This document shows positions 1-64,000 of a stretch of 64,000 nt of DNA, piece after piece. The position numbers and the translations under genes were made by a program. The DNA is from Stratiformator vulcanicus. Its GTDB lineage: Bacteria; Planctomycetota; Planctomycetia; Planctomycetales; Planctomycetaceae. Every line of letters starts with the position of its first letter. The stretch's first letter is position 1. The stretch spans positions 1,899,712 through 1,963,711 of the forward strand of contig NZ_CP036268.1 of the NCBI RefSeq assembly GCF_007744515.1, written 5' to 3'. The notes below the pieces were generated by a model. It was not told where the DNA came from and searched no databases. It was given only the letters and a program-made list of their open reading frames with translations.

Positions 1-63
1 GCTACGCTCGCCCTGTTCTTTTGGCGTCCTGCCTTCCTGATTTCAGCCGCTCGCGACTATTTC

Positions 64-1686
64 ATGTCTTCACCGACCGAAATACCGAAGCACGCTCGTC
101 GCTGGCAGCTTGGGGCATTGGTGGCGTTTCTTGTCGTCCTCTTGTCGCCGTGGCCAGCCGATCTTCCCGATCCGGCAAGACGCTGCGCGGCGGTGACGGC
201 TGCAATGGGTGTGCTGTGGATGACACAGGCGCTGCCGATTGCCGTGACGAGCTTGATCCCTCTCGTGGCATTCCCGTTGATGGCGATTGTGGGAGCCCGC
301 GACATCAGTCGGGCCTACATGAGCAACAGTATCATGCTGTTTCTCGGCGGGATGGTCATCGCTCTCGGGATTGAGCGATGGAATCTGCATCGACGTATTG
401 CTTTGCATGTCTGCCGCGCCGTTGGCGTCGGGCCGCGGCGAATTGTGCTGGGCTTCATGCTCGCGACGGCCTTCCTATCGATGTGGATATCGAATACCGC
501 CACGACGCTGCTCATGCTGCCGATCGCGCTCGCCCTGCTTTCGACACTGACCGAGCTGCGCGGTGATGCCGCGGACGAAGGGGAAGGGCGGCGATTCGAC
601 ACGGACATGGGCTTCGCCCTGCTGCTCGGTATTGCCTACGCGGCGAGCATCGGCGGCGTGACGACGTTGGTGGGGACGCCGACCAATCTGATTTACACGC
701 AGACTTTCAGCGACCAATTTCCCGACGGCCCGGCGGTGTCGGCCGGGCAGTGGATCGTCAGTTTCCTGCCGGTCGGCGTCGTGCTGCTGGCGACGGCTTG
801 GACGGTCCTGACCTGGCGCCTGCGGGAACCGCCCTCGGCGGAGTCGCTCGACGCCTCGTTCTTCACCGATCGCATTCGTGATCTCGGTAAGCCGACTCGG
901 GCGGAATGGTTAATGACCGCCGTCTTTGCGGCGACTGCGGGGCTTTGGATCTTGCGGACGCCGCTCGACTTCGGATTCGGGCCGGTCACGTTCGGGTGGG
1001 GAGATGCGCTGGCCGATTTGCTCATTGCCGCGGGAATCGATGAGGGGCGGGCGCGGGGAGCCGTCGACGATTCGACGGTCGCCATCACGATGACCGTATT
1101 GATGTTCCTGATTCCCGCCTCCAAAGATGCCGACGGCGAGACGAACATGCTGATGGACTGGCCGACGGCGCGGAAGCTGCCGTGGGCGATTCTGCTACTG
1201 TTTGGAGGGGCCTTCGCACTAAAGAACGGCTTCGAAGCGTCAGGGCTGTCGCAGTACATCGGCGGCCAGTTCGTGGGACTCGCCGGACTGCCGATCTGGG
1301 TCGTCGTCGCGGTGACCTGCTTTGCGTTGACGTTTCTGACGGAGTTCAATCAGAACGTCGCGACCTGCGCGATCATCCTGCCGGTGCTTGCTGCCGCTTC
1401 GCCTCAACTGGGGATCGACCCGCGCCTGATTATGATCCCGGCGGCCGTCTCAGCCAGTTGTGCCTTCATGTTGCCGATCGCGACCGCTCCCAACGCGATC
1501 GCGTTTTCGTCCGGAAAAATTGATGCCGCAAAGATGGCCCGCACCGGCCTGTGGCTCAATCTGGCCGGGGTCGTCGTGATTACCGCAACCACACTGCTGT
1601 GGCTCAAGCCGCAGTTGGGGCTGTCGGCCACGCAGGTGCCTGACTGGGCCATCACCGCTCCAGCCGATGCCGCCTCAACCGATTGA
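64..1686 (+). CDS. SLC13/DASS family sodium-coupled anion transporter
   Basis: A 540-residue inner-membrane protein predicted to import dicarboxylates, sulfate or a similar anion with sodium. It is hydrophobic throughout, with about a dozen membrane spans. The two family signature hairpins are visible: SNTATTLLMLP near residues 143-153 and EFNQNVATCAIILP near 427-440; in DASS transporters these Asn/Thr loops bind sodium and substrate carboxylates. The ATG at 64 gives the usual short hydrophilic N-terminus, but the frame stays open to the left edge, so an earlier start cannot be excluded. It is followed 66 nt later by purM with no functional link. Substrate cannot be told from sequence. Confidence 0.88.
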   Translation: MSSPTEIPKHARRWQLGALVAFLVVLLSPWPADLPDPARRCAAVTAAMGVLWMTQALPIAVTSLIPLVAFPLMAIVGARDISRAYMSNSIMLFLGGMVIALGIERWNLHRRIALHVCRAVGVGPRRIVLGFMLATAFLSMWISNTATTLLMLPIALALLSTLTELRGDAADEGEGRRFDTDMGFALLLGIAYAASIGGVTTLVGTPTNLIYTQTFSDQFPDGPAVSAGQWIVSFLPVGVVLLATAWTVLTWRLREPPSAESLDASFFTDRIRDLGKPTRAEWLMTAVFAATAGLWILRTPLDFGFGPVTFGWGDALADLLIAAGIDEGRARGAVDDSTVAITMTVLMFLIPASKDADGETNMLMDWPTARKLPWAILLLFGGAFALKNGFEASGLSQYIGGQFVGLAGLPIWVVVAVTCFALTFLTEFNQNVATCAIILPVLAAASPQLGIDPRLIMIPAAVSASCAFMLPIATAPNAIAFSSGKIDAAKMARTGLWLNLAGVVVITATTLLWLKPQLGLSATQVPDWAITAPADAASTD

Positions 1687-1752
1687 GGCTGCGTTGCCAA
1701 ATTCCCGGTCGAATCGATAATCGATCGAAAACTCCCTCTGAGCAGGAACGCG

Positions 1753-2748
1753 ATGCCCGACTCCGTTACCTACAAATCGGCCGGCGTCGATCTCGACGTC
1801 TACGCCGAGTCGATGCGGCGATTGCCCGAACTCGTCGCGCGGACGAAACGGCCCGGGATGATGGACTTGCCCGGCGGGTTTGCAGGGCTGTTCCGGCTGA
1901 TGGACGCGGGCAAGTTCGAAGACCCTGTTCTTGTCTCGGGCACCGACGGCGTCGGGACGAAGCTCAAAGTCGCGCAGGCTTGCGGGCGGTTTGATACGGT
2001 CGGAATCGATCTCGTCGCGATGTGCGTCAACGACGTGCTGTGCCTTGGGGCGGAGCCGCTGTTCTTTCTCGACTATCTCGCGATGGGACGCGACGAGCCG
2101 GATAAAGTCGCGGCCTTGGTCGCCGGGGTGAGTGAAGGCTGCGTGCGTGCGGGCTGCGGGCTGATCGGCGGCGAGACGGCAATCATGCCCGACGTCTACG
2201 CGGGCGATGAGTTCGACATGGCGGGATTTTCCGTCGGAGTCGTCGATCGCTCCAAGCTGATCGATGGTTCGAAGATCGAGCCCGGGGATGTGGTCGTGGG
2301 GTTGCCGTCGAGCGGCTTTCATTCGAACGGATACAGCCTCATTCGCAAAGTCGTCTTTGACCACGCGGGCATGTCGGCGGGCGATCGAATCGACGAACTC
2401 GGTCGCTCGGTGGGCGAGTTGCTGATCGAGCCGACTCGAATTTATGCCGAGGAAGTGCGCAACCTACTCGCCTCCGATGTCGGGCCGCACGTGCGCGGCC
2501 TCTGTCACATCACCGGTGGCGGACTCGTTGAGAACATCGAGCGAATTCTACCGCAGGGCTGTGGATTGGAAGTCGAGCCGCGGCCATTGCCACCGGAGTT
2601 TGAATGGCTCCGCAAACTCGGGGACATCGCCGACGACGAGATGCGGCGGGTATTCAACTGCGGGATCGGTTTCGTGTTCGTAGTGCCGGATGAATTCGCC
2701 GATCAGATTCCCGGCGGGTTTCAAGTGGGACGGATTCGCGCAAAGTGA
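1753..2748 (+). CDS. purM: Phosphoribosylformylglycinamidine cyclo-ligase (AIR synthetase)
   Basis: Cytosolic purine-synthesis enzyme that closes FGAM to AIR using ATP. The 331 residues match the family length (about 345). Characteristic motifs are present: GTDGVGTKL at about 63-71, the conserved D-x-V-AMCVNDVLCLGAEPL region near 90-105, GGETAIMPDVY near 140-150 and GLPSSGFHSNGYSL near 183-196. It is not in a pur operon here; upstream is a transporter and downstream a repeat-filled spacer. The ATG at 1753 lies next to a modest purine-rich stretch (gagcaggaacgcg). Confidence 0.97.
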   Translation: MPDSVTYKSAGVDLDVYAESMRRLPELVARTKRPGMMDLPGGFAGLFRLMDAGKFEDPVLVSGTDGVGTKLKVAQACGRFDTVGIDLVAMCVNDVLCLGAEPLFFLDYLAMGRDEPDKVAALVAGVSEGCVRAGCGLIGGETAIMPDVYAGDEFDMAGFSVGVVDRSKLIDGSKIEPGDVVVGLPSSGFHSNGYSLIRKVVFDHAGMSAGDRIDELGRSVGELLIEPTRIYAEEVRNLLASDVGPHVRGLCHITGGGLVENIERILPQGCGLEVEPRPLPPEFEWLRKLGDIADDEMRRVFNCGIGFVFVVPDEFADQIPGGFQVGRIRAK

Positions 2749-2800
2749 AAGTGGGCGAGAATCGCTCTGATACACGCCACGTTCGATGTGGGAACGCCGC

Positions 2801-2881
2801 ACAAGCCCGCAGCGCAAGTAAGGGAACTCAATGAAAAGGTAGCCATTCGCGCAAAATCCCTCGCTCGCGCGTCGGGCTTGT
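2801..2881. repeat. Hairpin repeat family A, copy 1
   Basis: 81-nt element with 25-nt inverted arms: left arm 2801-2825 (begins ACAAGCCCGCAGCGC, ends AGGGA) and right arm 2857-2881 (begins TCCCTCGCTCGCGC, ends CGGGCTTGT). The arms pair with only a few mismatches around a central 31 nt. Related copies lie at 2940-3020, 62869-62975 and, more degenerate, 56919-56986. Confidence 0.85.
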
Positions 2882-2939
2882 ATTGTTTTGCTTTGCTCTC
2901 GCCACTCGCCTCTTGCCCCTCGACAAATATGATCGCCAC

Positions 2940-3020
2940 ACAAGCCCGCAGCGCGAGCAAGGGATTTTAATGAAAAGGTAGCCATTCCCGCGGAGTCCCT
3001 CGCTCGCGCTTCGGGCTTGT
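2940..3020. repeat. Hairpin repeat family A, copy 2
   Basis: Exactly 81 nt like copy 1, with arms 2940-2964 and 2996-3020. The centre 'aatgaaaaggtagccattc' is the same in both copies, so this is a recent tandem duplication of a unit about 139 nt long. It ends about 70 nt before the start of the ABC-2 permease gene. Confidence 0.85.
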
Positions 3021-3093
3021 TTCGCTTTGCTCTCGCCACTCGACTCTTGACCCTTGACTCTTTTTCAGCGGGCTGACGCCTGAAAATCGACTG

Positions 3094-3939
3094 ATGAAGC
3101 AATCTGTTGTCGAACGCCCGAATTATCTGAGCGTCTGGCTGACGTTCCTGCGGAACTCGGCCGTGCGCGAGATGACGTTCCGCAGCAACTTCATCATTAC
3201 AGTGCTGACGCGGGCGTTTTATTTCGCGGCGCAGCTCACACTGTTCGAGATCATCTACCGCAACGTGCCGACGATCGCCGATTGGTCGCGGGCGGAGTAC
3301 TTCGGCTTCATGGCGACGGGCATGCTGATCAATGCGCTCGTCGAGACATTCTTCATGCCGAATTGTGCGAACTTCAGCGAGTTGATTCGCAAGGGCGACC
3401 TCGACTTCGTCCTGACGAAACCGATCGACACGCAGTTTTTGGTCTCATTCGAGAAGGTCGAAATCGCGATGCTCAATCAAGTGCTGCTGTCGGTGGCGCT
3501 GCTCGGCTATGCGATCAATGACCTCGGGCAGTGGGACCTCTTCTGGACCGCGGACGGGCTGTTGCGGATCGCCCTCTACATCCTGCTCGTCGGCTGCGGG
3601 GTGACGCTGTTTTATAGCTTGATGATTTCACTCGCTGCGACGAGTGTGTGGTTCGGGCGCAATCAGGGGCTTTACGACTTCTGGTTCTACGTAACGGTTT
3701 TCGCTCGCTACCCGCGGGATATTTATCAGGGAGGCCCGTTGGCGAGCATTCTGCTGGTCACGTTCAGCTACGTAATTCCAATCCTGCTCGCCGTCACGCT
3801 GCCGGCTCGCGTGCTGATGAAGTCGCTGGAGAGTTGGCCGTTCATCGGGATCAGTGTGCTCTCAGCGATCATCGGTGTAGCTGTGTCCCGAGCGATCTTC
3901 ATCGGTTCGCTCAGAGGCTATCGCAGCGCGAGCTCGTAG
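3094..3939 (+). CDS. ABC-2 type transporter permease (DUF990-like)
   Basis: A 281-residue membrane protein resembling the DUF990/ABC-2 permease family: a cytosolic N-terminus with REMTFRSNF, a loop with [12 protein letters not shown] near residues 105-116 typical of this family, and about six membrane spans. Such permeases normally work as pairs with an ATPase encoded next door. Here neither an ATPase nor the second permease is adjacent (purM upstream, an unrelated minus-strand gene downstream), so the partners must be elsewhere. Family assignment is by recognition of the N-terminal and LTKPID pattern; the substrate is unknown. Confidence 0.75.
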
Positions 3940-4086
3940 GGCGGGCTGTGCCCGAGAGGCGTAGGGCGGGCTGTGCCCGCCGAGAAGCGAGAAGCGAGAA
4001 GCGGGGAACGAAAAGCCGAAGTGTCGGAGGCGAATTCGCTTTTTGAAACCAGTGAGCGACCGGTCGGCGGGCACAGCCCGCCCTAC
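3936..4086. repeat. Inverted intergenic repeat GTAGGGCGGGCTGTGCCCGC
   Basis: Two direct copies start at 3936 (truncated) and 3961 (22 nt, to 3982); a perfect 22-nt reverse complement lies at 4065-4086, so the stretch can form a long stem. Each unit is itself partly palindromic (GGGCGGGC...GCCCGCC). Between them are octamer-like repeats of 'gagaagc'. The first unit overlaps the last codons and stop of the permease gene. A degenerate relative occurs at about 21291-21315. Confidence 0.8.
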
Positions 4087-4129
4087 GTAATCGCTTCACG
4101 CTTCTCGTCCGTCGCTTCTCGTCGAAACT

Positions 4130-4678
4130 CTATTTTTTCTCGTCGTCGAAATCGTCGAAGGAGTCGAATTCGTCCTGGTCGCCTTCGGCGAACAGGTCGT
4201 CACCGGTTTCGAATTCCTCGGTGCTGGTGAATTCCTCGTTTTCGAAGTCGTCGTCCATTCCGAATTCTTCGGTGGAGCCGAACTCGTCATCCCCGTCGGT
4301 ATCGAATTCAGCCGTCTCGCCGAATTCGTCACCTTCGATCATATCGGCTTCGAAATCGCTGTCGTCCCCATCGCCTTCGACGACCGAAGCGGGCAGGCCA
4401 TCTTCGTCGACCCCTTCATCAGAAACGAATCCGTCGTCTTCGAACGATTCGTCGACGTCTTCCTCGTCGGCCCGGGGATTGGTCGATGGGCCGAGCAGAA
4501 TGGCGACGGGCATAATCGCGACGACGACGCTGGCGAGCAGCGTCAGTGCGACCATGATCAGGAGCACCATCGGGAACTTCTCGAATCCGCCCAGCAAGGC
4601 CATCACCAGTAGGTAGGCCAAAAAGCCCGCGGGGACCGCGGCGAGCAGAGACGATACGGCGAAGGTCATTTTGTTCAT
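4130..4678 (-). CDS. Hypothetical membrane protein with long acidic tail
   Basis: 182 residues. Two hydrophobic segments (about 7-30 and 37-62) anchor the protein; from residue 66 onward it is a low-complexity Asp/Glu tail rich in DDGFVSDEG, EFGETAEFD and DDFENEEF patterns. I recognise no domain. The tail resembles disordered acidic regions that bind cations or basic proteins, but this is only an inference from composition. It stands alone on the minus strand with its own 140-nt upstream spacer, shared divergently with the glycosylase gene. Confidence 0.7.
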   Translation of the reverse strand: MNKMTFAVSSLLAAVPAGFLAYLLVMALLGGFEKFPMVLLIMVALTLLASVVVAIMPVAILLGPSTNPRADEEDVDESFEDDGFVSDEGVDEDGLPASVVEGDGDDSDFEADMIEGDEFGETAEFDTDGDDEFGSTEEFGMDDDFENEEFTSTEEFETGDDLFAEGDQDEFDSFDDFDDEKK

Positions 4679-4821
4679 TGGCGACGTTCCACCCGGCCGG
4701 CAACACTAAAGACACAAAACTCTCGGTCGGCGCTTTACGCAGATTTCATGACGACCGCCCCTAGTATGGAGCGGCCCGGAAGCTTCTGGCAACCACGCTC
4801 CTTGATCGACTCCTGTCATCG

Positions 4822-5511
4822 ATGCAACCGTCCCCGAACGAACTGAATGATCGGATCATCCGCTGCAAACGGTGCCCCCGGTTGCGGGAGTACTGCCGCG
4901 AGGTCGCCCGGACCAAGCGTCGAGCCTACGCGGACGAGAGATATTGGGGGAAACCGGTCCCGAATTTCGGCGATTCGCAAGCGGATTTGCTGATCGTGGG
5001 CCTCGCGCCGGGGGCGCATGGCGCGAATCGAACGGGCCGGATGTTTACCGGCGATCGCAGCGGCGACTTTCTCTACGCCGCGTTGCACCGGGCCGGCTTC
5101 GCGTCGCAACCGGAAAGCACCGCGATCGATGACGGGCTTGAACTGAAAAACTGCGCCATCACAGCCGCGTGTAACTGTTCCCCGCCCCAGAATAAGCCGA
5201 GCCGGGATGAGCAAACCAATTGCAGCACGTGGCTCGTAGAGACTTTTGCTCAGGCCAATCCCAAAGTGGTGTTGTGCCTTGGCGCATTGGCGTGGAATGC
5301 CACGTTTGCCCTACTCAAAGAAAGTTATCGCGATAAAGGAGCACGACCGAAATTTGAACACGGACAGGTCTTCAATATCGCAGACGGTTTAACGATCATC
5401 GGCAGCTATCACGTGAGTCAGCAAAACACCTTCACCGGCAAGCTGACGGAGGCGATGTTCGACAACGTGCTCGCCGAATGCCGGAGTTTCATCGAGTCGA
5501 CGCGGCGGTGA
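4822..5511 (+). CDS. Family 5 uracil-DNA glycosylase (UdgB)
   Basis: Base-excision repair enzyme that removes uracil and other deaminated bases from DNA. The 229 residues fit the type-5 family. The active-site motif [14 protein letters not shown] lies at 60-73, with the second motif [10 protein letters not shown] at 197-206. The iron-sulfur cluster cysteines are visible: C15 and C18 in RCKRC, with C117/C119 and C134 as further ligands. Family 5 is distinguished from family 4 by the [13 protein letters not shown] form and absence of the usual catalytic Asp/Asn. Divergent from the acidic membrane-protein gene. Confidence 0.9.
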
Positions 5512-5638
5512 CAGGCAGAGACGAAAACATCCACTGCTTAAGACGATCTATCAGAACATCATGCAGGGCTTGACCGACGACCTCTCACCGCGCTGACCCG
5601 AACCGCGATCCAAGATGTCATTCGCCGGTCGCGCTTGC

Positions 5639-6574
5639 CTAGTTCGAATCGTCACCGGCAATGTTCCAAGCCGTCAGCCAAGTCGTCTCGCCTCGTTCGA
5701 AGCCGAAGTCTTCGATGAGCCGCTCCTCCATGTCGGGCATGTGCCCCGCACCATAGAAGATCCCGATTTCCGTCTGCCCGGCGGCGAGTTGTTTTTTCAA
5801 CTCGTCGAGAGCCACGGCGTTGCGTTCGGTAATGATCGTGGACCCATCCGGCCCGCTGAAGGTGTCGGTCAGGACATCCATTTGCGTAAATTGCTCAGCC
5901 ATCAGGCCCTTCAGTTTTGTCGCGCGGTCCTTATCGAACAGCATCGCGATGATTTCGAAATCGGACGGCGGGCGTCCCGACTTCGATTGAGCGGCCATGC
6001 TCTTGGTCATGATGTTCATGAACATCGTGAACCAGGACTCGCCCCGTTCCTGCATCTTCTCGGCGAATTGTTTCGGCGACATGTCGGCGTGAACCATGTT
6101 GTCAGCCCGATAATCGATCAGCGAAAGCTGGTGTTCCAGTTCGAGCAGATCTTTCATTCCGGTCTGCATCGATCCGATCAACGACATCGATGCACCGCGA
6201 TCGTTCTTCGCCGCTCGCGTGCCCTTCTTGATGGCGTCTTTCTCTGCGACCAACTCATACAGCACGGCTTCGTAGTCTTCGAAGCGATCGTTCAACGCCT
6301 CATAATACGCTTTGTCGCCGACGTGAATCGCACCGATCAGGTCAACGACCGTATCGCCTTTCGTGAACCGGACAATCGACGTCTCCAACGCTTTCGCCTT
6401 GCCGCCTTCAGTTCGCAGCAGTCGAACCCACTCGGTCTCTTCGGTGACATCGGCCTCAACGACGGTCGTTGCGGCATCGCCCGCGCACGCGAGCGACGGC
6501 ACGCCCGCTGCGATCAGACCCAGGAATAACCGAAGCAGAGAATCGCTACCGGGTTTGGGGAAGTGCTGAGCCAT
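5639..6574 (-). CDS. Secreted TraB/GumN-like (Tiki superfamily) protein
   Basis: 311 residues with an N-terminal signal peptide (hydrophobic 14-31). The family's two conserved signatures are present: GAIHVGD at 81-87, in which the His follows a beta strand after VVDL, and GAGHMPD at 275-281 near the C-terminus. A conserved glutamate (YELV) follows the first motif by about 25 residues. Members are proposed metal-dependent peptidases or erythromycin-esterase-like folds; function in bacteria is not settled. Likely periplasmic. It converges with the glycosylase gene and has a long empty region upstream. Confidence 0.75.
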   Translation of the reverse strand: MAQHFPKPGSDSLLRLFLGLIAAGVPSLACAGDAATTVVEADVTEETEWVRLLRTEGGKAKALETSIVRFTKGDTVVDLIGAIHVGDKAYYEALNDRFEDYEAVLYELVAEKDAIKKGTRAAKNDRGASMSLIGSMQTGMKDLLELEHQLSLIDYRADNMVHADMSPKQFAEKMQERGESWFTMFMNIMTKSMAAQSKSGRPPSDFEIIAMLFDKDRATKLKGLMAEQFTQMDVLTDTFSGPDGSTIITERNAVALDELKKQLAAGQTEIGIFYGAGHMPDMEERLIEDFGFERGETTWLTAWNIAGDDSN

Positions 6575-7320
6575 GGTCGTCTCGTCAATCGGAATGGAGA
6601 TGGCGTCTCGGTCGTTCAGATATCATTGTCCGGGTTTCGACAAGCATAGGCCGCAATCCGACCAGAGGAAATACCCACGCGCCCTATCGTCACATTGACG
6701 GATGTCATCCGCTCCGCCGCGTCTCAAGTCGCCGCCGAGCGATCGCTCATTCCCACTATGCTGCGACGTGTTTGCAATGATCGACGAACCCCCTGAATCG
6801 CGTCAATCACCCAATTGAAACCGCGAAACACACAATTTAATGTTCGAAAAATGTGCATGGGGTCGACTCGCGGCGAGACTGTCGAAACGGGCGGACTTGA
6901 CGCATTTCAAAGCCTATGTAGCATTTGTGATCAGATCAGGGTTCTCGAAACCTGCCGCCGTCGGTAATATTCCGCCGACGGCACGGAGACCGGCGTGCCC
7001 TCCGTACGGCTTTGCCCCAAGTCGTGCGCTGCTGCCGAGGGACTTTTCCCACAACGACCTGAGACGGTGACTCACGGATCGGGTTGCTCGGGAAAACACC
7101 ACAAGAGATGGTTCCGCCCGGATTCCGATTCGGCGAACCGACAACGGCACAAGCGGTCTGTAGGAATAGACAGAGTCTCTATTTTCACTGATTTGAAGCG
7201 GAATTCGAAAGTGTTTTCCGGCCGGCACTTTCTGAATTGAGTTTTGATCGGTCGCCACCCTTACCCGCCCGGCTTAGTCATTAACGCCGGGCATTGCAGC
7301 CTTTTTCAAAGCACGGATCC
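6575..7320. other. Long spacer upstream of fusA
   Basis: 746 nt between two divergent genes, with no convincing reading frame: the small frames have no protein character and one runs through a hairpin cluster. It probably holds the promoters for the TraB-like gene and fusA. The only structure I see is the hairpin cluster at 6957-7005. No tRNA-like cloverleaf was found on either strand by eye. Confidence 0.6.
6957..7005. repeat. Nested GC-rich hairpins with alternative pairings
   Basis: GCCGTCGG (6957-6964) pairs with CCGACGGC (6975-6982). The right arm overlaps a second stem GGCACG (6980-6985)/CGTGCC (6994-6999) and a third ACGGAG (6983-6988)/CTCCGT (7000-7005), so the stems are mutually exclusive. 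This may be a dispersed palindromic repeat or part of the fusA leader; no T-run follows, so it is not an intrinsic terminator. Confidence 0.55.
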
Positions 7321-9438
7321 ATGAAAGACCTCGCCAAAGTACGCAACATCGGCATCTCCGCCCATATTGATTCGGGCAAGACCACGCTGACGGAGCGGAT
7401 CCTCTTTTACAGCGGCAAAACCCACAAGATCGGGGATGTCAAAAAAGAGGGAGCGACCATGGACCACATGGAGCTCGAAAAAGAAAAAGGCATCACGATC
7501 ACTTCCGCCGCCACGAGCGTCGCGTGGGACGGTCACCCGATCAATATCATCGATACGCCCGGCCACGTCGACTTCACGGTCGAAGTGGAACGCTCACTTC
7601 GCGTGCTCGACGGTGCGATTCTCGTGCTTTGCGCCGTCAGCGGCGTGCAAAGTCAGTCGCTGACCGTCGACCGCCAAATGAAGCGGTACAAAGTTCCGCG
7701 GCTCGCCTTCATTAATAAGCTCGACCGTACCGGTTCTGATCCCGACAGCGTGATCAGCCAGATGCGCGACAAGCTCGGCATCAATCCGGTCCAAATGCAG
7801 GTTCCGATCGGCCTCGAAGATGACCATGACGGCGTCGTCGACCTGATCAGCAGGAAGGCTTATGTCTTTGAAGACGACAAAACGAAAAAAGACAACTTCA
7901 AAGAGGTCGAGATTCCGGCCGACATGGTTGACCTCGTCGAAGAGAAGCGGCACGACATGCTCGAAGCCCTCTCGATGTTCGACGACAATTTGATGGAAGC
8001 GCTCCTCGCGGAAGAGGAATACGATGAAACGAAACTGCACCAACTGATCCGTGATGCCGTGCTGGCTCACGAGATTGTGCCGGTCTACATGGGCTCGGCT
8101 TTCAAGAACAAGGCCGTCCAGCCGCTGCTCGACGCGATCGTGCGCTACCTGCCGAACCCGACCGAGGTCGAGAACTATGCGATCGACAACGATCAGTTCG
8201 TTGAGGGCGAAGATCCGAAAAAGATTCGGCTCAAACCCGATGACGATCTGCCGCTCGTCTGCATGGCGTTTAAGATCGTGCTCGAGCAGTTCGGTCAGTT
8301 GACCTATACCCGGATTTATCAGGGCAAGATCGTCAAAGGCGAGACCTACGTTAATACGCGAACCGGACAGAAGGTTCGCTTCGGTCGACTCGTGCGTATG
8401 CACGCCAATGATCGCGAAGACCTCGAAGAAGCGGGGGCAGGGGACATTATCGCCGTCGTGGCGGTCGATTGCGCCTCAGGGGATACGTTCTGCGGCGACG
8501 GTAAGAACTACTCGCTCGAAAGCATCTACGCCGCCGAGCCGGTCATTACCCGTTCGGTCGAACCGACGAAGCGCGACGGCGCTGACAAACTCGCGAAGGC
8601 CCTCGAACGGTTCCGCCGTGAAGATCCGACCTTCCACGTCCGCAGTGACGAAGAAACCGGTCAGACTTTGATCGCCGGCATGGGCCAGTTGCACCTCGAA
8701 GTCTATATCGAGCGCATTAAACGCGAGTACGGCGTCGAGTGCGAAGTTGGTGCCCCGCGAGTTGCTTATCGCGAACGTCCGACCCGAGGCGTCGTGTTCG
8801 ACTACAAACACAAGAAGCAGTCGGGCGGTTCGGGACAGTACGGCCACGTCAAAGGCAACATGGAACCGCTACCGGAAGACGCCGAAGAGCAGTACGAATT
8901 CGTCAACGAAATCACGCAGGGTAAAATTCCTAAGGAATACATCCCGGCGATCGATAAGGGTTTCCGTTCGATGCTCGATAAAGGCCCGTTGGCCGAATGC
9001 GAGGTTGTCGGCGTGAAGATGACCGTCAACGATGGTTCCTATCACGATGTCGACTCGTCGGAAATGGCGTTCCAGGCAGCCGGTCGCGGCTGTATGCGGG
9101 AAGAGATCTTCACCAAGGGCAAGTTCACGCTCATGGAACCGATCATGAAGCTCGAAATCGAAGCCCCGGAAGAATTCCAAGGTTCGGTCGCGGGACATCT
9201 CGCCAGTAAGCGTGGCCTGATCAACAACATCTCGCAGCGGGGACAGGACTGCGTGATCGACGCCGAATGCCCGCTGTCGGAGTTGTTCGACTACGCCAAC
9301 GAGCTGCGTTCGATGACACAGGGCAAAGGCAACTACTCGATGGAATTCGCCAAGTACGGCGTTGTTCCTCAGAGCCTGCAGCCTGAGATCATCGCCAAGC
9401 GCAAAGCCGAAAAAGAGGCCCGGTTGGCCAAGACGTAA
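7321..9438 (+). CDS. fusA: Elongation factor G, spdEFG1/mtEFG1-like
   Basis: Ribosomal translocase GTPase, 705 residues from the ATG at 7321 (a TTG nine codons upstream is less likely). All GTPase motifs are present: P-loop AHIDSGKTT (14-22), GITIT (57-61), DTPGHVDF (78-85), NKLD (132-135) and GSAF (258-261). The following domains II-V are complete. The Ser in the P-loop (Ala in canonical EF-G) and the overall N-terminal sequence resemble mitochondrial EFG1 and its bacterial 'spd' relatives rather than E. coli-type EF-G; in such bacteria a second paralogue handles ribosome recycling. It is not in a str operon: no rpsL, rpsG or tuf adjoins it. A strong terminator follows. Confidence 0.96.
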   Translation: MKDLAKVRNIGISAHIDSGKTTLTERILFYSGKTHKIGDVKKEGATMDHMELEKEKGITITSAATSVAWDGHPINIIDTPGHVDFTVEVERSLRVLDGAILVLCAVSGVQSQSLTVDRQMKRYKVPRLAFINKLDRTGSDPDSVISQMRDKLGINPVQMQVPIGLEDDHDGVVDLISRKAYVFEDDKTKKDNFKEVEIPADMVDLVEEKRHDMLEALSMFDDNLMEALLAEEEYDETKLHQLIRDAVLAHEIVPVYMGSAFKNKAVQPLLDAIVRYLPNPTEVENYAIDNDQFVEGEDPKKIRLKPDDDLPLVCMAFKIVLEQFGQLTYTRIYQGKIVKGETYVNTRTGQKVRFGRLVRMHANDREDLEEAGAGDIIAVVAVDCASGDTFCGDGKNYSLESIYAAEPVITRSVEPTKRDGADKLAKALERFRREDPTFHVRSDEETGQTLIAGMGQLHLEVYIERIKREYGVECEVGAPRVAYRERPTRGVVFDYKHKKQSGGSGQYGHVKGNMEPLPEDAEEQYEFVNEITQGKIPKEYIPAIDKGFRSMLDKGPLAECEVVGVKMTVNDGSYHDVDSSEMAFQAAGRGCMREEIFTKGKFTLMEPIMKLEIEAPEEFQGSVAGHLASKRGLINNISQRGQDCVIDAECPLSELFDYANELRSMTQGKGNYSMEFAKYGVVPQSLQPEIIAKRKAEKEARLAKT

Positions 9439-9460
9439 TTTGGAGATATGCGTTGACTCG

Positions 9461-9494
9461 ACTAAGCCGGAGCCATGGCTCCGGCTTAGTTTTT
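9461..9494 (+). terminator. Intrinsic terminator after fusA
   Basis: A perfect 30-nt palindrome (9461-9490) with stem ACTAAGCCGGAGCC and its exact complement, followed on the plus strand by a run of five T (9490-9494). On the minus strand the palindrome is followed by few T residues, so it is directional for fusA. It lies 22 nt after the fusA stop and 15 nt before the next start codon. Confidence 0.93.
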
Positions 9495-9508
9495 GCGCTG
9501 ACCGTCAA

Positions 9509-10360
9509 ATGGAAGAACAGAACTCGATCGCCGATTTCGTTCGCGTCGCCTGCCTCGCCGAATGCACCGCGGCGAAGCCGGGCAACGTGCATCCGCAGGC
9601 GTCGTTTGATGATCTTACCTACGCAGATTTTGCGCGTTCCTCAGAGGCGATCGCGCCGATCTTAGCTGATCGCGCATTGGGTATCGGTCGCGCAGTCTAC
9701 GATGCGGTCATCGCGTCCCGAGCGATAACTGCATCGAACGCACATCTCGGCACGATCCTGCTCCTCGCTCCGCTCTGCCGGGTGGAGTCCGATGTCGCAA
9801 TGCGACGCTCGCTGTCAAAGCTGCTCACTGAAACGACGGTCGAAGATGCCGAACTCGTTTATAGAGCGATCCGCCGAGCCTCGGCGGGCGGGCTCGGCCA
9901 GTCTGATCAGCAGGATGTCGACCAAAAACCGACTGTCTCGCTTACCGAGGCGATGCGACTGGCAGCCGATCGCGATTCGATCGCGCTGCAGTATACGACC
10001 GACTTCGCACTTGTCTTTAACTGGGCCGACCGGCTGGGCGAACTCAGCGTCCAATTCTCAAGCGATTGGGAGCGCGTCGTCATCCGGCTATATCTGGAAT
10101 TGCTCGCAGCAGTGCCGGACACCTTAATCGCCCGCAAACGCGGCAAGTCGATCGCCGAAGACGTTTCACGCAGGGCGTCTAATTTGGTTCGACAAGAAGA
10201 AGTGGACCACGATGCCCTCGCACGCTTTGACCGCTATCTCCGCAGCGACGGAAACGGGCTCAATCCCGGCACGACCGCCGACCTCATCGCGGCGATTCTA
10301 TTCGTGGCATTGAGAAGCGGATCGATTAAACGCCCCGAATTTAATAAAGAGACGACCTGA
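9509..10360 (+). CDS. Triphosphoribosyl-dephospho-CoA synthase (CitG) family protein
   Basis: 283 residues from the ATG at 9509. CitG enzymes condense ATP with dephospho-CoA to make the citrate-lyase prosthetic group precursor. Family motifs are present: KPGNVHPQ (23-30), NAHLGTILLLAPL (77-89) and LNPGTTADLIAA near the C-terminus. No citrate lyase gene is nearby. In planctomycetes and methylotrophs CitG-like proteins are often encoded with tetrahydromethanopterin C1 genes, so a role in cofactor synthesis there is possible; this window does not test that. It sits just after the fusA terminator and must have its own promoter within or near that palindrome. It converges with the propeller gene, 12 nt apart. 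Confidence 0.85.
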   Translation: MEEQNSIADFVRVACLAECTAAKPGNVHPQASFDDLTYADFARSSEAIAPILADRALGIGRAVYDAVIASRAITASNAHLGTILLLAPLCRVESDVAMRRSLSKLLTETTVEDAELVYRAIRRASAGGLGQSDQQDVDQKPTVSLTEAMRLAADRDSIALQYTTDFALVFNWADRLGELSVQFSSDWERVVIRLYLELLAAVPDTLIARKRGKSIAEDVSRRASNLVRQEEVDHDALARFDRYLRSDGNGLNPGTTADLIAAILFVALRSGSIKRPEFNKETT

Positions 10361-10372
10361 TTATTAATCGAT

Positions 10373-11653
10373 CTATTGACCGAGTTGAAACACCTTGAGC
10401 TCGGTTGAATCGCGGACAAAGTACCGGCCGTTCGCATAGGCAGGCAGCGCTCGTACGACCGGATCGGTATCAGGATCGAATAGCTCCGCCCGCGCGAGTT
10501 CGCGATAAGCCGCCGCATCTGCGGCGAACAGAATCAATTCGCCGTTCGTCGTTTGGGCGAGCATCGTCTCACCGATTCGCATGAGCGTGCCGTATCCAAA
10601 ATCATCCTGCACCCACTTCGATTTACTGCCGTCGAGTTTGAAGCACTTGAGCGAGGTCGGGCCGAGGTCGTCTCGGCCGTCGATCGCAAACAGGTGTTCG
10701 TTCAACCGCACCGGCGTTGCGTACTGTGTTGCAAGCAGTCTCGACCGTTGCCTTCGCATAAATTCGGCCTCATCCCGCGGCGGACCGACCGCCACGATTG
10801 CGCTGCCGACGCCGTAGCTCGCGGTGAAAAAGAACTTTCCCGCGTCTGTCGCTTCGGGCATGTAGACGGGACTCGCTCCGGTCACTGTCGGACCACGAGC
10901 CCCGAACGGGAACTCCCACAATAACTTGCCGTTGCTCCGCTCGATCGCCAGGCACTTCAGTCGGGTGGCGAAGATCGCACGTGTCCGGCCTTCAACTGGT
11001 GCGGCGATGGGGGATGAGTAGCTCGCCCGCTCTTCGGTCGATGTCCACAGCACCTTGCCGGTCATCTTGTCGAAACCGACGATGCCGGCGTCCTGTCGAT
11101 GGCCCCCGACGTTCGCCATCAGCACATCCCCAATCACAATCGGCGTGCTCCCCGCACCGAAGTAGCCTTCCTCGGCTCCGAATTCTTCATGCGTCGCGTT
11201 CGACCAGAGAAGTTTGCCGGTTGCGAAGTCGTTGCAGCGGAGCAACCCCTGCGCTCCGAACGTGTAAACGCGAGTCGATTTCCCATGAACGTCCGAATCG
11301 ATCACGGGCACGCAACGGGGGCCATCGTCTTCAGAAATCCCGCCGGTGAAGGTCGTCGCGGCGTCGTCTTTCCATTTCGGCTCTCCCGATTTCACATCGA
11401 ACGCTTCGACGCGTTCCGAGTCTTCGACCCGATGGAAGAGAATGCCGGTCTCACCTTTGATTGCGACCCCCGCGAACCCGCTGCCTACCGAACGCGACCA
11501 CAGTAGCTTGGGACCCTGTTCGGGGAAGGTTGCCACGATTTTCTCGTCGCTGGCTGCCACGCCGTCGCGCTTCGGACCGAGGATTTGCGGCCAATCACCG
11601 GCGTGGGCCAGCGAAGCGGCGAAGATCAGTGCGATCGGAGTCAAACGGAACAT
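10373..11653 (-). CDS. Secreted PQQ-like beta-propeller repeat protein
   Basis: 426 residues with a clear signal peptide (1-18, ending SLAHA). The mature protein starts GDWPQILGPKRDG, the usual opening of planctomycete PQQ-repeat proteins, and contains repeated blade motifs of the type GKLLWSN, GKVLWTS, GKLLWEFPF and AFDVKSGEPKW. This fold is like BamB or quinoprotein dehydrogenases, but I see no catalytic residues, so it is probably a binding or scaffold protein in the periplasm. Upstream is a 40-nt-period repeat array. Confidence 0.85.
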   Translation of the reverse strand: MFRLTPIALIFAASLAHAGDWPQILGPKRDGVAASDEKIVATFPEQGPKLLWSRSVGSGFAGVAIKGETGILFHRVEDSERVEAFDVKSGEPKWKDDAATTFTGGISEDDGPRCVPVIDSDVHGKSTRVYTFGAQGLLRCNDFATGKLLWSNATHEEFGAEEGYFGAGSTPIVIGDVLMANVGGHRQDAGIVGFDKMTGKVLWTSTEERASYSSPIAAPVEGRTRAIFATRLKCLAIERSNGKLLWEFPFGARGPTVTGASPVYMPEATDAGKFFFTASYGVGSAIVAVGPPRDEAEFMRRQRSRLLATQYATPVRLNEHLFAIDGRDDLGPTSLKCFKLDGSKSKWVQDDFGYGTLMRIGETMLAQTTNGELILFAADAAAYRELARAELFDPDTDPVVRALPAYANGRYFVRDSTELKVFQLGQ

Positions 11654-11755
11654 GCGAGGGCTTTGGCGAGAAATAGAGTCAAGATGCGACGGCCGCTCAT
11701 ACCACTCTGTGTTCTGCGGCTTGAACCCTCAACTCTGAAGCGTTGTCCGTCCGCT

Positions 11756-11862
11756 TATCCGCTTACTCCGTGCGCGGCTTGTTTCGGCTGCCGCTTATCC
11801 GCTTACTCCGTGCGCGGCTTGTTTCGGCTGCCGCGTATCCGCTTACTTCGTGCGCGGCTTGT
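11756..11862. repeat. Intergenic repeat family B, three tandem copies
   Basis: Three direct copies of a 27-nt motif (begins ATCCGCTTACT, ends TGCGCGGCTTGT) at 11756-11782, 11796-11822 and 11836-11862, period exactly 40. Copies 1 and 2, including the linker, are identical; copy 3 differs at a few sites. The same motif occurs three times at each of two other sites in this window (21828-21938, 61657-61751). Confidence 0.9.
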
Positions 11863-11889
11863 TTTGGCTTCAAATAGCTCCACGATCGA

Positions 11890-12807
11890 CTAGTCGACGG
11901 GCACCACCCTGTGGAATCGGAGCGTGACTTCCCGATCGACGACCCGGCGGACCGCTTCGGCGAGGCAGGTCGGTTCGTTGTCGCCTTCGCCCAGTCGCTT
12001 GATCTCTTCAAGAGAAGTCCCCGGGCGGACCGTGATCGTGCTTTGGTGAATGATCTGGTTGCCGGCGTCAAGTTCCGGCACGATGAAGTGCGCCGTCGCC
12101 CCGTAAGTGAGCATCTTGTGCTCGAACGCGTCCTCATAGGGACGAAAGCCGGGGAAAGGGGGGAGTAGGCCGTGATGCAGATTGATGATCCGACCGCCGG
12201 CAAATTCCCAACAGGTGCGTGGCGGCAGTACCCGCATGTAGCGGGCCAGCACGATGTAATCGACCTCATATTCGTCGAATAGCTGGACCATCCGGTCGTT
12301 GTCGGGACTCCCTTTCTCGTCGGCCACGTTGTGCCACGGGACGTCAAACTGCTCGGCGAGGCCTCGGCAGGCTTGGCGATTGCCGATCATCACGGCCGCT
12401 TCCGCCTTCAGCCGACCGTCCCGAATCCCACGCAAAATCGCCAGCGGCGGTTCCGGGCGAAAGGTCGTGCAGATCGCCAACCGTGGCGGGCGGGCGTGTT
12501 CATCACGCGACCAGACGCGGACGGTCAGCCCTTTGACGCGTCCGATCTCCGTCAGCCGCTCACGCAACGTGGCGACGGACTCCTGCTCGACGGGCCATTC
12601 GACGCGCACGAGCATCGCGAACAGCCGCTCGGCTCCGCGGTCGTACATCTGAATTTCATGAATATTCGCCCCCGCCCCGGTGACGTAATGCACGATCGGG
12701 TCGGCCAACCCCTGACTATCCGGGCCGACGGCGGTGACGATCACTTCCATGGGAGGCTGCTGCCAGAATGATTCTAGTTCGAAGGGGACTCGCTCTAGTT
12801 CGATCAT
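11890..12807 (-). CDS. purU: Formyltetrahydrofolate deformylase
   Basis: Cytosolic enzyme that hydrolyses 10-formyl-THF to formate and THF, supplying formate and balancing the one-carbon pool. About 305 residues from the ATG at 12807; a later ATG at 12750 would give 286, closer to E. coli PurU. An N-terminal ACT domain (from EVIVTAVGPDSQGLADP) precedes a formyltransferase domain with the catalytic Asn-His region INLHHGLLPPFPG and Asp in ELDAGNQIIHQ. PurU is distinguished from PurN by the ACT domain. No good Shine-Dalgarno for either start. It is divergent from the DUF1559 gene. Confidence 0.92.
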   Translation of the reverse strand: MIELERVPFELESFWQQPPMEVIVTAVGPDSQGLADPIVHYVTGAGANIHEIQMYDRGAERLFAMLVRVEWPVEQESVATLRERLTEIGRVKGLTVRVWSRDEHARPPRLAICTTFRPEPPLAILRGIRDGRLKAEAAVMIGNRQACRGLAEQFDVPWHNVADEKGSPDNDRMVQLFDEYEVDYIVLARYMRVLPPRTCWEFAGGRIINLHHGLLPPFPGFRPYEDAFEHKMLTYGATAHFIVPELDAGNQIIHQSTITVRPGTSLEEIKRLGEGDNEPTCLAEAVRRVVDREVTLRFHRVVPVD

Positions 12808-12978
12808 ATTCCGCAACGACGGACTTCGCCTTCGTGCAGCGGCAATATCTCCAGTTGATGAATCGCATTGTTCGGTTCGAAACGATGACTCCGGCTGCGG
12901 TGGAAATTTGTTCGCGAAATGCGCGTAATCAGTCGGCCTTCAAATCCCATGCAACAATTGAAACGGAGCAAGCCGAAG

Positions 12979-14538
12979 ATGCGCACGCCAACGAAATGGT
13001 TCTGCCAAGCTGCGATCGTGATCGCATTGTTGTTGCCGCAGCAGGCCAGCGCCGCGGATTGGTGGGCGGACTACCTGCCGGATGAAGTCTTTGCGGTTGT
13101 TGTGATCGATGCCGAGTCGATCAAACCGCAGGCGGTCTTGAATCGAATCGCGACCGAAGAAATCCAGCAGTCGCCGATCTACCCGCAATTGCTTCAATCG
13201 GCGATCATGGCTCAGGGACTGCTCGATGCCACGAAGGTCAAACAGGTCGTTGCGGTAATTTCGGAACCGACTCCGATGTCGAAGACGCATTGTGTCCTTG
13301 CGCTCCAGGGGAGGGATGCGTCACCTGCTCTGATCAACAATCTGCTCGGCAACATACCCACCCCGCCGGGGCGGAACGGAGAGCCGGGCGCAGCTCCCAA
13401 AGTCATCGAGATTGCGACCGTCGGGGACGATCGAGTGCTCGCACTTGAATTGCCGTCGCTGTTGGAAGGTGCAAAGAAGCGGTCGGAACCATATTGGCAA
13501 CTGGATGAAATCGAGAAGGCCTTGAAGTCAGTTCCGACTGGCGGAGTTCGCGGCGTTGTGATGCCAACTGCCGAGCAAAAAGCACTTGCCCGTCAGCAGA
13601 TGCCGCCGGGGAAGAAGCCGTTCGACGAACTCGGCCGCTTCTTCGTCAGCGAAAATCTGCAATGGGGAGCCATGGGCCTGACGCTGGGAAACGAAGTGAA
13701 GCTCAAATTCATCGCAAAAACGCCGTCCACGGAATCAGCCGCGGAGGGTGTGAAGCTCGTCTCCGAAGCTGTCAATGACAAGACGAGCGAATTGTCGAAG
13801 GCGATGTCCGACCCTCAAATGCTCGTGCCGTCGGCCGAAGGCGATCGGATGGTCCTCGAATTCGACGGTACGGAGACAGTCGCCTTCGTGAAGGACACTC
13901 TGATCCGACCAGCGGTCAAAAATGCCAAGGCGGCGGCCGAACGGTCATTGATGAAAAACCGGTTGAAGCAAATGATGCTGAGCCTGCACAACTTTCATGA
14001 CAATTACAGGTCGTTTCCGGCTCCCGCCGTCGTTGATGCGGACAAAAAACCGCTGCTCAGTTGGCGGGTCGAGATGCTGCCGTTCTTGGATGAGTACGAT
14101 CTCTATAAAGAGTTTCGCAAAGACGAATCTTGGGACAGCCCGCACAACAAGCAGTTGCTGAGCGAAATGCCGGACGTTTTCAAGACCGCCGGCAGCGAAG
14201 AGAAGGAAGGCTATACCCGCATCGTCGCGCCGGTCGGCGACGGGATGATGTTCGAAAAAGGGAAGAAATTCTCGATTCGCGACGTCACTGACGGAACGTC
14301 GAACACGATTATGGTCCTGCTCGCCAATGAGGAAAGTGCCGTCCCTTGGACGAAGCCGGACGACCTGAAGATTGATCTCAAAAAACCGCTCAAGGGTCTC
14401 GACGGGCAGTTCGACGGAACAGGGTTTCTTTGTGCCTTGGCAGATGGGAGCGTGCGATTCATTTCTTACAACATTGGCTTGCGGACTCTGAAAAATCTGC
14501 TGCAACGGAACGACGGCCAGGTTATCGGCGAGTTTTGA
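12979..14538 (+). CDS. Secreted DUF1559-domain protein
   Basis: 519 residues from the ATG at 12979, chosen because it opens a clean signal peptide (hydrophobic core CQAAIVIALLLP, cleavage after ASA near residue 25); in-frame ATGs upstream at 12919 and 12949 add only charged residues. The first ~320 residues have no domain I recognise. The C-terminal third carries the planctomycete DUF1559 signature: LKQMMLSLHNFHDNYRSFP near 330-348, a WRVEMLPFLDEYDLY stretch, the DGTSNTIMV motif and the closing ADGSVRFIS. Most DUF1559 proteins begin with a pilin-like methylation helix; this one does not, so the domain is here fused to another secreted domain. Function unknown. Confidence 0.85.
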   Translation: MRTPTKWFCQAAIVIALLLPQQASAADWWADYLPDEVFAVVVIDAESIKPQAVLNRIATEEIQQSPIYPQLLQSAIMAQGLLDATKVKQVVAVISEPTPMSKTHCVLALQGRDASPALINNLLGNIPTPPGRNGEPGAAPKVIEIATVGDDRVLALELPSLLEGAKKRSEPYWQLDEIEKALKSVPTGGVRGVVMPTAEQKALARQQMPPGKKPFDELGRFFVSENLQWGAMGLTLGNEVKLKFIAKTPSTESAAEGVKLVSEAVNDKTSELSKAMSDPQMLVPSAEGDRMVLEFDGTETVAFVKDTLIRPAVKNAKAAAERSLMKNRLKQMMLSLHNFHDNYRSFPAPAVVDADKKPLLSWRVEMLPFLDEYDLYKEFRKDESWDSPHNKQLLSEMPDVFKTAGSEEKEGYTRIVAPVGDGMMFEKGKKFSIRDVTDGTSNTIMVLLANEESAVPWTKPDDLKIDLKKPLKGLDGQFDGTGFLCALADGSVRFISYNIGLRTLKNLLQRNDGQVIGEF

Positions 14539-14565
14539 AGCTGGCGTGACCGGTATGACTTCGGG

Positions 14566-14588
14566 CGGCAGAACTGCGATGGTTCTGC
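14566..14588 (+). other. Hairpin between DUF1559 gene and HIT gene
   Basis: GGCAGAAC and GTTCTGCC form an 8-bp stem with a 7-nt loop, and 'gcagaacc' recurs about 15 nt later. No T-run follows, so it is a weak terminator candidate or a leader structure of the HIT gene. Confidence 0.35.
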
Positions 14589-14638
14589 CTCTTCTGTCGC
14601 AGAACCGCCTTTGTCAAAGGGCTTCGGAAAATAGGTCG

Positions 14639-15154
14639 ATGACAATGGACCAACTCTGGGCCCCGTGGCGGCTTGATTACATTAAGGATCCTGATCGGCA
14701 GAAGGAGCCGCCGCCGACTTCTTCGGGGTGCTTTCTGTGTGATTACCGCGAGCAGCCGGAGCGTGATGACACGAACTTCGTGGTCGCGCGGGCGGAGCAT
14801 GTCTTCGTGGTGCTCAATCGGTTTCCCTACAACAACGGGCACCTGCTGATTGCCCCGCTGGAGCATAAGGGCGAACTGGCCGAGCTCTCGGCGGAGGAAC
14901 TACTCGGCTGCGTCACCGAGATGCAGCGATTCGTCAGTAGTCTCAAGGAGTTGCTGAACGCCGACGGGTTCAATATTGGGCTGAACCTTGGCTCCGTTGC
15001 CGGGGCGGGGCTGCCCGGTCACCTGCACTGGCACGTCGTTCCGCGTTGGTCGGGGGATTCCAATTTCATGACAGTCACCGGCGATACGAACGTGATCCCG
15101 CAATCGCTCAGCGCATTGCACGCGATGTTGCGGGGTCGGCTCGATTCGGCATAG
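14639..15154 (+). CDS. HIT family hydrolase (Ap4A-phosphorylase-like)
   Basis: 171 residues from ATG 14639 (a second ATG at 14645). It opens with DQLWAPWRLDYI, the normal start of bacterial HIT proteins of the Ap4A phosphorylase/hydrolase group. The cysteines CFLCDY bind zinc in this group; H68 sits in NGHLLIAPLEH, and the catalytic triad H128-x-H130-x-H132 is in GHLHWHVVPRW. Predicted to cleave dinucleoside polyphosphates or nucleoside phosphoramidates in the cytosol. It may be translated with the preceding gene but has 100 nt of its own leader. Confidence 0.92.
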   Translation: MTMDQLWAPWRLDYIKDPDRQKEPPPTSSGCFLCDYREQPERDDTNFVVARAEHVFVVLNRFPYNNGHLLIAPLEHKGELAELSAEELLGCVTEMQRFVSSLKELLNADGFNIGLNLGSVAGAGLPGHLHWHVVPRWSGDSNFMTVTGDTNVIPQSLSALHAMLRGRLDSA

Positions 15155-15329
15155 CCGTCGCAAAAAACCGAAACCGCCTGATCGATCCAGACGATGAAGA
15201 TACGGGGAAATCCCGCAAGTCTTTGGCTCGGACCTCTGGCTGCGCGGGCGTTGGTGCCGTATGGTACAGGCCCCGCCGCGCACCCCCACGGCCGGTTCCC
15301 TTTCGGGTGCATTTTTTGATTGAATATTC

Positions 15330-16352
15330 ATGACGCTGATCGTTCTGCGCGCCATTTTCATTCTCGTTTTTGCGGGCGGACTCGCGACGTTCGTGAGCGG
15401 GGGCGTCGACTTCGAAGATCCGACTATCTTCGAACAGTACCCGCTGATCACGTTCATCTCCGGAATGCTGCTCGCCGGCGCCGTCGTCGCGGCCGATGTT
15501 TTGCTGCGGCCGAAGCGGATCGAGGCGATCTCGGCGATCTATTTCGGAATCGTGGTCGGCGTCATCTTGACGATTCTGCTCGTCCAAGCAATACGGCCGG
15601 CTGTGCCGGACCGATATGAAGCGATCATGACAACGCTGTTGGCCTTGCCGACGGTCTATCTGTGCGTGTCGCTGCTACTTCAAACTCGAAACGATTTTCG
15701 GTTCGTCATTCCCTACGTTGAGTTCGTTCGAGAACTGAAAGGCGGCACGCCGCTGCTACTCGACAGTAGCGCGCTCATCGATGGCCGCATCGCCGACGTG
15801 ACCGAAACGCACCTGATCGACTCCGAACTGATTGTGCCGCAATTCGTGCTGCTGGAAGTTCAGGAGATTGCCGACAGTTCCGACAAGAATCGTCGGGCGA
15901 GAGGACGACGCGGCCTTGAGGTACTCGCGCGATTGCAAAGCGACGCGAACATCGACGCCCGGGTCCTCGACACCCACGAAGGAATGATCGGTGCCAAGCA
16001 GGTCGATTCACGGCTCGTCGATCTCGCTAAGGAGCTGAGCGGACGCATTGTCACGAACGATCTGAGTCTGCAGAAAGTCGCCTCGTTGCAGGGGGTCGCC
16101 TGCGTCAATCTCAACGATGTTGCGAACGCGCTCAAACCGCGATTTCTCCCCGGCGATCAGGTCCGCATTCGCGTGATCAAAGACGGCGAGTCACCGGGTC
16201 AGGGGGTGGGCTATCTCGACGACGGCACCATGGTCGTCTGCGAGAATGCCGCCAAGCGGAAAGGCGAAGAGCTGGACATCATCGTCACCAGCGTGCTGCA
16301 AAGCAGCGGCGGTCGCATGTTGTTCGGCCGCGACGCCAACGAGCCGGAGTGA
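15330..16352 (+). CDS. PIN/TRAM-domain integral membrane protein (YacL-like)
   Basis: 340 residues. Four membrane spans fill residues 1-122, followed by a PIN nuclease-fold domain with [13 protein letters not shown] (acidic D145) and [11 protein letters not shown] (D244), and a C-terminal TRAM domain from about 275 ([24 protein letters not shown]). The architecture is that of the YacL family, thought to act on RNA at the membrane; PIN catalytic acids are retained, so ribonuclease activity is plausible. It follows the HIT gene by 175 nt and converges, 9 nt apart, with the next minus-strand gene. Confidence 0.9.
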
Positions 16353-16361
16353 CGGCTCCTG

Positions 16362-17141
16362 TTACCAATTAATGGTTGATTCGCGAAGCGCCCAGCGGAA
16401 GCGAGCCTCCGCTTCAACATCTTCGGCATCGATCGGTATCGCATCAGGAGCGATCGCTCCTTTGACCTTCGGGCTGACGTCGGCCTCGTCGGCACGCTTT
16501 AGCAACTCGCGCAAGACGAATAGGAACGCCGATTCGCCCGACTCGCCGTCGGCATCATCGACCGCATCCGGGCAACGAAGGCCGCGCGGTTCAATACGGA
16601 CGCGGGCAATTGACGGGGCGTGTTCATCTTCTACCTCTGCCAAGAATTCGATCGACGGGGTGAGCCGCTCCGTTTTCCTCTCGACCTCCCGCTGCCAATT
16701 CAAGTCAGATCCGGGATCACCTTCAGGATCAGGCATTTGAAACGGCTGCGACAGCCGCTTTAAAAATTCGACGCGGCGAACGCGACCACCGACGATCACC
16801 TTGATCGCGAACCAAGGAATGCGGTGTCCTGGATTGTCGGCGATCAGTTCGAGTTTGATCGCTTCCGCATCAATTCGCACGACTTTTGGTACGCAGGGGA
16901 TAGGCATCCGCGGAATTGACTCTTGACGAAGAATTGCGTAGCCAAAGCCGCCGCGTTGGAGATTGCCAGCCACGGCCTCTGCGGCATCACGACTGAGTCG
17001 TTCGGCCAAAATGCCACGGCACTGCCTGGCCGCCTGATTGGCGTCCGTTCGCGACATCGCCCCAGCATCAACGAGGACCGCGGCAAATACGGGCCATGGG
17101 GCTTTGGCGGGCTCTGACAGGACTACGCAGTATTCGTCCAT
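16362..17141 (-). CDS. Hypothetical protein
   Basis: 259 residues. I do not recognise a family. It starts with DEYCVVLSEPAKAPWPVFAA and contains an N-terminal helical stretch with QAARQCRGILAERLSRDAA, then alternating beta-like segments and an acidic C-terminal half. No signal peptide or membrane span. Start choice: a strong AGGAGG lies just upstream of adjacent GTG and ATG codons (17144, 17141). It lies downstream of, and on the same strand as, the FAH-family gene and may be its operon partner with a 56-nt gap. Confidence 0.65.
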   Translation of the reverse strand: MDEYCVVLSEPAKAPWPVFAAVLVDAGAMSRTDANQAARQCRGILAERLSRDAAEAVAGNLQRGGFGYAILRQESIPRMPIPCVPKVVRIDAEAIKLELIADNPGHRIPWFAIKVIVGGRVRRVEFLKRLSQPFQMPDPEGDPGSDLNWQREVERKTERLTPSIEFLAEVEDEHAPSIARVRIEPRGLRCPDAVDDADGESGESAFLFVLRELLKRADEADVSPKVKGAIAPDAIPIDAEDVEAEARFRWALRESTINW

Positions 17142-17197
17142 CACGATCGCCCCTCCTACGATATGCTGATGTGAAATGCGACGGTTCGCGTTTTCGT

Positions 17198-18073
17198 TCA
17201 ATCGGGCTCGGCGACGACCGGATTCGACAGCGTCCCGAGGTCGTCGATCGAAATCTCGACGTGATCGCCCCCTTGCAGATAAACCGGAGGCGTGCGGGCA
17301 TCGCCGACGCCCGGAGGCGTGCCGGTGAAGATCACGTCGCCCGGTTCGAGGGTGATCAGTTGCGAGACGTGGGCGATCAATTCGTCGATCCCGAAAATGA
17401 ATTCCTTCGTGCTGCCCGACTGCATCGTCTGTCCGTTCAGTGACAAAGTCACGTCCAATGCATGGGGATCGCCGACTTCGTCAGGCGTGACGAGATAGGG
17501 TCCGAGTGGTGCGAAGGAATCCGGATTCTTGCCGAGTGTCCATTGCCCGCCCGGCCGACCCTTCTGCCAGTCGCGGGCCGAGACGTCGTGCCCGATTGTG
17601 TATCCGGCGACGTGCTCGAAGGCCGACTCTTTCGAGATGTGCTTGCCGCGCTTGCCGATCACGACGACCAACTCGGCCTCGAAATCAACTTTCGAAGACA
17701 CCCGCGGCAGTACGATGGGATCACCCGGACCGATCACGCACGAGGAAAATTTCACGAAGCAAACCGGCTCCGAAGGGATTTCGGCCCCGGTCTCGACGGC
17801 GTGATCCCGATAGTTCAGACCGATGCAAAGCACCTTGCCGGGGAGAGGGACCGGTGCGGCAAGACGCCCTTCGACGAAATCGCCGGCGGCGCGTCCGGCA
17901 TTAAAGGCTGACTCGGCCCGATGCAGCCCGTCCGGCTCGCTCAGGATGTCGATCATCGACGGTCGCGAGCCGAGATCTTCGTCCCGCAACCTGACGAACC
18001 TCGGCTCGTCCTGTGATAGATCGACGCCGACTGCTTGCGTCCCTTCGTCCGCGTGAATCGTCGCCAACCGCAT
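17198..18073 (-). CDS. Fumarylacetoacetate hydrolase (FAH) family enzyme
   Basis: 291 residues from the ATG at 18073, which follows a good GGAGG site seven nt upstream. FAH-fold enzymes hydrolyse, decarboxylate or hydrate 2-oxo acids with a bound divalent metal. Visible motifs: LCIGLNYRDHAVETG, the metal-binding acidic pair in KVDFEAELVVVIGK, GYTIGHDVSARDWQ and IFTGTPPGVGD. Its closest biochemical type (fumarylpyruvate hydrolase, 2-hydroxyhepta-diene-dioate isomerase or acylpyruvase) cannot be told. It begins 41 nt after the antiporter gene ends on the same strand, so the two are probably co-transcribed. Confidence 0.9.
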   Translation of the reverse strand: MRLATIHADEGTQAVGVDLSQDEPRFVRLRDEDLGSRPSMIDILSEPDGLHRAESAFNAGRAAGDFVEGRLAAPVPLPGKVLCIGLNYRDHAVETGAEIPSEPVCFVKFSSCVIGPGDPIVLPRVSSKVDFEAELVVVIGKRGKHISKESAFEHVAGYTIGHDVSARDWQKGRPGGQWTLGKNPDSFAPLGPYLVTPDEVGDPHALDVTLSLNGQTMQSGSTKEFIFGIDELIAHVSQLITLEPGDVIFTGTPPGVGDARTPPVYLQGGDHVEISIDDLGTLSNPVVAEPD

Positions 18074-18114
18074 CGCAGGCCCTCCGATGTCGATGTCGTT
18101 TTCCGCCGGGGAGA

Positions 18115-19806
18115 TCAACCGATTCTCGGCGGTGCCTCATCCGGCGGCAGGTCCCCTGTTTCCTCGGCCTTACCCATCGACCACTTCAGCAACGGCGGCG
18201 TTACGACCGTGGTCACCATAACCATCACGACGACCGATGCGTACGTGCTGGTGTCAATCACCGATTCACCGTGACTGACCAGCTTACGGCCTTCATTGGC
18301 GAAGATCAGGCCGACTTCGCCCCGCGGGATCATTCCGAGGCCGACTGATAGCTTATTGAGGCCTGGTTCCCGAACACCCAGCGAGCAAATCTGCTTTCCG
18401 ATCACGGCTGCGATAATGAGCAGCGTGGCCAGTCCCCACACGCTGGAGTCGAGGAAGCTCATCAGGTCGACCTGCATGCCCATTTCGACGAAGAAGATCG
18501 GAACGAAAATCGCCGTCAGTGGACGTATTGCCTCTTCGAGTTCGACCGCTTCCTTCGTCTCCAGTTCCTCGTATTGCACACGCTCCAAGATGAGCCCGGC
18601 CGCAAAGGCTCCGACGATCGTGGCCAAGCCCATGTAGTTGGCTAAGAAGGCGAACAGGAAGCAGATTACCAGCGCGAAGGTCACCAACAGCCCGTGTCCG
18701 CGGAGCGAACTGGCATAATTAAATACAGCTCCGGGGAAATTCAGGTTACCCAGCAGCAACGCACCGCCGAGAAATCCGATTGCCAGGAGGACGATTTGGA
18801 CGATCTGCCATTCCAGCGATGTCGCTCCATGCTCAGAGGCGTCGTCGATGACCGCAACAGATGCGGCTTCGCCGCCCTCGGCGAGCGTGGCGTTCGCATC
18901 TGTCGGAGGTGGTCCGGCTGCTGATGCGGCCGCGATCGCGCCCGAGACGACTGCCAGCACGATCAGGCCGAGAACATCGTCGATGACGGCAGCACCCAGG
19001 ATGATCTGTGACTCGGTATCTTGACTCCGCCCGATATCTTTGAGCACGCGGGCGGTGATCCCGACGCTCGTCGCACACAAGGTCGCCCCGAGGAACAGCG
19101 GAACCTCCCAACCGTCGAAAAAGAGCATCCCGACGCCGTAGCCGAGGGCGATCGGGGCGACGACTCCGAGAATCGCGACGATCGCTGAACTGACGCCGAC
19201 CTTCATCATCTCGCCGACCGTTGACTCAAGGCCGACTTCGAACAGCAGTAAGACGACGCCGATCTCCGCGAGAATGTAAAGGATCGCCCCCGGGTCGAAC
19301 CCGTCCGGATGAGCGCCTGATGCCGGAGGCTCCATGAAGTGCAGCACATTGATGCCGACGAGGCTGTCGAGGTTGCCAATGATAATGCCGACCGTCAGTT
19401 CCCCAAGAACCGCCGGCATCCCGACCCGCTCGCAGAGGTCCCCGCCGATTTTGGCGAAGAATAAAATGACCACGATTCCAGCTAGAACCGGTGCGACGGG
19501 ATTGGCGTGGCCGCCACCGTGATCGTCGCCCCCGGCTCCGCCATGGGAGTCGCCGTGCGCCGCATCATGCTCACCTTCGGCGTGCTCGCCGTCATGGTGG
19601 TCGTGGTCAGAATCGTCGGCCGACCCGGCCTCCACTTGCTCGCCCGACTCCGTCTGGGCGAATACGTACGCCCCCGGCTGAAGGTCGTGCAGAAGGACTG
19701 CCGCAAACAGGAGGGTCAAGAACCCCCAGAATTTGCGTTTACCGATTGGCGACAGCGACGAATACCGCGAACCAGCGCGGCCGAACAAACTGGTCGATGA
19801 AGACAC
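18115..19806 (-). CDS. CPA2 cation:proton antiporter with His-rich N-terminal loop
   Basis: 563-residue membrane protein of the NhaA/NapA-KefB fold. After an N-terminal hydrophobic segment (27-50) comes a histidine/aspartate-rich stretch at about 65-101 (HDHHDGEH, GDSHGGAG, GDDHGGGH), then about 12 spans. The ion-binding double Asp is in AAVIDDVLGL near residues 276-278; GLESTV and the LCATSVGITARVL motif are typical. It exchanges Na+ or K+ for protons. The His-rich region is probably extracytoplasmic and could bind metal or sense pH (inference). No C-terminal TrkA-N domain is present. First gene of a likely two- or three-gene minus-strand operon. Confidence 0.9.
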   Translation of the reverse strand: MSSSTSLFGRAGSRYSSLSPIGKRKFWGFLTLLFAAVLLHDLQPGAYVFAQTESGEQVEAGSADDSDHDHHDGEHAEGEHDAAHGDSHGGAGGDDHGGGHANPVAPVLAGIVVILFFAKIGGDLCERVGMPAVLGELTVGIIIGNLDSLVGINVLHFMEPPASGAHPDGFDPGAILYILAEIGVVLLLFEVGLESTVGEMMKVGVSSAIVAILGVVAPIALGYGVGMLFFDGWEVPLFLGATLCATSVGITARVLKDIGRSQDTESQIILGAAVIDDVLGLIVLAVVSGAIAAASAAGPPPTDANATLAEGGEAASVAVIDDASEHGATSLEWQIVQIVLLAIGFLGGALLLGNLNFPGAVFNYASSLRGHGLLVTFALVICFLFAFLANYMGLATIVGAFAAGLILERVQYEELETKEAVELEEAIRPLTAIFVPIFFVEMGMQVDLMSFLDSSVWGLATLLIIAAVIGKQICSLGVREPGLNKLSVGLGMIPRGEVGLIFANEGRKLVSHGESVIDTSTYASVVVMVMVTTVVTPPLLKWSMGKAEETGDLPPDEAPPRIG

Positions 19807-20021
19807 AGGAGATCCTTCTGAGTCGGGCTATCCATGGGCCGATGGGCGTCAGTGGGCGACACTATAGTGCGAGCGGGGCGTCAGCGAAACGCATCGCCGG
19901 TGCGGCTTGCTGACAGGGGACACTTGCCCATACCGGTGGCGAGCTGGTCTAGCCTCGATCGCGACTGTCGACGTAGACTTCCCCCTGTTCCCAATTTGCA
20001 ATTTCCAAAGTTCTAAAGCCC

Positions 20022-20882
20022 ATGCGCCATTTTTTGCCCAAGGGATTGACCATCGTTTTGATCGCGATGGCAGTGCTGATCGCGGCCGCCGCGCCGGCCC
20101 TCGCAGCCGATCCCCCGGCTGAGGTCGCCGATGGAGCGCGTTCGCTCTCGCTCACGCAACTTCTCGAAGCCGGTGGTTACATCGGATACGGGATTTTGGC
20201 CCTGAGTATCGCCATGGTTGCTTCAATCGTGCAGCACCTGATCCGCCTGCGGAAGTCGGCTTTCATGCCGTCGGGTGTGGCCGAAGACGTTCACCGCTGT
20301 ATCGCGGCGGGGGAATACGGAGCGGCCCAAGAGATCTGTCGGCAGCGCTCGGGGCTGCTCACACACATGCTTTCTTCCGGTCTGGCGGAGGTCTCGCTCG
20401 GTTACACCGCCGTTGAAAAGGCGATGGAAGACGCGAGTACGGAGTTCGCCGCTCGACTGTTCCGCAAGATCGACACCCTCTCGACGATCGGCACCATCGC
20501 CCCGATGCTCGGTCTGATGGGGACCGTGTGGGGGATGATCCTGGCATTCCTCGAATTTGAAACCAAAGCCAATCCCCAAGTGGCCGAACTTGCCCCCGGC
20601 ATCTATCGGGCGCTCGTGACGACGCTGCTCGGCCTCGGTGTCGCTGTCCCGGCCCTGACGGCGTTCGCGTTTCTGCGAAACCGCATCGACGAACTGGTCG
20701 CCGAGACCTCTTTACTCGCGGAGCAAGTGTTCGCTGACTTCAAGCGGACCCGCGGCCGTCGCACGAAAGAGTCCCGAAAGGCCGACGCCAGTAGGGAAGC
20801 GGTCGGCCGACCGTTGCCTCAACCACCCGGTTCCGGTCAGTCGGTGCCGTCGGTCACTCTCACTCGGGAGCGACAGGCATGA
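20022..20882 (+). CDS. MotA/TolQ/ExbB proton-channel protein
   Basis: 286 residues. It has a signal-like N-terminus (residues 1-28, ending APALAA) before the first channel helix (about 49-67), and the paired helices of the family near 145-185 (TLSTIGTIAPMLGLMGTVWGM, the conserved TIGxxAPxLGLxGTV pattern) and 195-220. Extra N-terminal signal peptides are common in planctomycete ExbB proteins. Its stop overlaps the start of the first ExbD gene (ATGA), so they are translationally coupled; together they form a proton-driven motor powering transport or envelope work. Confidence 0.92.
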   Translation: MRHFLPKGLTIVLIAMAVLIAAAAPALAADPPAEVADGARSLSLTQLLEAGGYIGYGILALSIAMVASIVQHLIRLRKSAFMPSGVAEDVHRCIAAGEYGAAQEICRQRSGLLTHMLSSGLAEVSLGYTAVEKAMEDASTEFAARLFRKIDTLSTIGTIAPMLGLMGTVWGMILAFLEFETKANPQVAELAPGIYRALVTTLLGLGVAVPALTAFAFLRNRIDELVAETSLLAEQVFADFKRTRGRRTKESRKADASREAVGRPLPQPPGSGQSVPSVTLTRERQA

Positions 20883-21289
20883 GGGTCGCCGCCTCGAATC
20901 GACGTGGCGGCTTGCGATTCAATGTCACGCCGCTGATCGACGTCATCTTCATCCTGATCATCTTCTTTCTGGTGGCGAGCCATTTCGTCCGGACCGAATC
21001 ACGAGAGGATGTCAGTCTACCGCTCGCCGCCTCGCGGGAACACGAGTCACCACCGCGAAAACTGGTGATCACGGTGACGGAGGATCTCCGGGTCTTGGTG
21101 GGCAGCCGTGCGGAGGACCGCGATGCAGCCGAGCAAATGATTATAGCGGAGGCAAACAAAGGTGATGAGCCATTTGAAATCCGGATTCGGGCCGATAAGT
21201 CGGTCCCGTTCCGGGAGGTCGAGCCGCTGTTGATCGCTTGCGCGAAGGCGGGCATCAACGACGTCAAATTCGCAGTCGTACCGGAATGA
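20879..21289 (+). CDS. ExbD/TolR-family biopolymer transport protein 1
   Basis: 136 residues with one membrane span. It has the N-terminal family signature FNVTPLIDVIFILIIFFLV (Asp in PLIDV is the proton-binding residue) followed by a periplasmic domain. ATGA overlap with the ExbB-like gene. It is the first of two ExbD paralogues in the set. Confidence 0.92.
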   Translation: MRVAASNRRGGLRFNVTPLIDVIFILIIFFLVASHFVRTESREDVSLPLAASREHESPPRKLVITVTEDLRVLVGSRAEDRDAAEQMIIAEANKGDEPFEIRIRADKSVPFREVEPLLIACAKAGINDVKFAVVPE

Positions 21290-21290
21290 T

Positions 21291-21351
21291 CAGCGGGCGC
21301 AGCCCGCCGCCCTATCTCTCACCACTCACCAATAACCGCTTACCTCTTTCC
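21291..21351 (+). promoter_or_regulatory. Repeat-derived leader before second exbD
   Basis: The 62-nt spacer starts with a degenerate copy of the GCGGGC-GCAGCCCGCC repeat (about 21291-21315) and continues with a 36-nt CT-rich leader, 21316-21351, that abuts the ATG. The same leader, 31 of 36 positions identical without gaps, abuts the ATG at 36324 of an unrelated gene. No Shine-Dalgarno is present in either. Confidence 0.55.
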
Positions 21352-21801
21352 ATGCGTATCCCTCGCCACGAAATCGATCGCAGTGCTGCCGCCGATCAGG
21401 CGATGACGCCGATGATTGACGTGGTTTTCCTGCTGCTGATTTTTTTCGTCTGCGCTTCGGTCGGTCAGACACCGGAGCTTCTGCTGGCGACGGAATTGGC
21501 CGGCGGAAAGATCGCCTCAAGCGTCTCTCCGGAGGACCAGCCACCACCGCTGGGTGAGTTATGGATTCGGCTGAGTAGGGCAGGCGAGGCCACGGCCGCG
21601 ACTGTTAACGGCGTCACGCATCCCGATCTCGATGCCCTCGAAGCCGTGCTCGACGGATTAGTTGAGGCCGAAGCAGCCTCCGAAATGCCCGCGATCCTCG
21701 ACGTCGGCCCCGAAGTCCCGACCGGTGAAGTCATCCGCGTCTACGACGCCTGCGTCTCCGGCGGCTTCCAGTCAATCCACTTCGCGACCGACGCGGAGTA
21801 G
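21352..21801 (+). CDS. ExbD/TolR-family biopolymer transport protein 2
   Basis: 149 residues from the ATG at 21352. It has the single span with TPMIDVVFLLLIFFVCAS (proton-binding Asp in PMIDV) and a periplasmic domain, diverged from the preceding ExbD in its last 100 residues. ExbB-ExbD-ExbD sets are common in planctomycetes; two different ExbD subunits could form a mixed motor. The downstream secretin-like gene may be part of the same envelope function, but a repeat-filled 230-nt spacer separates them. Confidence 0.92.
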   Translation: MRIPRHEIDRSAAADQAMTPMIDVVFLLLIFFVCASVGQTPELLLATELAGGKIASSVSPEDQPPPLGELWIRLSRAGEATAATVNGVTHPDLDALEAVLDGLVEAEAASEMPAILDVGPEVPTGEVIRVYDACVSGGFQSIHFATDAE

Positions 21802-21827
21802 CCGGTCGTTCGAGCGTCGAGCCTCAT

Positions 21828-21938
21828 ACAATCCGCGCACGAAGTAAGCGGATTATGGGCCCTCAGACAAGCCGCGCACGAACTAAGCGGATTATGGGCG
21901 AGCCGAAGAGTGATCCGCTTACTTCGTGCGCGGCTTGT
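21828..21938. repeat. Intergenic repeat family B, three copies (two inverted)
   Basis: 27-nt motif copies at 21828-21854 and 21867-21893 (minus orientation, each followed by 'atgggc') and 21912-21938 (plus orientation). The mixed orientation means copies 2 and 3 can pair as a long stem, unlike the direct arrays at 11756 and 61657. Confidence 0.88.
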
Positions 21939-22031
21939 TGAAATGCGTCGCGAACAGCGTTTTCTGCAGGCATCGGGCGGAACTCATGTGCCCGTCCGAC
22001 TCATCCGCCTGCCACGAAGACCGAGAGCCCA

Positions 22032-23507
22032 ATGCGACTGATAATTTTTTGGGTTGCTGTCGTTTGCGGATTCATCGCTCTGACCACATCGGGCGTTTTC
22101 GGGCAATATCACTTGTCCGACACAGGGCTTCCTGCTCAGCCCATTCCCGCGTCAGGATGCGTCGGGGTTGGAGCCGGGAGCGGGTTTTTCCAACTCGATG
22201 AAAAAGCATCCTGCTGTGCTCCATTTCCGAAGCCCAAGTCCCTTCGCCACGGCGAAGAAATAGCGAGGCCGCCTGCCGACTCCGCCCGCGTTGCTGAGTC
22301 CATCACCTCACAGGATGAGATCGACGCGAAGGTCTATGCGGCACTGTTGGCTCCAACTTCCGTTGATTTTGACAACACTACGCTGCGCTCGGCACTGAAC
22401 CAGTTCAAGGCGAAGCTGAAGGCCAATCTCGTGATCGACGAGCGAGCACTCCTCGATGACGGCATCAAACTGGATGAGCAACACGTCACGCTGAGGCTCG
22501 ACGACATCCCGGCGACCATCGCAATTGATGAAGTACTCAAGCCGTTTCATCTGAGCGGAAGCGTGCGCGATGGGTATTACGTAATCACGACACAAACTGA
22601 GTCCGATGAGAGCAGGGCGTCGGAAGTCTTCGAAGTCAGCGACCTGTGTGCCGTCGAGTATCAAGACGGTTCGAGCGGCTTCGATGCCACGGGTCTATTG
22701 TCCGTCATCCAGCAGACGACATCGGGCCCATGGATGAACAGCGAGGGCGGACGCTTGAATCAAATCGAATTTGGCGACCAATTAATCCTTTCCTTTGAGG
22801 CCCCCGATTACTTGCTGGCGGAGGTCACCGTCGTGCTGAGCCGGTTGCGGCGAGCTCGAGAGGGCACCATCGAGCTGCCGATCGACAAGCGATGGTCACC
22901 GCGGGCTAAGTTCGCGGTCAACGCGGTCAGGCTCCGAGAACGCGCCAGCTCTCAACTCAGAGGCGCTCTCAAAAAGGAAATTACCGTCGCCTTCGATGAC
23001 AAACCGCTTCAAGAGGTGAAGGATGAATTGGCTTTGGAACTCGGTCATCCCATTCTCATCGATGAAGTGGCGTTGCACGACGACGGCATCGACGCGATGG
23101 CCGAGGTCAACGCCGACCTTCGGGAGATTGCGATCGAATCGATCCTGCAGGTCGCTCTTGAGCAGCTCAACCTCGTCATCAGAAATGAAGGACATTTCCT
23201 GCGGATCACCACTCCAACAACGAACTTCGATTTTCCCGAGACGGCGGTTTATCCGGTGGGCGACCTCGCGGCCGAACTTAGAGCGGGCGAACCAATCACG
23301 CTCGACTTCGATCGGGTCGCCTTGCTTCTGAGGCCGATCGGCCGCCCTTGGCTCAGTCTGGACGGCCGCGGCGGGTCGATGATCCCGTTCGGGACCGGCG
23401 ATCTCGCGGCCCTCGTCATTCGGTGTGACCAGCAGACGCACGCCAAGGTCGCGGCACTATTACACCGTATCCGAACCCTGCGACTTCGAGACGCGTCCGC
23501 AAAGTAG
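22032..23507 (+). CDS. Secreted protein with two secretin/STN-like domains
   Basis: 491 residues with a signal peptide (1-24). Two similar modules are visible: about 105-195 (VDFDNTTLRSALNQFKAKL, VIDERALLDDGIKL, IDEVLKPFHLS, GYYVITT) and about 317-400 (VAFDDKPLQEVKDELALEL, LIDEVALHDDGID, ILQVALEQLNLVI, HFLRITT). Each has the beta-alpha-beta pattern of the STN/secretin N0 domain. Each is followed by a diverged module beginning EVFEVSDL and AVYPVGDL, so the whole protein is an internal duplication. No secretin pore domain follows. Probably periplasmic; function unknown. Confidence 0.8.
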   Translation: MRLIIFWVAVVCGFIALTTSGVFGQYHLSDTGLPAQPIPASGCVGVGAGSGFFQLDEKASCCAPFPKPKSLRHGEEIARPPADSARVAESITSQDEIDAKVYAALLAPTSVDFDNTTLRSALNQFKAKLKANLVIDERALLDDGIKLDEQHVTLRLDDIPATIAIDEVLKPFHLSGSVRDGYYVITTQTESDESRASEVFEVSDLCAVEYQDGSSGFDATGLLSVIQQTTSGPWMNSEGGRLNQIEFGDQLILSFEAPDYLLAEVTVVLSRLRRAREGTIELPIDKRWSPRAKFAVNAVRLRERASSQLRGALKKEITVAFDDKPLQEVKDELALELGHPILIDEVALHDDGIDAMAEVNADLREIAIESILQVALEQLNLVIRNEGHFLRITTPTTNFDFPETAVYPVGDLAAELRAGEPITLDFDRVALLLRPIGRPWLSLDGRGGSMIPFGTGDLAALVIRCDQQTHAKVAALLHRIRTLRLRDASAK

Positions 23508-23653
23508 CGTGCCTGACCGCTTCCCGTTAATCTTTCGCGACCGGAGCGGTTTCCGTAATCGCTCCATTGTGACGGCGCAGGGAGGCTGCCGCCCCGGCCA
23601 ACGAGTCGACGGCCTTCCGGCACGAGCCTAACGACCGCGATTGACACTCACTC

Positions 23654-25042
23654 ATGCCCGCCCCGCTGTTCGGTGCGACCATCGCCGAGATGCTTTCAGG
23701 CCAATTCGGCCTGCCGGAGGCGCTTGCGATCTTCACAGCTGCGGCGATACACGCGTTCGTTCTGATTAACCTGTTCGGCCTCGTCCCACTCGTCGCAATT
23801 TGGGCGGAGCGAAAGGTTTCCGGTCGCATCCAGGATCGACTCGGCCCGACGCGTGTCGGCGGTAAATTCGGTTGGCTGCAGGGGCTTGCCGACGGTATCA
23901 AACTGATTCAAAAAGAAGACCTCGCCCCGGCTTCGGCGGACCGATGGCTCTTCCGAATGGCCCCATATCTGGCCGCCATCGCAGCATTCGGCGGCTTTCT
24001 CGTCCTGCCGTTCTCGCGTGATTGGGTCGCGTATGCCTCCAGCGCAGGCCTGTTCCTCCTTCTTGCGATCGTCTCGATCGGGGTCGTTGGGATCGTCTTC
24101 GCGGGATACGCCAGCGGCTCGAAATGGTCGTTATTCGGAGGGATGCGCGAGGCCGCTCAGATGGTCAGCTATGAAATCCCGCTCTCGATCTGCGCCGTCA
24201 TCCCGGTTGTGGCGGTCGGATCGCTCGATCTTTCCGTGATCGGTGAGACCCAAAGCGGGTGGTTCTTTCCGAACTGGCTGGTCTTTCATAACCCGTTCGT
24301 ACTCATCGCGTTCATCATCTACTTCACCGTCGCCACGGCCGAGTGCAAACGGGCCCCGTTCGATCTCGCGGAAGCGGAAAGCGAGCTGGTGGGGGGCTTC
24401 CACACCGAGTACGCCAGCATGAGATGGGCACTGTTCATGCTCGCTGAATACGGGCACATGTTCCTTGTCAGCGTCATTGCGGCAGTGTTGTTTCTTGGGG
24501 CTTGGTTCAGCGGAATTCCATTGATCGACGGCGCCATCGGCTCGTTGCGAACATGGAGTCCCGATGTCGGGATCGAAGGACTTTCGATCGGGGCTTATCT
24601 TGCCAATGCGGTCGGTGCGAGCATCGTCCTCGCAAAGGGCGGCCTTGGCGTCATCGTGCAAATTTGGGTTCGCTGGACTCTCCCGCGACTGCGAATCGAT
24701 CAGGTGATGGCGACCTGCCTAAAGTACTTAATTCCAATTAGTTGCTTTCTGTTCCTCGGCACGATTCTTTGGCCGCTGGTTCTCGCAACCACGCTCGGCC
24801 GCACGAGCTTGTTGGACTATCCGACGGCGTTGACTGAGCCGATCGGAGTCCGAGCCGCCCGCGCCGCAGCGGCCTCCCCGGCCAATCGCGCGTCCCATGC
24901 TGCGGAGGGCGTTCCCGCAAGCGATGAAGAGGACGACGGCACGCCCGACAGCGGCTCAGGACCGGTTACAGAACAGTTTAAGAAAGCTGATCAGCCTTGG
25001 CTGCTCGACTCTCCCGACTCGCCGACGGAGGTCGTTGAATGA
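23654..25042 (+). CDS. nuoH: NADH-quinone oxidoreductase subunit H
   Basis: Membrane subunit linking the peripheral arm of complex I to the proton pumps and forming the quinone-binding chamber. 462 residues; the core ends near residue 385. Motifs: WAERKVSGRIQDRLGPTRVG, LADGIKLIQKEDLAP, EAAQMVSYEIPLS and the acidic AECKRAPFDLAEAESELVGGFHTEY loop. About 70 extra C-terminal residues form an Ala-, Glu- and Asp-rich tail not found in typical 325-residue NuoH. First gene of a six-gene cluster with a 4-nt overlap to nuoJ; nuoI is absent between them. Confidence 0.97.
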   Translation: MPAPLFGATIAEMLSGQFGLPEALAIFTAAAIHAFVLINLFGLVPLVAIWAERKVSGRIQDRLGPTRVGGKFGWLQGLADGIKLIQKEDLAPASADRWLFRMAPYLAAIAAFGGFLVLPFSRDWVAYASSAGLFLLLAIVSIGVVGIVFAGYASGSKWSLFGGMREAAQMVSYEIPLSICAVIPVVAVGSLDLSVIGETQSGWFFPNWLVFHNPFVLIAFIIYFTVATAECKRAPFDLAEAESELVGGFHTEYASMRWALFMLAEYGHMFLVSVIAAVLFLGAWFSGIPLIDGAIGSLRTWSPDVGIEGLSIGAYLANAVGASIVLAKGGLGVIVQIWVRWTLPRLRIDQVMATCLKYLIPISCFLFLGTILWPLVLATTLGRTSLLDYPTALTEPIGVRAARAAAASPANRASHAAEGVPASDEEDDGTPDSGSGPVTEQFKKADQPWLLDSPDSPTEVVE

Positions 25043-25605
25043 GTCTGGAACTGCTTCTCTTCGGATTCCTCGCTCTCGTCACTTGTGGCGGTGCACTCGC
25101 GGTCGTCATCACGCCGAATGTTGTGCGAATGGCGTTCTGGCTAATTGTTTCGCTCGGCGGCGTCTCAGGTCTCTACTTTCTGCTTGGGGCCGATTTTGTC
25201 GGGGCAACACAACTCTTAATCTACGTCGGCGGAACGGTCGTACTCTTAATTTTCGGCGTGATGCTCACGGCGACCGGCCCTTATGTCCGCATGGAAATTT
25301 CCAAGTTCGAGAAAGTTATCACAGGGTTCATCGGGCTGGGTCTGTTCGGAGTCCTCTGTTCGGCAGCCGTCGCAACCGACTGGTCGCCCGCGATCACTGC
25401 ACCAGGCGACTCCGTTTACGCCCAAGGCGACACAACAAGACCGCTCGGCCTAAAGCTCTTAGGAATTGGAAATGTTCCCGGTGGAGAGACCGGCATCGGT
25501 TTCCTTCTGCCATTTGAAATCGTGTCGATTCACCTGCTGGTCGTGTTAATCGCCGCGGCCTATTTGGCCAGAGCAAAACGACGTTCCGAACCCGGCGATG
25601 ATTAA
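25039..25605 (+). CDS. nuoJ: NADH-quinone oxidoreductase subunit J
   Basis: 188-residue membrane subunit of complex I with five spans. It has the conserved LLGADFVGATQLLIYVGGTVVLLIFGVML region (in part: GADFVGATQLLIYVGG near 53-68) containing the pi-bulge helix. The ATG overlaps the nuoH stop by 4 nt (ATGA), indicating coupled translation. Confidence 0.96.
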   Translation: MSLELLLFGFLALVTCGGALAVVITPNVVRMAFWLIVSLGGVSGLYFLLGADFVGATQLLIYVGGTVVLLIFGVMLTATGPYVRMEISKFEKVITGFIGLGLFGVLCSAAVATDWSPAITAPGDSVYAQGDTTRPLGLKLLGIGNVPGGETGIGFLLPFEIVSIHLLVVLIAAAYLARAKRRSEPGDD

Positions 25606-25686
25606 TTCACAAGTATCCCAAGCGTCAAACGAATAAACCTTAGTCTGCCTGATCACAAGAAACTCCTGTTCGTTCAGTGCTGTCCC

Positions 25687-25986
25687 ATGTTAAACGCCTA
25701 CTTATTCGTTGGAGCTGCGTTATTCGCTTGCGGAATACTCTGCATGATGACGAAGCGCAACGGCATCGGGGTTCTGATGGGCGTGGAACTGGTCCTGAAC
25801 GCGGCGGGAGTGAATTTCGTGGCCTTCTCGCGATACACCGACCTCGGCCTCGACGGACAGGTCGCGGCCTTATTTATTATCGTGCTTGCCGCCGCCGAAG
25901 CGGCAGTGGCCCTCGCCATCGCGCTAAACTTTTATAACAACCACCTGACGATCGACATCGACCGCGCCGACGAGCTTAAAGGTTGA
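25687..25986 (+). CDS. nuoK: NADH-quinone oxidoreductase subunit K
   Basis: 99 residues, three spans, normal size. It carries the proton-channel glutamates in GVLMGVELVLNA (E near 36) and IIVLAAAEAAVALAI (E near 70). It is 81 nt after nuoJ and its stop overlaps the TTG start of nuoL. Confidence 0.96.
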   Translation: MLNAYLFVGAALFACGILCMMTKRNGIGVLMGVELVLNAAGVNFVAFSRYTDLGLDGQVAALFIIVLAAAEAAVALAIALNFYNNHLTIDIDRADELKG

Positions 25987-28178
25987 TTTCCTACCTCGAC
26001 ATTCCGACCCTACTAACCACCGCGTGGCTCGCCCCGCTGGTTGGGTTTGTCATTAATATCTTGGCCGGCTTTTCGGCACGGAATCGAACCACTCGACTGC
26101 CGGGGTTTATCGCAACTGGTTGTATCGCGACGAGTTTTGCAGCGTCACTTGTCGTCTTTCTGAGTAATCCATTCAGTACGCCATTGGACTACGAGCCCGC
26201 TATAAATTTAGATGGAATAGGGCCGGTCGCCGTATTTCCGATGGGCGGACCTACCGGTGAGGTTTTTGGCTACTCTATGAGTTGGATCGGCGGGACTTTT
26301 TTTAATCTCGCGAAATTCGGTGATATCAAAATTGTCATCGATTGCTACATCGACTTTCTCACGATCGTTATGTTTCTCATCGTGACGCTCGTTTCGCTGT
26401 GCGTCCATGTGTTCTCTCTAGGGTATATGGACGACGAGCTGACCGACGAATTTACCGACCATGAAGTCGATGTAGACGGCAATCACCTGCACCGCCGCGG
26501 CCGCTTCGATCGCTTCTTCGCATTCCTCGGCTTGTTCAGCTTCGCAATGATGGGTTTGGTCATCAGCGGCAACCTGTTTCAGACATTCGTGTTTTGGGAA
26601 CTGGTGGGAGCGACGAGTTACTTCCTGATCGGTTTTTATCAGGAACGCGAATACGCCAGCTCGGCTGCCAATAAAGCGTTTATTATGAACCGCATCGGCG
26701 ATGCGGGTTTTCTGATCGGAATGGCTCTCCTCTTTCACGCATCAGGATCTTTGAACTACGAGCCGGTTTTTAGGTTCGCGCCAGGCATCGCTTCTACATT
26801 GCGTTTGACTGAAACTGGCCCTTGGCTGACAATTGCAGGATTGGGCATCTTTGCAGGCTGTGTTGGTAAGAGTGCCCAATTCCCGCTGCAAACGTGGCTG
26901 AAGGATGCCATGGCCGGTCCGACACCGGTCTCTGCGCTCGTGCATTCCGCGACGATGGTCGCTGCCGGTGTATTTCTGATTGCACGCGTCTACCCGATAT
27001 TCACCGAAGACGTCTTGGCGATCATCACCTATTGTGGATTGACGACCTTAATTATTGGAGCGATTGCCGCAGTCTTTCAGAACGACATCAAGCGCATCCT
27101 CGCCTACTCAACGATTTCACAACTCGGCTATATGGTCTTCGCGCTCGGCATCGGCGGTTGGACGGCCGGGGTGTTGCACCTGATCACCCACGCGTTTTTT
27201 AAGTCACTCTTATTTCTCGGGGCGGGCAGCGTTATTCACGCCTGCCACCACGAGCAGAATGTCACGCGGTTGGGAGGCTTATGGCGGAAAATGCCGATCA
27301 CCGCCGGCACAATGCTCATCGGAACGATCGCGATCAGTGGCCTTGCCGTCCCGCTATTCGGATTATTTGAAATGGAGTTCTTCGGCCTATCCGGTTTTCA
27401 TTCCAAAGATGCCATTCTTATTACTGCCTACGGAAGCATGGAAAAGCAGCCGCTCTATTTCTGGATTCCGCTGTGCGGGGCCGGAATTACAGCGTTCTAT
27501 ATGTTCCGCCTTTGGTTCTTAACCTTTGTGGGGAGCGCTCGCTCTGAAGCGAGTGAACACGCGCGGGAGTCGTCATCCTGGATGACGTTGCCACTGGTCC
27601 TGCTGGCTCTTTGCAGCGTGTTTGTCGGCTGGGAGGGCGAAGAGGGTGAATTGGCGGGAGTGCTTTCGCACGCGGTAATAGCGGATCACGGATTCGCTGA
27701 ATTTGGAGAACATGCCCACGGTAACGTACCTCTGCTCGGTATTGTGAGCGCGTTGATCGGCACTGTCGCTGCCGGGGTGCTCTTCGCATTTCCCGCTCTA
27801 CTCGGCGATAAGGTGTTTGCAATACTCGGTCCCCTTCGCGCATTCTTCGCGTCCGGCTGGGGCTTTGATCGATTGTACGCCGCAGTATTCGTCGGGCCGG
27901 TTAAAACTCTGGGGTGGATCGTGGCAATGCTTGATGAGCATCTGATCGATCAAGTGATCCACGGGCTCGCACGATCTGTCAAATGGGTCGCGAGACTTGA
28001 CCGAAAGTTTGACGAAATATTTATTGACGGTGCAGTCAACGGCGTTGCAACAGTCGCGATGTCATGCGGACGAGCAGCCAGAGAGCTTCAAACCGGAATG
28101 CTTCGCCAATACGTCATGTTTATTGCGGCCGGTTTGATCCTGCTTGTCTCCTTGGCATCAATATTTCTGCTGGCGTGA
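25983..28178 (+). CDS. nuoL: NADH-quinone oxidoreductase subunit L
   Basis: 731-residue antiporter-like proton pump of complex I. The TTG start at 25983 overlaps the nuoK stop (TTGA). Key features: FVFWELVGATSYFLIGFY (the conserved channel Glu), GKSAQFPLQTWLKDAMAGPTPVSALVHSATMVAAG, DIKRILAYSTISQLGYM and HAFFKSLLFLGAGSVIHA. The protein is longer than E. coli NuoL (613), with an extended C-terminal region holding the lateral helix and final anchor. A hydrophilic loop with DEFTDHEVDVDGNHLHRRG near residues 155-173 is unusual. Confidence 0.97.
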   Translation: MISYLDIPTLLTTAWLAPLVGFVINILAGFSARNRTTRLPGFIATGCIATSFAASLVVFLSNPFSTPLDYEPAINLDGIGPVAVFPMGGPTGEVFGYSMSWIGGTFFNLAKFGDIKIVIDCYIDFLTIVMFLIVTLVSLCVHVFSLGYMDDELTDEFTDHEVDVDGNHLHRRGRFDRFFAFLGLFSFAMMGLVISGNLFQTFVFWELVGATSYFLIGFYQEREYASSAANKAFIMNRIGDAGFLIGMALLFHASGSLNYEPVFRFAPGIASTLRLTETGPWLTIAGLGIFAGCVGKSAQFPLQTWLKDAMAGPTPVSALVHSATMVAAGVFLIARVYPIFTEDVLAIITYCGLTTLIIGAIAAVFQNDIKRILAYSTISQLGYMVFALGIGGWTAGVLHLITHAFFKSLLFLGAGSVIHACHHEQNVTRLGGLWRKMPITAGTMLIGTIAISGLAVPLFGLFEMEFFGLSGFHSKDAILITAYGSMEKQPLYFWIPLCGAGITAFYMFRLWFLTFVGSARSEASEHARESSSWMTLPLVLLALCSVFVGWEGEEGELAGVLSHAVIADHGFAEFGEHAHGNVPLLGIVSALIGTVAAGVLFAFPALLGDKVFAILGPLRAFFASGWGFDRLYAAVFVGPVKTLGWIVAMLDEHLIDQVIHGLARSVKWVARLDRKFDEIFIDGAVNGVATVAMSCGRAARELQTGMLRQYVMFIAAGLILLVSLASIFLLA

Positions 28179-28237
28179 TGGCCGAAGAAGCCAACTCGCT
28201 TTTTTATGATTCGATATCCACACCGTATGAATAATTA

Positions 28238-29887
28238 ATGTCGGACGCGTTTTTACTCAGCACGATCATATTTCTTCCCGCGCTCGGTGCGCTTGCGCTA
28301 CTGCTGTTTAACGGCGAGCACGACCTGGCGATGAAGCGATTTTCTGCCGGCGTGACGGGTCTCGTTCTCATACTGACATTTGTGCCGCTGCTCCCAAGGT
28401 ATTTCGGACAAACCGCAAACGAAGCCGGCTTCCGGCTGTTCGTCGATCTCGCCTGGATTCCGACGTGGAACATCGGCTACCGGCTCGGGTTAGATGGAAT
28501 CAGCCTGCCGTTATTGATTCTCACGAGCCTGTTGGGGTTTCTGTCGCTGCTCGCATCGTGGCGAATCGAAAAGCAGGTGAAGGGCTACCTCATCTTATTC
28601 TTGCTTCTCGAAACGGGGATGCTCGGCGTCTTTTGTGCCCTCGACTTTTTTCTGTTCTATGTTTTCTTCGAAGTCATGCTGCTTCCGATGTATTTCCTGA
28701 TCGGCATCTGGGGCGGTCCGAGAAAGGAATATGCGGCGATCAAGTTCTTTCTCTATACGCTCGTCGGTAGCGTATTAATGTTAATCGTGATGCTCATGGT
28801 TTATGTCGGTAGCGGCTCAGCCGGGGCAAGCCCGACGTTCGATTTAGCAACGCTTGCCGCCATTGGGCAGGGAACCGCTACGGGGGACTATTTCGGGGCG
28901 TCGTTTTCAAAGACGTTGCAATACTGGTCGTTCGGCCTCTTGCTGATCGCGTTCTTAATAAAGCTGCCGAGCGTGCCTTTTCACACGTGGCTTCCCGATG
29001 CACACGTGGAAGCTCCGACGCCCATTAGTATGTTGCTCGCGGGTGTGTTACTGAAAATAGGCGGCTACGGACTGCTGCGAATTGCGTATCCCCTATTTCC
29101 GCTCGGCACATATTGGGCGAGTTACGTCATCGTCCTGATGGGCGTGATCAGCATTCTGTATGGGGCGCTAGCGGCACTGGCGCAAACCGATTTCAAGCGG
29201 CTCGTCGCTTACAGTTCGGTTAGTCACATGGGTTACGTGCTGCTCGGTATTGGCGTCTGGAAGATCGCCGACGCGTCTGGTTCCGATTTGAACCGTGACT
29301 TCTGGTTGATGGGAATGAACGGCGCCATCTTCCAAATGATCGGCCACGGCATCACGTCGGCGGGCATGTTTTTTATGGTCGGCGTGATTTACGACCGGGT
29401 CCATCATCGCAACCTGAATCAATTCGGTGGGTTACTTAATAAAATGCCGCTCTACGGCGGTCTGGCGGTCACAATCATTTTCGCCGGCTTGGGCCTGCCG
29501 GGGATGTGCGGCTTTATCGGTGAGGCATTTACTGTTTTGTCGAGTTGGAACTACTCGCCCTTGATGGCCGCCTTAGCCGCTTCAGGAATCATCCTTACGG
29601 CAGGTTATATTCTCTGGGCCATCCAACGCGTCTATCTCGGTCCACGTTACATCGGTCCGAATAGTGACGACATCACTCCGATCACCCGCCGGGAGGCAAC
29701 GATCGGCTCCGTGTTTGTGGCCTTGGCGATCATACTTGGAATATATCCGAGGCTCGTTTTCGATGTGACGACACCGACGACTGAAACAATCGTCGAACGG
29801 ATGGATGCCGCGGTGCAGTTGAGTCGGCAAACGGAATCTGAAGAAGCGGAGATCGCCCGGCTTTCTGACGGGAGCGATCAAGAATGA
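28238..29887 (+). CDS. nuoM: NADH-quinone oxidoreductase subunit M
   Basis: 549-residue antiporter-like proton pump. Motifs: FFEVMLLPMYFLIGIWGG (channel Glu), KLPSVPFHTWLPDAHVEAPTPISMLLAGVLLKIGGYG in overlapping segments, DFKRLVAYSSVSHMGYV and HGITSAGMFFMVG. The C-terminal ~30 residues are charged. Overlaps nuoN by 4 nt (ATGA). Starts 59 nt after nuoL. Confidence 0.97.
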   Translation: MSDAFLLSTIIFLPALGALALLLFNGEHDLAMKRFSAGVTGLVLILTFVPLLPRYFGQTANEAGFRLFVDLAWIPTWNIGYRLGLDGISLPLLILTSLLGFLSLLASWRIEKQVKGYLILFLLLETGMLGVFCALDFFLFYVFFEVMLLPMYFLIGIWGGPRKEYAAIKFFLYTLVGSVLMLIVMLMVYVGSGSAGASPTFDLATLAAIGQGTATGDYFGASFSKTLQYWSFGLLLIAFLIKLPSVPFHTWLPDAHVEAPTPISMLLAGVLLKIGGYGLLRIAYPLFPLGTYWASYVIVLMGVISILYGALAALAQTDFKRLVAYSSVSHMGYVLLGIGVWKIADASGSDLNRDFWLMGMNGAIFQMIGHGITSAGMFFMVGVIYDRVHHRNLNQFGGLLNKMPLYGGLAVTIIFAGLGLPGMCGFIGEAFTVLSSWNYSPLMAALAASGIILTAGYILWAIQRVYLGPRYIGPNSDDITPITRREATIGSVFVALAIILGIYPRLVFDVTTPTTETIVERMDAAVQLSRQTESEEAEIARLSDGSDQE

Positions 29888-31503
29888 ACTTGCGAGAAGT
29901 TCTTGACATCCTGGCGATCGATACGCTGGGCGTATCGCTTCCGTTATTTGCACCGGAACTGACCCTGTGCGGCCTGACGGTGGCCCTGCTTCTTGCACGT
30001 CTTTTTCAAATCGATCGGGCAATCTCGCCGCAATGGATCGCGCTATTGGGAGCAGGAACAGCGCTGGCGATTGCTTGTCTCCCCGTTGCGAACGTGATTG
30101 CCGATGGCTCGGGAACATTGCGTCCGACAGAATTGTTCAGCGGTCTGTTAAGGTGGGACGAAGCCACGATCGTCTTCCGCGTCTTGATTTTAGCGGCTTT
30201 TTTTCTGACCGTTTGGCTTTCAATGCTGACGGGACTTCCCGACAGAGACGATGGCCCCGATTACTACACGATGCTGACCGGCACGACGCTCGGCGCCGTC
30301 TTAATGACCGAAGCGAACCATCTATTAATGATGTTCCTCGCCGTCGAGATGGCGAGCGTACCGGGTTATGCGCTCGTCGGATTCCAGAAAGGACGCCGAA
30401 AAAGTAGCGAAGCGGCCTTGAAGTACCTCATTTATGGGGCAGGAGCGGCTGGCGTCTTATTGTACGGAATCAGCCTGATTGCCGGTGCAAGTGGAACGAT
30501 GTCGCTGACGGAATTGGCTCCGAGGCTTTCTCTTATTGCAACGGAGACCGATGGACTTCTCGGGTCTTCATTAGGCCGGGCCGCATCGATCGGGGTGCTG
30601 CTGGCCGTCGCCGGTATTGGATTCAAATTGGCGCTGGTGCCGTTTCAGTTCTGGTGTCCCGACGCATTCGAAGGTGCGTCGGCCGAGACGGCGGGGTTTC
30701 TCTCGGTGGTACCGAAAATCGGAGCTTTCGCGCTGCTCTTAAGATTGCTGTGGCCGCTGACTCAAATGGACGCGGCGTCCGGGTCATCCCTCGCCGTGAA
30801 CTTGGGTCTCGGGTTGGCGGTTATCTCAATGCTGACAATGACGGTCGGAAATCTTGCCGCCTATCCGCAGACAAACTTAAAGCGATTGTTCGCCTATTCA
30901 ACGATCGCCCATGCAGGCTATATGTTGATGGGGCCGGCTGCGGCACTTGTCGCCTCGCAGGCGGCTGATACAGCCCCGGAACATCTCGCGGTCGCGGGGG
31001 GCCTACAGGGGCTCACCTATTACGCTGCGGCGTACGTCTTTATGAACTTAGGTCCCTTCGCGGTCATAGCCTTCATCCGCAATCACACTTTTCGTGAAGA
31101 CATTGAGGGCTGCCGTGGGATGAAGTCGCACTTACCGATTGCATGCGTGGCGATGGCGTGTTGCCTTTATGGCCTGATCGGATTGCCTCCGTCGGGCGGG
31201 TTTATGGGAAAAATTATGGTCTTTTATGCGGGTTTGGCAGCCGGCAATCTGTCACCGATTATGACAGTTATGGTTGTCGTCGCTTCGGCAAACACAGTGG
31301 CGAGCCTGTTTTATTACCTCCGAATTATTCAGTCGATGTTTCTGCAATCGCCCAGTAACTCAGCCGACGTTGAAGAGATTCGGCCCAAGCTGTCCGAAGA
31401 TATATTTCTATTGGTTTTGGCCATACCTGTGATTGTTTCCGGTATTATTGTCTCACCGTTGGTGAACGTTGCCGCGTCTGTGGCGCGCGCGATCACCTCA
31501 TAG
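29884..31503 (+). CDS. nuoN: NADH-quinone oxidoreductase subunit N
   Basis: 539-residue antiporter-like proton pump, last gene of the cluster. Motifs: NHLLMMFLAVEMASVPGYALVG (channel Glu), ALKYLIYGAGAAGVLLYG, GFKLALVPFQFWCPDAFEGA and NLKRLFAYSTIAHAGYM. The 4-nt overlap with nuoM indicates coupling. Eight nt after its stop begins a small unrelated gene. Confidence 0.97.
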   Translation: MNLREVLDILAIDTLGVSLPLFAPELTLCGLTVALLLARLFQIDRAISPQWIALLGAGTALAIACLPVANVIADGSGTLRPTELFSGLLRWDEATIVFRVLILAAFFLTVWLSMLTGLPDRDDGPDYYTMLTGTTLGAVLMTEANHLLMMFLAVEMASVPGYALVGFQKGRRKSSEAALKYLIYGAGAAGVLLYGISLIAGASGTMSLTELAPRLSLIATETDGLLGSSLGRAASIGVLLAVAGIGFKLALVPFQFWCPDAFEGASAETAGFLSVVPKIGAFALLLRLLWPLTQMDAASGSSLAVNLGLGLAVISMLTMTVGNLAAYPQTNLKRLFAYSTIAHAGYMLMGPAAALVASQAADTAPEHLAVAGGLQGLTYYAAAYVFMNLGPFAVIAFIRNHTFREDIEGCRGMKSHLPIACVAMACCLYGLIGLPPSGGFMGKIMVFYAGLAAGNLSPIMTVMVVVASANTVASLFYYLRIIQSMFLQSPSNSADVEEIRPKLSEDIFLLVLAIPVIVSGIIVSPLVNVAASVARAITS

Positions 31504-31510
31504 TCTCAAG

Positions 31511-31954
31511 ATGCTTTTAACATCCCCCACGATGACGCCCGCTCAATTGCTTTCTCGCCTCGGCCGGAGCATGTTGCAGTACGTGGCGGAAACCGACCCG
31601 TGGGTGCCGGATGAAGAAGAGTCGAAAAAAGTGCATCTGCTCGCACTCGCCCAGCGCCAACGGCAGGATGTCGATCGGCTGGTTGAATTAATTTTTCGTC
31701 GGCGCGAGATACCCGACTTTGGTTACTATCCCGTCGACTATACCGACCTGCAGTACCTCGCGCTAAATACTGTTTTTCCGCGGTTAATTCGCGATCAGCA
31801 CGAGCTCCTTGGCGCTGTCGAGGCGACCAACGCCGCCCTCGGCTCGGTCTCGGACGGTCGACCGGTCTTGTTGGAAATCCTATCGAACGAGAGCCGAATT
31901 CTTGACGAACTGCGAGAGATCGCGAACCATGACGCTTCACTCGGAGATAGTTAG
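31511..31954 (+). CDS. Hypothetical small helical protein
   Basis: 147 residues from the ATG at 31511; an ATG at 31532 (MTPAQLLSRL) is an equally good start. No family recognised. Composition suggests an all-helical cytosolic protein with QYVAETDPWVPDEE, ALAQRQRQDVDRLVELIFRR and a LRDQ-like HELLGAVEATNAAL pattern, possibly a helical bundle. It lies between nuoN (7 nt) and the TatD gene (2 nt), so it is probably translated with TatD. Confidence 0.7.
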   Translation: MLLTSPTMTPAQLLSRLGRSMLQYVAETDPWVPDEEESKKVHLLALAQRQRQDVDRLVELIFRRREIPDFGYYPVDYTDLQYLALNTVFPRLIRDQHELLGAVEATNAALGSVSDGRPVLLEILSNESRILDELREIANHDASLGDS

Positions 31955-31956
31955 TC

Positions 31957-32736
31957 ATGCCTTTCGTCGACACGCACTGCCATCTCGACGAGCATGCCTT
32001 CGATGAGGACCGCGAATCCGCAATCGAGCGGGCTCGAGAGGCCGGGGTGGCGGCTATGCTCTCTATCGGAATTAATGCAAAGACGAGTGCCAACGCCGTC
32101 GAGCTTGCTACGCAGCATGACGATATTTATGCCGTCGTCGGAATACAGCCGAATTATGTCTCGCAGGCGGAAGACGGCGACTGGGAGCGGGTACTCGAAC
32201 TGGCGGGCCATGAGAAGGTCGTCGGCATTGGCGAGACCGGCCTCGATCGCTATTGGGACTACGCTCCGATCGAAGAGCAGTCGAAATGGTTCTATAAACA
32301 TATTGAACTGGCCCAAGAGCTGAAAAAGCCATTCATCGTTCACTGCCGGGAAGCGGAGGCCGACGTCGTCGAGCATCTAAACAATGCGGCCGGGGGCGGC
32401 TCATTAACCGGGGTGATGCACTCGTTCTGCGGCGATCAGCAAACCGCCGACGCTTGCCTAAAACTGGGAATGCACATTTCCTTTGCGGGGATGCTGACGT
32501 TTAAGAAAAACCAGGACTTGAGGGCGGTCGCCGCGACCATCCCGCACGAGCGTCTGCTCGTCGAAACCGATTCGCCCTATCTTTCCCCGGAACCAAACCG
32601 CGGCAAACGCAATGAACCGGCAAACGTCGTTCACACCTGCCGTGTGCTGGGAGAGCAGGTCGGGCTGGATATTGAGGAGATGGCGGCCGTGACAACGAAG
32701 AATGCGGCGGAGTTGTTCGGGTTGGTACTGGAGTAA
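31957..32736 (+). CDS. TatD family metal-dependent DNase/hydrolase
   Basis: 259 residues, normal for TatD. The TIM-barrel metal ligands are in place: DTHCHLDEHAFDEDR (4-18), GETGLDRYWD (Glu ligand near 90), HCREAE near 129-134, MHSFCGD near 155 and ETDSPYLSPEP near 204-214. Family members are Mg-dependent 3'-5' exonucleases acting on DNA or RNA and may also edit D-aminoacyl-tRNA. ATG at 31957, two nt after the preceding small gene. Confidence 0.93.
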   Translation: MPFVDTHCHLDEHAFDEDRESAIERAREAGVAAMLSIGINAKTSANAVELATQHDDIYAVVGIQPNYVSQAEDGDWERVLELAGHEKVVGIGETGLDRYWDYAPIEEQSKWFYKHIELAQELKKPFIVHCREAEADVVEHLNNAAGGGSLTGVMHSFCGDQQTADACLKLGMHISFAGMLTFKKNQDLRAVAATIPHERLLVETDSPYLSPEPNRGKRNEPANVVHTCRVLGEQVGLDIEEMAAVTTKNAAELFGLVLE

Positions 32737-32751
32737 TCACCAAAATCCAAT

Positions 32752-32913
32752 GGGTGGCTGGGGACGGGCGCAATTTTGAGTCGTGTTTGATCACGTCAAA
32801 CGGCTTCCATTTGCAGTATGGCCGTCCGCCCCCAGTATGTAAGATCAACGGGTGAATCTGACTTCACCCCGCGCTCGCTGGGGGCGGCTCTGCGAGACCG
32901 TCCCCAGCCACCC
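32752..32913. repeat. Structured repeat family C, copy 1
   Basis: 162 nt bounded by perfect 16-bp terminal inverted repeats, GGGTGGCTGGGGACGG (32752-32767) and its complement (32898-32913). Nested inside are a perfect 10-bp stem CCGCCCCCAG (32826-32835)/CTGGGGGCGG (32878-32887) and a 7-bp hairpin GGGTGAA/TTCACCC (32850-32856/32863-32869). A duplicated piece of the right arm follows at 32915-32930. Confidence 0.88.
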
Positions 32914-32976
32914 GTCGTCCCCAGCCACCCGCCGCCTCAATCTGGCTGTCATTCATGAATTTGTAAGTTCCCTATA

Positions 32977-33399
32977 ATGCGACACACCCTCTTGTTGAAC
33001 GCTGATGGGGCGGCGCAATTCGGTTGTGGCCTGATCGTCATCCATCCGACTGATGTCGTGTATTTCCATCAAGCTGGTGGCACAGCGACCGTCCTGAAAT
33101 CGCAGGAGGGGTTTTTTGTTCCACTGGGATGTGTGCCGGTTGCTGCGAAACTTCGGCGTTTCTTCCAATCAAGATTCGGTGGCGACAGTACATCCGTTAG
33201 GATGAAGGACGCTGATGTCGACGAGACTCAGTCTCTTCTCTCAGAGGTGCCTGTCTGGAGTTTTGGCGGGGAGACTGCCGAAGACCGCGTGACCTTTCTA
33301 TCTGTCAACGAGCTCACACGGAATAGTTCGGTCGAAGGTTGGGTTCCGGTAGACTCTGCGTATGGGCCGGCGATATTCATCTTTGATAACAGCGATTGA
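32977..33399 (+). CDS. Small accessory protein (possibly DUF6210)
   Basis: 140 residues, cytosolic, mixed alpha/beta. It begins HTLLLNADGAAQFGCGLIVIHPTD and ends GWVPVDSAYGPAIFIFDNSD; this start and end resemble my memory of the DUF6210 family, which I cannot confirm here. Base composition is lower in GC than the flanks and codon use is less biased. The gene sits between copies 1 and 2 of a 160-nt structured repeat, a setting that suggests an acquired accessory gene. Function unknown; immunity-protein-like roles are speculative. Confidence 0.6.
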   Translation: MRHTLLLNADGAAQFGCGLIVIHPTDVVYFHQAGGTATVLKSQEGFFVPLGCVPVAAKLRRFFQSRFGGDSTSVRMKDADVDETQSLLSEVPVWSFGGETAEDRVTFLSVNELTRNSSVEGWVPVDSAYGPAIFIFDNSD

Positions 33400-33419
33400 A
33401 AATGAAGTTTGACTGATGA

Positions 33420-33602
33420 TTGTTGGTCTCGCTTCAATTTGGTCAATTGACTGAGAAAGAGTGCCGCCTTGCATACGGCGAGCCAATTTTGTTTCCAATC
33501 AACCGGGGAGAGACTGTCGAACTCACATCCGACGGTTTCAATTCGAGATATGATTCTTGTTTAAAGTGTTTCGGCTGGGTGGCTAGGGACGGGCGCAAAT
33601 AA
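33420..33602 (+). pseudogene. Possible gene remnant truncated by repeat C
   Basis: A 60-codon frame with a TTG start and protein-like sequence in the middle (KECRLAYGEPILFPINRGE, then YDSCLKCFGWVA) but no proper start. Its last 9 codons run into the left arm of repeat C copy 2 (from 33577), suggesting that the element cut an older gene. It may also be chance. Confidence 0.25.
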
Positions 33603-33735
33603 GCGATCGAGACCAGTTGCGTCCCAAGACTTACGTTAGCAATACGCCCGCCCTCAGAAATTGAGATCAACAACTAGTTCTGACTTCACCCCGCGCTCGC
33701 TGGGGGCGGCTCTTCGAGACCGTCCCCTGCCACCC
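33577..33735. repeat. Structured repeat family C, copy 2
   Basis: 159 nt with 16-bp terminal arms GGGTGGCTAGGGACGG (33577-33592) and CCGTCCCCTGCCACCC (33720-33735), two mismatches. The right half, from 'ttcaccccgcgctcgctggg' to the end, is almost identical to copies 1 and 3; the left half is diverged but keeps a C-rich segment (cgcccgccctcag) facing CTGGGGGCGG. Confidence 0.85.
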
Positions 33736-33789
33736 GCTGCATTGCTCTGCGACAGTGGCCACGTTGCAATAAGCGTGCGAACTTCACAC

Positions 33790-33813
33790 TGCCGGGGCGG
33801 CACGCCCCCGGCA
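33790..33813. other. Short perfect hairpin
   Basis: TGCCGGGG (33790-33797) and CCCCGGCA (33806-33813) with an 8-nt loop, just upstream of the next gene. No T-run follows at once. Possibly another dispersed palindrome. Confidence 0.5.
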
Positions 33814-33844
33814 CCCGAATTTCTTTCCTTGTTTTGTGTCGGAC

Positions 33845-34237
33845 ATGTCTCTAAGTAGCCGGTTGATTGCCTCCTTCAAGCACGCGTTCGCCGTCGATGC
33901 CGGGCCCGTAGAGCCGACAGCCCGGCAGGCGGAGGTGATTGACAAGCTTTGCCGGGAGATTGTGCGACGAGGGATGGTGGCACCGGCGCTGATGACTTTG
34001 GAGACGTCGCGGCCATTGAACTTCGTGTCATCGCAGGCGATTCACTTTTTTGATCCGCTGGTTTCGGCGATCTCGGATGCGACGGCTCACCGCGAATTGG
34101 CCGAGTTCCTTGAGCAACGCGGGTCGGTGGAGTACATCGGAGGGAGGTTGGAGGAGACTGCGGGGGAAGCTGAGAGCGAAAGGACGTCGATTGGTGATTC
34201 TGAAAGCGGAAAGCGGAAAGTGGAGAGCCGGGAGTAG
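33845..34237 (+). CDS. Small hypothetical protein upstream of the GlmL-like gene
   Basis: 130 residues from the ATG at 33845. Residues 1-90 look like a folded domain (LIASFKHAF, ARQAEVIDKLCREIVRRGM, LETSRPLNFVSSQAIHFFDP, LAEFLEQRGSVEYIGGRLEE). The last 25 residues derive from the low-complexity 'gcggaaagcgg' type sequence common in spacers here, so the original stop may have been lost. It precedes the ATPase gene on the same strand but a repeat C copy lies between, so operon membership is uncertain. No family recognised. Confidence 0.6.
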   Translation: MSLSSRLIASFKHAFAVDAGPVEPTARQAEVIDKLCREIVRRGMVAPALMTLETSRPLNFVSSQAIHFFDPLVSAISDATAHRELAEFLEQRGSVEYIGGRLEETAGEAESERTSIGDSESGKRKVESRE

Positions 34238-34240
34238 CTT

Positions 34241-34401
34241 GGTGGCTGGGGACGAGCGCGAAAGGTGGTTCGTGAACCATTCCGTCGGAAAATTTTATTC
34301 GGCTATACAGCCGCCAGCCCCCAGTCGGTGGAGTCAACAAATAATGCCTGATCCACCCCGCGCTCGCTGGGGGCGGCTCTGCGAGACCGTCCCCAGCCAC
34401 C
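34241..34401. repeat. Structured repeat family C, copy 3
   Basis: 161 nt with 14-bp perfect terminal inverted repeats GGTGGCTGGGGACG (34241-34254) and CGTCCCCAGCCACC (34388-34401). Inner hairpin arms read GGTGGA/TCCACC where copy 1 has GGGTGAA/TTCACCC: different bases but pairing kept. It ends 30 nt before the start codon of the GlmL-like gene, so it would lie in the leader or promoter of that operon. Confidence 0.85.
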
Positions 34402-34431
34402 CGTCGCTTTCGGAAGGGAGCGTGACTCCCG

Positions 34432-36270
34432 ATGTCCGATAGCGACTCGACGATCCCGCCCACCACCTCCCCCTCCGTCATCTTCGCCACCGATTGTGGG
34501 TCGACGACGACTAAGGCGATTTTGATCGAGAATGTCGATGGCGTTTATCGGCAAACGCACCGCGGCGAAGCACCGACCACCGTTGAAGAGCCGGCTGCCG
34601 ACGTGACGGTTGGGGTGATCAACGCTGCGACGGAGGTCGGCGAATTGGCGGGCCGGCGGCTCGTCAATGAACAGGGCGAGATCATCCGCCCCGCGGGCGT
34701 CGGGCCTGACGGGAAGCCCCAGGGGTGCGACATCTATATTTCGACCTCTTCGGCCGGGGGTGGGCTGCAGATGATGGTGGCGGGGGTCATCAGCGAGATG
34801 TCGGCGGCGTCGGCGACGCGGGCGGCCCTCGGGGCAGGGGCGATCGTGATGGACACCCTCGCCGTCAACGATCACCGCAAGCCGCACGAACGGATCCAAA
34901 GGATCCGTGAACTGCGGCCCGACATGATCCTGCTCGCCGGCGGCACCGATGGCGGGAACGTCAAGAAGGTCGTCGAGATGGCCGAACTGATCGCTCCGGC
35001 GAAGCCCCGCCCGCGATTCGGCGGCGAATATCAGATGCCGATCATTTACGCGGGCAACGGGCAAGCTCAGGCAACGGTCGAGAAAACACTCAGCAGCGAG
35101 TTCGCGCTGAAAACGGTGCCGAACGTCCGGCCGATCATGGAGCGGGAAGACCTCGCACCGGCGCGGGATGCGATTCACGATCTGTTCCTCGAACACGTCA
35201 TGGCCCATGCCCCCGGCTATCCCAAGCTGATCGACTGGACCGACGCGCCGATCATGCCGACGCCCGGGGCGGTGGGGAATATCCTCGAACGAATTGCCCT
35301 CGCTCAGAAGATTAACGCCGTGGGTGTCGATATCGGCGGGGCGACGACAGACGTATTTAGCGTCTTCATCGAACCCGAGACCGGCGAGCCGAAGTTCAAC
35401 CGGACGGTGAGCGCGAACCTCGGGATGAGCTATTCGATTTCAAACGTCGTCGCCGAGGCAACGCTGGAAAACGTGCTTCGTTGGGTGCATCTCGACATGG
35501 ACCCGCGCGAACTTCGGAACCGGGTCAAGAACAAGATGATCCGTCCCACGACGATCCCGCAGACGATGGAGGCCCTTGTCTTTGAACAAGCGGTCGCGCG
35601 CGAGGCGTTGCGGCTCGCCTATCAGCAGCACAAAGAATTCGCGACGACCTTAAAGGGCGTGCAACAACAGCGGACGATCGGCGATACCTTTACGCAAGGG
35701 GCGGGGGGGCAGTCGATCGTCGATAACATGCGGCTCGACCTGCTGGTGGCCTCGGGCGGTGTGCTGTCGCACGCCCCGCGGATGCAGCAGACGGCGGCGA
35801 TGCTGATCGATGCATTCGAGCCCGAAGGTTTCACGACGCTGGCGAAGGATAGCATTTTCATGATGCCGCACCTCGGTGTGCTGGCCGAGGTGCATGAGCA
35901 GGCGGCACTGGAGGTCTTCGAGCGGGACTGCCTCATCTACCTGGGCACGTGCGTTGCGCCACGGGGAGCGGGCAAAGCGGGTCGGCTGTGCTTCGAGTTC
36001 GAAATGTCCGGCGACCTGAATGAGCGGGGCTCGCTCAACGTCGGCGAGTTGCAGTTATTTCCGCTTTCTGCGGAGCAACGGGCAAAGGTGACGATCCTTC
36101 CCGCTCGCGGTTTCGACTGCGGCGCGGGAAAGGGTCGGGAAATCACTCGCGAAGTCCGCGGCGGCGAAGTCGGGTTGATTCTCGACGCGCGAAGACGGCC
36201 GTTGATGTGGGACGCGGAAAGTTCCTCTAAGATCGTCCGCGACAGTGTCGAAGCTCTCGCCCTTTATTGA
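34432..36270 (+). CDS. GlmL/MutL-family ASKHA ATPase
   Basis: 612-residue cytosolic protein of the actin/Hsp70 ATPase superfamily, like the GlmL (MutL) accessory protein of B12-dependent glutamate mutase. Two phosphate-binding motifs are present: DCGSTTTK (21-28) and DIGGATTD (300-307), plus GGTDGG (170-175) and an adenosine-type LLVASGGVLSHAPR motif near 440. In anaerobes GlmL reactivates glutamate mutase, but no glmE, glmS or B12 enzyme gene is in this window; instead the gene heads a run of barrel/KOW and membrane-protein genes. I infer that it energises or assembles that membrane complex. The protein extends beyond ordinary GlmL (about 460) with a C-terminal domain of about 120 residues (FEFEMSGDLNERGSLNVGEL). 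Confidence 0.85.
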   Translation: MSDSDSTIPPTTSPSVIFATDCGSTTTKAILIENVDGVYRQTHRGEAPTTVEEPAADVTVGVINAATEVGELAGRRLVNEQGEIIRPAGVGPDGKPQGCDIYISTSSAGGGLQMMVAGVISEMSAASATRAALGAGAIVMDTLAVNDHRKPHERIQRIRELRPDMILLAGGTDGGNVKKVVEMAELIAPAKPRPRFGGEYQMPIIYAGNGQAQATVEKTLSSEFALKTVPNVRPIMEREDLAPARDAIHDLFLEHVMAHAPGYPKLIDWTDAPIMPTPGAVGNILERIALAQKINAVGVDIGGATTDVFSVFIEPETGEPKFNRTVSANLGMSYSISNVVAEATLENVLRWVHLDMDPRELRNRVKNKMIRPTTIPQTMEALVFEQAVAREALRLAYQQHKEFATTLKGVQQQRTIGDTFTQGAGGQSIVDNMRLDLLVASGGVLSHAPRMQQTAAMLIDAFEPEGFTTLAKDSIFMMPHLGVLAEVHEQAALEVFERDCLIYLGTCVAPRGAGKAGRLCFEFEMSGDLNERGSLNVGELQLFPLSAEQRAKVTILPARGFDCGAGKGREITREVRGGEVGLILDARRRPLMWDAESSSKIVRDSVEALALY

Positions 36271-36286
36271 GGTACCGATTACTTTG

Positions 36287-36323
36287 CCTCTCACCCCTCA
36301 CCAATAACCCGTCACCTCTCTCC
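36287..36323 (+). promoter_or_regulatory. CT-rich leader abutting the ATG
   Basis: 36288-36323 is a 36-nt CT-rich sequence (starts ctctcacccctcaccaataa) directly before the ATG at 36324. It is 31/36 identical, ungapped, to the leader before the second exbD at 21352. It holds no Shine-Dalgarno. Either a dispersed low-complexity repeat that happens to land before ATGs or a shared translation signal. Confidence 0.5.
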
Positions 36324-37454
<1,131 letters not shown>

Positions 37455-37457
37455 CTA

Positions 37458-38381
37458 ATGACGAACAAATTGCAAATCACGAGCATTGCGATCGGAGCAG
37501 GGATATTCGCATCCCTCCTGGTATCAATCGCATTCGTTGCTCCGGCCGGTGTTGAGTCGGGACGCGTGTGGACCGGTCTGTTCTTAATTCTTGTGACGGC
37601 AGTCATTGGCATCTTTATTGTCGCCGCGAGAGGCGGAGCCAACTTAAAAATTCGGCATATCCCCGGCCTCGACGCCGTGGCGGAAGCGGTCGGCCGGGCG
37701 ACGGAGATGGGGCGCCGCATTCTGTTTGTGCCCGGCATCCAGGATGTGAAGGATATGCAGACCATCGCCGGAATTACGGTCCTGGCGAAAGTGGCCCGCA
37801 CCGCGGCAGAATACGACGCGGAAATCCGCGTTCCAGTCGCCCGCTCGCTTGTGATGGCGATGTGCCGCGAAACGGTGCAGTCGAGTTATCTCCTCGCAGG
37901 CCGACCCGATTCTTACAACGCGGATGATATTTACTATCTGACCGATGAGCAGTTTGGTTTCTCAGCGGCCGTGACCGGCGAAATGATACGGGACGAACCC
38001 GCTGCGTGCTTCTATATGGGGGCCTTCTTTGCCGAGTCGCTCTTGCTTGCTGAGACGGGGCAGGCCGTCGGCGCCGTTCAAGTCGCAGCGACCGCGGAGC
38101 CGAGCCAATTGCCGTTCTTCGTGGCCGCGTGCGACTATACCTTGATTGGCGAAGAACTCTTTGCGGCGTCGGCTTATCTGTCTGGTGAGCCGCAGCAGCT
38201 CGGCAGCTTGAAAGGGCAGGATTTCGGCAAGCTGCTGGCCTGCTTACTCATCCTCATCGGATGTGTGATCGCGACGGCGGCGCAGTTTAGCGACTCAGAT
38301 GTCTTTACCGGTCCGCTTACCTATCTGAGCGAAAATATGCTCGGCGTTAAAGGCTTTTGGAATCTGGAGACTAGCGAGTGA
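37458..38381 (+). CDS. DUF6754-type membrane protein
   Basis: 307 residues. Two spans near the N-terminus (about 8-30 and 35-54) and one near the C-terminus (about 255-275) flank a cytosolic or periplasmic domain with GRRILFVPGIQDVKDMQTIAGITVL (partial: RRILFVPGIQDVKD), RVPVARSLVMAMCRETVQSSY and AACFYMGAFFAESLLLAETG. This sequence type corresponds to DUF6754 as I remember it; no function is known to me. ATG is 3 nt after the upstream stop; its own stop overlaps the GTG start of the next gene. Confidence 0.78.
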   Translation: MTNKLQITSIAIGAGIFASLLVSIAFVAPAGVESGRVWTGLFLILVTAVIGIFIVAARGGANLKIRHIPGLDAVAEAVGRATEMGRRILFVPGIQDVKDMQTIAGITVLAKVARTAAEYDAEIRVPVARSLVMAMCRETVQSSYLLAGRPDSYNADDIYYLTDEQFGFSAAVTGEMIRDEPAACFYMGAFFAESLLLAETGQAVGAVQVAATAEPSQLPFFVAACDYTLIGEELFAASAYLSGEPQQLGSLKGQDFGKLLACLLILIGCVIATAAQFSDSDVFTGPLTYLSENMLGVKGFWNLETSE

Positions 38382-39100
38382 AACAGACCATACCGCTGTT
38401 TATCGCTGGAGTCGTCGGTTTCGTTCTCATCGGGGCGTGGTTTTTTCCCGTCGCCTCGGGATGGGGTGACACGGCGATCAAGTGGTTCAATGTCATCGCC
38501 GCGATGGCGCTCATTCTCGGCGGATTAAATCTCCTCAAACTCAACCTGCAAAAGATCACTGCGCGAAAGCCGGGTTGGGGATACTCGGCAATTACAATTG
38601 TCGCGTTTCTGACGACGTTATGCGTTGGACTGTTGAAGGTCGGTGTCACGCCGTCCGAGGCCTTCCCGGCCGCGCGATGGGGCAATGACTTTCAGCAGGA
38701 AGGCTCCGCCCTGTGGTGGTTGTTCGAGTTCGTGCTGACACCACTGAATATGACGATGTTCAGTCTGCTGGCCTTCTTCGTGGCGTCAGCTGCATTCCGT
38801 GCGTTTCGCGCGAAGAACATTGAAGCAACACTTCTGTTATCGACTGCCATCATCGTGCTGCTGGGCCAGACTTTCGCTGCGGGGTATTTAACGGGCTGGC
38901 TACCGGAGTTCCCCGTTGATCCTACTGAGACGCCGAACTTTTGGGCCTACTTCCGGCTTGAGGTTTTAAAGGAGACAATTCGTGACGTTCCCACCGCGGC
39001 CGGAATGAGAGCGATCACAATCGGAATTGCGCTCGGCGTCGTGGCGACATCGCTGCGGGTCCTTTCCGGCATCGATCGATCCTACTTGGGCGGAGATTAA
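38378..39100 (+). CDS. Polytopic membrane protein of the GlmL-like locus, 240 aa
   Basis: 240 residues with about six hydrophobic segments (approximately 5-25, 35-53, 67-88, 108-135, 143-170 and 205-225). GTG start overlaps the upstream stop by 4 nt (GTGA). No family recognised. A conserved-looking motif, KLNLQKITARKPGWGYS at 50-66, lies in the first cytosolic loop, and a Trp/Pro-rich loop GWLPEFPVDPTETPNFWAY near 172-190 faces the other side. Directly abuts the following gene (no gap), so the three membrane proteins are probably made in fixed proportion. Confidence 0.75.
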   Translation: MKQTIPLFIAGVVGFVLIGAWFFPVASGWGDTAIKWFNVIAAMALILGGLNLLKLNLQKITARKPGWGYSAITIVAFLTTLCVGLLKVGVTPSEAFPAARWGNDFQQEGSALWWLFEFVLTPLNMTMFSLLAFFVASAAFRAFRAKNIEATLLLSTAIIVLLGQTFAAGYLTGWLPEFPVDPTETPNFWAYFRLEVLKETIRDVPTAAGMRAITIGIALGVVATSLRVLSGIDRSYLGGD

Positions 39101-40891
39101 TTGGTGCTGCAGTTCCTTTCGCAAATCGATCGCCGATGGGTGTTTCTGGCGATGCTGCTGGCGGTCGGGGTGCCCGTATTGACCGGTTTGACCTTTCCCG
39201 AAACGCCGTCGCCGATGGTACGCAGTACCTATAAGGTCATCGAAGACCTGCCGGCCGGTTCGAAAGTTTTGCTCGCGCTGGACTATGATCCTGGGGCCCA
39301 AGGCGAATTGAAGCCGATGACGGAAGCGTTTACGCGTCACTGCTCATCGAGAGGGCATCGGCTCATTCTGGTGACGACGTGGCCGCAGGCTCCGCGGTTC
39401 ACCAAAGAGGCCCAGGACATTTCGCTCGATGACTTTCCCGATCGAACTTACGGAGAAGATGTCGTCAATCTCGGTTTTCGGACCGGTGAAGAGGGAGTGA
39501 TTAAAGGCCTCGTCAACGACTTGCCGGGAACCTACGCGGCCGACGTTTATGGAACGAGCGTCGAAAATCTTCCGTTGACGAAGGGAATGAAGTCGATTCA
39601 AGACGTTGACCTTATCATTTCGGTCAGCGGCGGATATCCCGGCGCCAAAGAATGGGTCCAATATGCGGCGACGCCCTACGGTATCAAAATGGTCGCTGGT
39701 ACGACCGGAGTTCAAACGCCTTATCTAACTCCTTACGTTCCGGATCAACTCAGTGGCATTCTTGGCGCCATTAAGTCGGCAGCGGAGTACGAGTTTCTTC
39801 TTAAGAAGAATCATCCGGAGATCGAATTTGAAGCGCTCGCGATGGAGCGGATGGGGCCGCAGCACTCGGCTCACCTGTTGATGATCTTTCTGATTATTGC
39901 AGGCAATGCGATCTATTTCACTTTGCGTCGTCGCCCATTTCGTACGACTGACGAAACGGAGCGTCAAGAATTGCTGGCGTTCTCGACGTTGTTGCTCCGC
40001 GGTGCTTTCGTGCTCGTCCTCGGAGGGGTCGGACTGGTTGCCGTGGGGCAACTCATGCTCGGAAACGATCCGGGCGCGCGCTACGAGCGGTCCACCGAGA
40101 TGGAAGTGAAAACAGACGACGGCTCGGTCGCGAAATGGACCGAAGTCTCAGGCGCGGAGGCATCGGAGGTCGGCGATGCCGACGTGAGTTGGAGTCCGGG
40201 ACGGACGATCGGAGTGTGGATCGCCGCCCTTTTAACATTAGCGGTGTTTTCATTTCTGTACGGTGATAACCCGCTTTATAAAACGACGGAGTCGATTTTT
40301 GTCGGTGTGTCGGCCGGGTATTACATGGTCGCTTCGTTCTGGAACGAACTGATCGCAAATTTATTTGGCCGGCTTCTACCGACAACGGCTCGTGATCTCG
40401 GCGTTACGAATCTTGACGGCCAGATCGAGAATTGGGACCCGTTGTACATCGTTCCTCTGATTTTAAGCCTGATGGTGTTAACGCAATTGATCCCCGGCAA
40501 AGGTTGGATCGCGCGGTGGCCACTGGCCTTTTTCATTGGTGCGACCGCGGGGATTAAGATCACGGCGTTTTTCGAAGCTGACTTCATTCGTCAAATCCAA
40601 GCGACCGTCTTGCCGTTAATCGTCTATTCGTCCGATGTGAGCCTGAGCGCTAATTTTGCGTCGACGTTGCGAAATCTGACGATCATCCTCGGCGTGACGA
40701 GCGGGCTGACTTATTTCTTCTTTTCGGCCGAGCAGCGTGGAGCCGTCGGAGGTTATGCCCGAATCGGAATTTTGATGCTGATGATTACGTTCGGGGCCGC
40801 GTTCGCGTTCACGGTGATGGGACGGATCGCGTTATTGGTCGAGCGGCTCCAATTCTTGTTTGTCGATTGGCTGCGACTTGTCGGCGGATAG
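39101..40891 (+). CDS. Large membrane protein of the GlmL-like locus, 596 aa
   Basis: 596 residues; TTG at 39101 follows the previous stop without a gap (GTG at 39104 is the alternative). One span at 12-30 leads to a soluble domain at about 35-245 with a Rossmann-like beat: KVLLALDYDP, HRLILVTTWPQ, YGEDVVNLGFRTGEEG, DLIISVSGGYPGAKEW, GIKMVAGTTGVQ. About eight further spans occupy 255-590. The soluble domain most likely sits outside the cytosol. A hydrophilic insert near 325-365 separates two halves of the membrane part. No known family recognised; last gene of the operon. Confidence 0.75.
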   Translation: MVLQFLSQIDRRWVFLAMLLAVGVPVLTGLTFPETPSPMVRSTYKVIEDLPAGSKVLLALDYDPGAQGELKPMTEAFTRHCSSRGHRLILVTTWPQAPRFTKEAQDISLDDFPDRTYGEDVVNLGFRTGEEGVIKGLVNDLPGTYAADVYGTSVENLPLTKGMKSIQDVDLIISVSGGYPGAKEWVQYAATPYGIKMVAGTTGVQTPYLTPYVPDQLSGILGAIKSAAEYEFLLKKNHPEIEFEALAMERMGPQHSAHLLMIFLIIAGNAIYFTLRRRPFRTTDETERQELLAFSTLLLRGAFVLVLGGVGLVAVGQLMLGNDPGARYERSTEMEVKTDDGSVAKWTEVSGAEASEVGDADVSWSPGRTIGVWIAALLTLAVFSFLYGDNPLYKTTESIFVGVSAGYYMVASFWNELIANLFGRLLPTTARDLGVTNLDGQIENWDPLYIVPLILSLMVLTQLIPGKGWIARWPLAFFIGATAGIKITAFFEADFIRQIQATVLPLIVYSSDVSLSANFASTLRNLTIILGVTSGLTYFFFSAEQRGAVGGYARIGILMLMITFGAAFAFTVMGRIALLVERLQFLFVDWLRLVGG

Positions 40892-41174
40892 ACGGGCTGG
40901 GCTGAATGAACACGAAAGCCCTCCGTTTTGTTGATCGTAGATCGCGGACGTTCGGAACGAGTTTGTGAGTTTGGTGCAAGCCTCCGGTCCAAAAGAGTTC
41001 GCACTTCTGCGAAGTATGAATTCTGTGCAATTTGCGGCTTGCCCTTTTTCCGAAGGGTGCCGAAGATACGCCCCTGAGAAGCCGTGAGTCGTGATTGCCG
41101 TCAACGTTGCCCTATTGGTGGACGTGTCAGATTGCGGCTCGAAACTAGAGACTCTCCGGATAAGAGGCACAACC

Positions 41175-41381
41175 ATGCGCGTGATCACCTGTCGGACCCA
41201 AGAGCAATTGGTCATCGACGAGGATATTCGGATCACGGTCTTGGAAATTGATGAAGAGGGAGTCCATATCGGGGTCACTCAGCCCGGCAATGAACCAGAG
41301 TATTTTGAATACGTTCTTCAGCCGCAATTTGAATCGGATTTCGGATCTGACATTGAACCGGCCTTCGCGATAAGCCGCTAG
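41175..41381 (+). CDS. CsrA-like protein lacking the RNA-binding arginine
   Basis: 68 residues from the ATG at 41175. Aligned by eye to E. coli CsrA: M-x-V/I-x-T at the start, EQLVIDEDIRITVLEI matching the beta2-beta3 region, and HIGVTQP matching RIGVNAP. The critical RNA contacts are changed: L4 is I, R6 is C and R44 is F (EYFEYVL in place of VHREEIY). It carries an extra acidic tail of 18 residues. The fold is probably CsrA's beta-dimer, but canonical GGA-motif binding looks doubtful; it could be a partner or antagonist of a true CsrA. Isolated gene with ~280 nt upstream. Confidence 0.8.
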   Translation: MRVITCRTQEQLVIDEDIRITVLEIDEEGVHIGVTQPGNEPEYFEYVLQPQFESDFGSDIEPAFAISR

Positions 41382-41593
41382 TCGGAGACTGCCGACAACG
41401 CCGCCCGTTAAGTCCGAGCGGCGATGGCAACGGAACGATCGATTTCGGCAAGCCAGTTCGAAGATCCGTGACGCCTGTCCTAGTGCATTGGCATTGTCGA
41501 AGGTTCGGCAACGTCCCTTTGAGGCAGTGGCTCTAGGGCGTTGAGCGATGCGTCGCCTGTTGCGGGTTGGCGTTTTCGAGCGGGTTGTTCACA

Positions 41594-42447
<854 letters not shown>

Positions 42448-42451
<4 letters not shown>

Positions 42452-43350
42452 ACGACTGGATGCTCGGACGTCGATTACTTGTCTCCGCTTTGCTGATCCC
42501 CGGCGCCATCGGGCTGTTTGTGCTCGATGCGTATCTGGGTCCGACCGCGCCGATTTTGTACCTCTTGGCGATTTCGGTTGCGGTGCGAATGGTGTGGGAG
42601 TTGGCGGGCCTGCTCCGTTCGGAACAGCCGAGCGTGACGCTTTCGAATCTCTGCGTCGTTGGGCTGATTACGGCGCACTGGATTCCTCATTTTCTGGCGG
42701 GCGAGGAGGGTTTGTCGCGCAGCCTCTCCGAAGCGATGGGGCCTTCGGCGCTGGCCTACACGTTGTGTCTACTCGTCATTCTTTCGCGGCGGGCTTTTGT
42801 CTACCGGGAACCGACGGGGCATCTGGCGACTCTCGGAGCCGAGACGCTGATCCTCAGCTACGCCGGCATGCTGATCTGCGCAACGACGCAACTGCGATGG
42901 GTCGCGGGGGCCGATCTCGGTTATCTGGCATTGGGTTCTCTCGTGATCGCCACAAAGGCTGGCGATATCGCCGGTTACGCATTCGGTCGTGCATTCGGAA
43001 GAAGTAAGCTCGCGCCTCGCCTGAGTCCTGGTAAAACGAAAACCGGGGCCGTTTGGGCGATCGTCGCCTCGTCCATCGCGACAGCGGCATGGCTTCATTG
43101 GGCGACTCCGCTGTTTTCTGCCGACGCAGCGCTCGGCCCGTGGTGGCTGTTGCTGATCTACGGCGCGGTTGTCGGCCTCGCAGGTATCGCGGGCGATTTA
43201 TGCGAATCGGTCCTCAAGCGGGCAGCCGGGAAGAAAGACGCGGCAGACCTCATGCCCGGTTTTGGAGGACTACTCGACCTGATCGATAGTCCCCTGTACG
43301 CCGGACCGGTCGCTCTGTTTTGTTGGGAATTCTTACCGATCGTGAACTGA
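42448..43350 (+). CDS. cdsA: Phosphatidate cytidylyltransferase
   Basis: 300-residue membrane enzyme making CDP-diacylglycerol from phosphatidate and CTP, the branch-point of phospholipid synthesis. About eight spans. The C-terminal signature is present: GDIAGYAFGRAFGRSKLAPRLSPGKT near 172-197 (in part) and GDLCESVLKRAAGKKDAADLMPGFGG near 250-275 (in part), with conserved D residues. TTG start at 42448 overlaps the uppS stop (TTGA); an ATG at 42460 is the alternative. uppS-cdsA is a classic bacterial pair. Confidence 0.94.
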
Positions 43351-43676
43351 ACCGACGGAAATTCATGACTTCTTAAGCAAATTCCGGCTTAACGCTTGTT
43401 TCCTTCAGCCGTCTCTCGAAAAATGCCCTAAGAGAGGTCGGCCCACCCCATTGAATGGCTTCTGAATGGCTTCGATTTCCCGATCGCTTGCAAACCGGAT
43501 CGGGAACCGGCATTCCGCCTGATGAATGCAGATTGGCTGATTGCAGACTGCGCCGTCGCGGACCGCCCATTGAGAGTACGAGCGCGACCGACCTTCTTGA
43601 TCACTCCGGCTTGGTTACCCTTCCGAGGGCGACGGGCCGATATTTTCGGAACCTTTGCTTTCGGTACGTCACGATT
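43351..43676. other. Spacer without recognised features
   Basis: 326 nt between cdsA and the DUF309 gene. Contains only a 10-nt direct repeat 'gaatggcttc' (about 43453-43472) and a short palindrome around 'tttcccgatcg'. The frame of the DUF309 gene is open here but the residues are Arg/Cys-rich and non-protein-like. Confidence 0.5.
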
Positions 43677-44249
43677 ATGTCAAGCTTTCAAATTTCAGAA
43701 GAGCAAGAAGTACCCCGGCTTCTTCCGCATATCGATCTTCCCGAATACACGTTTATCACGGGTCGCGGATTGCCGCATCCTTATCGCGATCCGCGCGGGC
43801 ACAGCCATCAGAAGAAGAACCGCACGCCGAAGCCTTTGAACGCCGAGGCTTGGGCAGAGAACCGGGCCTACCTGCTGGCGATCGATCTGTTCAACTACGG
43901 CTACTACTGGGAGTCACACGACGGCTGGGACCGTCTGTGCCGCGTCTCAGGCGCGGATACGGAAGTCGGCAAGTTCCTCAAAGGCTTGGTGAAGATGGCT
44001 GCGGCGGGGATGAAGGTCCGCGAGCAGAGCATTCACGGCGTCCGCCGACATGCGGCCTCGGCGGGCGAGGTGTTCGCCGACGTCGCTGCCGAAGCGGGAA
44101 ATGAGTACTACTGCGGACTGGAACTGACGATGTTACAGTTCGCCGCCGATCGCGCCGCTCAACTCTCATACAAGCGAGATCTCCCGCTCGGACAACCGTT
44201 GCGGGTCTTCCCATTCCTGCTGCAGCCCGAACCAATGCCGCTGGGCTGA
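43677..44249 (+). CDS. DUF309 domain-containing protein
   Basis: 190 residues from the ATG at 43677. Earlier in-frame starts (from 43455) would add an Arg/Cys-rich stretch unlike a protein. DUF309 signature: [20 protein letters not shown] near residues 73-92 and [20 protein letters not shown] near 103-122, with His/Glu pairs suggesting a helical bundle binding site. Cytosolic, function unknown. Converges with the TPR gene, 32 nt apart. Confidence 0.82.
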
Positions 44250-44281
44250 GCCGAAATGTCAGCTGGGAAAGCTGGGCCGAT

Positions 44282-45676
44282 TCAAGCTTTGGCCTGCAGG
44301 TTCTCCAACCGTTTGCGTGCGTCGCGATAGTCGTATTCGATCGCCAGCACTTGGCTGTAATGGTCCTCGGCTTTGTCACGATCGTCGGCGTCTTCGGCCA
44401 GCCGTCCGAGGACGTAGTGCGACTTCAGGTAGAGCCCTTCTTCGTCATGTTCGTTGATCAATGACAGCGCTTTCTCGAATTGCTTGAGCGCCAGGGCCTG
44501 TTTGCCGTCATTCACGAAGCACTCGCCGAGCAATACGCGGGCGTCCGGTTCGATCCGGTTGTCTGCGCTGGCGCGCTGCAGCAGCGGAATCGCCTGCTCC
44601 CACTTCTTGAACATCATATAACGCTTGGCGAGATCGAACTTGATGCGGCTGTTCTGCGGATAGCGTTCGACGCGAGCGGCGAAGATTGAAATCTCTCGCT
44701 TCGCCAATTCGGCTTTGAGGGCGGTCACTTTTTTGCGAGCCGCTTCCTTGTCCTCTTCAGTTTTGAGCTGCTCTTCGGCGACCTCAATGTTTTTTCGCAT
44801 TTGCTCAAGCCGAGTGTCTTCGTACTGCTCGGCAATGTTCTGATCGCCCGACATTTGGGCGGCCTCTTTATAGAGCTTCGCCGCCTCTTCCAGCCGATCC
44901 TCTCGCCGATAGTAATCGGCGAGCTTTGTTTTGAGATCGCGGTCGTCCGGCTTTTTCTTCATGGCCCGAAGCATGTCGGCTTCGTACGACTGACCGGGAC
45001 CGTCGATGTCGGGCGGACTGTCGGTGTCGGCCCCATCTCCCGCGTCGGCGGCATCGTAGGCAGTCTTCGGCTGAGTGTTTCGCGATGACGTCGCGCTGCC
45101 GAGCGTACCTTCGATCATCTTTGTACTCGCCAGGGCAACGCCTTTTCGACGAGCGTTTTGGTCGTCAGGATCAATTTTGACGACCTTGTTCCAGACACTT
45201 TGAGCCCGATTGTAGTCGCCTCGTTCTTCCAGCAAGTTCGCGAGCCGACGAAGATAGCCGAGGTTTTCGCCGTCGACTTCGAGAGATTTCTCAAGCGAGA
45301 AAATCGCGACTTCTTCGTAGCCCCGTTCCTCAGCCGCTTGGGCGACATCCGAGTTGAACCCCTCGTCCCACGGATTGAGCCGCAAAGCTTTCTCCGCTTC
45401 CAGATCGAGGGCGTCCCAGTTCTTTTTCATCTTCGCCCGCTTGATCTTGCCGCGAATCCCCATCAGTTTCGGTCCGGCAAACCGCGCTCCGGTCTTGTTG
45501 TCGCCGTACTTGCGTTGCTCAGCGAACCGCAACGACTGGCGGTAAATGAGGTTATCGGGGATCAACGTCGCGCATTGCGTAAACATATCGATCGCGTAGT
45601 CCCAGTTTTCTTTGGACATCGCTTCGTTGCCGTGCTTGAAGCAGTTAGCTGCGATCGATTTCTTGTCTTGCGCCAT
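44282..45676 (-). CDS. Tetratricopeptide-repeat protein
   Basis: 464 residues made of about eight TPR-like helical pairs, for example CFKHGNEAMSKENWDYAIDM near 12-31, LEKSLEVDGENLGYLRRLAN, ADYYRREDRLEEAAKLYKEA near 240, FDLAKRYMMFKKWEQAIPLL near 340 and the C-terminal KAEDHYSQVLAIEYDYRDA. A charged coiled-coil stretch (EEQLKTEEDKEAARKKVTAL) separates two TPR blocks, and a Gly/Asp linker (about 185-215) separates the first. No signal peptide; probably a cytosolic scaffold. Upstream, 124 nt away on the same strand, is the HhH gene. Confidence 0.85.
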   Translation of the reverse strand: MAQDKKSIAANCFKHGNEAMSKENWDYAIDMFTQCATLIPDNLIYRQSLRFAEQRKYGDNKTGARFAGPKLMGIRGKIKRAKMKKNWDALDLEAEKALRLNPWDEGFNSDVAQAAEERGYEEVAIFSLEKSLEVDGENLGYLRRLANLLEERGDYNRAQSVWNKVVKIDPDDQNARRKGVALASTKMIEGTLGSATSSRNTQPKTAYDAADAGDGADTDSPPDIDGPGQSYEADMLRAMKKKPDDRDLKTKLADYYRREDRLEEAAKLYKEAAQMSGDQNIAEQYEDTRLEQMRKNIEVAEEQLKTEEDKEAARKKVTALKAELAKREISIFAARVERYPQNSRIKFDLAKRYMMFKKWEQAIPLLQRASADNRIEPDARVLLGECFVNDGKQALALKQFEKALSLINEHDEEGLYLKSHYVLGRLAEDADDRDKAEDHYSQVLAIEYDYRDARKRLENLQAKA

Positions 45677-45800
45677 GAACGTCAGCCATTCGAATCGGAC
45701 GGGAACACTTCGCTCAAGATCGTATCACATGCTCGGAACGCACTCCACGCGAAGCGGTCAGCCTTGGTCGAGCTTCTCTGCGAGCAGGGTGTCTCCCACG

Positions 45801-46358
45801 TTATCGCTTGTTCAATCCGCCGAATTCGTCAGATTTCGCCGGCATCCGCACATGCGGTCGAATCTTCTCCACCGTCGCCGGGCCGATTCCGCGAACGCGT
45901 TTCAAATCGTCCGCCGTGCGAAAGGGGCCGCCAGTTTCTCGTTCCTCGACGATTCGCCGGGCGAGCGTTTCTCCGATTCCTTCAAGCTGAATCAATTCGA
46001 CCCAGTGGGCGCGATTGACGTCGATCCTGTATTCGGGAGAAACCGATTCCATACGCTCGATCTCGATCGCATGGCGACCCCAATCCGATAACCGGCCCGA
46101 TGAGATTGTGATCGCAATCAGCAGAACCGTGCCCGCCACGATCAGTACGCGAACGTCCGAGTCGATCAGTCCCAGGAATGCCGGGGGCGGCCTGTCGGTA
46201 TCAGGCGGAATCGCCAACTTCAGTGTCGGCGGGTCATCCGGCGTCTGGTCCGAGCTCGACTGCGTTTGCGGAGTCGGAACTCTGCCTGCAATAGGACGAT
46301 TCGCCTCCGCATCGTGATCCGAGCTCGGATTCGGTTCAGATGCGTGCTCTGCCGACAC
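45801..46358 (-). CDS. Membrane-anchored helix-hairpin-helix (ComEA-like) protein
   Basis: 185 residues: a Pro/Ser-rich N-terminus (1-65), one span (about 70-90, LIVAGTVLLIAITI), and a C-terminal HhH pair with IDVNRAHWVELIQLEGIGE at about 112-130 and FRTADDLKRVRGIGPATVEK near 145-164. The architecture matches ComEA DNA-uptake receptors, with the HhH DNA-binding unit outside the membrane. No comEC is adjacent. Could equally serve in other DNA-binding at the envelope. Confidence 0.85.
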   Translation of the reverse strand: MSAEHASEPNPSSDHDAEANRPIAGRVPTPQTQSSSDQTPDDPPTLKLAIPPDTDRPPPAFLGLIDSDVRVLIVAGTVLLIAITISSGRLSDWGRHAIEIERMESVSPEYRIDVNRAHWVELIQLEGIGETLARRIVEERETGGPFRTADDLKRVRGIGPATVEKIRPHVRMPAKSDEFGGLNKR

Positions 46359-46545
46359 CGTTTATTCCAATACGGGACGCCCGAAAGCTGTGAAACGTCA
46401 TTGGCTGCATCGGCAACCTCGGCTGCCGATCAACATTTTGCCTTAAAATCATACCACACAAAGACCCGTGCTTTGGGAGGTGAATCGCCAAGTCAGGTTT
46501 GAATTCGCGATGGTGTCGCCACGCAGTAGCGATCCGGCGGCTTCG

Positions 46546-47856
46546 CTAAGTCGGGGGTCGCGCTTCGTCGGATGCTTCGAAAGACACATCTTGCTCGGAC
46601 AATCCGATTAGTGGGAGCAGACTCGCGAATCGACCGACCAGCGAGAGTGCGAATAGCACAAAGAACGGTGCCGCCGGATCGAAACTCGCGCTTCTCCCTG
46701 AGACTTGATCTTGAAGTGCGGTCAGCATGACTCCTCCGAGTAGTCCGAACAGTCCGGCAAGGAATCCTCCGACCTGCCGAAATAGGGCGATTTCGGCAGA
46801 GTTATCGCTCCGTCGTGCGGCGGCGAGCATGATGCGACTCCCCGACACGTTCGCCGCCGCAAACATTCCCCAGCACGCGAACGCTGCGATCAACCATCGC
46901 CAATCGCCGTCATTTGCCGGGAACCAGAACAGCAGTCCCGCAGAGCCGACCACGACCCCGATCACCCGCATTCGAAGTGCCCATCCAAGGTCGCACAGGC
47001 GTCCGGCAACAAAGCTCACCGGCAATTGCAGACCTCGCATCCAGGAACCGAGGACGTAGTAGGTGCCAAGCGAAATGGCTGCGAATTGCGACCCCGTGGC
47101 AAACAGAAAGAACGCCGATTGGGTCAGTCCATTTGCCGCCGACAACAACCAGTTGTGGGTGAGCAATCGACGATAGTGCGGATCGATGAGCGTTGAACGA
47201 AGTCGTTGCCATTGAGGTTCGCGGACAAGCTCGAAATTGAGCGGAATCGAAGGCAAACGCGCCAGCGGCAGTAAAGACGCAAGCTGCAATATAATGCCGC
47301 TTAGAAAGAACGAAGCCATGAACCAGTTTTTCTCGGCCGGCAGAAATCCGGCATCGCCGGCACGCTGCAGATAACCGACCGAGGCGGGCACGATTAGCAC
47401 GGCCACGATCCGAGCTGCTTCACGCCACGCAAAAAGTCGACCCCATGCCCGCTGAGGCGCGAGGTCAGACAGCCATGACAAATAAGCGACATAGCCGACC
47501 GAGCCGATCGCATGAGAGATCGCGACCGAGACGAAGACGATCGTCAAAGAGATTGAAGCTGTCGGCTGCAACCAAGGAATCGCCAACAGCGGAAGCAGAC
47601 TCAATGTCCCCGCGACTGAGCACGCGAGAAACAATAATTTTCGAGACAACCCTGCACTTTGCAGTCGCCGGCTCAGCCCGCCCGCCAACCCGGCCGTTTC
47701 CGGTAGGGCGAGCAAAATCGCAATGGCGATCGTCCCCGCGCCGGCCTGCCGGGTCCAATAGACAAGAAATCCACCTGCCGTTAACGGATAGCCGGCTGAC
47801 CAGAGAATCTGATTCCAAGTCGCCGCCCGAAAGACAGCCCCCGCCGACGCGCTCAT
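46546..47856 (-). CDS. MFS family transporter
   Basis: 436 residues with about 11-12 spans; two halves are joined by a short loop after LPSIPLNFELVREPQWQRL (near 208-226). Loop motifs typical of major facilitator proteins are weak (ALPETAGLAGGLSRRLQSAG near 50-69). Its start overlaps the stop of the giant membrane-TPR gene by 4 nt, so the two are co-translated. Substrate unknown. Confidence 0.78.
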   Translation of the reverse strand: MSASAGAVFRAATWNQILWSAGYPLTAGGFLVYWTRQAGAGTIAIAILLALPETAGLAGGLSRRLQSAGLSRKLLFLACSVAGTLSLLPLLAIPWLQPTASISLTIVFVSVAISHAIGSVGYVAYLSWLSDLAPQRAWGRLFAWREAARIVAVLIVPASVGYLQRAGDAGFLPAEKNWFMASFFLSGIILQLASLLPLARLPSIPLNFELVREPQWQRLRSTLIDPHYRRLLTHNWLLSAANGLTQSAFFLFATGSQFAAISLGTYYVLGSWMRGLQLPVSFVAGRLCDLGWALRMRVIGVVVGSAGLLFWFPANDGDWRWLIAAFACWGMFAAANVSGSRIMLAAARRSDNSAEIALFRQVGGFLAGLFGLLGGVMLTALQDQVSGRSASFDPAAPFFVLFALSLVGRFASLLPLIGLSEQDVSFEASDEARPPT

Positions 47857-50800
47857 CCCTCGCGATCTTCGTCTTCGGCAGTGGATTCATCCGCTTCTGT
47901 TTCATCCGACGAAGAGACACCGTCCGGGCGAGGTGCTTTGACGGCCGGTCGGTCTTCAATCGATTTCGCCGAGCCATCTTCAGAAACCTGGTCACCGCCT
48001 TCGGACGGAATCTCAGGCGAATCGGACTGTGGCTTTGGTTCACTCTCTTCAGCCGCAGACTCGTCAGTTTGATCGATCTGACCGAACAGGTCTGCATTCC
48101 CCAGCACGTCCTCGTTTGAAGGAGTCGCGTTCTTCGGCAACTCGCCTCCGGTCAACAGAAGATAAAAGCGAGCCAGCGGAGTAAATGACGAGCGTGCGGT
48201 GGGCGACGCCACCTGCGCGAACAGCTCGCGAGCTTCTTCAACGCGTCCCGCTTCCAGTTCCGACAGTGCGGCGTTAAGTCGATAACTACCGACCTGCGCG
48301 GTCGTTCGAGAGGCCAGGTTCAAAATCTCATCATGCAGCTTAATGACCGGCGGCTCCGCAATATTTAAATGCATCAAGGGGGATGCAAAGAGCACGTCGC
48401 GGATGCTCCGCTCGGCGACATCGTTTGCGATACCGAGCCAGAGATCCGTCACGAGTTGATACTGTCCGAGTCCCACCGAAACCATCGCATACGGTTCTAA
48501 CAGGGGCGAAGGTTCGCCGAGCCCGTAGATGGGACGTTCAGCGACGAGGTTCGTCAGAATGGCATAAGCCTCTGCCGGACGCGCCGCTTCAAGTAGCAAC
48601 AATGCCTTGAACCGCAATAATTCCGGTCGTTCGACCCCCGGATAGGATTCGTCAATCAGCCGCAGTGCTAACAACGTGAAACCTTGCTGCCAGGCAGCCG
48701 TGGCAACGTTGAATGGCTCCGCGTCCTGAGCGATCGCTCTATAAACTTGGGTCTCAACTTGAGAAACGCGGTCGCGCAGTGCCTTGCGTGCTTTCTCCCT
48801 CGCGACTGCCGCAATGTCTTGAGCGGTCAACTGGCTAAGAGCTTCACTCGCGCTTTCTCCATTTGGAGGATCGCCGCTCGAATCACCTTCAATATCGTTC
48901 ACAGCGTCGGCGACGGATTTATTCGCATCGTTTAATGCACCGTCAGGAATCTCGGGGGCTTGCTCGCCGGTTAACTGTTGATGTGTTGTGAGGGCATCGA
49001 GCGCAAGATCAAGTCGATTGTTCCGAACGTAGGTTTCGTAGAGCAGTAGGTACAACTCGGGCTCATCGGGCTTAATAACTCGGGCCTGACCAAGTGCATT
49101 AAGAGACTCGTAAAAACGCAGGCTCCGCGGCGCTGATCCTTTGAGCTTCTCTGCGATCCGGGTTTCCCACAGCCCAAGGTAATGGTAAGCGAGTCCCAGC
49201 GACTTGTAGCCCGCATTCGAATCAGGATTGGTCATCAAGAATTCATTCGCATTCCGAATCGCAAGATAGCAGAACGCGAGCGCAATTTCGGGGCCTAATC
49301 TTGGCCCCTGGCGTTCTCCCGATTCGAGATGCTTTAAGAAATGACCCGCGAGGGCGAGTTCGGCAGGGATCGTCTCGTCACGTCCGATCAATCCTTGTTC
49401 AAAGCCGGAGCGAAGAGTTCCCCATGCCGCACGTTCCCGCGTTTCCGGATTCTCCAAATTCTGGCGAAATGCTGCATCAATAAAGTTTAATGAATTCTTG
49501 CGGACGTACTCTCGGAACTCTTCGTCGCCGTCAGCACGGCAGAAGACGGAGGCCGCCGCGTTAAGGACGGTCATTCTCCATTCGGGTGATGTCAGCAAGT
49601 CGAAGTGGACGAAGTAATCGGGATCGGGCTGCGACAGACGATTAATCGCCTGAGAAATTGAAAAGCGGTCAAATGCCTGTTTCCAGATTTCCGGTCGACC
49701 TCGACGTGGAGTTTTACTCTCATCGGTCTCTTCGCTGGACTGCTCGGCCAGCATCGAATACCGCACCGTGTTATGGAGCGAAAGCAGGTCGTCATCTCCG
49801 CTTCCCTGATAAAGCCCCAGTCTCGTGTCGATAAACGGCTTCGCACCAACCCAAATTAACACGTCGCCTTCGGCCGGCCGAAAATTAAACATCCGGGCGT
49901 CGTATGCCTCGGCGACGGCATCCTTGTATCCGGCGACAGCCGTCTCAAGTGCGATCGAAAGACCGAAGCCTGGGCTTCGGCTGTCAAAAGCCGGCACGCG
50001 ACCGGACAGCACGACGAGGCCGCAACTGATCAATGCGATCGCGGTCACGAGTCGCCCGCCACGTGCGAAGACGATGTCCGCACGTCGAATCGTGTCTTCG
50101 GTCCGGACGACGGCCCGCCGCCACGATTGACCGTTCCATGAAGCCACGGCGGCAAACACCAGCGCCGCGGGAGCTAACTCTCGCCGAGTTATCAGACCGA
50201 GGAGGAAAAACCCGACTGTAAGCAAGATGTCACCCGGATCGAGCCGCCGACCATTCAAGCCGATCGTGACCAAAGCGACTGCTCCGAGAAATAACCCGGC
50301 GGCCGTCGGAAGGTCAGTGAGATGCCCTGCCCAGACCGGGAAATATTCACGCACCGATGTTTTCGGCGCACCGAAATAGTCTCGAAAGGCCGCGTCAATC
50401 GAGCCGTAGAGTTCAACGGGCGCGAGAAACTGCTGCCAGCCAAATGGACTGATGAAGAAGGCCAGGACGCAGCAAGCGGTGACGATCCAATATGTGCGTC
50501 TTTGGCCTGATTCAAAGAATCCCGCACGACCGATTGCGGCGCCGATCGCCTCCCCCACGCCGTATAGGAGCAATACCGAGAGGCCGAGAAACGCCCGCGG
50601 GTCCATATTCCCCCAAAGCAGCATCACCAGCACGAGCAGCCAGATCTTTCGCTCACACGCGTACAACCGATATTGCCACAACAGCCACAGCGTCGTCGCC
50701 GTCCCGCACAGCGTGATCAATTCCGGAGTCGCCACGAGTTGCGGAATGATTGCGGGCAATGCCAAAGCAGAGGCCACAACCACCCACCATGAGTCGACCT

Positions 50801-51299
50801 CGACCCGGCGGGTGCTCACGAGAAGCCAGGCGACAAAACCGGCCCCGATCATGGCGAGAATCGTCCATCCTGCGGGACCGGCCGCGCTATACGCGCCCCA
50901 GGACACGAGATCGAACAGCCAACTCCGCTGCAGCCACGAATGCCCGTCGGCCGTCGCGGAAAAGGAGTCGACGCCGGTCGGCACCAGACCGTTGGATGCG
51001 AGTGTTTCACCGAACTTGGCGTGCCTCAATACGGCAGAATCCGCCACAGTCATCGAGGCACAGATGATCGCCAGCAAAACGAACAGCCAGCGCAATACGA
51101 AGTCATTCCGCTGGGCTTCTTCGGCCAGATATTCGGGCGTCAGATCGGCGTCATCGGGGAGGGTTTCCGTCGAGGCCGCTTCCGATGCCGAGTCGGCCCC
51201 GACCGTCGGTGCGTCTCCCCCCTTGGTCTCGTCCAGGTGCGGCGAGTGTTGCGGGTCGTCAGCGGAAGAAGTCACGTGGCACCACGAAATGAGCGGCAA
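47853..51299 (-). CDS. Giant membrane protein with C-terminal TPR-like region
   Basis: 1148 residues. TTG at 51299 or GTG at 51275 as start. After an acidic cytosolic N-terminus (1-60) come about ten spans (65-440). A long soluble region follows with TPR-like helices (SLGLAYHYLGLWETRIAEKL, LLYETYVRNNRLDLALDALT, WQQGFTLLALRLIDES, LNAALSELEAGRVEEARELF), ending in an acidic Ser/Glu tail of ~80 residues. The membrane part has the look of GT-C glycosyltransferase-like proteins, but I see no clear DxD or EE catalytic motif. Coupled by a 4-nt overlap to the downstream MFS gene. Function unknown. Confidence 0.75.
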   Translation of the reverse strand: MPLISWCHVTSSADDPQHSPHLDETKGGDAPTVGADSASEAASTETLPDDADLTPEYLAEEAQRNDFVLRWLFVLLAIICASMTVADSAVLRHAKFGETLASNGLVPTGVDSFSATADGHSWLQRSWLFDLVSWGAYSAAGPAGWTILAMIGAGFVAWLLVSTRRVEVDSWWVVVASALALPAIIPQLVATPELITLCGTATTLWLLWQYRLYACERKIWLLVLVMLLWGNMDPRAFLGLSVLLLYGVGEAIGAAIGRAGFFESGQRRTYWIVTACCVLAFFISPFGWQQFLAPVELYGSIDAAFRDYFGAPKTSVREYFPVWAGHLTDLPTAAGLFLGAVALVTIGLNGRRLDPGDILLTVGFFLLGLITRRELAPAALVFAAVASWNGQSWRRAVVRTEDTIRRADIVFARGGRLVTAIALISCGLVVLSGRVPAFDSRSPGFGLSIALETAVAGYKDAVAEAYDARMFNFRPAEGDVLIWVGAKPFIDTRLGLYQGSGDDDLLSLHNTVRYSMLAEQSSEETDESKTPRRGRPEIWKQAFDRFSISQAINRLSQPDPDYFVHFDLLTSPEWRMTVLNAAASVFCRADGDEEFREYVRKNSLNFIDAAFRQNLENPETRERAAWGTLRSGFEQGLIGRDETIPAELALAGHFLKHLESGERQGPRLGPEIALAFCYLAIRNANEFLMTNPDSNAGYKSLGLAYHYLGLWETRIAEKLKGSAPRSLRFYESLNALGQARVIKPDEPELYLLLYETYVRNNRLDLALDALTTHQQLTGEQAPEIPDGALNDANKSVADAVNDIEGDSSGDPPNGESASEALSQLTAQDIAAVAREKARKALRDRVSQVETQVYRAIAQDAEPFNVATAAWQQGFTLLALRLIDESYPGVERPELLRFKALLLLEAARPAEAYAILTNLVAERPIYGLGEPSPLLEPYAMVSVGLGQYQLVTDLWLGIANDVAERSIRDVLFASPLMHLNIAEPPVIKLHDEILNLASRTTAQVGSYRLNAALSELEAGRVEEARELFAQVASPTARSSFTPLARFYLLLTGGELPKNATPSNEDVLGNADLFGQIDQTDESAAEESEPKPQSDSPEIPSEGGDQVSEDGSAKSIEDRPAVKAPRPDGVSSSDETEADESTAEDEDREG

Positions 51300-51644
51300 A
51301 GATAGTTTCAGAAGTGGGTCGACGCCAACGATGCTAAGGCGGCTGACCGGAAGGGGTCAACTACCCGCTACTCAAGACGGTACAAGGGAGACCGATCACC
51401 GATGATACGCTTCGCCCCAACACGTGATACGGCAAACGAGCCTCCCGTGATGGGACTTATCTGATCGAAGCGGGAAGGCCGGCTCAGTTTCGAATGAAAT
51501 CAATGATCTAATGAGCCGACTCACGAGTGGGAACAGAACCCGTTTTCGACTCGCCGAGGAACCGAAACCTCAGGGCTATTTCGAACGAGTTGACGCTCAC
51601 GCGATGTGATCCCGCCGTCGCAAAGCGCACTTCTAAGGTCGCCC
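51300..51644. other. Spacer without recognised features
   Basis: 345 nt between two minus-strand genes, downstream of accC and upstream of the giant membrane protein gene. No reading frame with protein character and no clear terminator hairpin seen. Confidence 0.5.
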
Positions 51645-52982
51645 CTAAAACGTCCGTTCAACATATGTCGTGTCGACGTTGCCGTCGTTGAATGCGGCAT
51701 CGTCGAAAATGCGGCGGAGTAGGGGAATTGTAGTCTTAATTCCCCCGACGTGCATCTCAGCGAGGGCACGTCGCATCGTCGCGAAGGCGTCTGCCCGTGT
51801 ATCGCGATGGACGATCAGCTTCCCGATCATCGAATCATAATAGGGGCCGACGACGTAATCCTGATGCACGTGCGAGTCCCATCGAATTCCGCCGCCCCCT
51901 GGAATTCTAAGGTCCGTAATCCGACCCGGTGAAGGACGAAAATCATTGTCGGGGTCCTCGGCATTAATACGCACTTCAACCGCGGCGCCATTGACCTTAA
52001 TATTTCGCTGCTTCAATTTGAGATGTTCGCCCGCGGCGACGCGGATCTGTTCCTTAATCAGGTCAACACCGGAAATCTCTTCGGATACCGGGTGCTCCAC
52101 CTGAATGCGGGCATTCAATTCAATGAAATAAAACTTATGGTCTTTGTCGACGAGAAACTCACACGTGCCCGCGTTCGTATACCCGGCCGACTTCACAAGG
52201 CGCACCGCCGCCTTACACATCTCCTGTCGCACCGACAGCGGAAGATTCGGTGCGGGGCTTTCCTCGACCAGCTTTTGGTGACGCCGCTGGAGCGAGCAAT
52301 CTCGCTCCCACAGGTGGACCACATTGCCATGAGTATCGGCCAGTACCTGTACTTCGACGTGCCGCGGACGCTCGACGTATTTTTCAATATAAACGCCGGC
52401 ATTGCTGAAGGCTTTCTCGGCCTCTTGAGCGGCGGCTTTCAATCCCGCTTTGAGCGAAATGTCATTCCGGGCGACCCGCATTCCTTTTCCGCCGCCGCCG
52501 GCCGTTGCTTTAATTAAGACGGGGTAGCCGATTCGATTTGCGAGTTCGGCCGCTGAGGAATCGTCTGTAATCAAGCCCTCGCTACCGGGTACCGTCGGAA
52601 CCTTTGCATCGGCGGCGATCCGGCGGGCGCTGTTCTTATCGCCCAGTTCCTCCATCGCTTTGTGCGGCGGACCGATAAACTCGATATTACAACTGCGACA
52701 GACCTCAGCAAAGTGGGCGTTTTCAGCCAGGAATCCGTAGCCGGGGTGGATCGCCTGAACGTTGCCGATCTCGGCCGCGCTAATGATCCGGTTGATCTGC
52801 AGATAGCTTTCCGAAGCGGGCGCATTACCGATGCAGTACGCCTCGTCGGCCAGCTTCAGATAATGAGCTCCGCGGTCGGCCTCGCTGAAGACGGCCACCG
52901 ATTCAATACCGAGTTCACGGCAGGCACGGATCACTCGCAGAGCGATCTCGCCTCGATTCGCAATTAAGATACGCTGGAACAT
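51645..52982 (-). CDS. accC: Acetyl-CoA carboxylase, biotin carboxylase subunit
   Basis: 445 residues. ATP-dependent carboxylation of biotin on BCCP, first step of fatty acid synthesis. The ATP-grasp motifs are intact: [17 protein letters not shown] at the N-terminus, [12 protein letters not shown] near 160-171, [45 protein letters not shown] at 52982. It lies 60 nt downstream of accB in the same direction. Confidence 0.98.
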
Positions 52983-53042
52983 AGAAAGTCGGGCAGCTCG
53001 GTGACTCGAGGGCGCGATGATCTGACGAGATTCGCTCGCGTC

Positions 53043-53543
53043 TCAGGCGGATTCAATTCGGAACAGAGGCTGCCCGAAATCGATAGCGTCGCCGTTTTCG
53101 ACAAGCACTTCGGCAATCGTACCGCGGATTTCAGCAGGAATCTGATTAAACACCTTCATCGCTTCGACAAGGCAGACGACCGTATCGGACTCGACTTTGG
53201 AACCGACTTTAACGAACGGAGGATCGTCCGGGCTCGGCGACGAGTAAAACGTGCCGACGGTCGGGCTTTTAATGTAAACACCGCCGTCGTCGGCCGCAGG
53301 TTTCGTTTCAGGCGAAGGTGCCGCACTCGTCACGGGCTGAGCAGCGGGCGGGGCTGGGGACTGTGCCGCCGGAGCGATGGCGGGCGGGACGTTGCCACCG
53401 ACCGCGCCGCGCCGCAGACGCCACTGCACTTCCCCCTCACGAAGATTGACTTCGGAGACGTCGAACTTCTCCATTAATTCGAACAGCTTCTGCAACTGTT
53501 CGAGATCGAAATTGGCCTCTCCGGCCGGGGTCTTATCAGACAT
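53043..53543 (-). CDS. accB: Acetyl-CoA carboxylase, biotin carboxyl carrier protein
   Basis: 166 residues from the ATG at 53543 ([12 protein letters not shown]); upstream in-frame codons look non-coding. N-terminal helix [19 protein letters not shown], Pro/Ala-rich linker (about 55-85), then the biotinyl domain with the target Lys at about 130 in VEAMKVFN (most BCCPs have EAMKLMN or EAMKMMN). Partner of AccC downstream; AccA and AccD are not in this window. Confidence 0.97.
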
Positions 53544-53664
53544 GGTGTCAGGTTCTCCGGTGCCTGCAGAGCCCTCTCTCGTCGTGTGGTCATTTTCCTG
53601 ACGACGAGTGAGAAGCGTCGATAATCTTCCGATAGTTGTTTTGAGGATGATAGGTCGCGGGTAT

Positions 53665-54798
53665 TTACCACGCGAGTTCGTGGAAGGTTCGGGGTAGGGA
53701 AGACAACACTTCGGCGCCACTTTCGGTCACGAGCACGTCCTCTTCGATTCGGATCCCGCCGAGGCCTTCGAGATAAATGCCGGGCTCGACTGTGACGACG
53801 TTCCCGATTTCAAGACAGCCCTCACCGAGCGGACTCAGTCGCGGTCCTTCATGAACTTCGAGTCCGATTCCGTGTCCAAGTCCGTGCCCAAATTTGTCTC
53901 CAAAACCGCCTTCCTCGATCACGTTACGGGCGATTCCGTCAATTTTCTTCAGTTCGGTCCCGGGCCGGATCGCCGTGATGGCCGCCTCGACGGCCTCCGA
54001 CACAAGTTCCTGCGCCCGTTGAAGTTTGGGCGGGATCGTATCGGTGCGAGCGACGCGGGTCAAGTCACTGACATAGCCGTGCGGACCGACCACGCCCCAA
54101 TCGAACAGGATCAACGGGTCGTCGCCGAGCTTGCGTCGTCCCGGCTGGTAATGGGGCAGGGCTGACCGATCCCCGACGCCGATAATCGGCTCGAACGACA
54201 TGCCTTTGGCGCCTCGTCTTCGGGCGATGTATTCTAACTCTGCAAATGCTTCCAATTCGGTCGTCTCAGGGCCGACGCGCGTGAGCAATTCCGTGAATGC
54301 CGCTTCAGCAAGGCGGACAGCGTCGCGAATCTGCTCGACTTCACCGGCATCTTTGACCTGCCGAAGTGCTTCGACCTTGCCGCTCAACGGGGTGAGTTCA
54401 CGCGACTCCAGACCATCGCGTAATGATTCCCACAGGGCGAAGTTGACCGATCCCGATTCAAACCCGATGCGATGACCCGGTTGTGACTGTAGGATGTCGA
54501 CCGTCGCTTGGACCATCTTCTGCCCCGTCGACCGGATGAAGGCTTCCAAGTCAGCGCACTGTTCAGCGATCTGTGTCTCAAATCTCGCGTCGCTGATCAG
54601 GATCGTCTGGTCCGGCCCGACAAGCAGATAACTTGAGTCTCCGGTGAATCCGGTCAGATACGTGACGTTCGACGTGTTAGTGACGAGGAGGCAGTCCGCG
54701 TCGGTGGCGGCGAGTGTTTCGACGAGCTTCCGGCGACGGAGCTCGAACTCATTATTGTGGTCACCGCCGGGGATCGGGTGAGAGAGCTTCTCGGACAT
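53665..54798 (-). CDS. M24 family Xaa-Pro aminopeptidase
   Basis: 377-residue cytosolic metallopeptidase removing N-terminal residues before proline. N-terminal creatinase-like domain, then the pita-bread domain with metal ligands in [19 protein letters not shown] (D pair, partial quote), [15 protein letters not shown] (His), [11 protein letters not shown] (Glu) and [10 protein letters not shown] (Glu). A pepP-type gene next to accB-accC is a widespread arrangement, normally with efp between them; efp is missing here. Divergent from larB. Confidence 0.95.
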
Positions 54799-54927
54799 AC
54801 CGTTGCCGCTTCATTCGTTCGGAGCAGTTCTCCCGTTAGCATATCGGGGTTTAATCAGAGTTCCCATACGACGAGACGACCGGTTCAGAAGCGCCGGCGT
54901 CTCTGTTTCGAAAGAAGTCGTCCGCTC

Positions 54928-55698
54928 ATGCAGCCGAACGAGATCGAACGAGAATTGCAGCGGTTAATCGCCGGGGAAATCACTGCGGAGGATCTGTCGG
55001 CTCGGTTCACGCATTTCATGGAGCTAAAAACGTCGCGGACGTCGGATGCGTCGATCGATCTCGACCGGCCCCGTCGCTGCGGTTTTCCGGAAGTCGTGTT
55101 TTGCGAAGGCAAATCGGCCGCGAGCGTGGTCGAGATATTTGGGACGCTTTCGGAATCGGGCCACTCTGCGTTTGGCACCCGAGCCTCGACCGAGCAAGCG
55201 GAGGCTGTGCGGTCGCGATATCCGAGCGTCGTCGAAAACCGCGTCGCGCGGACTTTGAGAGTTCCCGCCGAATCAAATACGCAGCCGGAGATTCGTGGGC
55301 GAGTCGCCGTTGTGACTGCCGGTACGACTGATCTCCCCGTGGCCGAAGAGGCGGCGGAGACCCTTCGCTGGATGGAGGTCGGCGTCACAACCGTGGTCGA
55401 TGTGGGCGTTGCCGGGCCTCATCGATTGCCGGAGCGGCTTGGGGAAATCGCGGGAGCCGATGCCGTAGTCGTTGCGGCGGGGATGGAAGGCGCCCTGCCC
55501 AGTGTTGTGGGCGGGCATGTCGCCTGTCCGGTCATTGCGGTGCCGACCAGCGTTGGCTACGGGGCCAGTCTCGGCGGCGTTGCGGCACTGCTCAGCATGC
55601 TCAACAGTTGCGCGGCCAACGTGACGGTTGTGAATATCGACGCCGGATTCAAAGCGGGTTACATCGCCGGTCTGATCGCGCGGAAGAATACGGCTTAA
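54928..55698 (+). CDS. larB: Nickel-pincer cofactor biosynthesis protein LarB
   Basis: 256 residues from the ATG at 54928. LarB carboxylates and hydrolyses NaAD, first step of nickel-pincer nucleotide synthesis for lactate racemase-type enzymes. The C-terminal PurE-like domain has VAVVTAGTTDLPVAEEAAE, DVGVAGPHRLPERL, VVVAAGMEGALPSVVGG and PTSVGYGASLGGVAALLSML (partial). The N-terminal region has RCGFPEVVFCEGKSA. larC, larE and a larA-type target are not in the window. Its stop overlaps the converging peptidase stop within TTAA (55695-55698). Confidence 0.94.
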   Translation: MQPNEIERELQRLIAGEITAEDLSARFTHFMELKTSRTSDASIDLDRPRRCGFPEVVFCEGKSAASVVEIFGTLSESGHSAFGTRASTEQAEAVRSRYPSVVENRVARTLRVPAESNTQPEIRGRVAVVTAGTTDLPVAEEAAETLRWMEVGVTTVVDVGVAGPHRLPERLGEIAGADAVVVAAGMEGALPSVVGGHVACPVIAVPTSVGYGASLGGVAALLSMLNSCAANVTVVNIDAGFKAGYIAGLIARKNTA

Positions 55699-56879
55699 GC
55701 TCGAATCTGTTCGATGACCGCTTGTGTTCCGCCCCCGGTAATGCGGACGGCCCCGTCCCCGTCGATCAGGACATTGATCTCGCTGCGGACGCCGAAGTCA
55801 TCGAGATAGATGCCGGGTTCGATCGAAAAGAGCGTGCGGGGCAAAACACGCCTCGTATCGTGTGTCTCGAGGTCATCCATGTGCGTTCCGTTGCCGTGGG
55901 TCTCGCGGCCGATGCTGTGCCCCGTCCGGTGGATAAAATACTCACCGAAGCCCGCCCCTTCGATGACATCCCGCGCGGCTCGGTCGACCTGCCAGCCTTC
56001 AAGGCGTTCGCCGTTTTGAAACGCGGAGCGAACTCGCCGCACCGCGGCATCGCGAGCGTCGGCGACGATCTGAAAAATCTCTGCCTCGCGCTGCGAGGGG
56101 TCACGGCCGACGACCGCCACGCGGGTGAGATCGCTGTAGACGCCATCGGGGGTATCGAGCTTGCCCCACAGGTCAACTAACACGAAGCATCCGTCCGTAA
56201 TTTCGCAATCGGTGCCCGTTCCGGTTTCGTAATGGGGATCGCCCGCGTGTGGGCCGACCGCGACGATCGGGGAATGATCGGTCACAAGCCCCGACGATTC
56301 GAAGTGCTGAAGAATTGAGTCCCTGACCCCTGTTTCCGTCAGCGTCGTTCCTTCACGCATGGCCGTCGCGATCTGCGCCCAAGCTTTCTCAAATGCCAAA
56401 TTAGTGAAGTGCGCGGCTTCAAGATGTGATTCGACCTGCTGATCCGACAGTGTCGCTTCAAATCGCTGGATTAAATCGCCGGAGGAAACGACCTCCGCCC
56501 CGGTTTCGCGAACGAGTTCAACGATTCCGGCATCGACCTGCGAAATGTACGGATTTCCGTTGCGTGGCGAATATTCCATCGCCACATTCGCTGCTCCAGA
56601 GCACAGCGATTTGAGCCCCTCCTCGAAGGACGCCCACGTCAGGTAGCGAATGCCGTCGCCCGGAAGATGGGCGAGCGTGTTTGACTCGATCTGATGGTTC
56701 AGCTTTCGCGGTGCGCCCTCGGCAGGAATCCAATATGCCCAGCGCCGGCTCGCGTGCATCTCGGCCGGAAAGTCGAGAACACGGCGGGCCAGATCGTTGG
56801 AGCCACGGAAGTCGAACAGCAACCACCCGTCGACCTGCTCTTCTTGCAGAGCGGCCTGAATCGAAGCGAGATCAAACAT
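55695..56879 (-). CDS. Second M24 family peptidase (Xaa-Pro peptidase-like)
   Basis: 394 residues from ATG 56879. Metal ligands intact: LVDLWGKLDTPDGVYSDLTRV (partial), HRTGHSIGRETHGNG, FSIEPGIYLDDFG and RSEINVLID. Distinguished from the first peptidase by a longer N-terminal domain (WLLFDFRGSNDLARRVLDFP) and lower similarity, so not a recent duplicate. Substrate may be proline dipeptides or another imide-type compound. Stop codon interlocks with the larB stop on the other strand. Confidence 0.9.
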   Translation of the reverse strand: MFDLASIQAALQEEQVDGWLLFDFRGSNDLARRVLDFPAEMHASRRWAYWIPAEGAPRKLNHQIESNTLAHLPGDGIRYLTWASFEEGLKSLCSGAANVAMEYSPRNGNPYISQVDAGIVELVRETGAEVVSSGDLIQRFEATLSDQQVESHLEAAHFTNLAFEKAWAQIATAMREGTTLTETGVRDSILQHFESSGLVTDHSPIVAVGPHAGDPHYETGTGTDCEITDGCFVLVDLWGKLDTPDGVYSDLTRVAVVGRDPSQREAEIFQIVADARDAAVRRVRSAFQNGERLEGWQVDRAARDVIEGAGFGEYFIHRTGHSIGRETHGNGTHMDDLETHDTRRVLPRTLFSIEPGIYLDDFGVRSEINVLIDGDGAVRITGGGTQAVIEQIRA

Positions 56880-56918
56880 GGGCGTATCTGTTGGAAATGG
56901 ATTCAAATCGATTGCTAT

Positions 56919-56986
56919 ACAAGCCCGAGGCGCAAGCCGTCGGGAAAATCACTGGCTGATTGACCATCGGCTCGCGCCTCTGGCTA
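56919..56986. repeat. Degenerate member of hairpin repeat family A
   Basis: Arms AAGCCCGAGGCGCAAGCCG (56921-56939) and CGGCTCGCGCCTCTGGCTA (56968-56986) pair over 19 bp with about three mismatches. It lies in the 150-nt spacer between hemL and the M24 peptidase gene. Confidence 0.65.
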
Positions 56987-57029
56987 ATATTGAAACTGCG
57001 TCTTGAAACTGAGAGCAAGAACGTGGAGG

Positions 57030-58343
57030 TCATGCCTCGGCAGAGATTTCACCAAGGACTTCGCGGGCAGCCGTGATCGCTTCGTCGATGTGTTCCTCGG
57101 TGTGAGCCGCTGAGATGAACAGCGCCTCAAATTGACTGCACGGCAGATAGATGCCGCGCTCCAGCATCCCCCAGAAAAATTTTCCGAAACGGGCCGTGTC
57201 GCTCATTTGGGCGGTGCCGAGATCGGTCACGTCTTCTGACGTAAAGAACAGCGTCATCATGCTTCCGACGCGACCGATCGAATGAGGGATTCCGGCGGCT
57301 GTCGCGGCTTCACGAAGTCCCTGTTCGAATCGCGCCCCGAGTGCTTCGAGCCTTGGGTACGGGTTCGTCTCTTTCAATTCGCTCAGCGTCGCGATGCCGC
57401 TGGCCATGGCGATCGGATTTCCGGAGAGCGTCCCCGCCTGATAAACCGGTCCGAGGGGCGAGACGTTTTCCATCACGTGGGCGGCTCCGCCGTACGCCCC
57501 GACCGGCATGCCGCCGCCGATGACTTTCCCGAGCATCGTCATGTCGGGGGTCACACCGAATAGCTCTTGGGCACCGCCGAATGAGAGCCGGAAGCCGGTC
57601 ATCACTTCGTCGAACCCGAGCAGTGTTCCGTCCTCAGAGCAAAGCTGACGTGCCGCATCGAGGAACTCGGGTTTCGGCGGAACAAGGCCCATGTTGCCGA
57701 CGACCGGTTCCATGAACACGCCGGCGATCTGGCCTTCGAACTCGGTGAAGGCCTCAGCCAGTCGCTGCGGATCGTTGTACGGCAATACGATCGTGTCGGC
57801 TGTCGCTCCGGCGGGAATGCCGGGACTCGTGGGCACGCCGTGTGTGAGTGCTCCACTACCTGCTTGAACGAGCAAGGCGTCGACATGCCCGTGATAGCAA
57901 CCTGCGAATTTGACGACCTTGTCGCGGCCGGTGGCCCCGCGGGCAACTCGGATGGCCGACATGCCGGCTTCGGTACCGGAATTGACCATGCGAACCATCT
58001 CGACCGACGGCACCGCATCGACGACGATCTCGGCGAGCACGGTTTCGAGATGCGTCGGAGCCCCGAAGCTGGTTCCATGCTTCAACGCGTCTTCGATCGC
58101 TTCGACGACTCTCGGGTGCCGGTGCCCGAGAATGTGCGGCCCCCATGAGCCGATGAAATCGATGTAGCGATTGCCGTCGATGTCGAACAAGTACGGGCCG
58201 TCACCGCGGTCCATAACGACCGGCTCTCCGCCCACCGCCCCGAAGGCCCGCGCGGGGCTGTTCACTCCGCCGGGAATGACCTTGCGGGCTCTATGGAATT
58301 CGGCGTGGCTTTTTTCGTGCGACAGCTTCGACGGCGCGGGCAT
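57030..58343 (-). CDS. hemL: Glutamate-1-semialdehyde 2,1-aminomutase
   Basis: 437 residues from the ATG at 58343 (TTG at 58352 possible). PLP enzyme that converts glutamate semialdehyde to 5-aminolevulinate in the C5 pathway of heme synthesis. Typical start [22 protein letters not shown] (partial), ligand region [22 protein letters not shown] Asp in [12 protein letters not shown] and the Schiff-base Lys in [17 protein letters not shown]. Presence implies the glutamyl-tRNA route to ALA. Confidence 0.97.
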
Positions 58344-58440
58344 TTCGAACAATCTCGATCAGGGTTCAGCGTGTCCCCCGATCGTAGTGTTCTGGCCTCG
58401 AATTTGGAGCGTCCCGCGTCAATTCGGATTCGTGAACATT

Positions 58441-58510
58441 GTTTAGCCGCGACCGATTGGAAGCGTGACGGCGTTTCTCATTGAGCGCTCCCTGGCGGTC
58501 GCGGCTAAAC
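58441..58510. repeat. Perfect 15-bp inverted repeat
   Basis: GTTTAGCCGCGACCG (58441-58455) and its exact complement (58496-58510) enclose 40 nt. It sits between the small secreted-protein gene and hemL, both on the minus strand. No T-run on either side, so more likely a REP-like or MITE-like palindrome than a terminator. Confidence 0.85.
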
Positions 58511-58537
58511 GAAAGAGCGTGAAAACAGAATATGACG

Positions 58538-59125
58538 TCAATTCAACTCGTGGGCTTTCTCAGTATCCGCGTTTGCACCAAAGGATTTGCGAAGATCATC
58601 GGCTGCGGCAGCGACCGACTCGTCGGGCCCCGTCAATTTGAGAAAGTAGTTGCCGGTATCTTTGACCTGCAGGATGACACCGATCATGCGTGATCCGGGG
58701 ACGGCTTTGGTTTGCCGAAGGAAAGGCGGTCCGACCGACTGATTGTACGTGCCCGCGATGTCCACAAGGTAATAATCCCCCTGCTCGGAGCTGCCCTTTT
58801 TGACCTTGGCTGTTCGCCCCTCGCCGGCGAATTGTCCGATCCAACGTTGGATGTTGGCGTCAACGCCGCCTGCTCCACCGCCGAAAAACGAAATCACTAA
58901 TTCCGGCTTCGCCTCGTCGCCTTCGGTCGTCGGCAGCTCGAATTGAGCGAGCCTCAGCCGGTTCGCCGGAGGTTGTTGCTCCCAGGACTCAGGCACGTCG
59001 AGCTTGATGTCCTGAATCTTGACCTCGTTCGATTCGGCACTGGCGAATGAATAGACGAGCAAGACAAGGGCGGCCGTCAGCAGTACGGCGCGGCGAAAAA
59101 AAGCTTCAACGGGATTGTTCGGCAT
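58538..59125 (-). CDS. Small secreted hypothetical protein
   Basis: 195 residues from the ATG at 59125, giving a signal peptide (about 1-30, core AVLLTAALVLLVYSFASA). Earlier in-frame starts add Arg/Ser-rich sequence. The mature part has KIQDIKLDVPESWEQQPP, ELVISFFGGGAGGVDANIQR, YYLVDIAGTYNQSVGPPF and MIGVILQVKDTGNYFLKLTG. This pattern recurs in planctomycete secreted proteins; no known function. It follows murA by 70 nt on the same strand. Confidence 0.75.
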   Translation of the reverse strand: MPNNPVEAFFRRAVLLTAALVLLVYSFASAESNEVKIQDIKLDVPESWEQQPPANRLRLAQFELPTTEGDEAKPELVISFFGGGAGGVDANIQRWIGQFAGEGRTAKVKKGSSEQGDYYLVDIAGTYNQSVGPPFLRQTKAVPGSRMIGVILQVKDTGNYFLKLTGPDESVAAAADDLRKSFGANADTEKAHELN

Positions 59126-59195
59126 CAAGTCGGCCTCCGAGTCGCATGAGTGTTTCCTATCCGACCCGCATTGTGAGGCATCAGTGCGACCGAAA

Positions 59196-60587
59196 TCAAT
59201 CGGCGGGAGCGGCAACCCTGCGCGGCATGTCCACAATCGATTCGGCGACCGCAGTCGCAGGCGTCGTGACGGAAGGTCTCGATTTGTCAACACGCAAGGC
59301 CCGGGCGACAGGCTCTGCTGAGTCGGAGCATCGTCGGACGGTGGCCCCGAGGTCACTCAGTTTTTGGTCGAGACTGACGTAGCCGCGATCGAGGTGCGCG
59401 ATGTCGGTGACGGTTGTCGTGCCTTCCGCAGCCAACCCCGCCAAAACGAGTGCGGCACTGGCCCGCAGGTCGGTGGCGCGGACCGTCGCGCCATGCAGCC
59501 GTGAGACGCCGTTGACTTCGGCTCGACCGAGTGCCGCTTCGATGTTCGCCCCCAACCGCCGCAACTGGGCCACGTGGGCGAAACGCTCCGGAAAAACACG
59601 ATCAACGATCGTCGATCGACCCGTCGCCAGACAGAGGTACGCCGTCAACTGTGCCTGCACGTCGGTCGGTATTGCCGGGAAATGATCCGCAACGAGGTCG
59701 ACGTTCGCCAAGCGTGTACTTCGAGTGATACGTATCGCGTCCGAGCCGGTCGGAGTGATCGATGCTCCGGTTCGGGTCAGCACATCGATCACGGCTTCCA
59801 GATCTTCCAGCGGTGCATTTCGAATGAGAACATCGTCGCCGACCATCGCGGCGGCAATCGTCAAAGTCGCGGCTTCGATTCGATCCGGGATGAGATCGCA
59901 AACAGCGCCGTGCAGCTTTCGTCCCCCGTTGATTCGAATGATTTGTGTTCCGGCTCCTTCGATGTCGGCCCCCATTTGCTGCAGGGCCTCGGCCAGAAAG
60001 CGGACTTCCGGCTCCGGGGCTGCCGATCGAATGACCGTCGTCCCCGGCGCCGCCGTCGCGGCCATCATCACATTGCAGGTGCCGGTCACCGTGCCGCCGC
60101 AAGGCCCGCTGAGGTCAATGTCAGCCCCTCTAAGTCGCTGCACTTTCCCGACGATCAAGCCGTCCCCGACCTCGAAGCGGACCCCCAATGCTGACAGACC
60201 TCTGAGGTGCAGATCGATCGGCCGAGTTCCGATCGCACAGCCGCCGGGGAGCGGGATGATTGCCCGCCCGGTTCGAACCAAGAGAGGCCCGAGCAAACAG
60301 ATACTCGCCCGCATCATTCGCGACTGAGGACAATCGGCATCTGACGAATTTAGTCCGCCCGCATCCAAGGTGACGGCATCTTTGCTGTAGCGATCAACAG
60401 CGACTCCGAGCCGTTCCAGAATCTCAAGTAGTCGCGTCACGTCAGACACGAACGGAACGCTGTTAAGTCGGACCGGCTCATCGGTCAACAGAGCCGCAGC
60501 CAGCATCGCGAGCGCGGCGTTTTTCGAGCCGCTGACGGCGACTTCGCCTGCGAGCCGCCTTCCGCCGCAAATCTCGAACGCGTCCAT
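59196..60587 (-). CDS. murA: UDP-N-acetylglucosamine 1-carboxyvinyltransferase
   Basis: 463 residues. First committed step of peptidoglycan synthesis: transfers enolpyruvate from PEP to UDP-GlcNAc. Active-site Lys/Asn in VSGSKNAALAMLAAALLT (partial, near 20) and catalytic Cys in PLPGGCAIGTRPIDLHLRG (near 115-133). About 40 residues longer than E. coli MurA at the C-terminus, an Ala/Val/Arg-rich extension. Supports a peptidoglycan wall in this planctomycete. Downstream of prmC by 51 nt, probably one operon with it. Confidence 0.97.
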   Translation of the reverse strand: MDAFEICGGRRLAGEVAVSGSKNAALAMLAAALLTDEPVRLNSVPFVSDVTRLLEILERLGVAVDRYSKDAVTLDAGGLNSSDADCPQSRMMRASICLLGPLLVRTGRAIIPLPGGCAIGTRPIDLHLRGLSALGVRFEVGDGLIVGKVQRLRGADIDLSGPCGGTVTGTCNVMMAATAAPGTTVIRSAAPEPEVRFLAEALQQMGADIEGAGTQIIRINGGRKLHGAVCDLIPDRIEAATLTIAAAMVGDDVLIRNAPLEDLEAVIDVLTRTGASITPTGSDAIRITRSTRLANVDLVADHFPAIPTDVQAQLTAYLCLATGRSTIVDRVFPERFAHVAQLRRLGANIEAALGRAEVNGVSRLHGATVRATDLRASAALVLAGLAAEGTTTVTDIAHLDRGYVSLDQKLSDLGATVRRCSDSAEPVARALRVDKSRPSVTTPATAVAESIVDMPRRVAAPAD

Positions 60588-60638
60588 GCTGCCGACCTTG
60601 GGGACCTTGATCGCCGGACGGTAGCCGATTCGCGACGC

Positions 60639-61550
60639 TCAGTCGAGGGGAGCAAAACAGCGCACAAACCGGACTTCGCCGTCGACATCCCTGATCGGCT
60701 CAACACGATGAGCCCATGTCGCCAGCAGATCGCAAACTGTTCGAGCCTGCTCGGGGCTGAGTTCGATGATCAGCATTCCGCCGGGTGCGAGATGGTGCGC
60801 CGCGTGTCCGACGATCTTTCGAATGTGATCGAGTCCGTCAGCCCCCGAAAGCAGGGCCTGATTTGGCTCGTGCAGACGAATGTCGGGCGAGAGCGACTCC
60901 CATTCGGTGTCGGCCACGTAGGGTGGATTGGTGGCAATGACATGAAATTTCGCATCGCTCGGGACAGCTTCGAACAGATCGCCCTCGCAGAACTGCACAC
61001 GGTCTGAGACTTCGTGCGTTTCAGCGTTCCGACCGGCAACCGCGAGGGCCTGCGGCGACAGGTCGGTCGCGACAACCGATGCTGGCGGGCAATTTTTTGC
61101 AGCGGAGATCGCGACACATCCGGAACCGGTGCAGAGATCGAGCAGACACGGCGATTCGCAGGTCTTCAGGTGCGCCAACGCTTGCAGCACGAGCGTTTCG
61201 GTCTCGGGACGGGGAATCAACACGTCGGACGTGACTTCAAACCGCAGGCTGAAAAATTCGCGATAACCGACCAGATAGGCCACCGGCTCGGCATTCGCCC
61301 GCCTCTTCACCAAGTCGCGCATCTTGGCTCGTTGGGCGTCCGAAAGAACCTCATCAAACTGGACGTAAAGCTGGATGCGCGGGCAGCCGCGAGAATGGGC
61401 GAGCAAAATTTCCGCTTCGAGCCGCGGACTCTCACTACCGTGCGACTTCAGATGCTGAGTCGTCCAGTCCAGAATTTTCCTGACGGTCCAGGCGTCGGTA
61501 TTCACGCTGGCGTTCTGGACGGAAGGGGAAGAGGTCTGCGAAGTGGCCAT
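60639..61550 (-). CDS. prmC: Release factor N5-glutamine methyltransferase
   Basis: 303 residues. Methylates the GGQ glutamine of RF1 and RF2 with SAM. N-terminal helical domain, SAM motif LDLCTGSGCVAISAA near 139-153 and catalytic NPPYVADTEW near 208-217. Follows prfA on the same strand, the usual pairing of enzyme and substrate, though the 217-nt spacer between them contains a repeat array. Confidence 0.97.
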   Translation of the reverse strand: MATSQTSSPSVQNASVNTDAWTVRKILDWTTQHLKSHGSESPRLEAEILLAHSRGCPRIQLYVQFDEVLSDAQRAKMRDLVKRRANAEPVAYLVGYREFFSLRFEVTSDVLIPRPETETLVLQALAHLKTCESPCLLDLCTGSGCVAISAAKNCPPASVVATDLSPQALAVAGRNAETHEVSDRVQFCEGDLFEAVPSDAKFHVIATNPPYVADTEWESLSPDIRLHEPNQALLSGADGLDHIRKIVGHAAHHLAPGGMLIIELSPEQARTVCDLLATWAHRVEPIRDVDGEVRFVRCFAPLD

Positions 61551-61656
61551 GGGCGATCCGTCGCCGAATGATTGTGTCCGTATGTCCCTGTTTCAGTGTA
61601 GTCGCTGGCGCGCCGGGTCGACAGGGCAAGGCTCATGTGTTGCGGGTGTTGCGAGC

Positions 61657-61751
61657 GATCCGCTTACTTCGTGCGCGGCTTGTGTTGGTTGATCCGCTTA
61701 CTTCGTGCGCGGCTTGTGTTGGTTGATCCGCTTACTTCGTGCGCGGCTTGT
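61657..61751. repeat. Intergenic repeat family B, three tandem copies in prfA-prmC spacer
   Basis: 27-nt copies at 61657-61683, 61691-61717 and 61725-61751, period 34, linker 'gttggtt'. Core units are identical. Being within an rpmE-prfA-prmC operon, it would be transcribed. Confidence 0.9.
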
Positions 61752-61767
61752 GCTGGGTCGCACTCGA

Positions 61768-62838
61768 TTACGACTTCACGCCCTTGAGCCGCTCTTGCCG
61801 GTCGAATTCGAGCAGCCCGTCGACCAACTCTTCCATGTTGCCCAAGATGATCTGGTCGAGCTTGTGGATCGTCAGGCCGATGCGGTGGTCGGTCAGACGA
61901 TTCTGCGGGAAGTTGTAAGTGCGAATGCGGTCGCTGCGATCACCGCTGCCGATGAGCGTGCGTCGCTGGTCGGCCCGCTCGTTTGCCGCTTCCCGCTGCT
62001 TCAAATCGAGGATCCGGTTGCGGAGTTCGGCCATCGCCTTGGCGCGATTCTTGTGCTGGCTCTTCTCGTCCTGAATTTTGACGGCGAGCCCCGTCGGCAG
62101 GTGCGTGATGCGAACGGCTGACTCCGTTTTATTGACCTTCTGCCCGCCCGGTCCGCCGGCTCGCATGGTGTCGACCTGCAAGTCATCCGGCTTCAATTCC
62201 ACTTCGACCTCGCTCGCTTCCGGCATCACGGCGACGGTTGCCGCGCTGGTGTGAACGCGTCCCTGTGTTTCGGTTTCTGGCACGCGCTGGACGCGATGCC
62301 CGCCGCTTTCGAACTGCAACTGGTGAAACGCACCTTCGCCGGCGATGTTGACGACGACTTCTTTGAAACCGCCCATATCACTGGACGTCACTTCCGAAAT
62401 CTCGAACTTCCAACCCTTCGTCTCGCAATATCGCTGATACATCTCAAACAGGTCGCGAGCAAATAAGGCCGCTTCTTCTCCGCCGGTTCCGGCCCGAATT
62501 TCCATCATGAGCCCGCCGCGCGTGATCGAGTCGCCAGCCGTCGCGAGATCTTCGAGCTCTTCGGCCATCGCTTCGCGTTGCTGCTGAAGCTCCTTCAGTT
62601 CCGCCTCGGCGTACTCTTTCGTCTCCGGATCACTCTCTTCGTCGAGCATCTCTTTGGCAGCGCCGAGATTTTCCTCTAATTCGTGAAACTCGCGGACTTT
62701 TTCGGCGACGGTCTTCAAACCTCCGTACTCTTTTTGGATCGCGATCATGCGATCAACGTCGGAGGTCACTTCAGGATCCTGAAGCTGAAGCTCCAACTCC
62801 TCGAATCGCTGTAGTTTGGTCTCAAGACTCGGAAACAT
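61768..62838 (-). CDS. prfA: Peptide chain release factor 1
   Basis: 356 residues from the ATG at 62838. Recognises UAA and UAG. The stop-codon tripeptide region reads [20 protein letters not shown], a P-x-T as in RF1 (RF2 has SPF), and the catalytic GGQ lies in [20 protein letters not shown] near 228-247. Upstream is rpmE (234 nt, with a repeat), downstream prmC: the common rpmE-prfA-prmC order. Confidence 0.98.
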
Positions 62839-62868
62839 TGTGGCACGTTCGCGGAGTAGGAGAGTCAC

Positions 62869-62975
62869 ACTTGCCTGAAGCGCAAGCGAGGGAGTCGCGT
62901 AGTCATCACGAGCGGGATGCGCTTGCTATTTCGGGAGCCGAAGAGCGGAATCCCGTGCTGGCGCTGCGGGCTTGT
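62869..62975. repeat. Hairpin repeat family A in rpmE-prfA spacer
   Basis: Arms at 62869-62893 (begins ACTTGCCTGAAGCGC, ends AGGGA) and 62951-62975 (begins TCCCGTGCTGGCGC, ends CGGGCTTGT) around a 57-nt centre, which itself contains 'gcgggatgcgcttgc'. Same family as 2801-2881 but with a longer centre. Confidence 0.75.
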
Positions 62976-63072
62976 GTGGCGAGAAATACTTTGGCTTCAC
63001 AATGGGTATTTTCGAAGGGCGCATAAAACAGGACGGGCCGCCACGCGACCCGTCCCGACTTTGAGAACCCAG

Positions 63073-63363
63073 CTATTCGCTTTCGGCTTCCGCCTCGGCT
63101 TTGCCCTTTTTGCCGCGCTTCGACCAGTTGTACTTCTTCTGAAACTTCTCGACGCGACCGGCGGCATCGACGAACTTCATTTTGCCGGTGAAGTAGGGAT
63201 GCGACGCAGAACTGATGTCGACTTTAACGAGCGGGTAGGTGTTGCCGTCTTCCCACTCGACGGTCTCCTTCGACCGCATCGTCGACCGCGTCATGAACTT
63301 GAATCCGCTCGACGTGTCCTGAAACACGACCGGATGATAATCGGGATGAATACCTTCACGCAT
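63073..63363 (-). CDS. rpmE: Ribosomal protein L31, type B
   Basis: 96 residues. Opens [20 protein letters not shown], with [18 protein letters not shown] and [21 protein letters not shown]. It lacks the CxxC zinc ligands of type A L31, so it is the zinc-free type B (rpmE2/ykgM-like). A Lys/Glu/Ala-rich C-terminal tail of ~15 residues is added. First gene of the translation-termination operon. Confidence 0.95.
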
Positions 63364-63552
63364 GACCGTTCCGCCTTAAAAGCGCGTGCAATTTGACTGC
63401 GTTGAGTCTGACCGATCGTCAGCAGTCTTCAAACAGGCCGCCAACCGTCCCATCGCGATTGATGCAACGAGGGGATCGATGCGGTAGAGAATCGCGGCGC
63501 TGGGCCGCAAGTCGAGCAGTCTAATGATCATCCCGCGCGGCGGCAACCATTC

Positions 63553-64000
63553 TCAGCGAGACCTTCGCAATTTCAACTCGGCGACCGGCCGAACCGAAGT
63601 GGGGCTCACTCCAAGCAGCTTCGAGCCGAACCGTTGCAGATCGAGCGGACCATCAGTCGGCATTGTGAAGCGCCGCAGTTCGACGCTGTTCCCCGGTGAA
63701 ACCGTGGCGACACCGGTTCGGCAAGGCCACAAAAAATGATCTCCGATCGCAATCCCGCGGCCAATGGGCATCAATTCTGGACGGGCGCGGAGGCCATCAC
63801 CGACTGGTTCGAGAATCGGGTCGACCGTGGGATTCCCGTCGGCGATGGCAAATGACGTGATGCGATGTGACGTTCGATCAACAAACGTCACATCGAGCGG
63901 GTGCCCGCATTCGGAGGACGAAAGCGGTACCAGCGACACGTCCGGCGAAAGCAGTTGTGCCCACAATATCCGACCGATCGACGGTTCGACGCAGATGATC
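63553..64000 (-). CDS. Hypothetical protein, 5' end beyond window
   Basis: The frame is open to the right edge, so only the C-terminal ~148 residues are seen (ends VSPTSVRPVAELKLRRSR). Segments such as LDVTFVDRTSHRITSFAIADG, GRGIAIGDHFLWPCRTGVAT and LQRFGSKLLGVSP alternate short strands and turns, suggesting a beta-propeller or similar repeat protein; no family recognised. Upstream neighbour of rpmE on the same strand. Confidence 0.55.
   Translation of the reverse strand, partial: IICVEPSIGRILWAQLLSPDVSLVPLSSSECGHPLDVTFVDRTSHRITSFAIADGNPTVDPILEPVGDGLRARPELMPIGRGIAIGDHFLWPCRTGVATVSPGNSVELRRFTMPTDGPLDLQRFGSKLLGVSPTSVRPVAELKLRRSR

What the first reader, a model, noticed from the sequence alone, without database searches (positions are those of the whole stretch)
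33845..40891. Putative new membrane machine: GlmL-type ATPase, barrel/KOW protein and three polytopic membrane proteins
Seen: an ASKHA ATPase with intact DCGSTTTK and DIGGATTD motifs is followed by a soluble barrel-sandwich/KOW protein (53 nt gap) and three membrane proteins with 3-nt, overlapping and 0-nt spacing, so four of the five are tightly coupled. One membrane protein matches DUF6754 from memory; one has a large Rossmann-like domain on one side of the membrane. Known: GlmL/MutL reactivates B12-dependent glutamate mutase, but no mutase subunit or B12 gene is here. Inference: the ATPase was recruited as motor or chaperone for a membrane complex; the Rossmann-like domain may bind substrate outside and the KOW/barrel protein link it to the ATPase. 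To my knowledge no function is assigned.
Basis: partly seen in the sequence, partly recalled or inferred. Interest (0 to 1): 0.9.

Follow-up and report, generated by a model that had tools for sequence, protein, structure and literature searches.

The report
ATPase-coupled membrane machine of unknown job
A set of seven proteins, one of them an energy-using enzyme related to a helper of vitamin B12 enzymes and four of them in or across the cell membrane, is kept together in distantly related bacteria, in some even where its genes are scattered over the chromosome, so it is very probably an unrecognised membrane machine.

Summary
In detail: GlmL/MutL-type ASKHA ATPase, barrel/KOW protein, DUF6754 and two further membrane proteins, spaced as stated. 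Of 52 GTDB loci with enough flank, 49 hold all seven families; so do 18 of 18 Fidelibacterota loci that I fetched. DUF6754 and MutL are both in 70 of 294 Planctomycetota genomes, DUF6754 alone in 6, MutL alone in 10. In one single-contig genome the seven parts lie in six places and all are kept. Glutamate mutase is in 0 of 35 system genomes, but beside MutL in 5 of 6 DUF6754-negative MutL genomes tested. ATPase and barrel protein are fused in five loci. Lipid genes (cdsA, uppS, plsX-fab) adjoin the unit in several lineages. That it is one unit: about 0.95 certain. Function, ATP-driven handling of a lipid or lipid-linked envelope substrate at the inner membrane: inferred, about 0.35. No paper with DUF6754 is in the held library.

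The parts
33836..34237 (+).
   Evidence: relatives in 63 of 80 GTDB loci and 18 of 18 fetched Fidelibacterota loci; alignment of 48 rows; no membrane helix in the relative L070
34432..36270 (+). GlmL/MutL-type ASKHA ATPase with a C-terminal extension (residues about 500-612) beyond the Pfam MutL match
   Evidence: Pfam MutL 427 bits over residues 18-500; NCBIfam GlmL 221 bits, below its cut-off of 475; GlmL-type rows split off with 100/99 support in the tree
36324..37454 (+). barrel protein: barrel-sandwich-hybrid (biotin/lipoyl, RnfC_N, NqrA_N-like) part, a middle part and a C-terminal KOW-like part; no membrane helix in the relative L026
   Evidence: weak profile hits; hydropathy of L026; in one reading frame with MutL in L080, L083, L091, L125, L126
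37458..38381 (+). DUF6754 membrane protein: hairpin of two hydrophobic stretches, inner Rossmann-like domain, one helix; short form without the FN3 domain of long relatives
   Evidence: Pfam 395 bits; model of long relative L026, mean pLDDT 85.6; FN3 by fold, Z 14.4; topology
38378..39100 (+). TM5, membrane protein with six hydrophobic stretches and a conserved FRAFRAKN.EA loop
   Evidence: relatives in 78 of 80 loci
39101..40891 (+). fused ROSSN-ROSSC: residues 1 to about 285 helix, outer Rossmann-like domain, helix; the rest a polytopic membrane protein
   Evidence: one ORF here, not one ORF in 100 other loci; model pLDDT 90 or more for most of residues 10-270, low for the C half
41567..43350 (+). 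context only: uppS and cdsA, 0.7 and 1.6 kb downstream

Best explanation
The genes encode one inner-membrane machine of two modules: a cytoplasmic module (P0, the MutL-type ATPase, the barrel/KOW protein, in many relatives also a small PH-like membrane protein) and a membrane module (DUF6754, TM5, ROSSN, ROSSC). Shown: the parts are inherited and kept as a set. Inferred step 1: the ATPase, docked by its barrel/KOW partner, binds the inner face of the membrane module. Inferred step 2: its ATP cycle drives or resets conformations of that module, which has Rossmann-like domains with near-invariant polar residues on both faces. Inferred step 3, the weakest: the module moves or hands over a lipid or lipid-linked envelope precursor, as its neighbours are phospholipid and fatty-acid genes in several lineages.
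For: Unit: 49 of 52 well-flanked GTDB loci hold all seven families, and the genomes of the 3 exceptions have a MutL elsewhere; 18 of 18 Fidelibacterota loci (chosen from 92 hits, long contigs preferred) and 2 of 2 Acidobacteriota loci; 70/6/10/208 co-occurrence in 294 genomes, odds ratio 243; all parts kept though scattered over six places in single-contig G004 and four in G300. Not GlmL. ATPase-barrel contact: one ORF in 5 loci, distance correlation 0.95. Two modules: far apart in G235 and G107; membrane module doubled beside one MutL-KOW in L103, L104, L105. Two-faced membrane module; near-invariant polar residues, among them H258 and N269 in the second ROSSN helix. Lipid link: cdsA within 5 kb in 17 of 21 Fidelibacterota loci, under 100 nt in 10 of the 17, with one or two cdsA matches per genome in 19 of 20 genomes searched; uppS-cdsA beside the window unit and four distinct relatives; plsX 0.3-1.6 kb after ROSSC in 20 loci.
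Against: No experiment, no substrate, no solved relative found beyond FN3, weak barrel and KOW hits and generic Rossmann folds. Draft genome G171 (99% complete) has P0-MutL-KOW but no DUF6754, TM5 or ROSS found. Neighbours also include opp genes in Fidelibacterota and nuo/tatD in Planctomycetaceae, so the lipid neighbours may be incidental; within one phylum they may be one event, and no random-window control was run. The best fold match of ROSSN is generic (Z 9.5).
Confidence: 0.35

Rival explanations
1. The membrane module is an enzyme complex and the ATPase is its chaperone or reactivase, in the manner of GlmL for glutamate mutase: it opens the complex to release a damaged cofactor or product.
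For: The ATPase is of the GlmL/MutL family, whose known members are reactivases (recalled). DUF6754 and ROSSN have many near-invariant polar residues, as active sites do. The barrel protein has biotin/lipoyl-like hits.
Against: No partner enzyme was found in the conserved set; cofactor motifs were not searched for systematically. One ATPase stands beside two membrane modules in tandem loci, which a reactivase could also serve.
Confidence: 0.3
2. Assembly platform: the ATPase works as a switch or scaffold like PilM or FtsA (also ASKHA fold, recalled) and places an envelope complex; no transport.
For: ASKHA family; several membrane partners; FN3 domain outside in long relatives.
Against: Phosphate-motif columns invariant in 30 of 30 rows and 71% mean column identity suggest real ATP turnover; no pilus, secretin or divisome family among the seven.
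Confidence: 0.2
3. Ordinary GlmL: the ATPase serves glutamate mutase and lies here by chance.
For: Best NCBIfam match is GlmL.
Against: Score 221 against a cut-off of 475; glutamate mutase in 0 of 35 system genomes, window genome included, against 5 of 6 DUF6754-negative MutL genomes; separate branch in the tree; conserved linkage in three phyla.
Confidence: 0.02

Closest known systems
GlmL/MutL, accessory ATPase of methylaspartate (glutamate) mutase
   Same: same Pfam family over residues 18-500, both phosphate motifs
   Different: no mutase in the genome; about 110 more residues at the C end; as a rule with KOW, DUF6754, TM5, ROSS; own branch
DUF6754 (PF20539), family of unknown function
   Same: the 307-aa membrane protein is a full member
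   Different: no paper on the family found; here the short form: 74 of 80 GTDB relatives are 340 aa or longer, 12 of 18 Fidelibacterota ones are shorter
RnfC/NqrA and biotin/lipoyl barrel-sandwich domains
   Same: barrel-sandwich part of the KOW protein by weak profile hits
   Different: no other Rnf or Nqr family among the seven
ABC transporters and the type IV pilus PilM platform
   Same: works-like comparison only (recalled): ATPase at the inner face plus several membrane proteins with outer domains
   Different: no P-loop ATPase and no pilus family among the seven by Pfam

Membership tests
Pfam MutL (PF13941) | profile match over curated cut-off | tested here: met
   427 bits against 27
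GlmL, methylaspartate mutase accessory protein | NCBIfam NF040745 equivalog cut-off 475 bits | tested here: not met
   221 bits
GlmL, methylaspartate mutase accessory protein | glutamate mutase in the same genome, as a rule next door | tested here: not met
   PF06368 in 0 of 35 system genomes, window genome included; in 5 of 6 DUF6754-negative MutL genomes, each time within about 200 nt of MutL
ASKHA ATPase | two phosphate-binding motifs conserved | tested here: met
   DCGSTTTK and DIGGATTD columns invariant in 30 of 30 rows
ASKHA ATPase | ATP hydrolysis | not testable with these tools
   needs an assay
DUF6754 (PF20539) | profile match over curated cut-off | tested here: met
   395 bits against 27
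KOW / barrel-sandwich protein | profile match over curated cut-off | tested here: inconclusive
   window protein RnfC_N 18 bits, below 25.6; KOW in 9 of 42 members, best E 0.0036; SPT5 KOW chain at E 0.34
ABC transporter | P-loop nucleotide-binding subunit in the set | tested here: not met
   no ABC ATPase among the seven conserved families by Pfam; Opp genes beside some loci are not part of the set
Rnf/Nqr complex | full RnfC/NqrA and further subunits | tested here: not met
   only the barrel domain, below cut-off
Known anti-phage system | match in PADLOC | tested here: not met
   0 matches for 7 proteins

The most novel reading that the evidence does not exclude
A new class of ATP-driven membrane transporter or export machine whose energy comes from an ASKHA (GlmL-type) ATPase instead of a P-loop or P-type ATPase, docked through a barrel/KOW adaptor, with ligand-binding Rossmann-like domains on both faces of the membrane and a lipid-linked envelope substrate; core equipment of Fidelibacterota and widespread in Planctomycetota.
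Probability: 0.25. Interest if true: 0.95.

Novelty: categorically new. Interest (0 to 1): 0.8.

Why it matters
If right, bacteria own a membrane machine powered by a kind of ATPase not known (recalled) to power membrane transport. DUF6754, its marker, is in 92 of 149 genomes of a Fidelibacterota sample, assemblies near 1 Mb included, and 76 of 294 Planctomycetota genomes. A name taken from the best family match, GlmL, would mislead in these genomes. The set is clear enough to be tested in cultured planctomycetes, and the natural MutL-KOW fusions and the fused ROSS of this window are ready-made targets for structure work.

Tried and rejected
Rejected: ordinary GlmL; chance neighbours; known defence system (PADLOC, 0 of 7 proteins); phage genes (PHROGs, 0 of 7; viral contigs, 2 stretches matched a pattern, none confirmed); known RNA element in 30000-45000 (Rfam, 0). 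Common origin of the two Rossmann-like domains, or of TM5 and ROSSC, by profile comparison: best probability 14% over 25 columns.

Led nowhere: PDB profile searches with KOW, MutL, P0, TM5 and ROSSN gave no clear relative; the DUF6754 searches listed almost only its FN3 domain, so its Rossmann-like part stays untested against PDB by fold; ROSS fold matches are generic and its C half was barely tested. Paper searches: DUF6754 0 papers, PF20539/PF13941 0, Gimesia with glutamate mutase 0, two context searches 0; four others gave listings of up to 20 papers in which I saw nothing on the system. Of papers I saw listings only, except two passages of PMC5167688, on true glutamate mutase and mismatch-repair MutL.

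Rows dropped and choices made: six genomes whose MutL hits were all under the cut-off (G145, G248, G259, G285, G301, G309) were not counted as MutL-positive. In alignments, ORFs outside set length ranges and ORFs with X were left out and near-copies thinned. One search took 41 genomes that I chose. One search kept the best 80 of 567 or more loci. The regions were chosen from hits on long contigs. L010 and L033 are one record, L011 and L059 another, L040 lies in G283; I count L010/L033 once.
Full report
What is there. The window is part of a single-contig 5.23 Mb genome, a planctomycete by its relatives. A further ORF, P0 (33836-34237), starts the stretch. Pfam gives MutL for the ATPase (427 bits) and DUF6754 for the first membrane protein (395 bits); the other four proteins have no family over cut-off. 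The barrel protein has weak hits that add up over 42 aligned members: Biotin_lipoyl in 30, RnfC_N in 18, KOW in 9, NqrA_N in 6, at E up to 0.1.

The unit in other genomes. A scan of GTDB species genomes with the DUF6754 protein found 567 or more relatives, of which the best 80 loci were kept. In these 80, DUF6754 is accompanied by TM5 in 78, ROSSN in 75, ROSSC in 73, KOW in 73, MutL in 67 and P0 in 63; many contigs end early. Of 52 loci with over 5.5 kb upstream and 3.5 kb downstream, 49 hold all seven families. The three that do not (L040, L075, L090) lie in genomes with a MutL elsewhere; their other missing parts were not all looked for. The commonest order is P0-MutL-KOW-DUF6754-TM5-ROSSN-ROSSC (56 of 80). 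The 18 Fidelibacterota (Neomarinimicrobiota) loci and 2 Acidobacteriota loci that I fetched all hold the seven; in 15 of the 18 P0 stands between KOW and DUF6754. The 18 were chosen from 92 hits, long contigs preferred.

Spread. DUF6754 is in 76 of 294 Planctomycetota genomes, in 92 of 149 genomes of the Fidelibacterota sample, with assemblies near 1 Mb among them (completeness not told), and in 3 of 199 of the Acidobacteriota sample. The genomes through which the last two samples were drawn (G311, G314) are among the positives. None of 14 control genomes has it. The two phylum names rest on the titles of L091 and L079 and on the labels printed.

Co-occurrence. In 21 near relatives 8 have DUF6754 and MutL, 12 neither, and G012 has MutL alone, its gene ending at a contig end. 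In the 294 genomes 70 have both, 6 DUF6754 only, 10 MutL only, 208 neither. These genomes are related, so the Fisher value (4e-49) overstates the independent evidence. Of the 70, 44 have the two within 10 kb, 5 far apart on one contig, 21 on different contigs. The 6 DUF6754-only genomes are drafts of 310-1140 contigs. Of the 10 MutL-only genomes, five have a glutamate mutase E gene within about 200 nt of MutL (G030, G059, G117, G253, G307); G072, G086 and G092 are 72-79% complete; G215 has short MutL copies (460-470 aa in two loci) with other neighbours; G171 has P0-MutL-KOW and no membrane part found, a real exception so far.

Scattered but complete. In G004 (one contig of 6.36 Mb) P0 lies at 119 kb, KOW-DUF6754 at 294 kb, MutL at 793 kb, ROSSC at 2.30 Mb, TM5 at 3.48 Mb and ROSSN at 3.53 Mb: six places, all seven parts. 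G300 (one contig) has P0, MutL, KOW-DUF6754-TM5 and ROSSN-ROSSC in four places. ROSSN and ROSSC were told apart by score and position in one joint profile. Selection on the set, not on the operon, explains this best.

Not a glutamate mutase helper. PF06368 is in 0 of 35 chosen genomes with the system, the window genome included, and in 5 of 6 DUF6754-negative MutL genomes. In a tree of 43 MutL proteins the six GlmL-type rows (two of them from G215) split from the rest with 100/99 support, though some have very long branches. Unfused system ATPases in that tree are 588-642 aa, the GlmL-type rows 393-531 aa, at least one cut by a contig end.

Anatomy. The long DUF6754 relative L026 has a signal-like helix, an FN3 domain (best match Z 14.4, rmsd 1.9 over 97 residues), a helix, a Rossmann-like domain and a helix (model mean pLDDT 85.6). 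Pfam's fn3 model itself hits 15 of 53 members. In the window the FN3 is replaced by a loop of about 10 residues and the hydropathy pattern is kept; of relatives, 6 of 80 GTDB and 12 of 18 Fidelibacterota proteins are under 340 aa. Residues 10-270 of the ROSS model are mostly at pLDDT 90 or more: helix, Rossmann-like domain, helix; the C half is poor. By hydropathy and positive charges I place the ROSSN domain outside, the DUF6754 domain inside, and count six stretches in TM5 (my reading). Near-invariant polar residues over 104-112 rows include E193, E199, Q208, C225, D226, E232, E233 in DUF6754 and H258, N269 in the second ROSSN helix. Some TM5 relatives are over 600 aa, with an insert of about 370 residues in a loop that I place outside.

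Physical links. MutL and KOW are one ORF in L080, L083, L091, L125 and L126 (874-1022 aa). ROSSN and ROSSC are one ORF only in the window among 101 sources scanned. Distance matrices of the seven families over 77 loci correlate at 0.76-0.95, highest for MutL with KOW; this includes shared descent and is not corrected for it. Cytoplasmic and membrane modules are far apart in G235 and G107, though near each other in L114 and L115 of the same family, and the membrane module is doubled beside one MutL-KOW in L103, L104 and L105. A protein with two hydrophobic stretches and weak PH-like hits was found in 53 loci, by its coordinates directly before P0 in most; it was not found in the window.

Neighbours. 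cdsA lies within 5 kb in 17 of 21 Fidelibacterota loci, under 100 nt in 10 of them; 19 of 20 genomes searched have one or two cdsA matches, G576 none, and in G647 it lies farther off. uppS and cdsA follow the unit in the window and in four distinct relatives (L026, L033, L052, L086), and plsX follows ROSSC in 20 loci of Phycisphaerae or unassigned Planctomycetota, with fab genes behind it. Opp genes flank it in several Fidelibacterota. No random-window control was run.

Mechanism. I take the set as one ATP-using inner-membrane machine (shown: joint retention; inferred: a physical complex). The most likely working is that the barrel/KOW protein docks the ATPase to the membrane module and ATP cycling drives or resets it; the substrate guess, lipid or lipid-linked precursor, rests on neighbours alone. 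A reactivase of a membrane enzyme is nearly as likely.

Known or not. The held library has no paper with DUF6754, PF20539 or PF13941; it lacks most subscription journals. The reactivase role of GlmL and the absence of ASKHA-driven transporters are recalled. I rate the system as categorically new in kind, with the function open.

Noticed in passing
window 32867-32890, 33689-33712, 34356-34379: An identical 24-base sequence occurs three times on + in the gaps around the DUF6210 gene and P0 (mean 0 in shuffles); looks like a dispersed intergenic repeat.
   Followed up: partly
window 32977-33399: A DUF6210 gene sits between tatD and P0; no relative among the ORFs of the 95 loci held, so probably a local insertion.
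   Followed up: partly
L106:7277-9748, L107:8309-10813: Genome G187 has, besides the full set with two membrane modules, two MutL-KOW fusion proteins of 824 and 835 aa with no membrane-module gene in the 18 kb fetched around each.
   Followed up: no
L126: Four extra ORFs (224-765 aa) stand between DUF6754 and TM5 in this Fidelibacterota locus.
   Followed up: no
L113 (genome G171): P0-MutL-KOW without any membrane module found in a 99% complete draft: a natural test of what the cytoplasmic module does alone, or an assembly gap.
   Followed up: partly
L118, L121-L123, L133, L134: Oligopeptide transporter (opp) genes stand on both sides of the unit in these Fidelibacterota loci.
   Followed up: no
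genome G000, 4730077-4730910: The window's genome has a second cdsA, which fits the family model better than the one beside the unit (215 against 136 bits).
   Followed up: no
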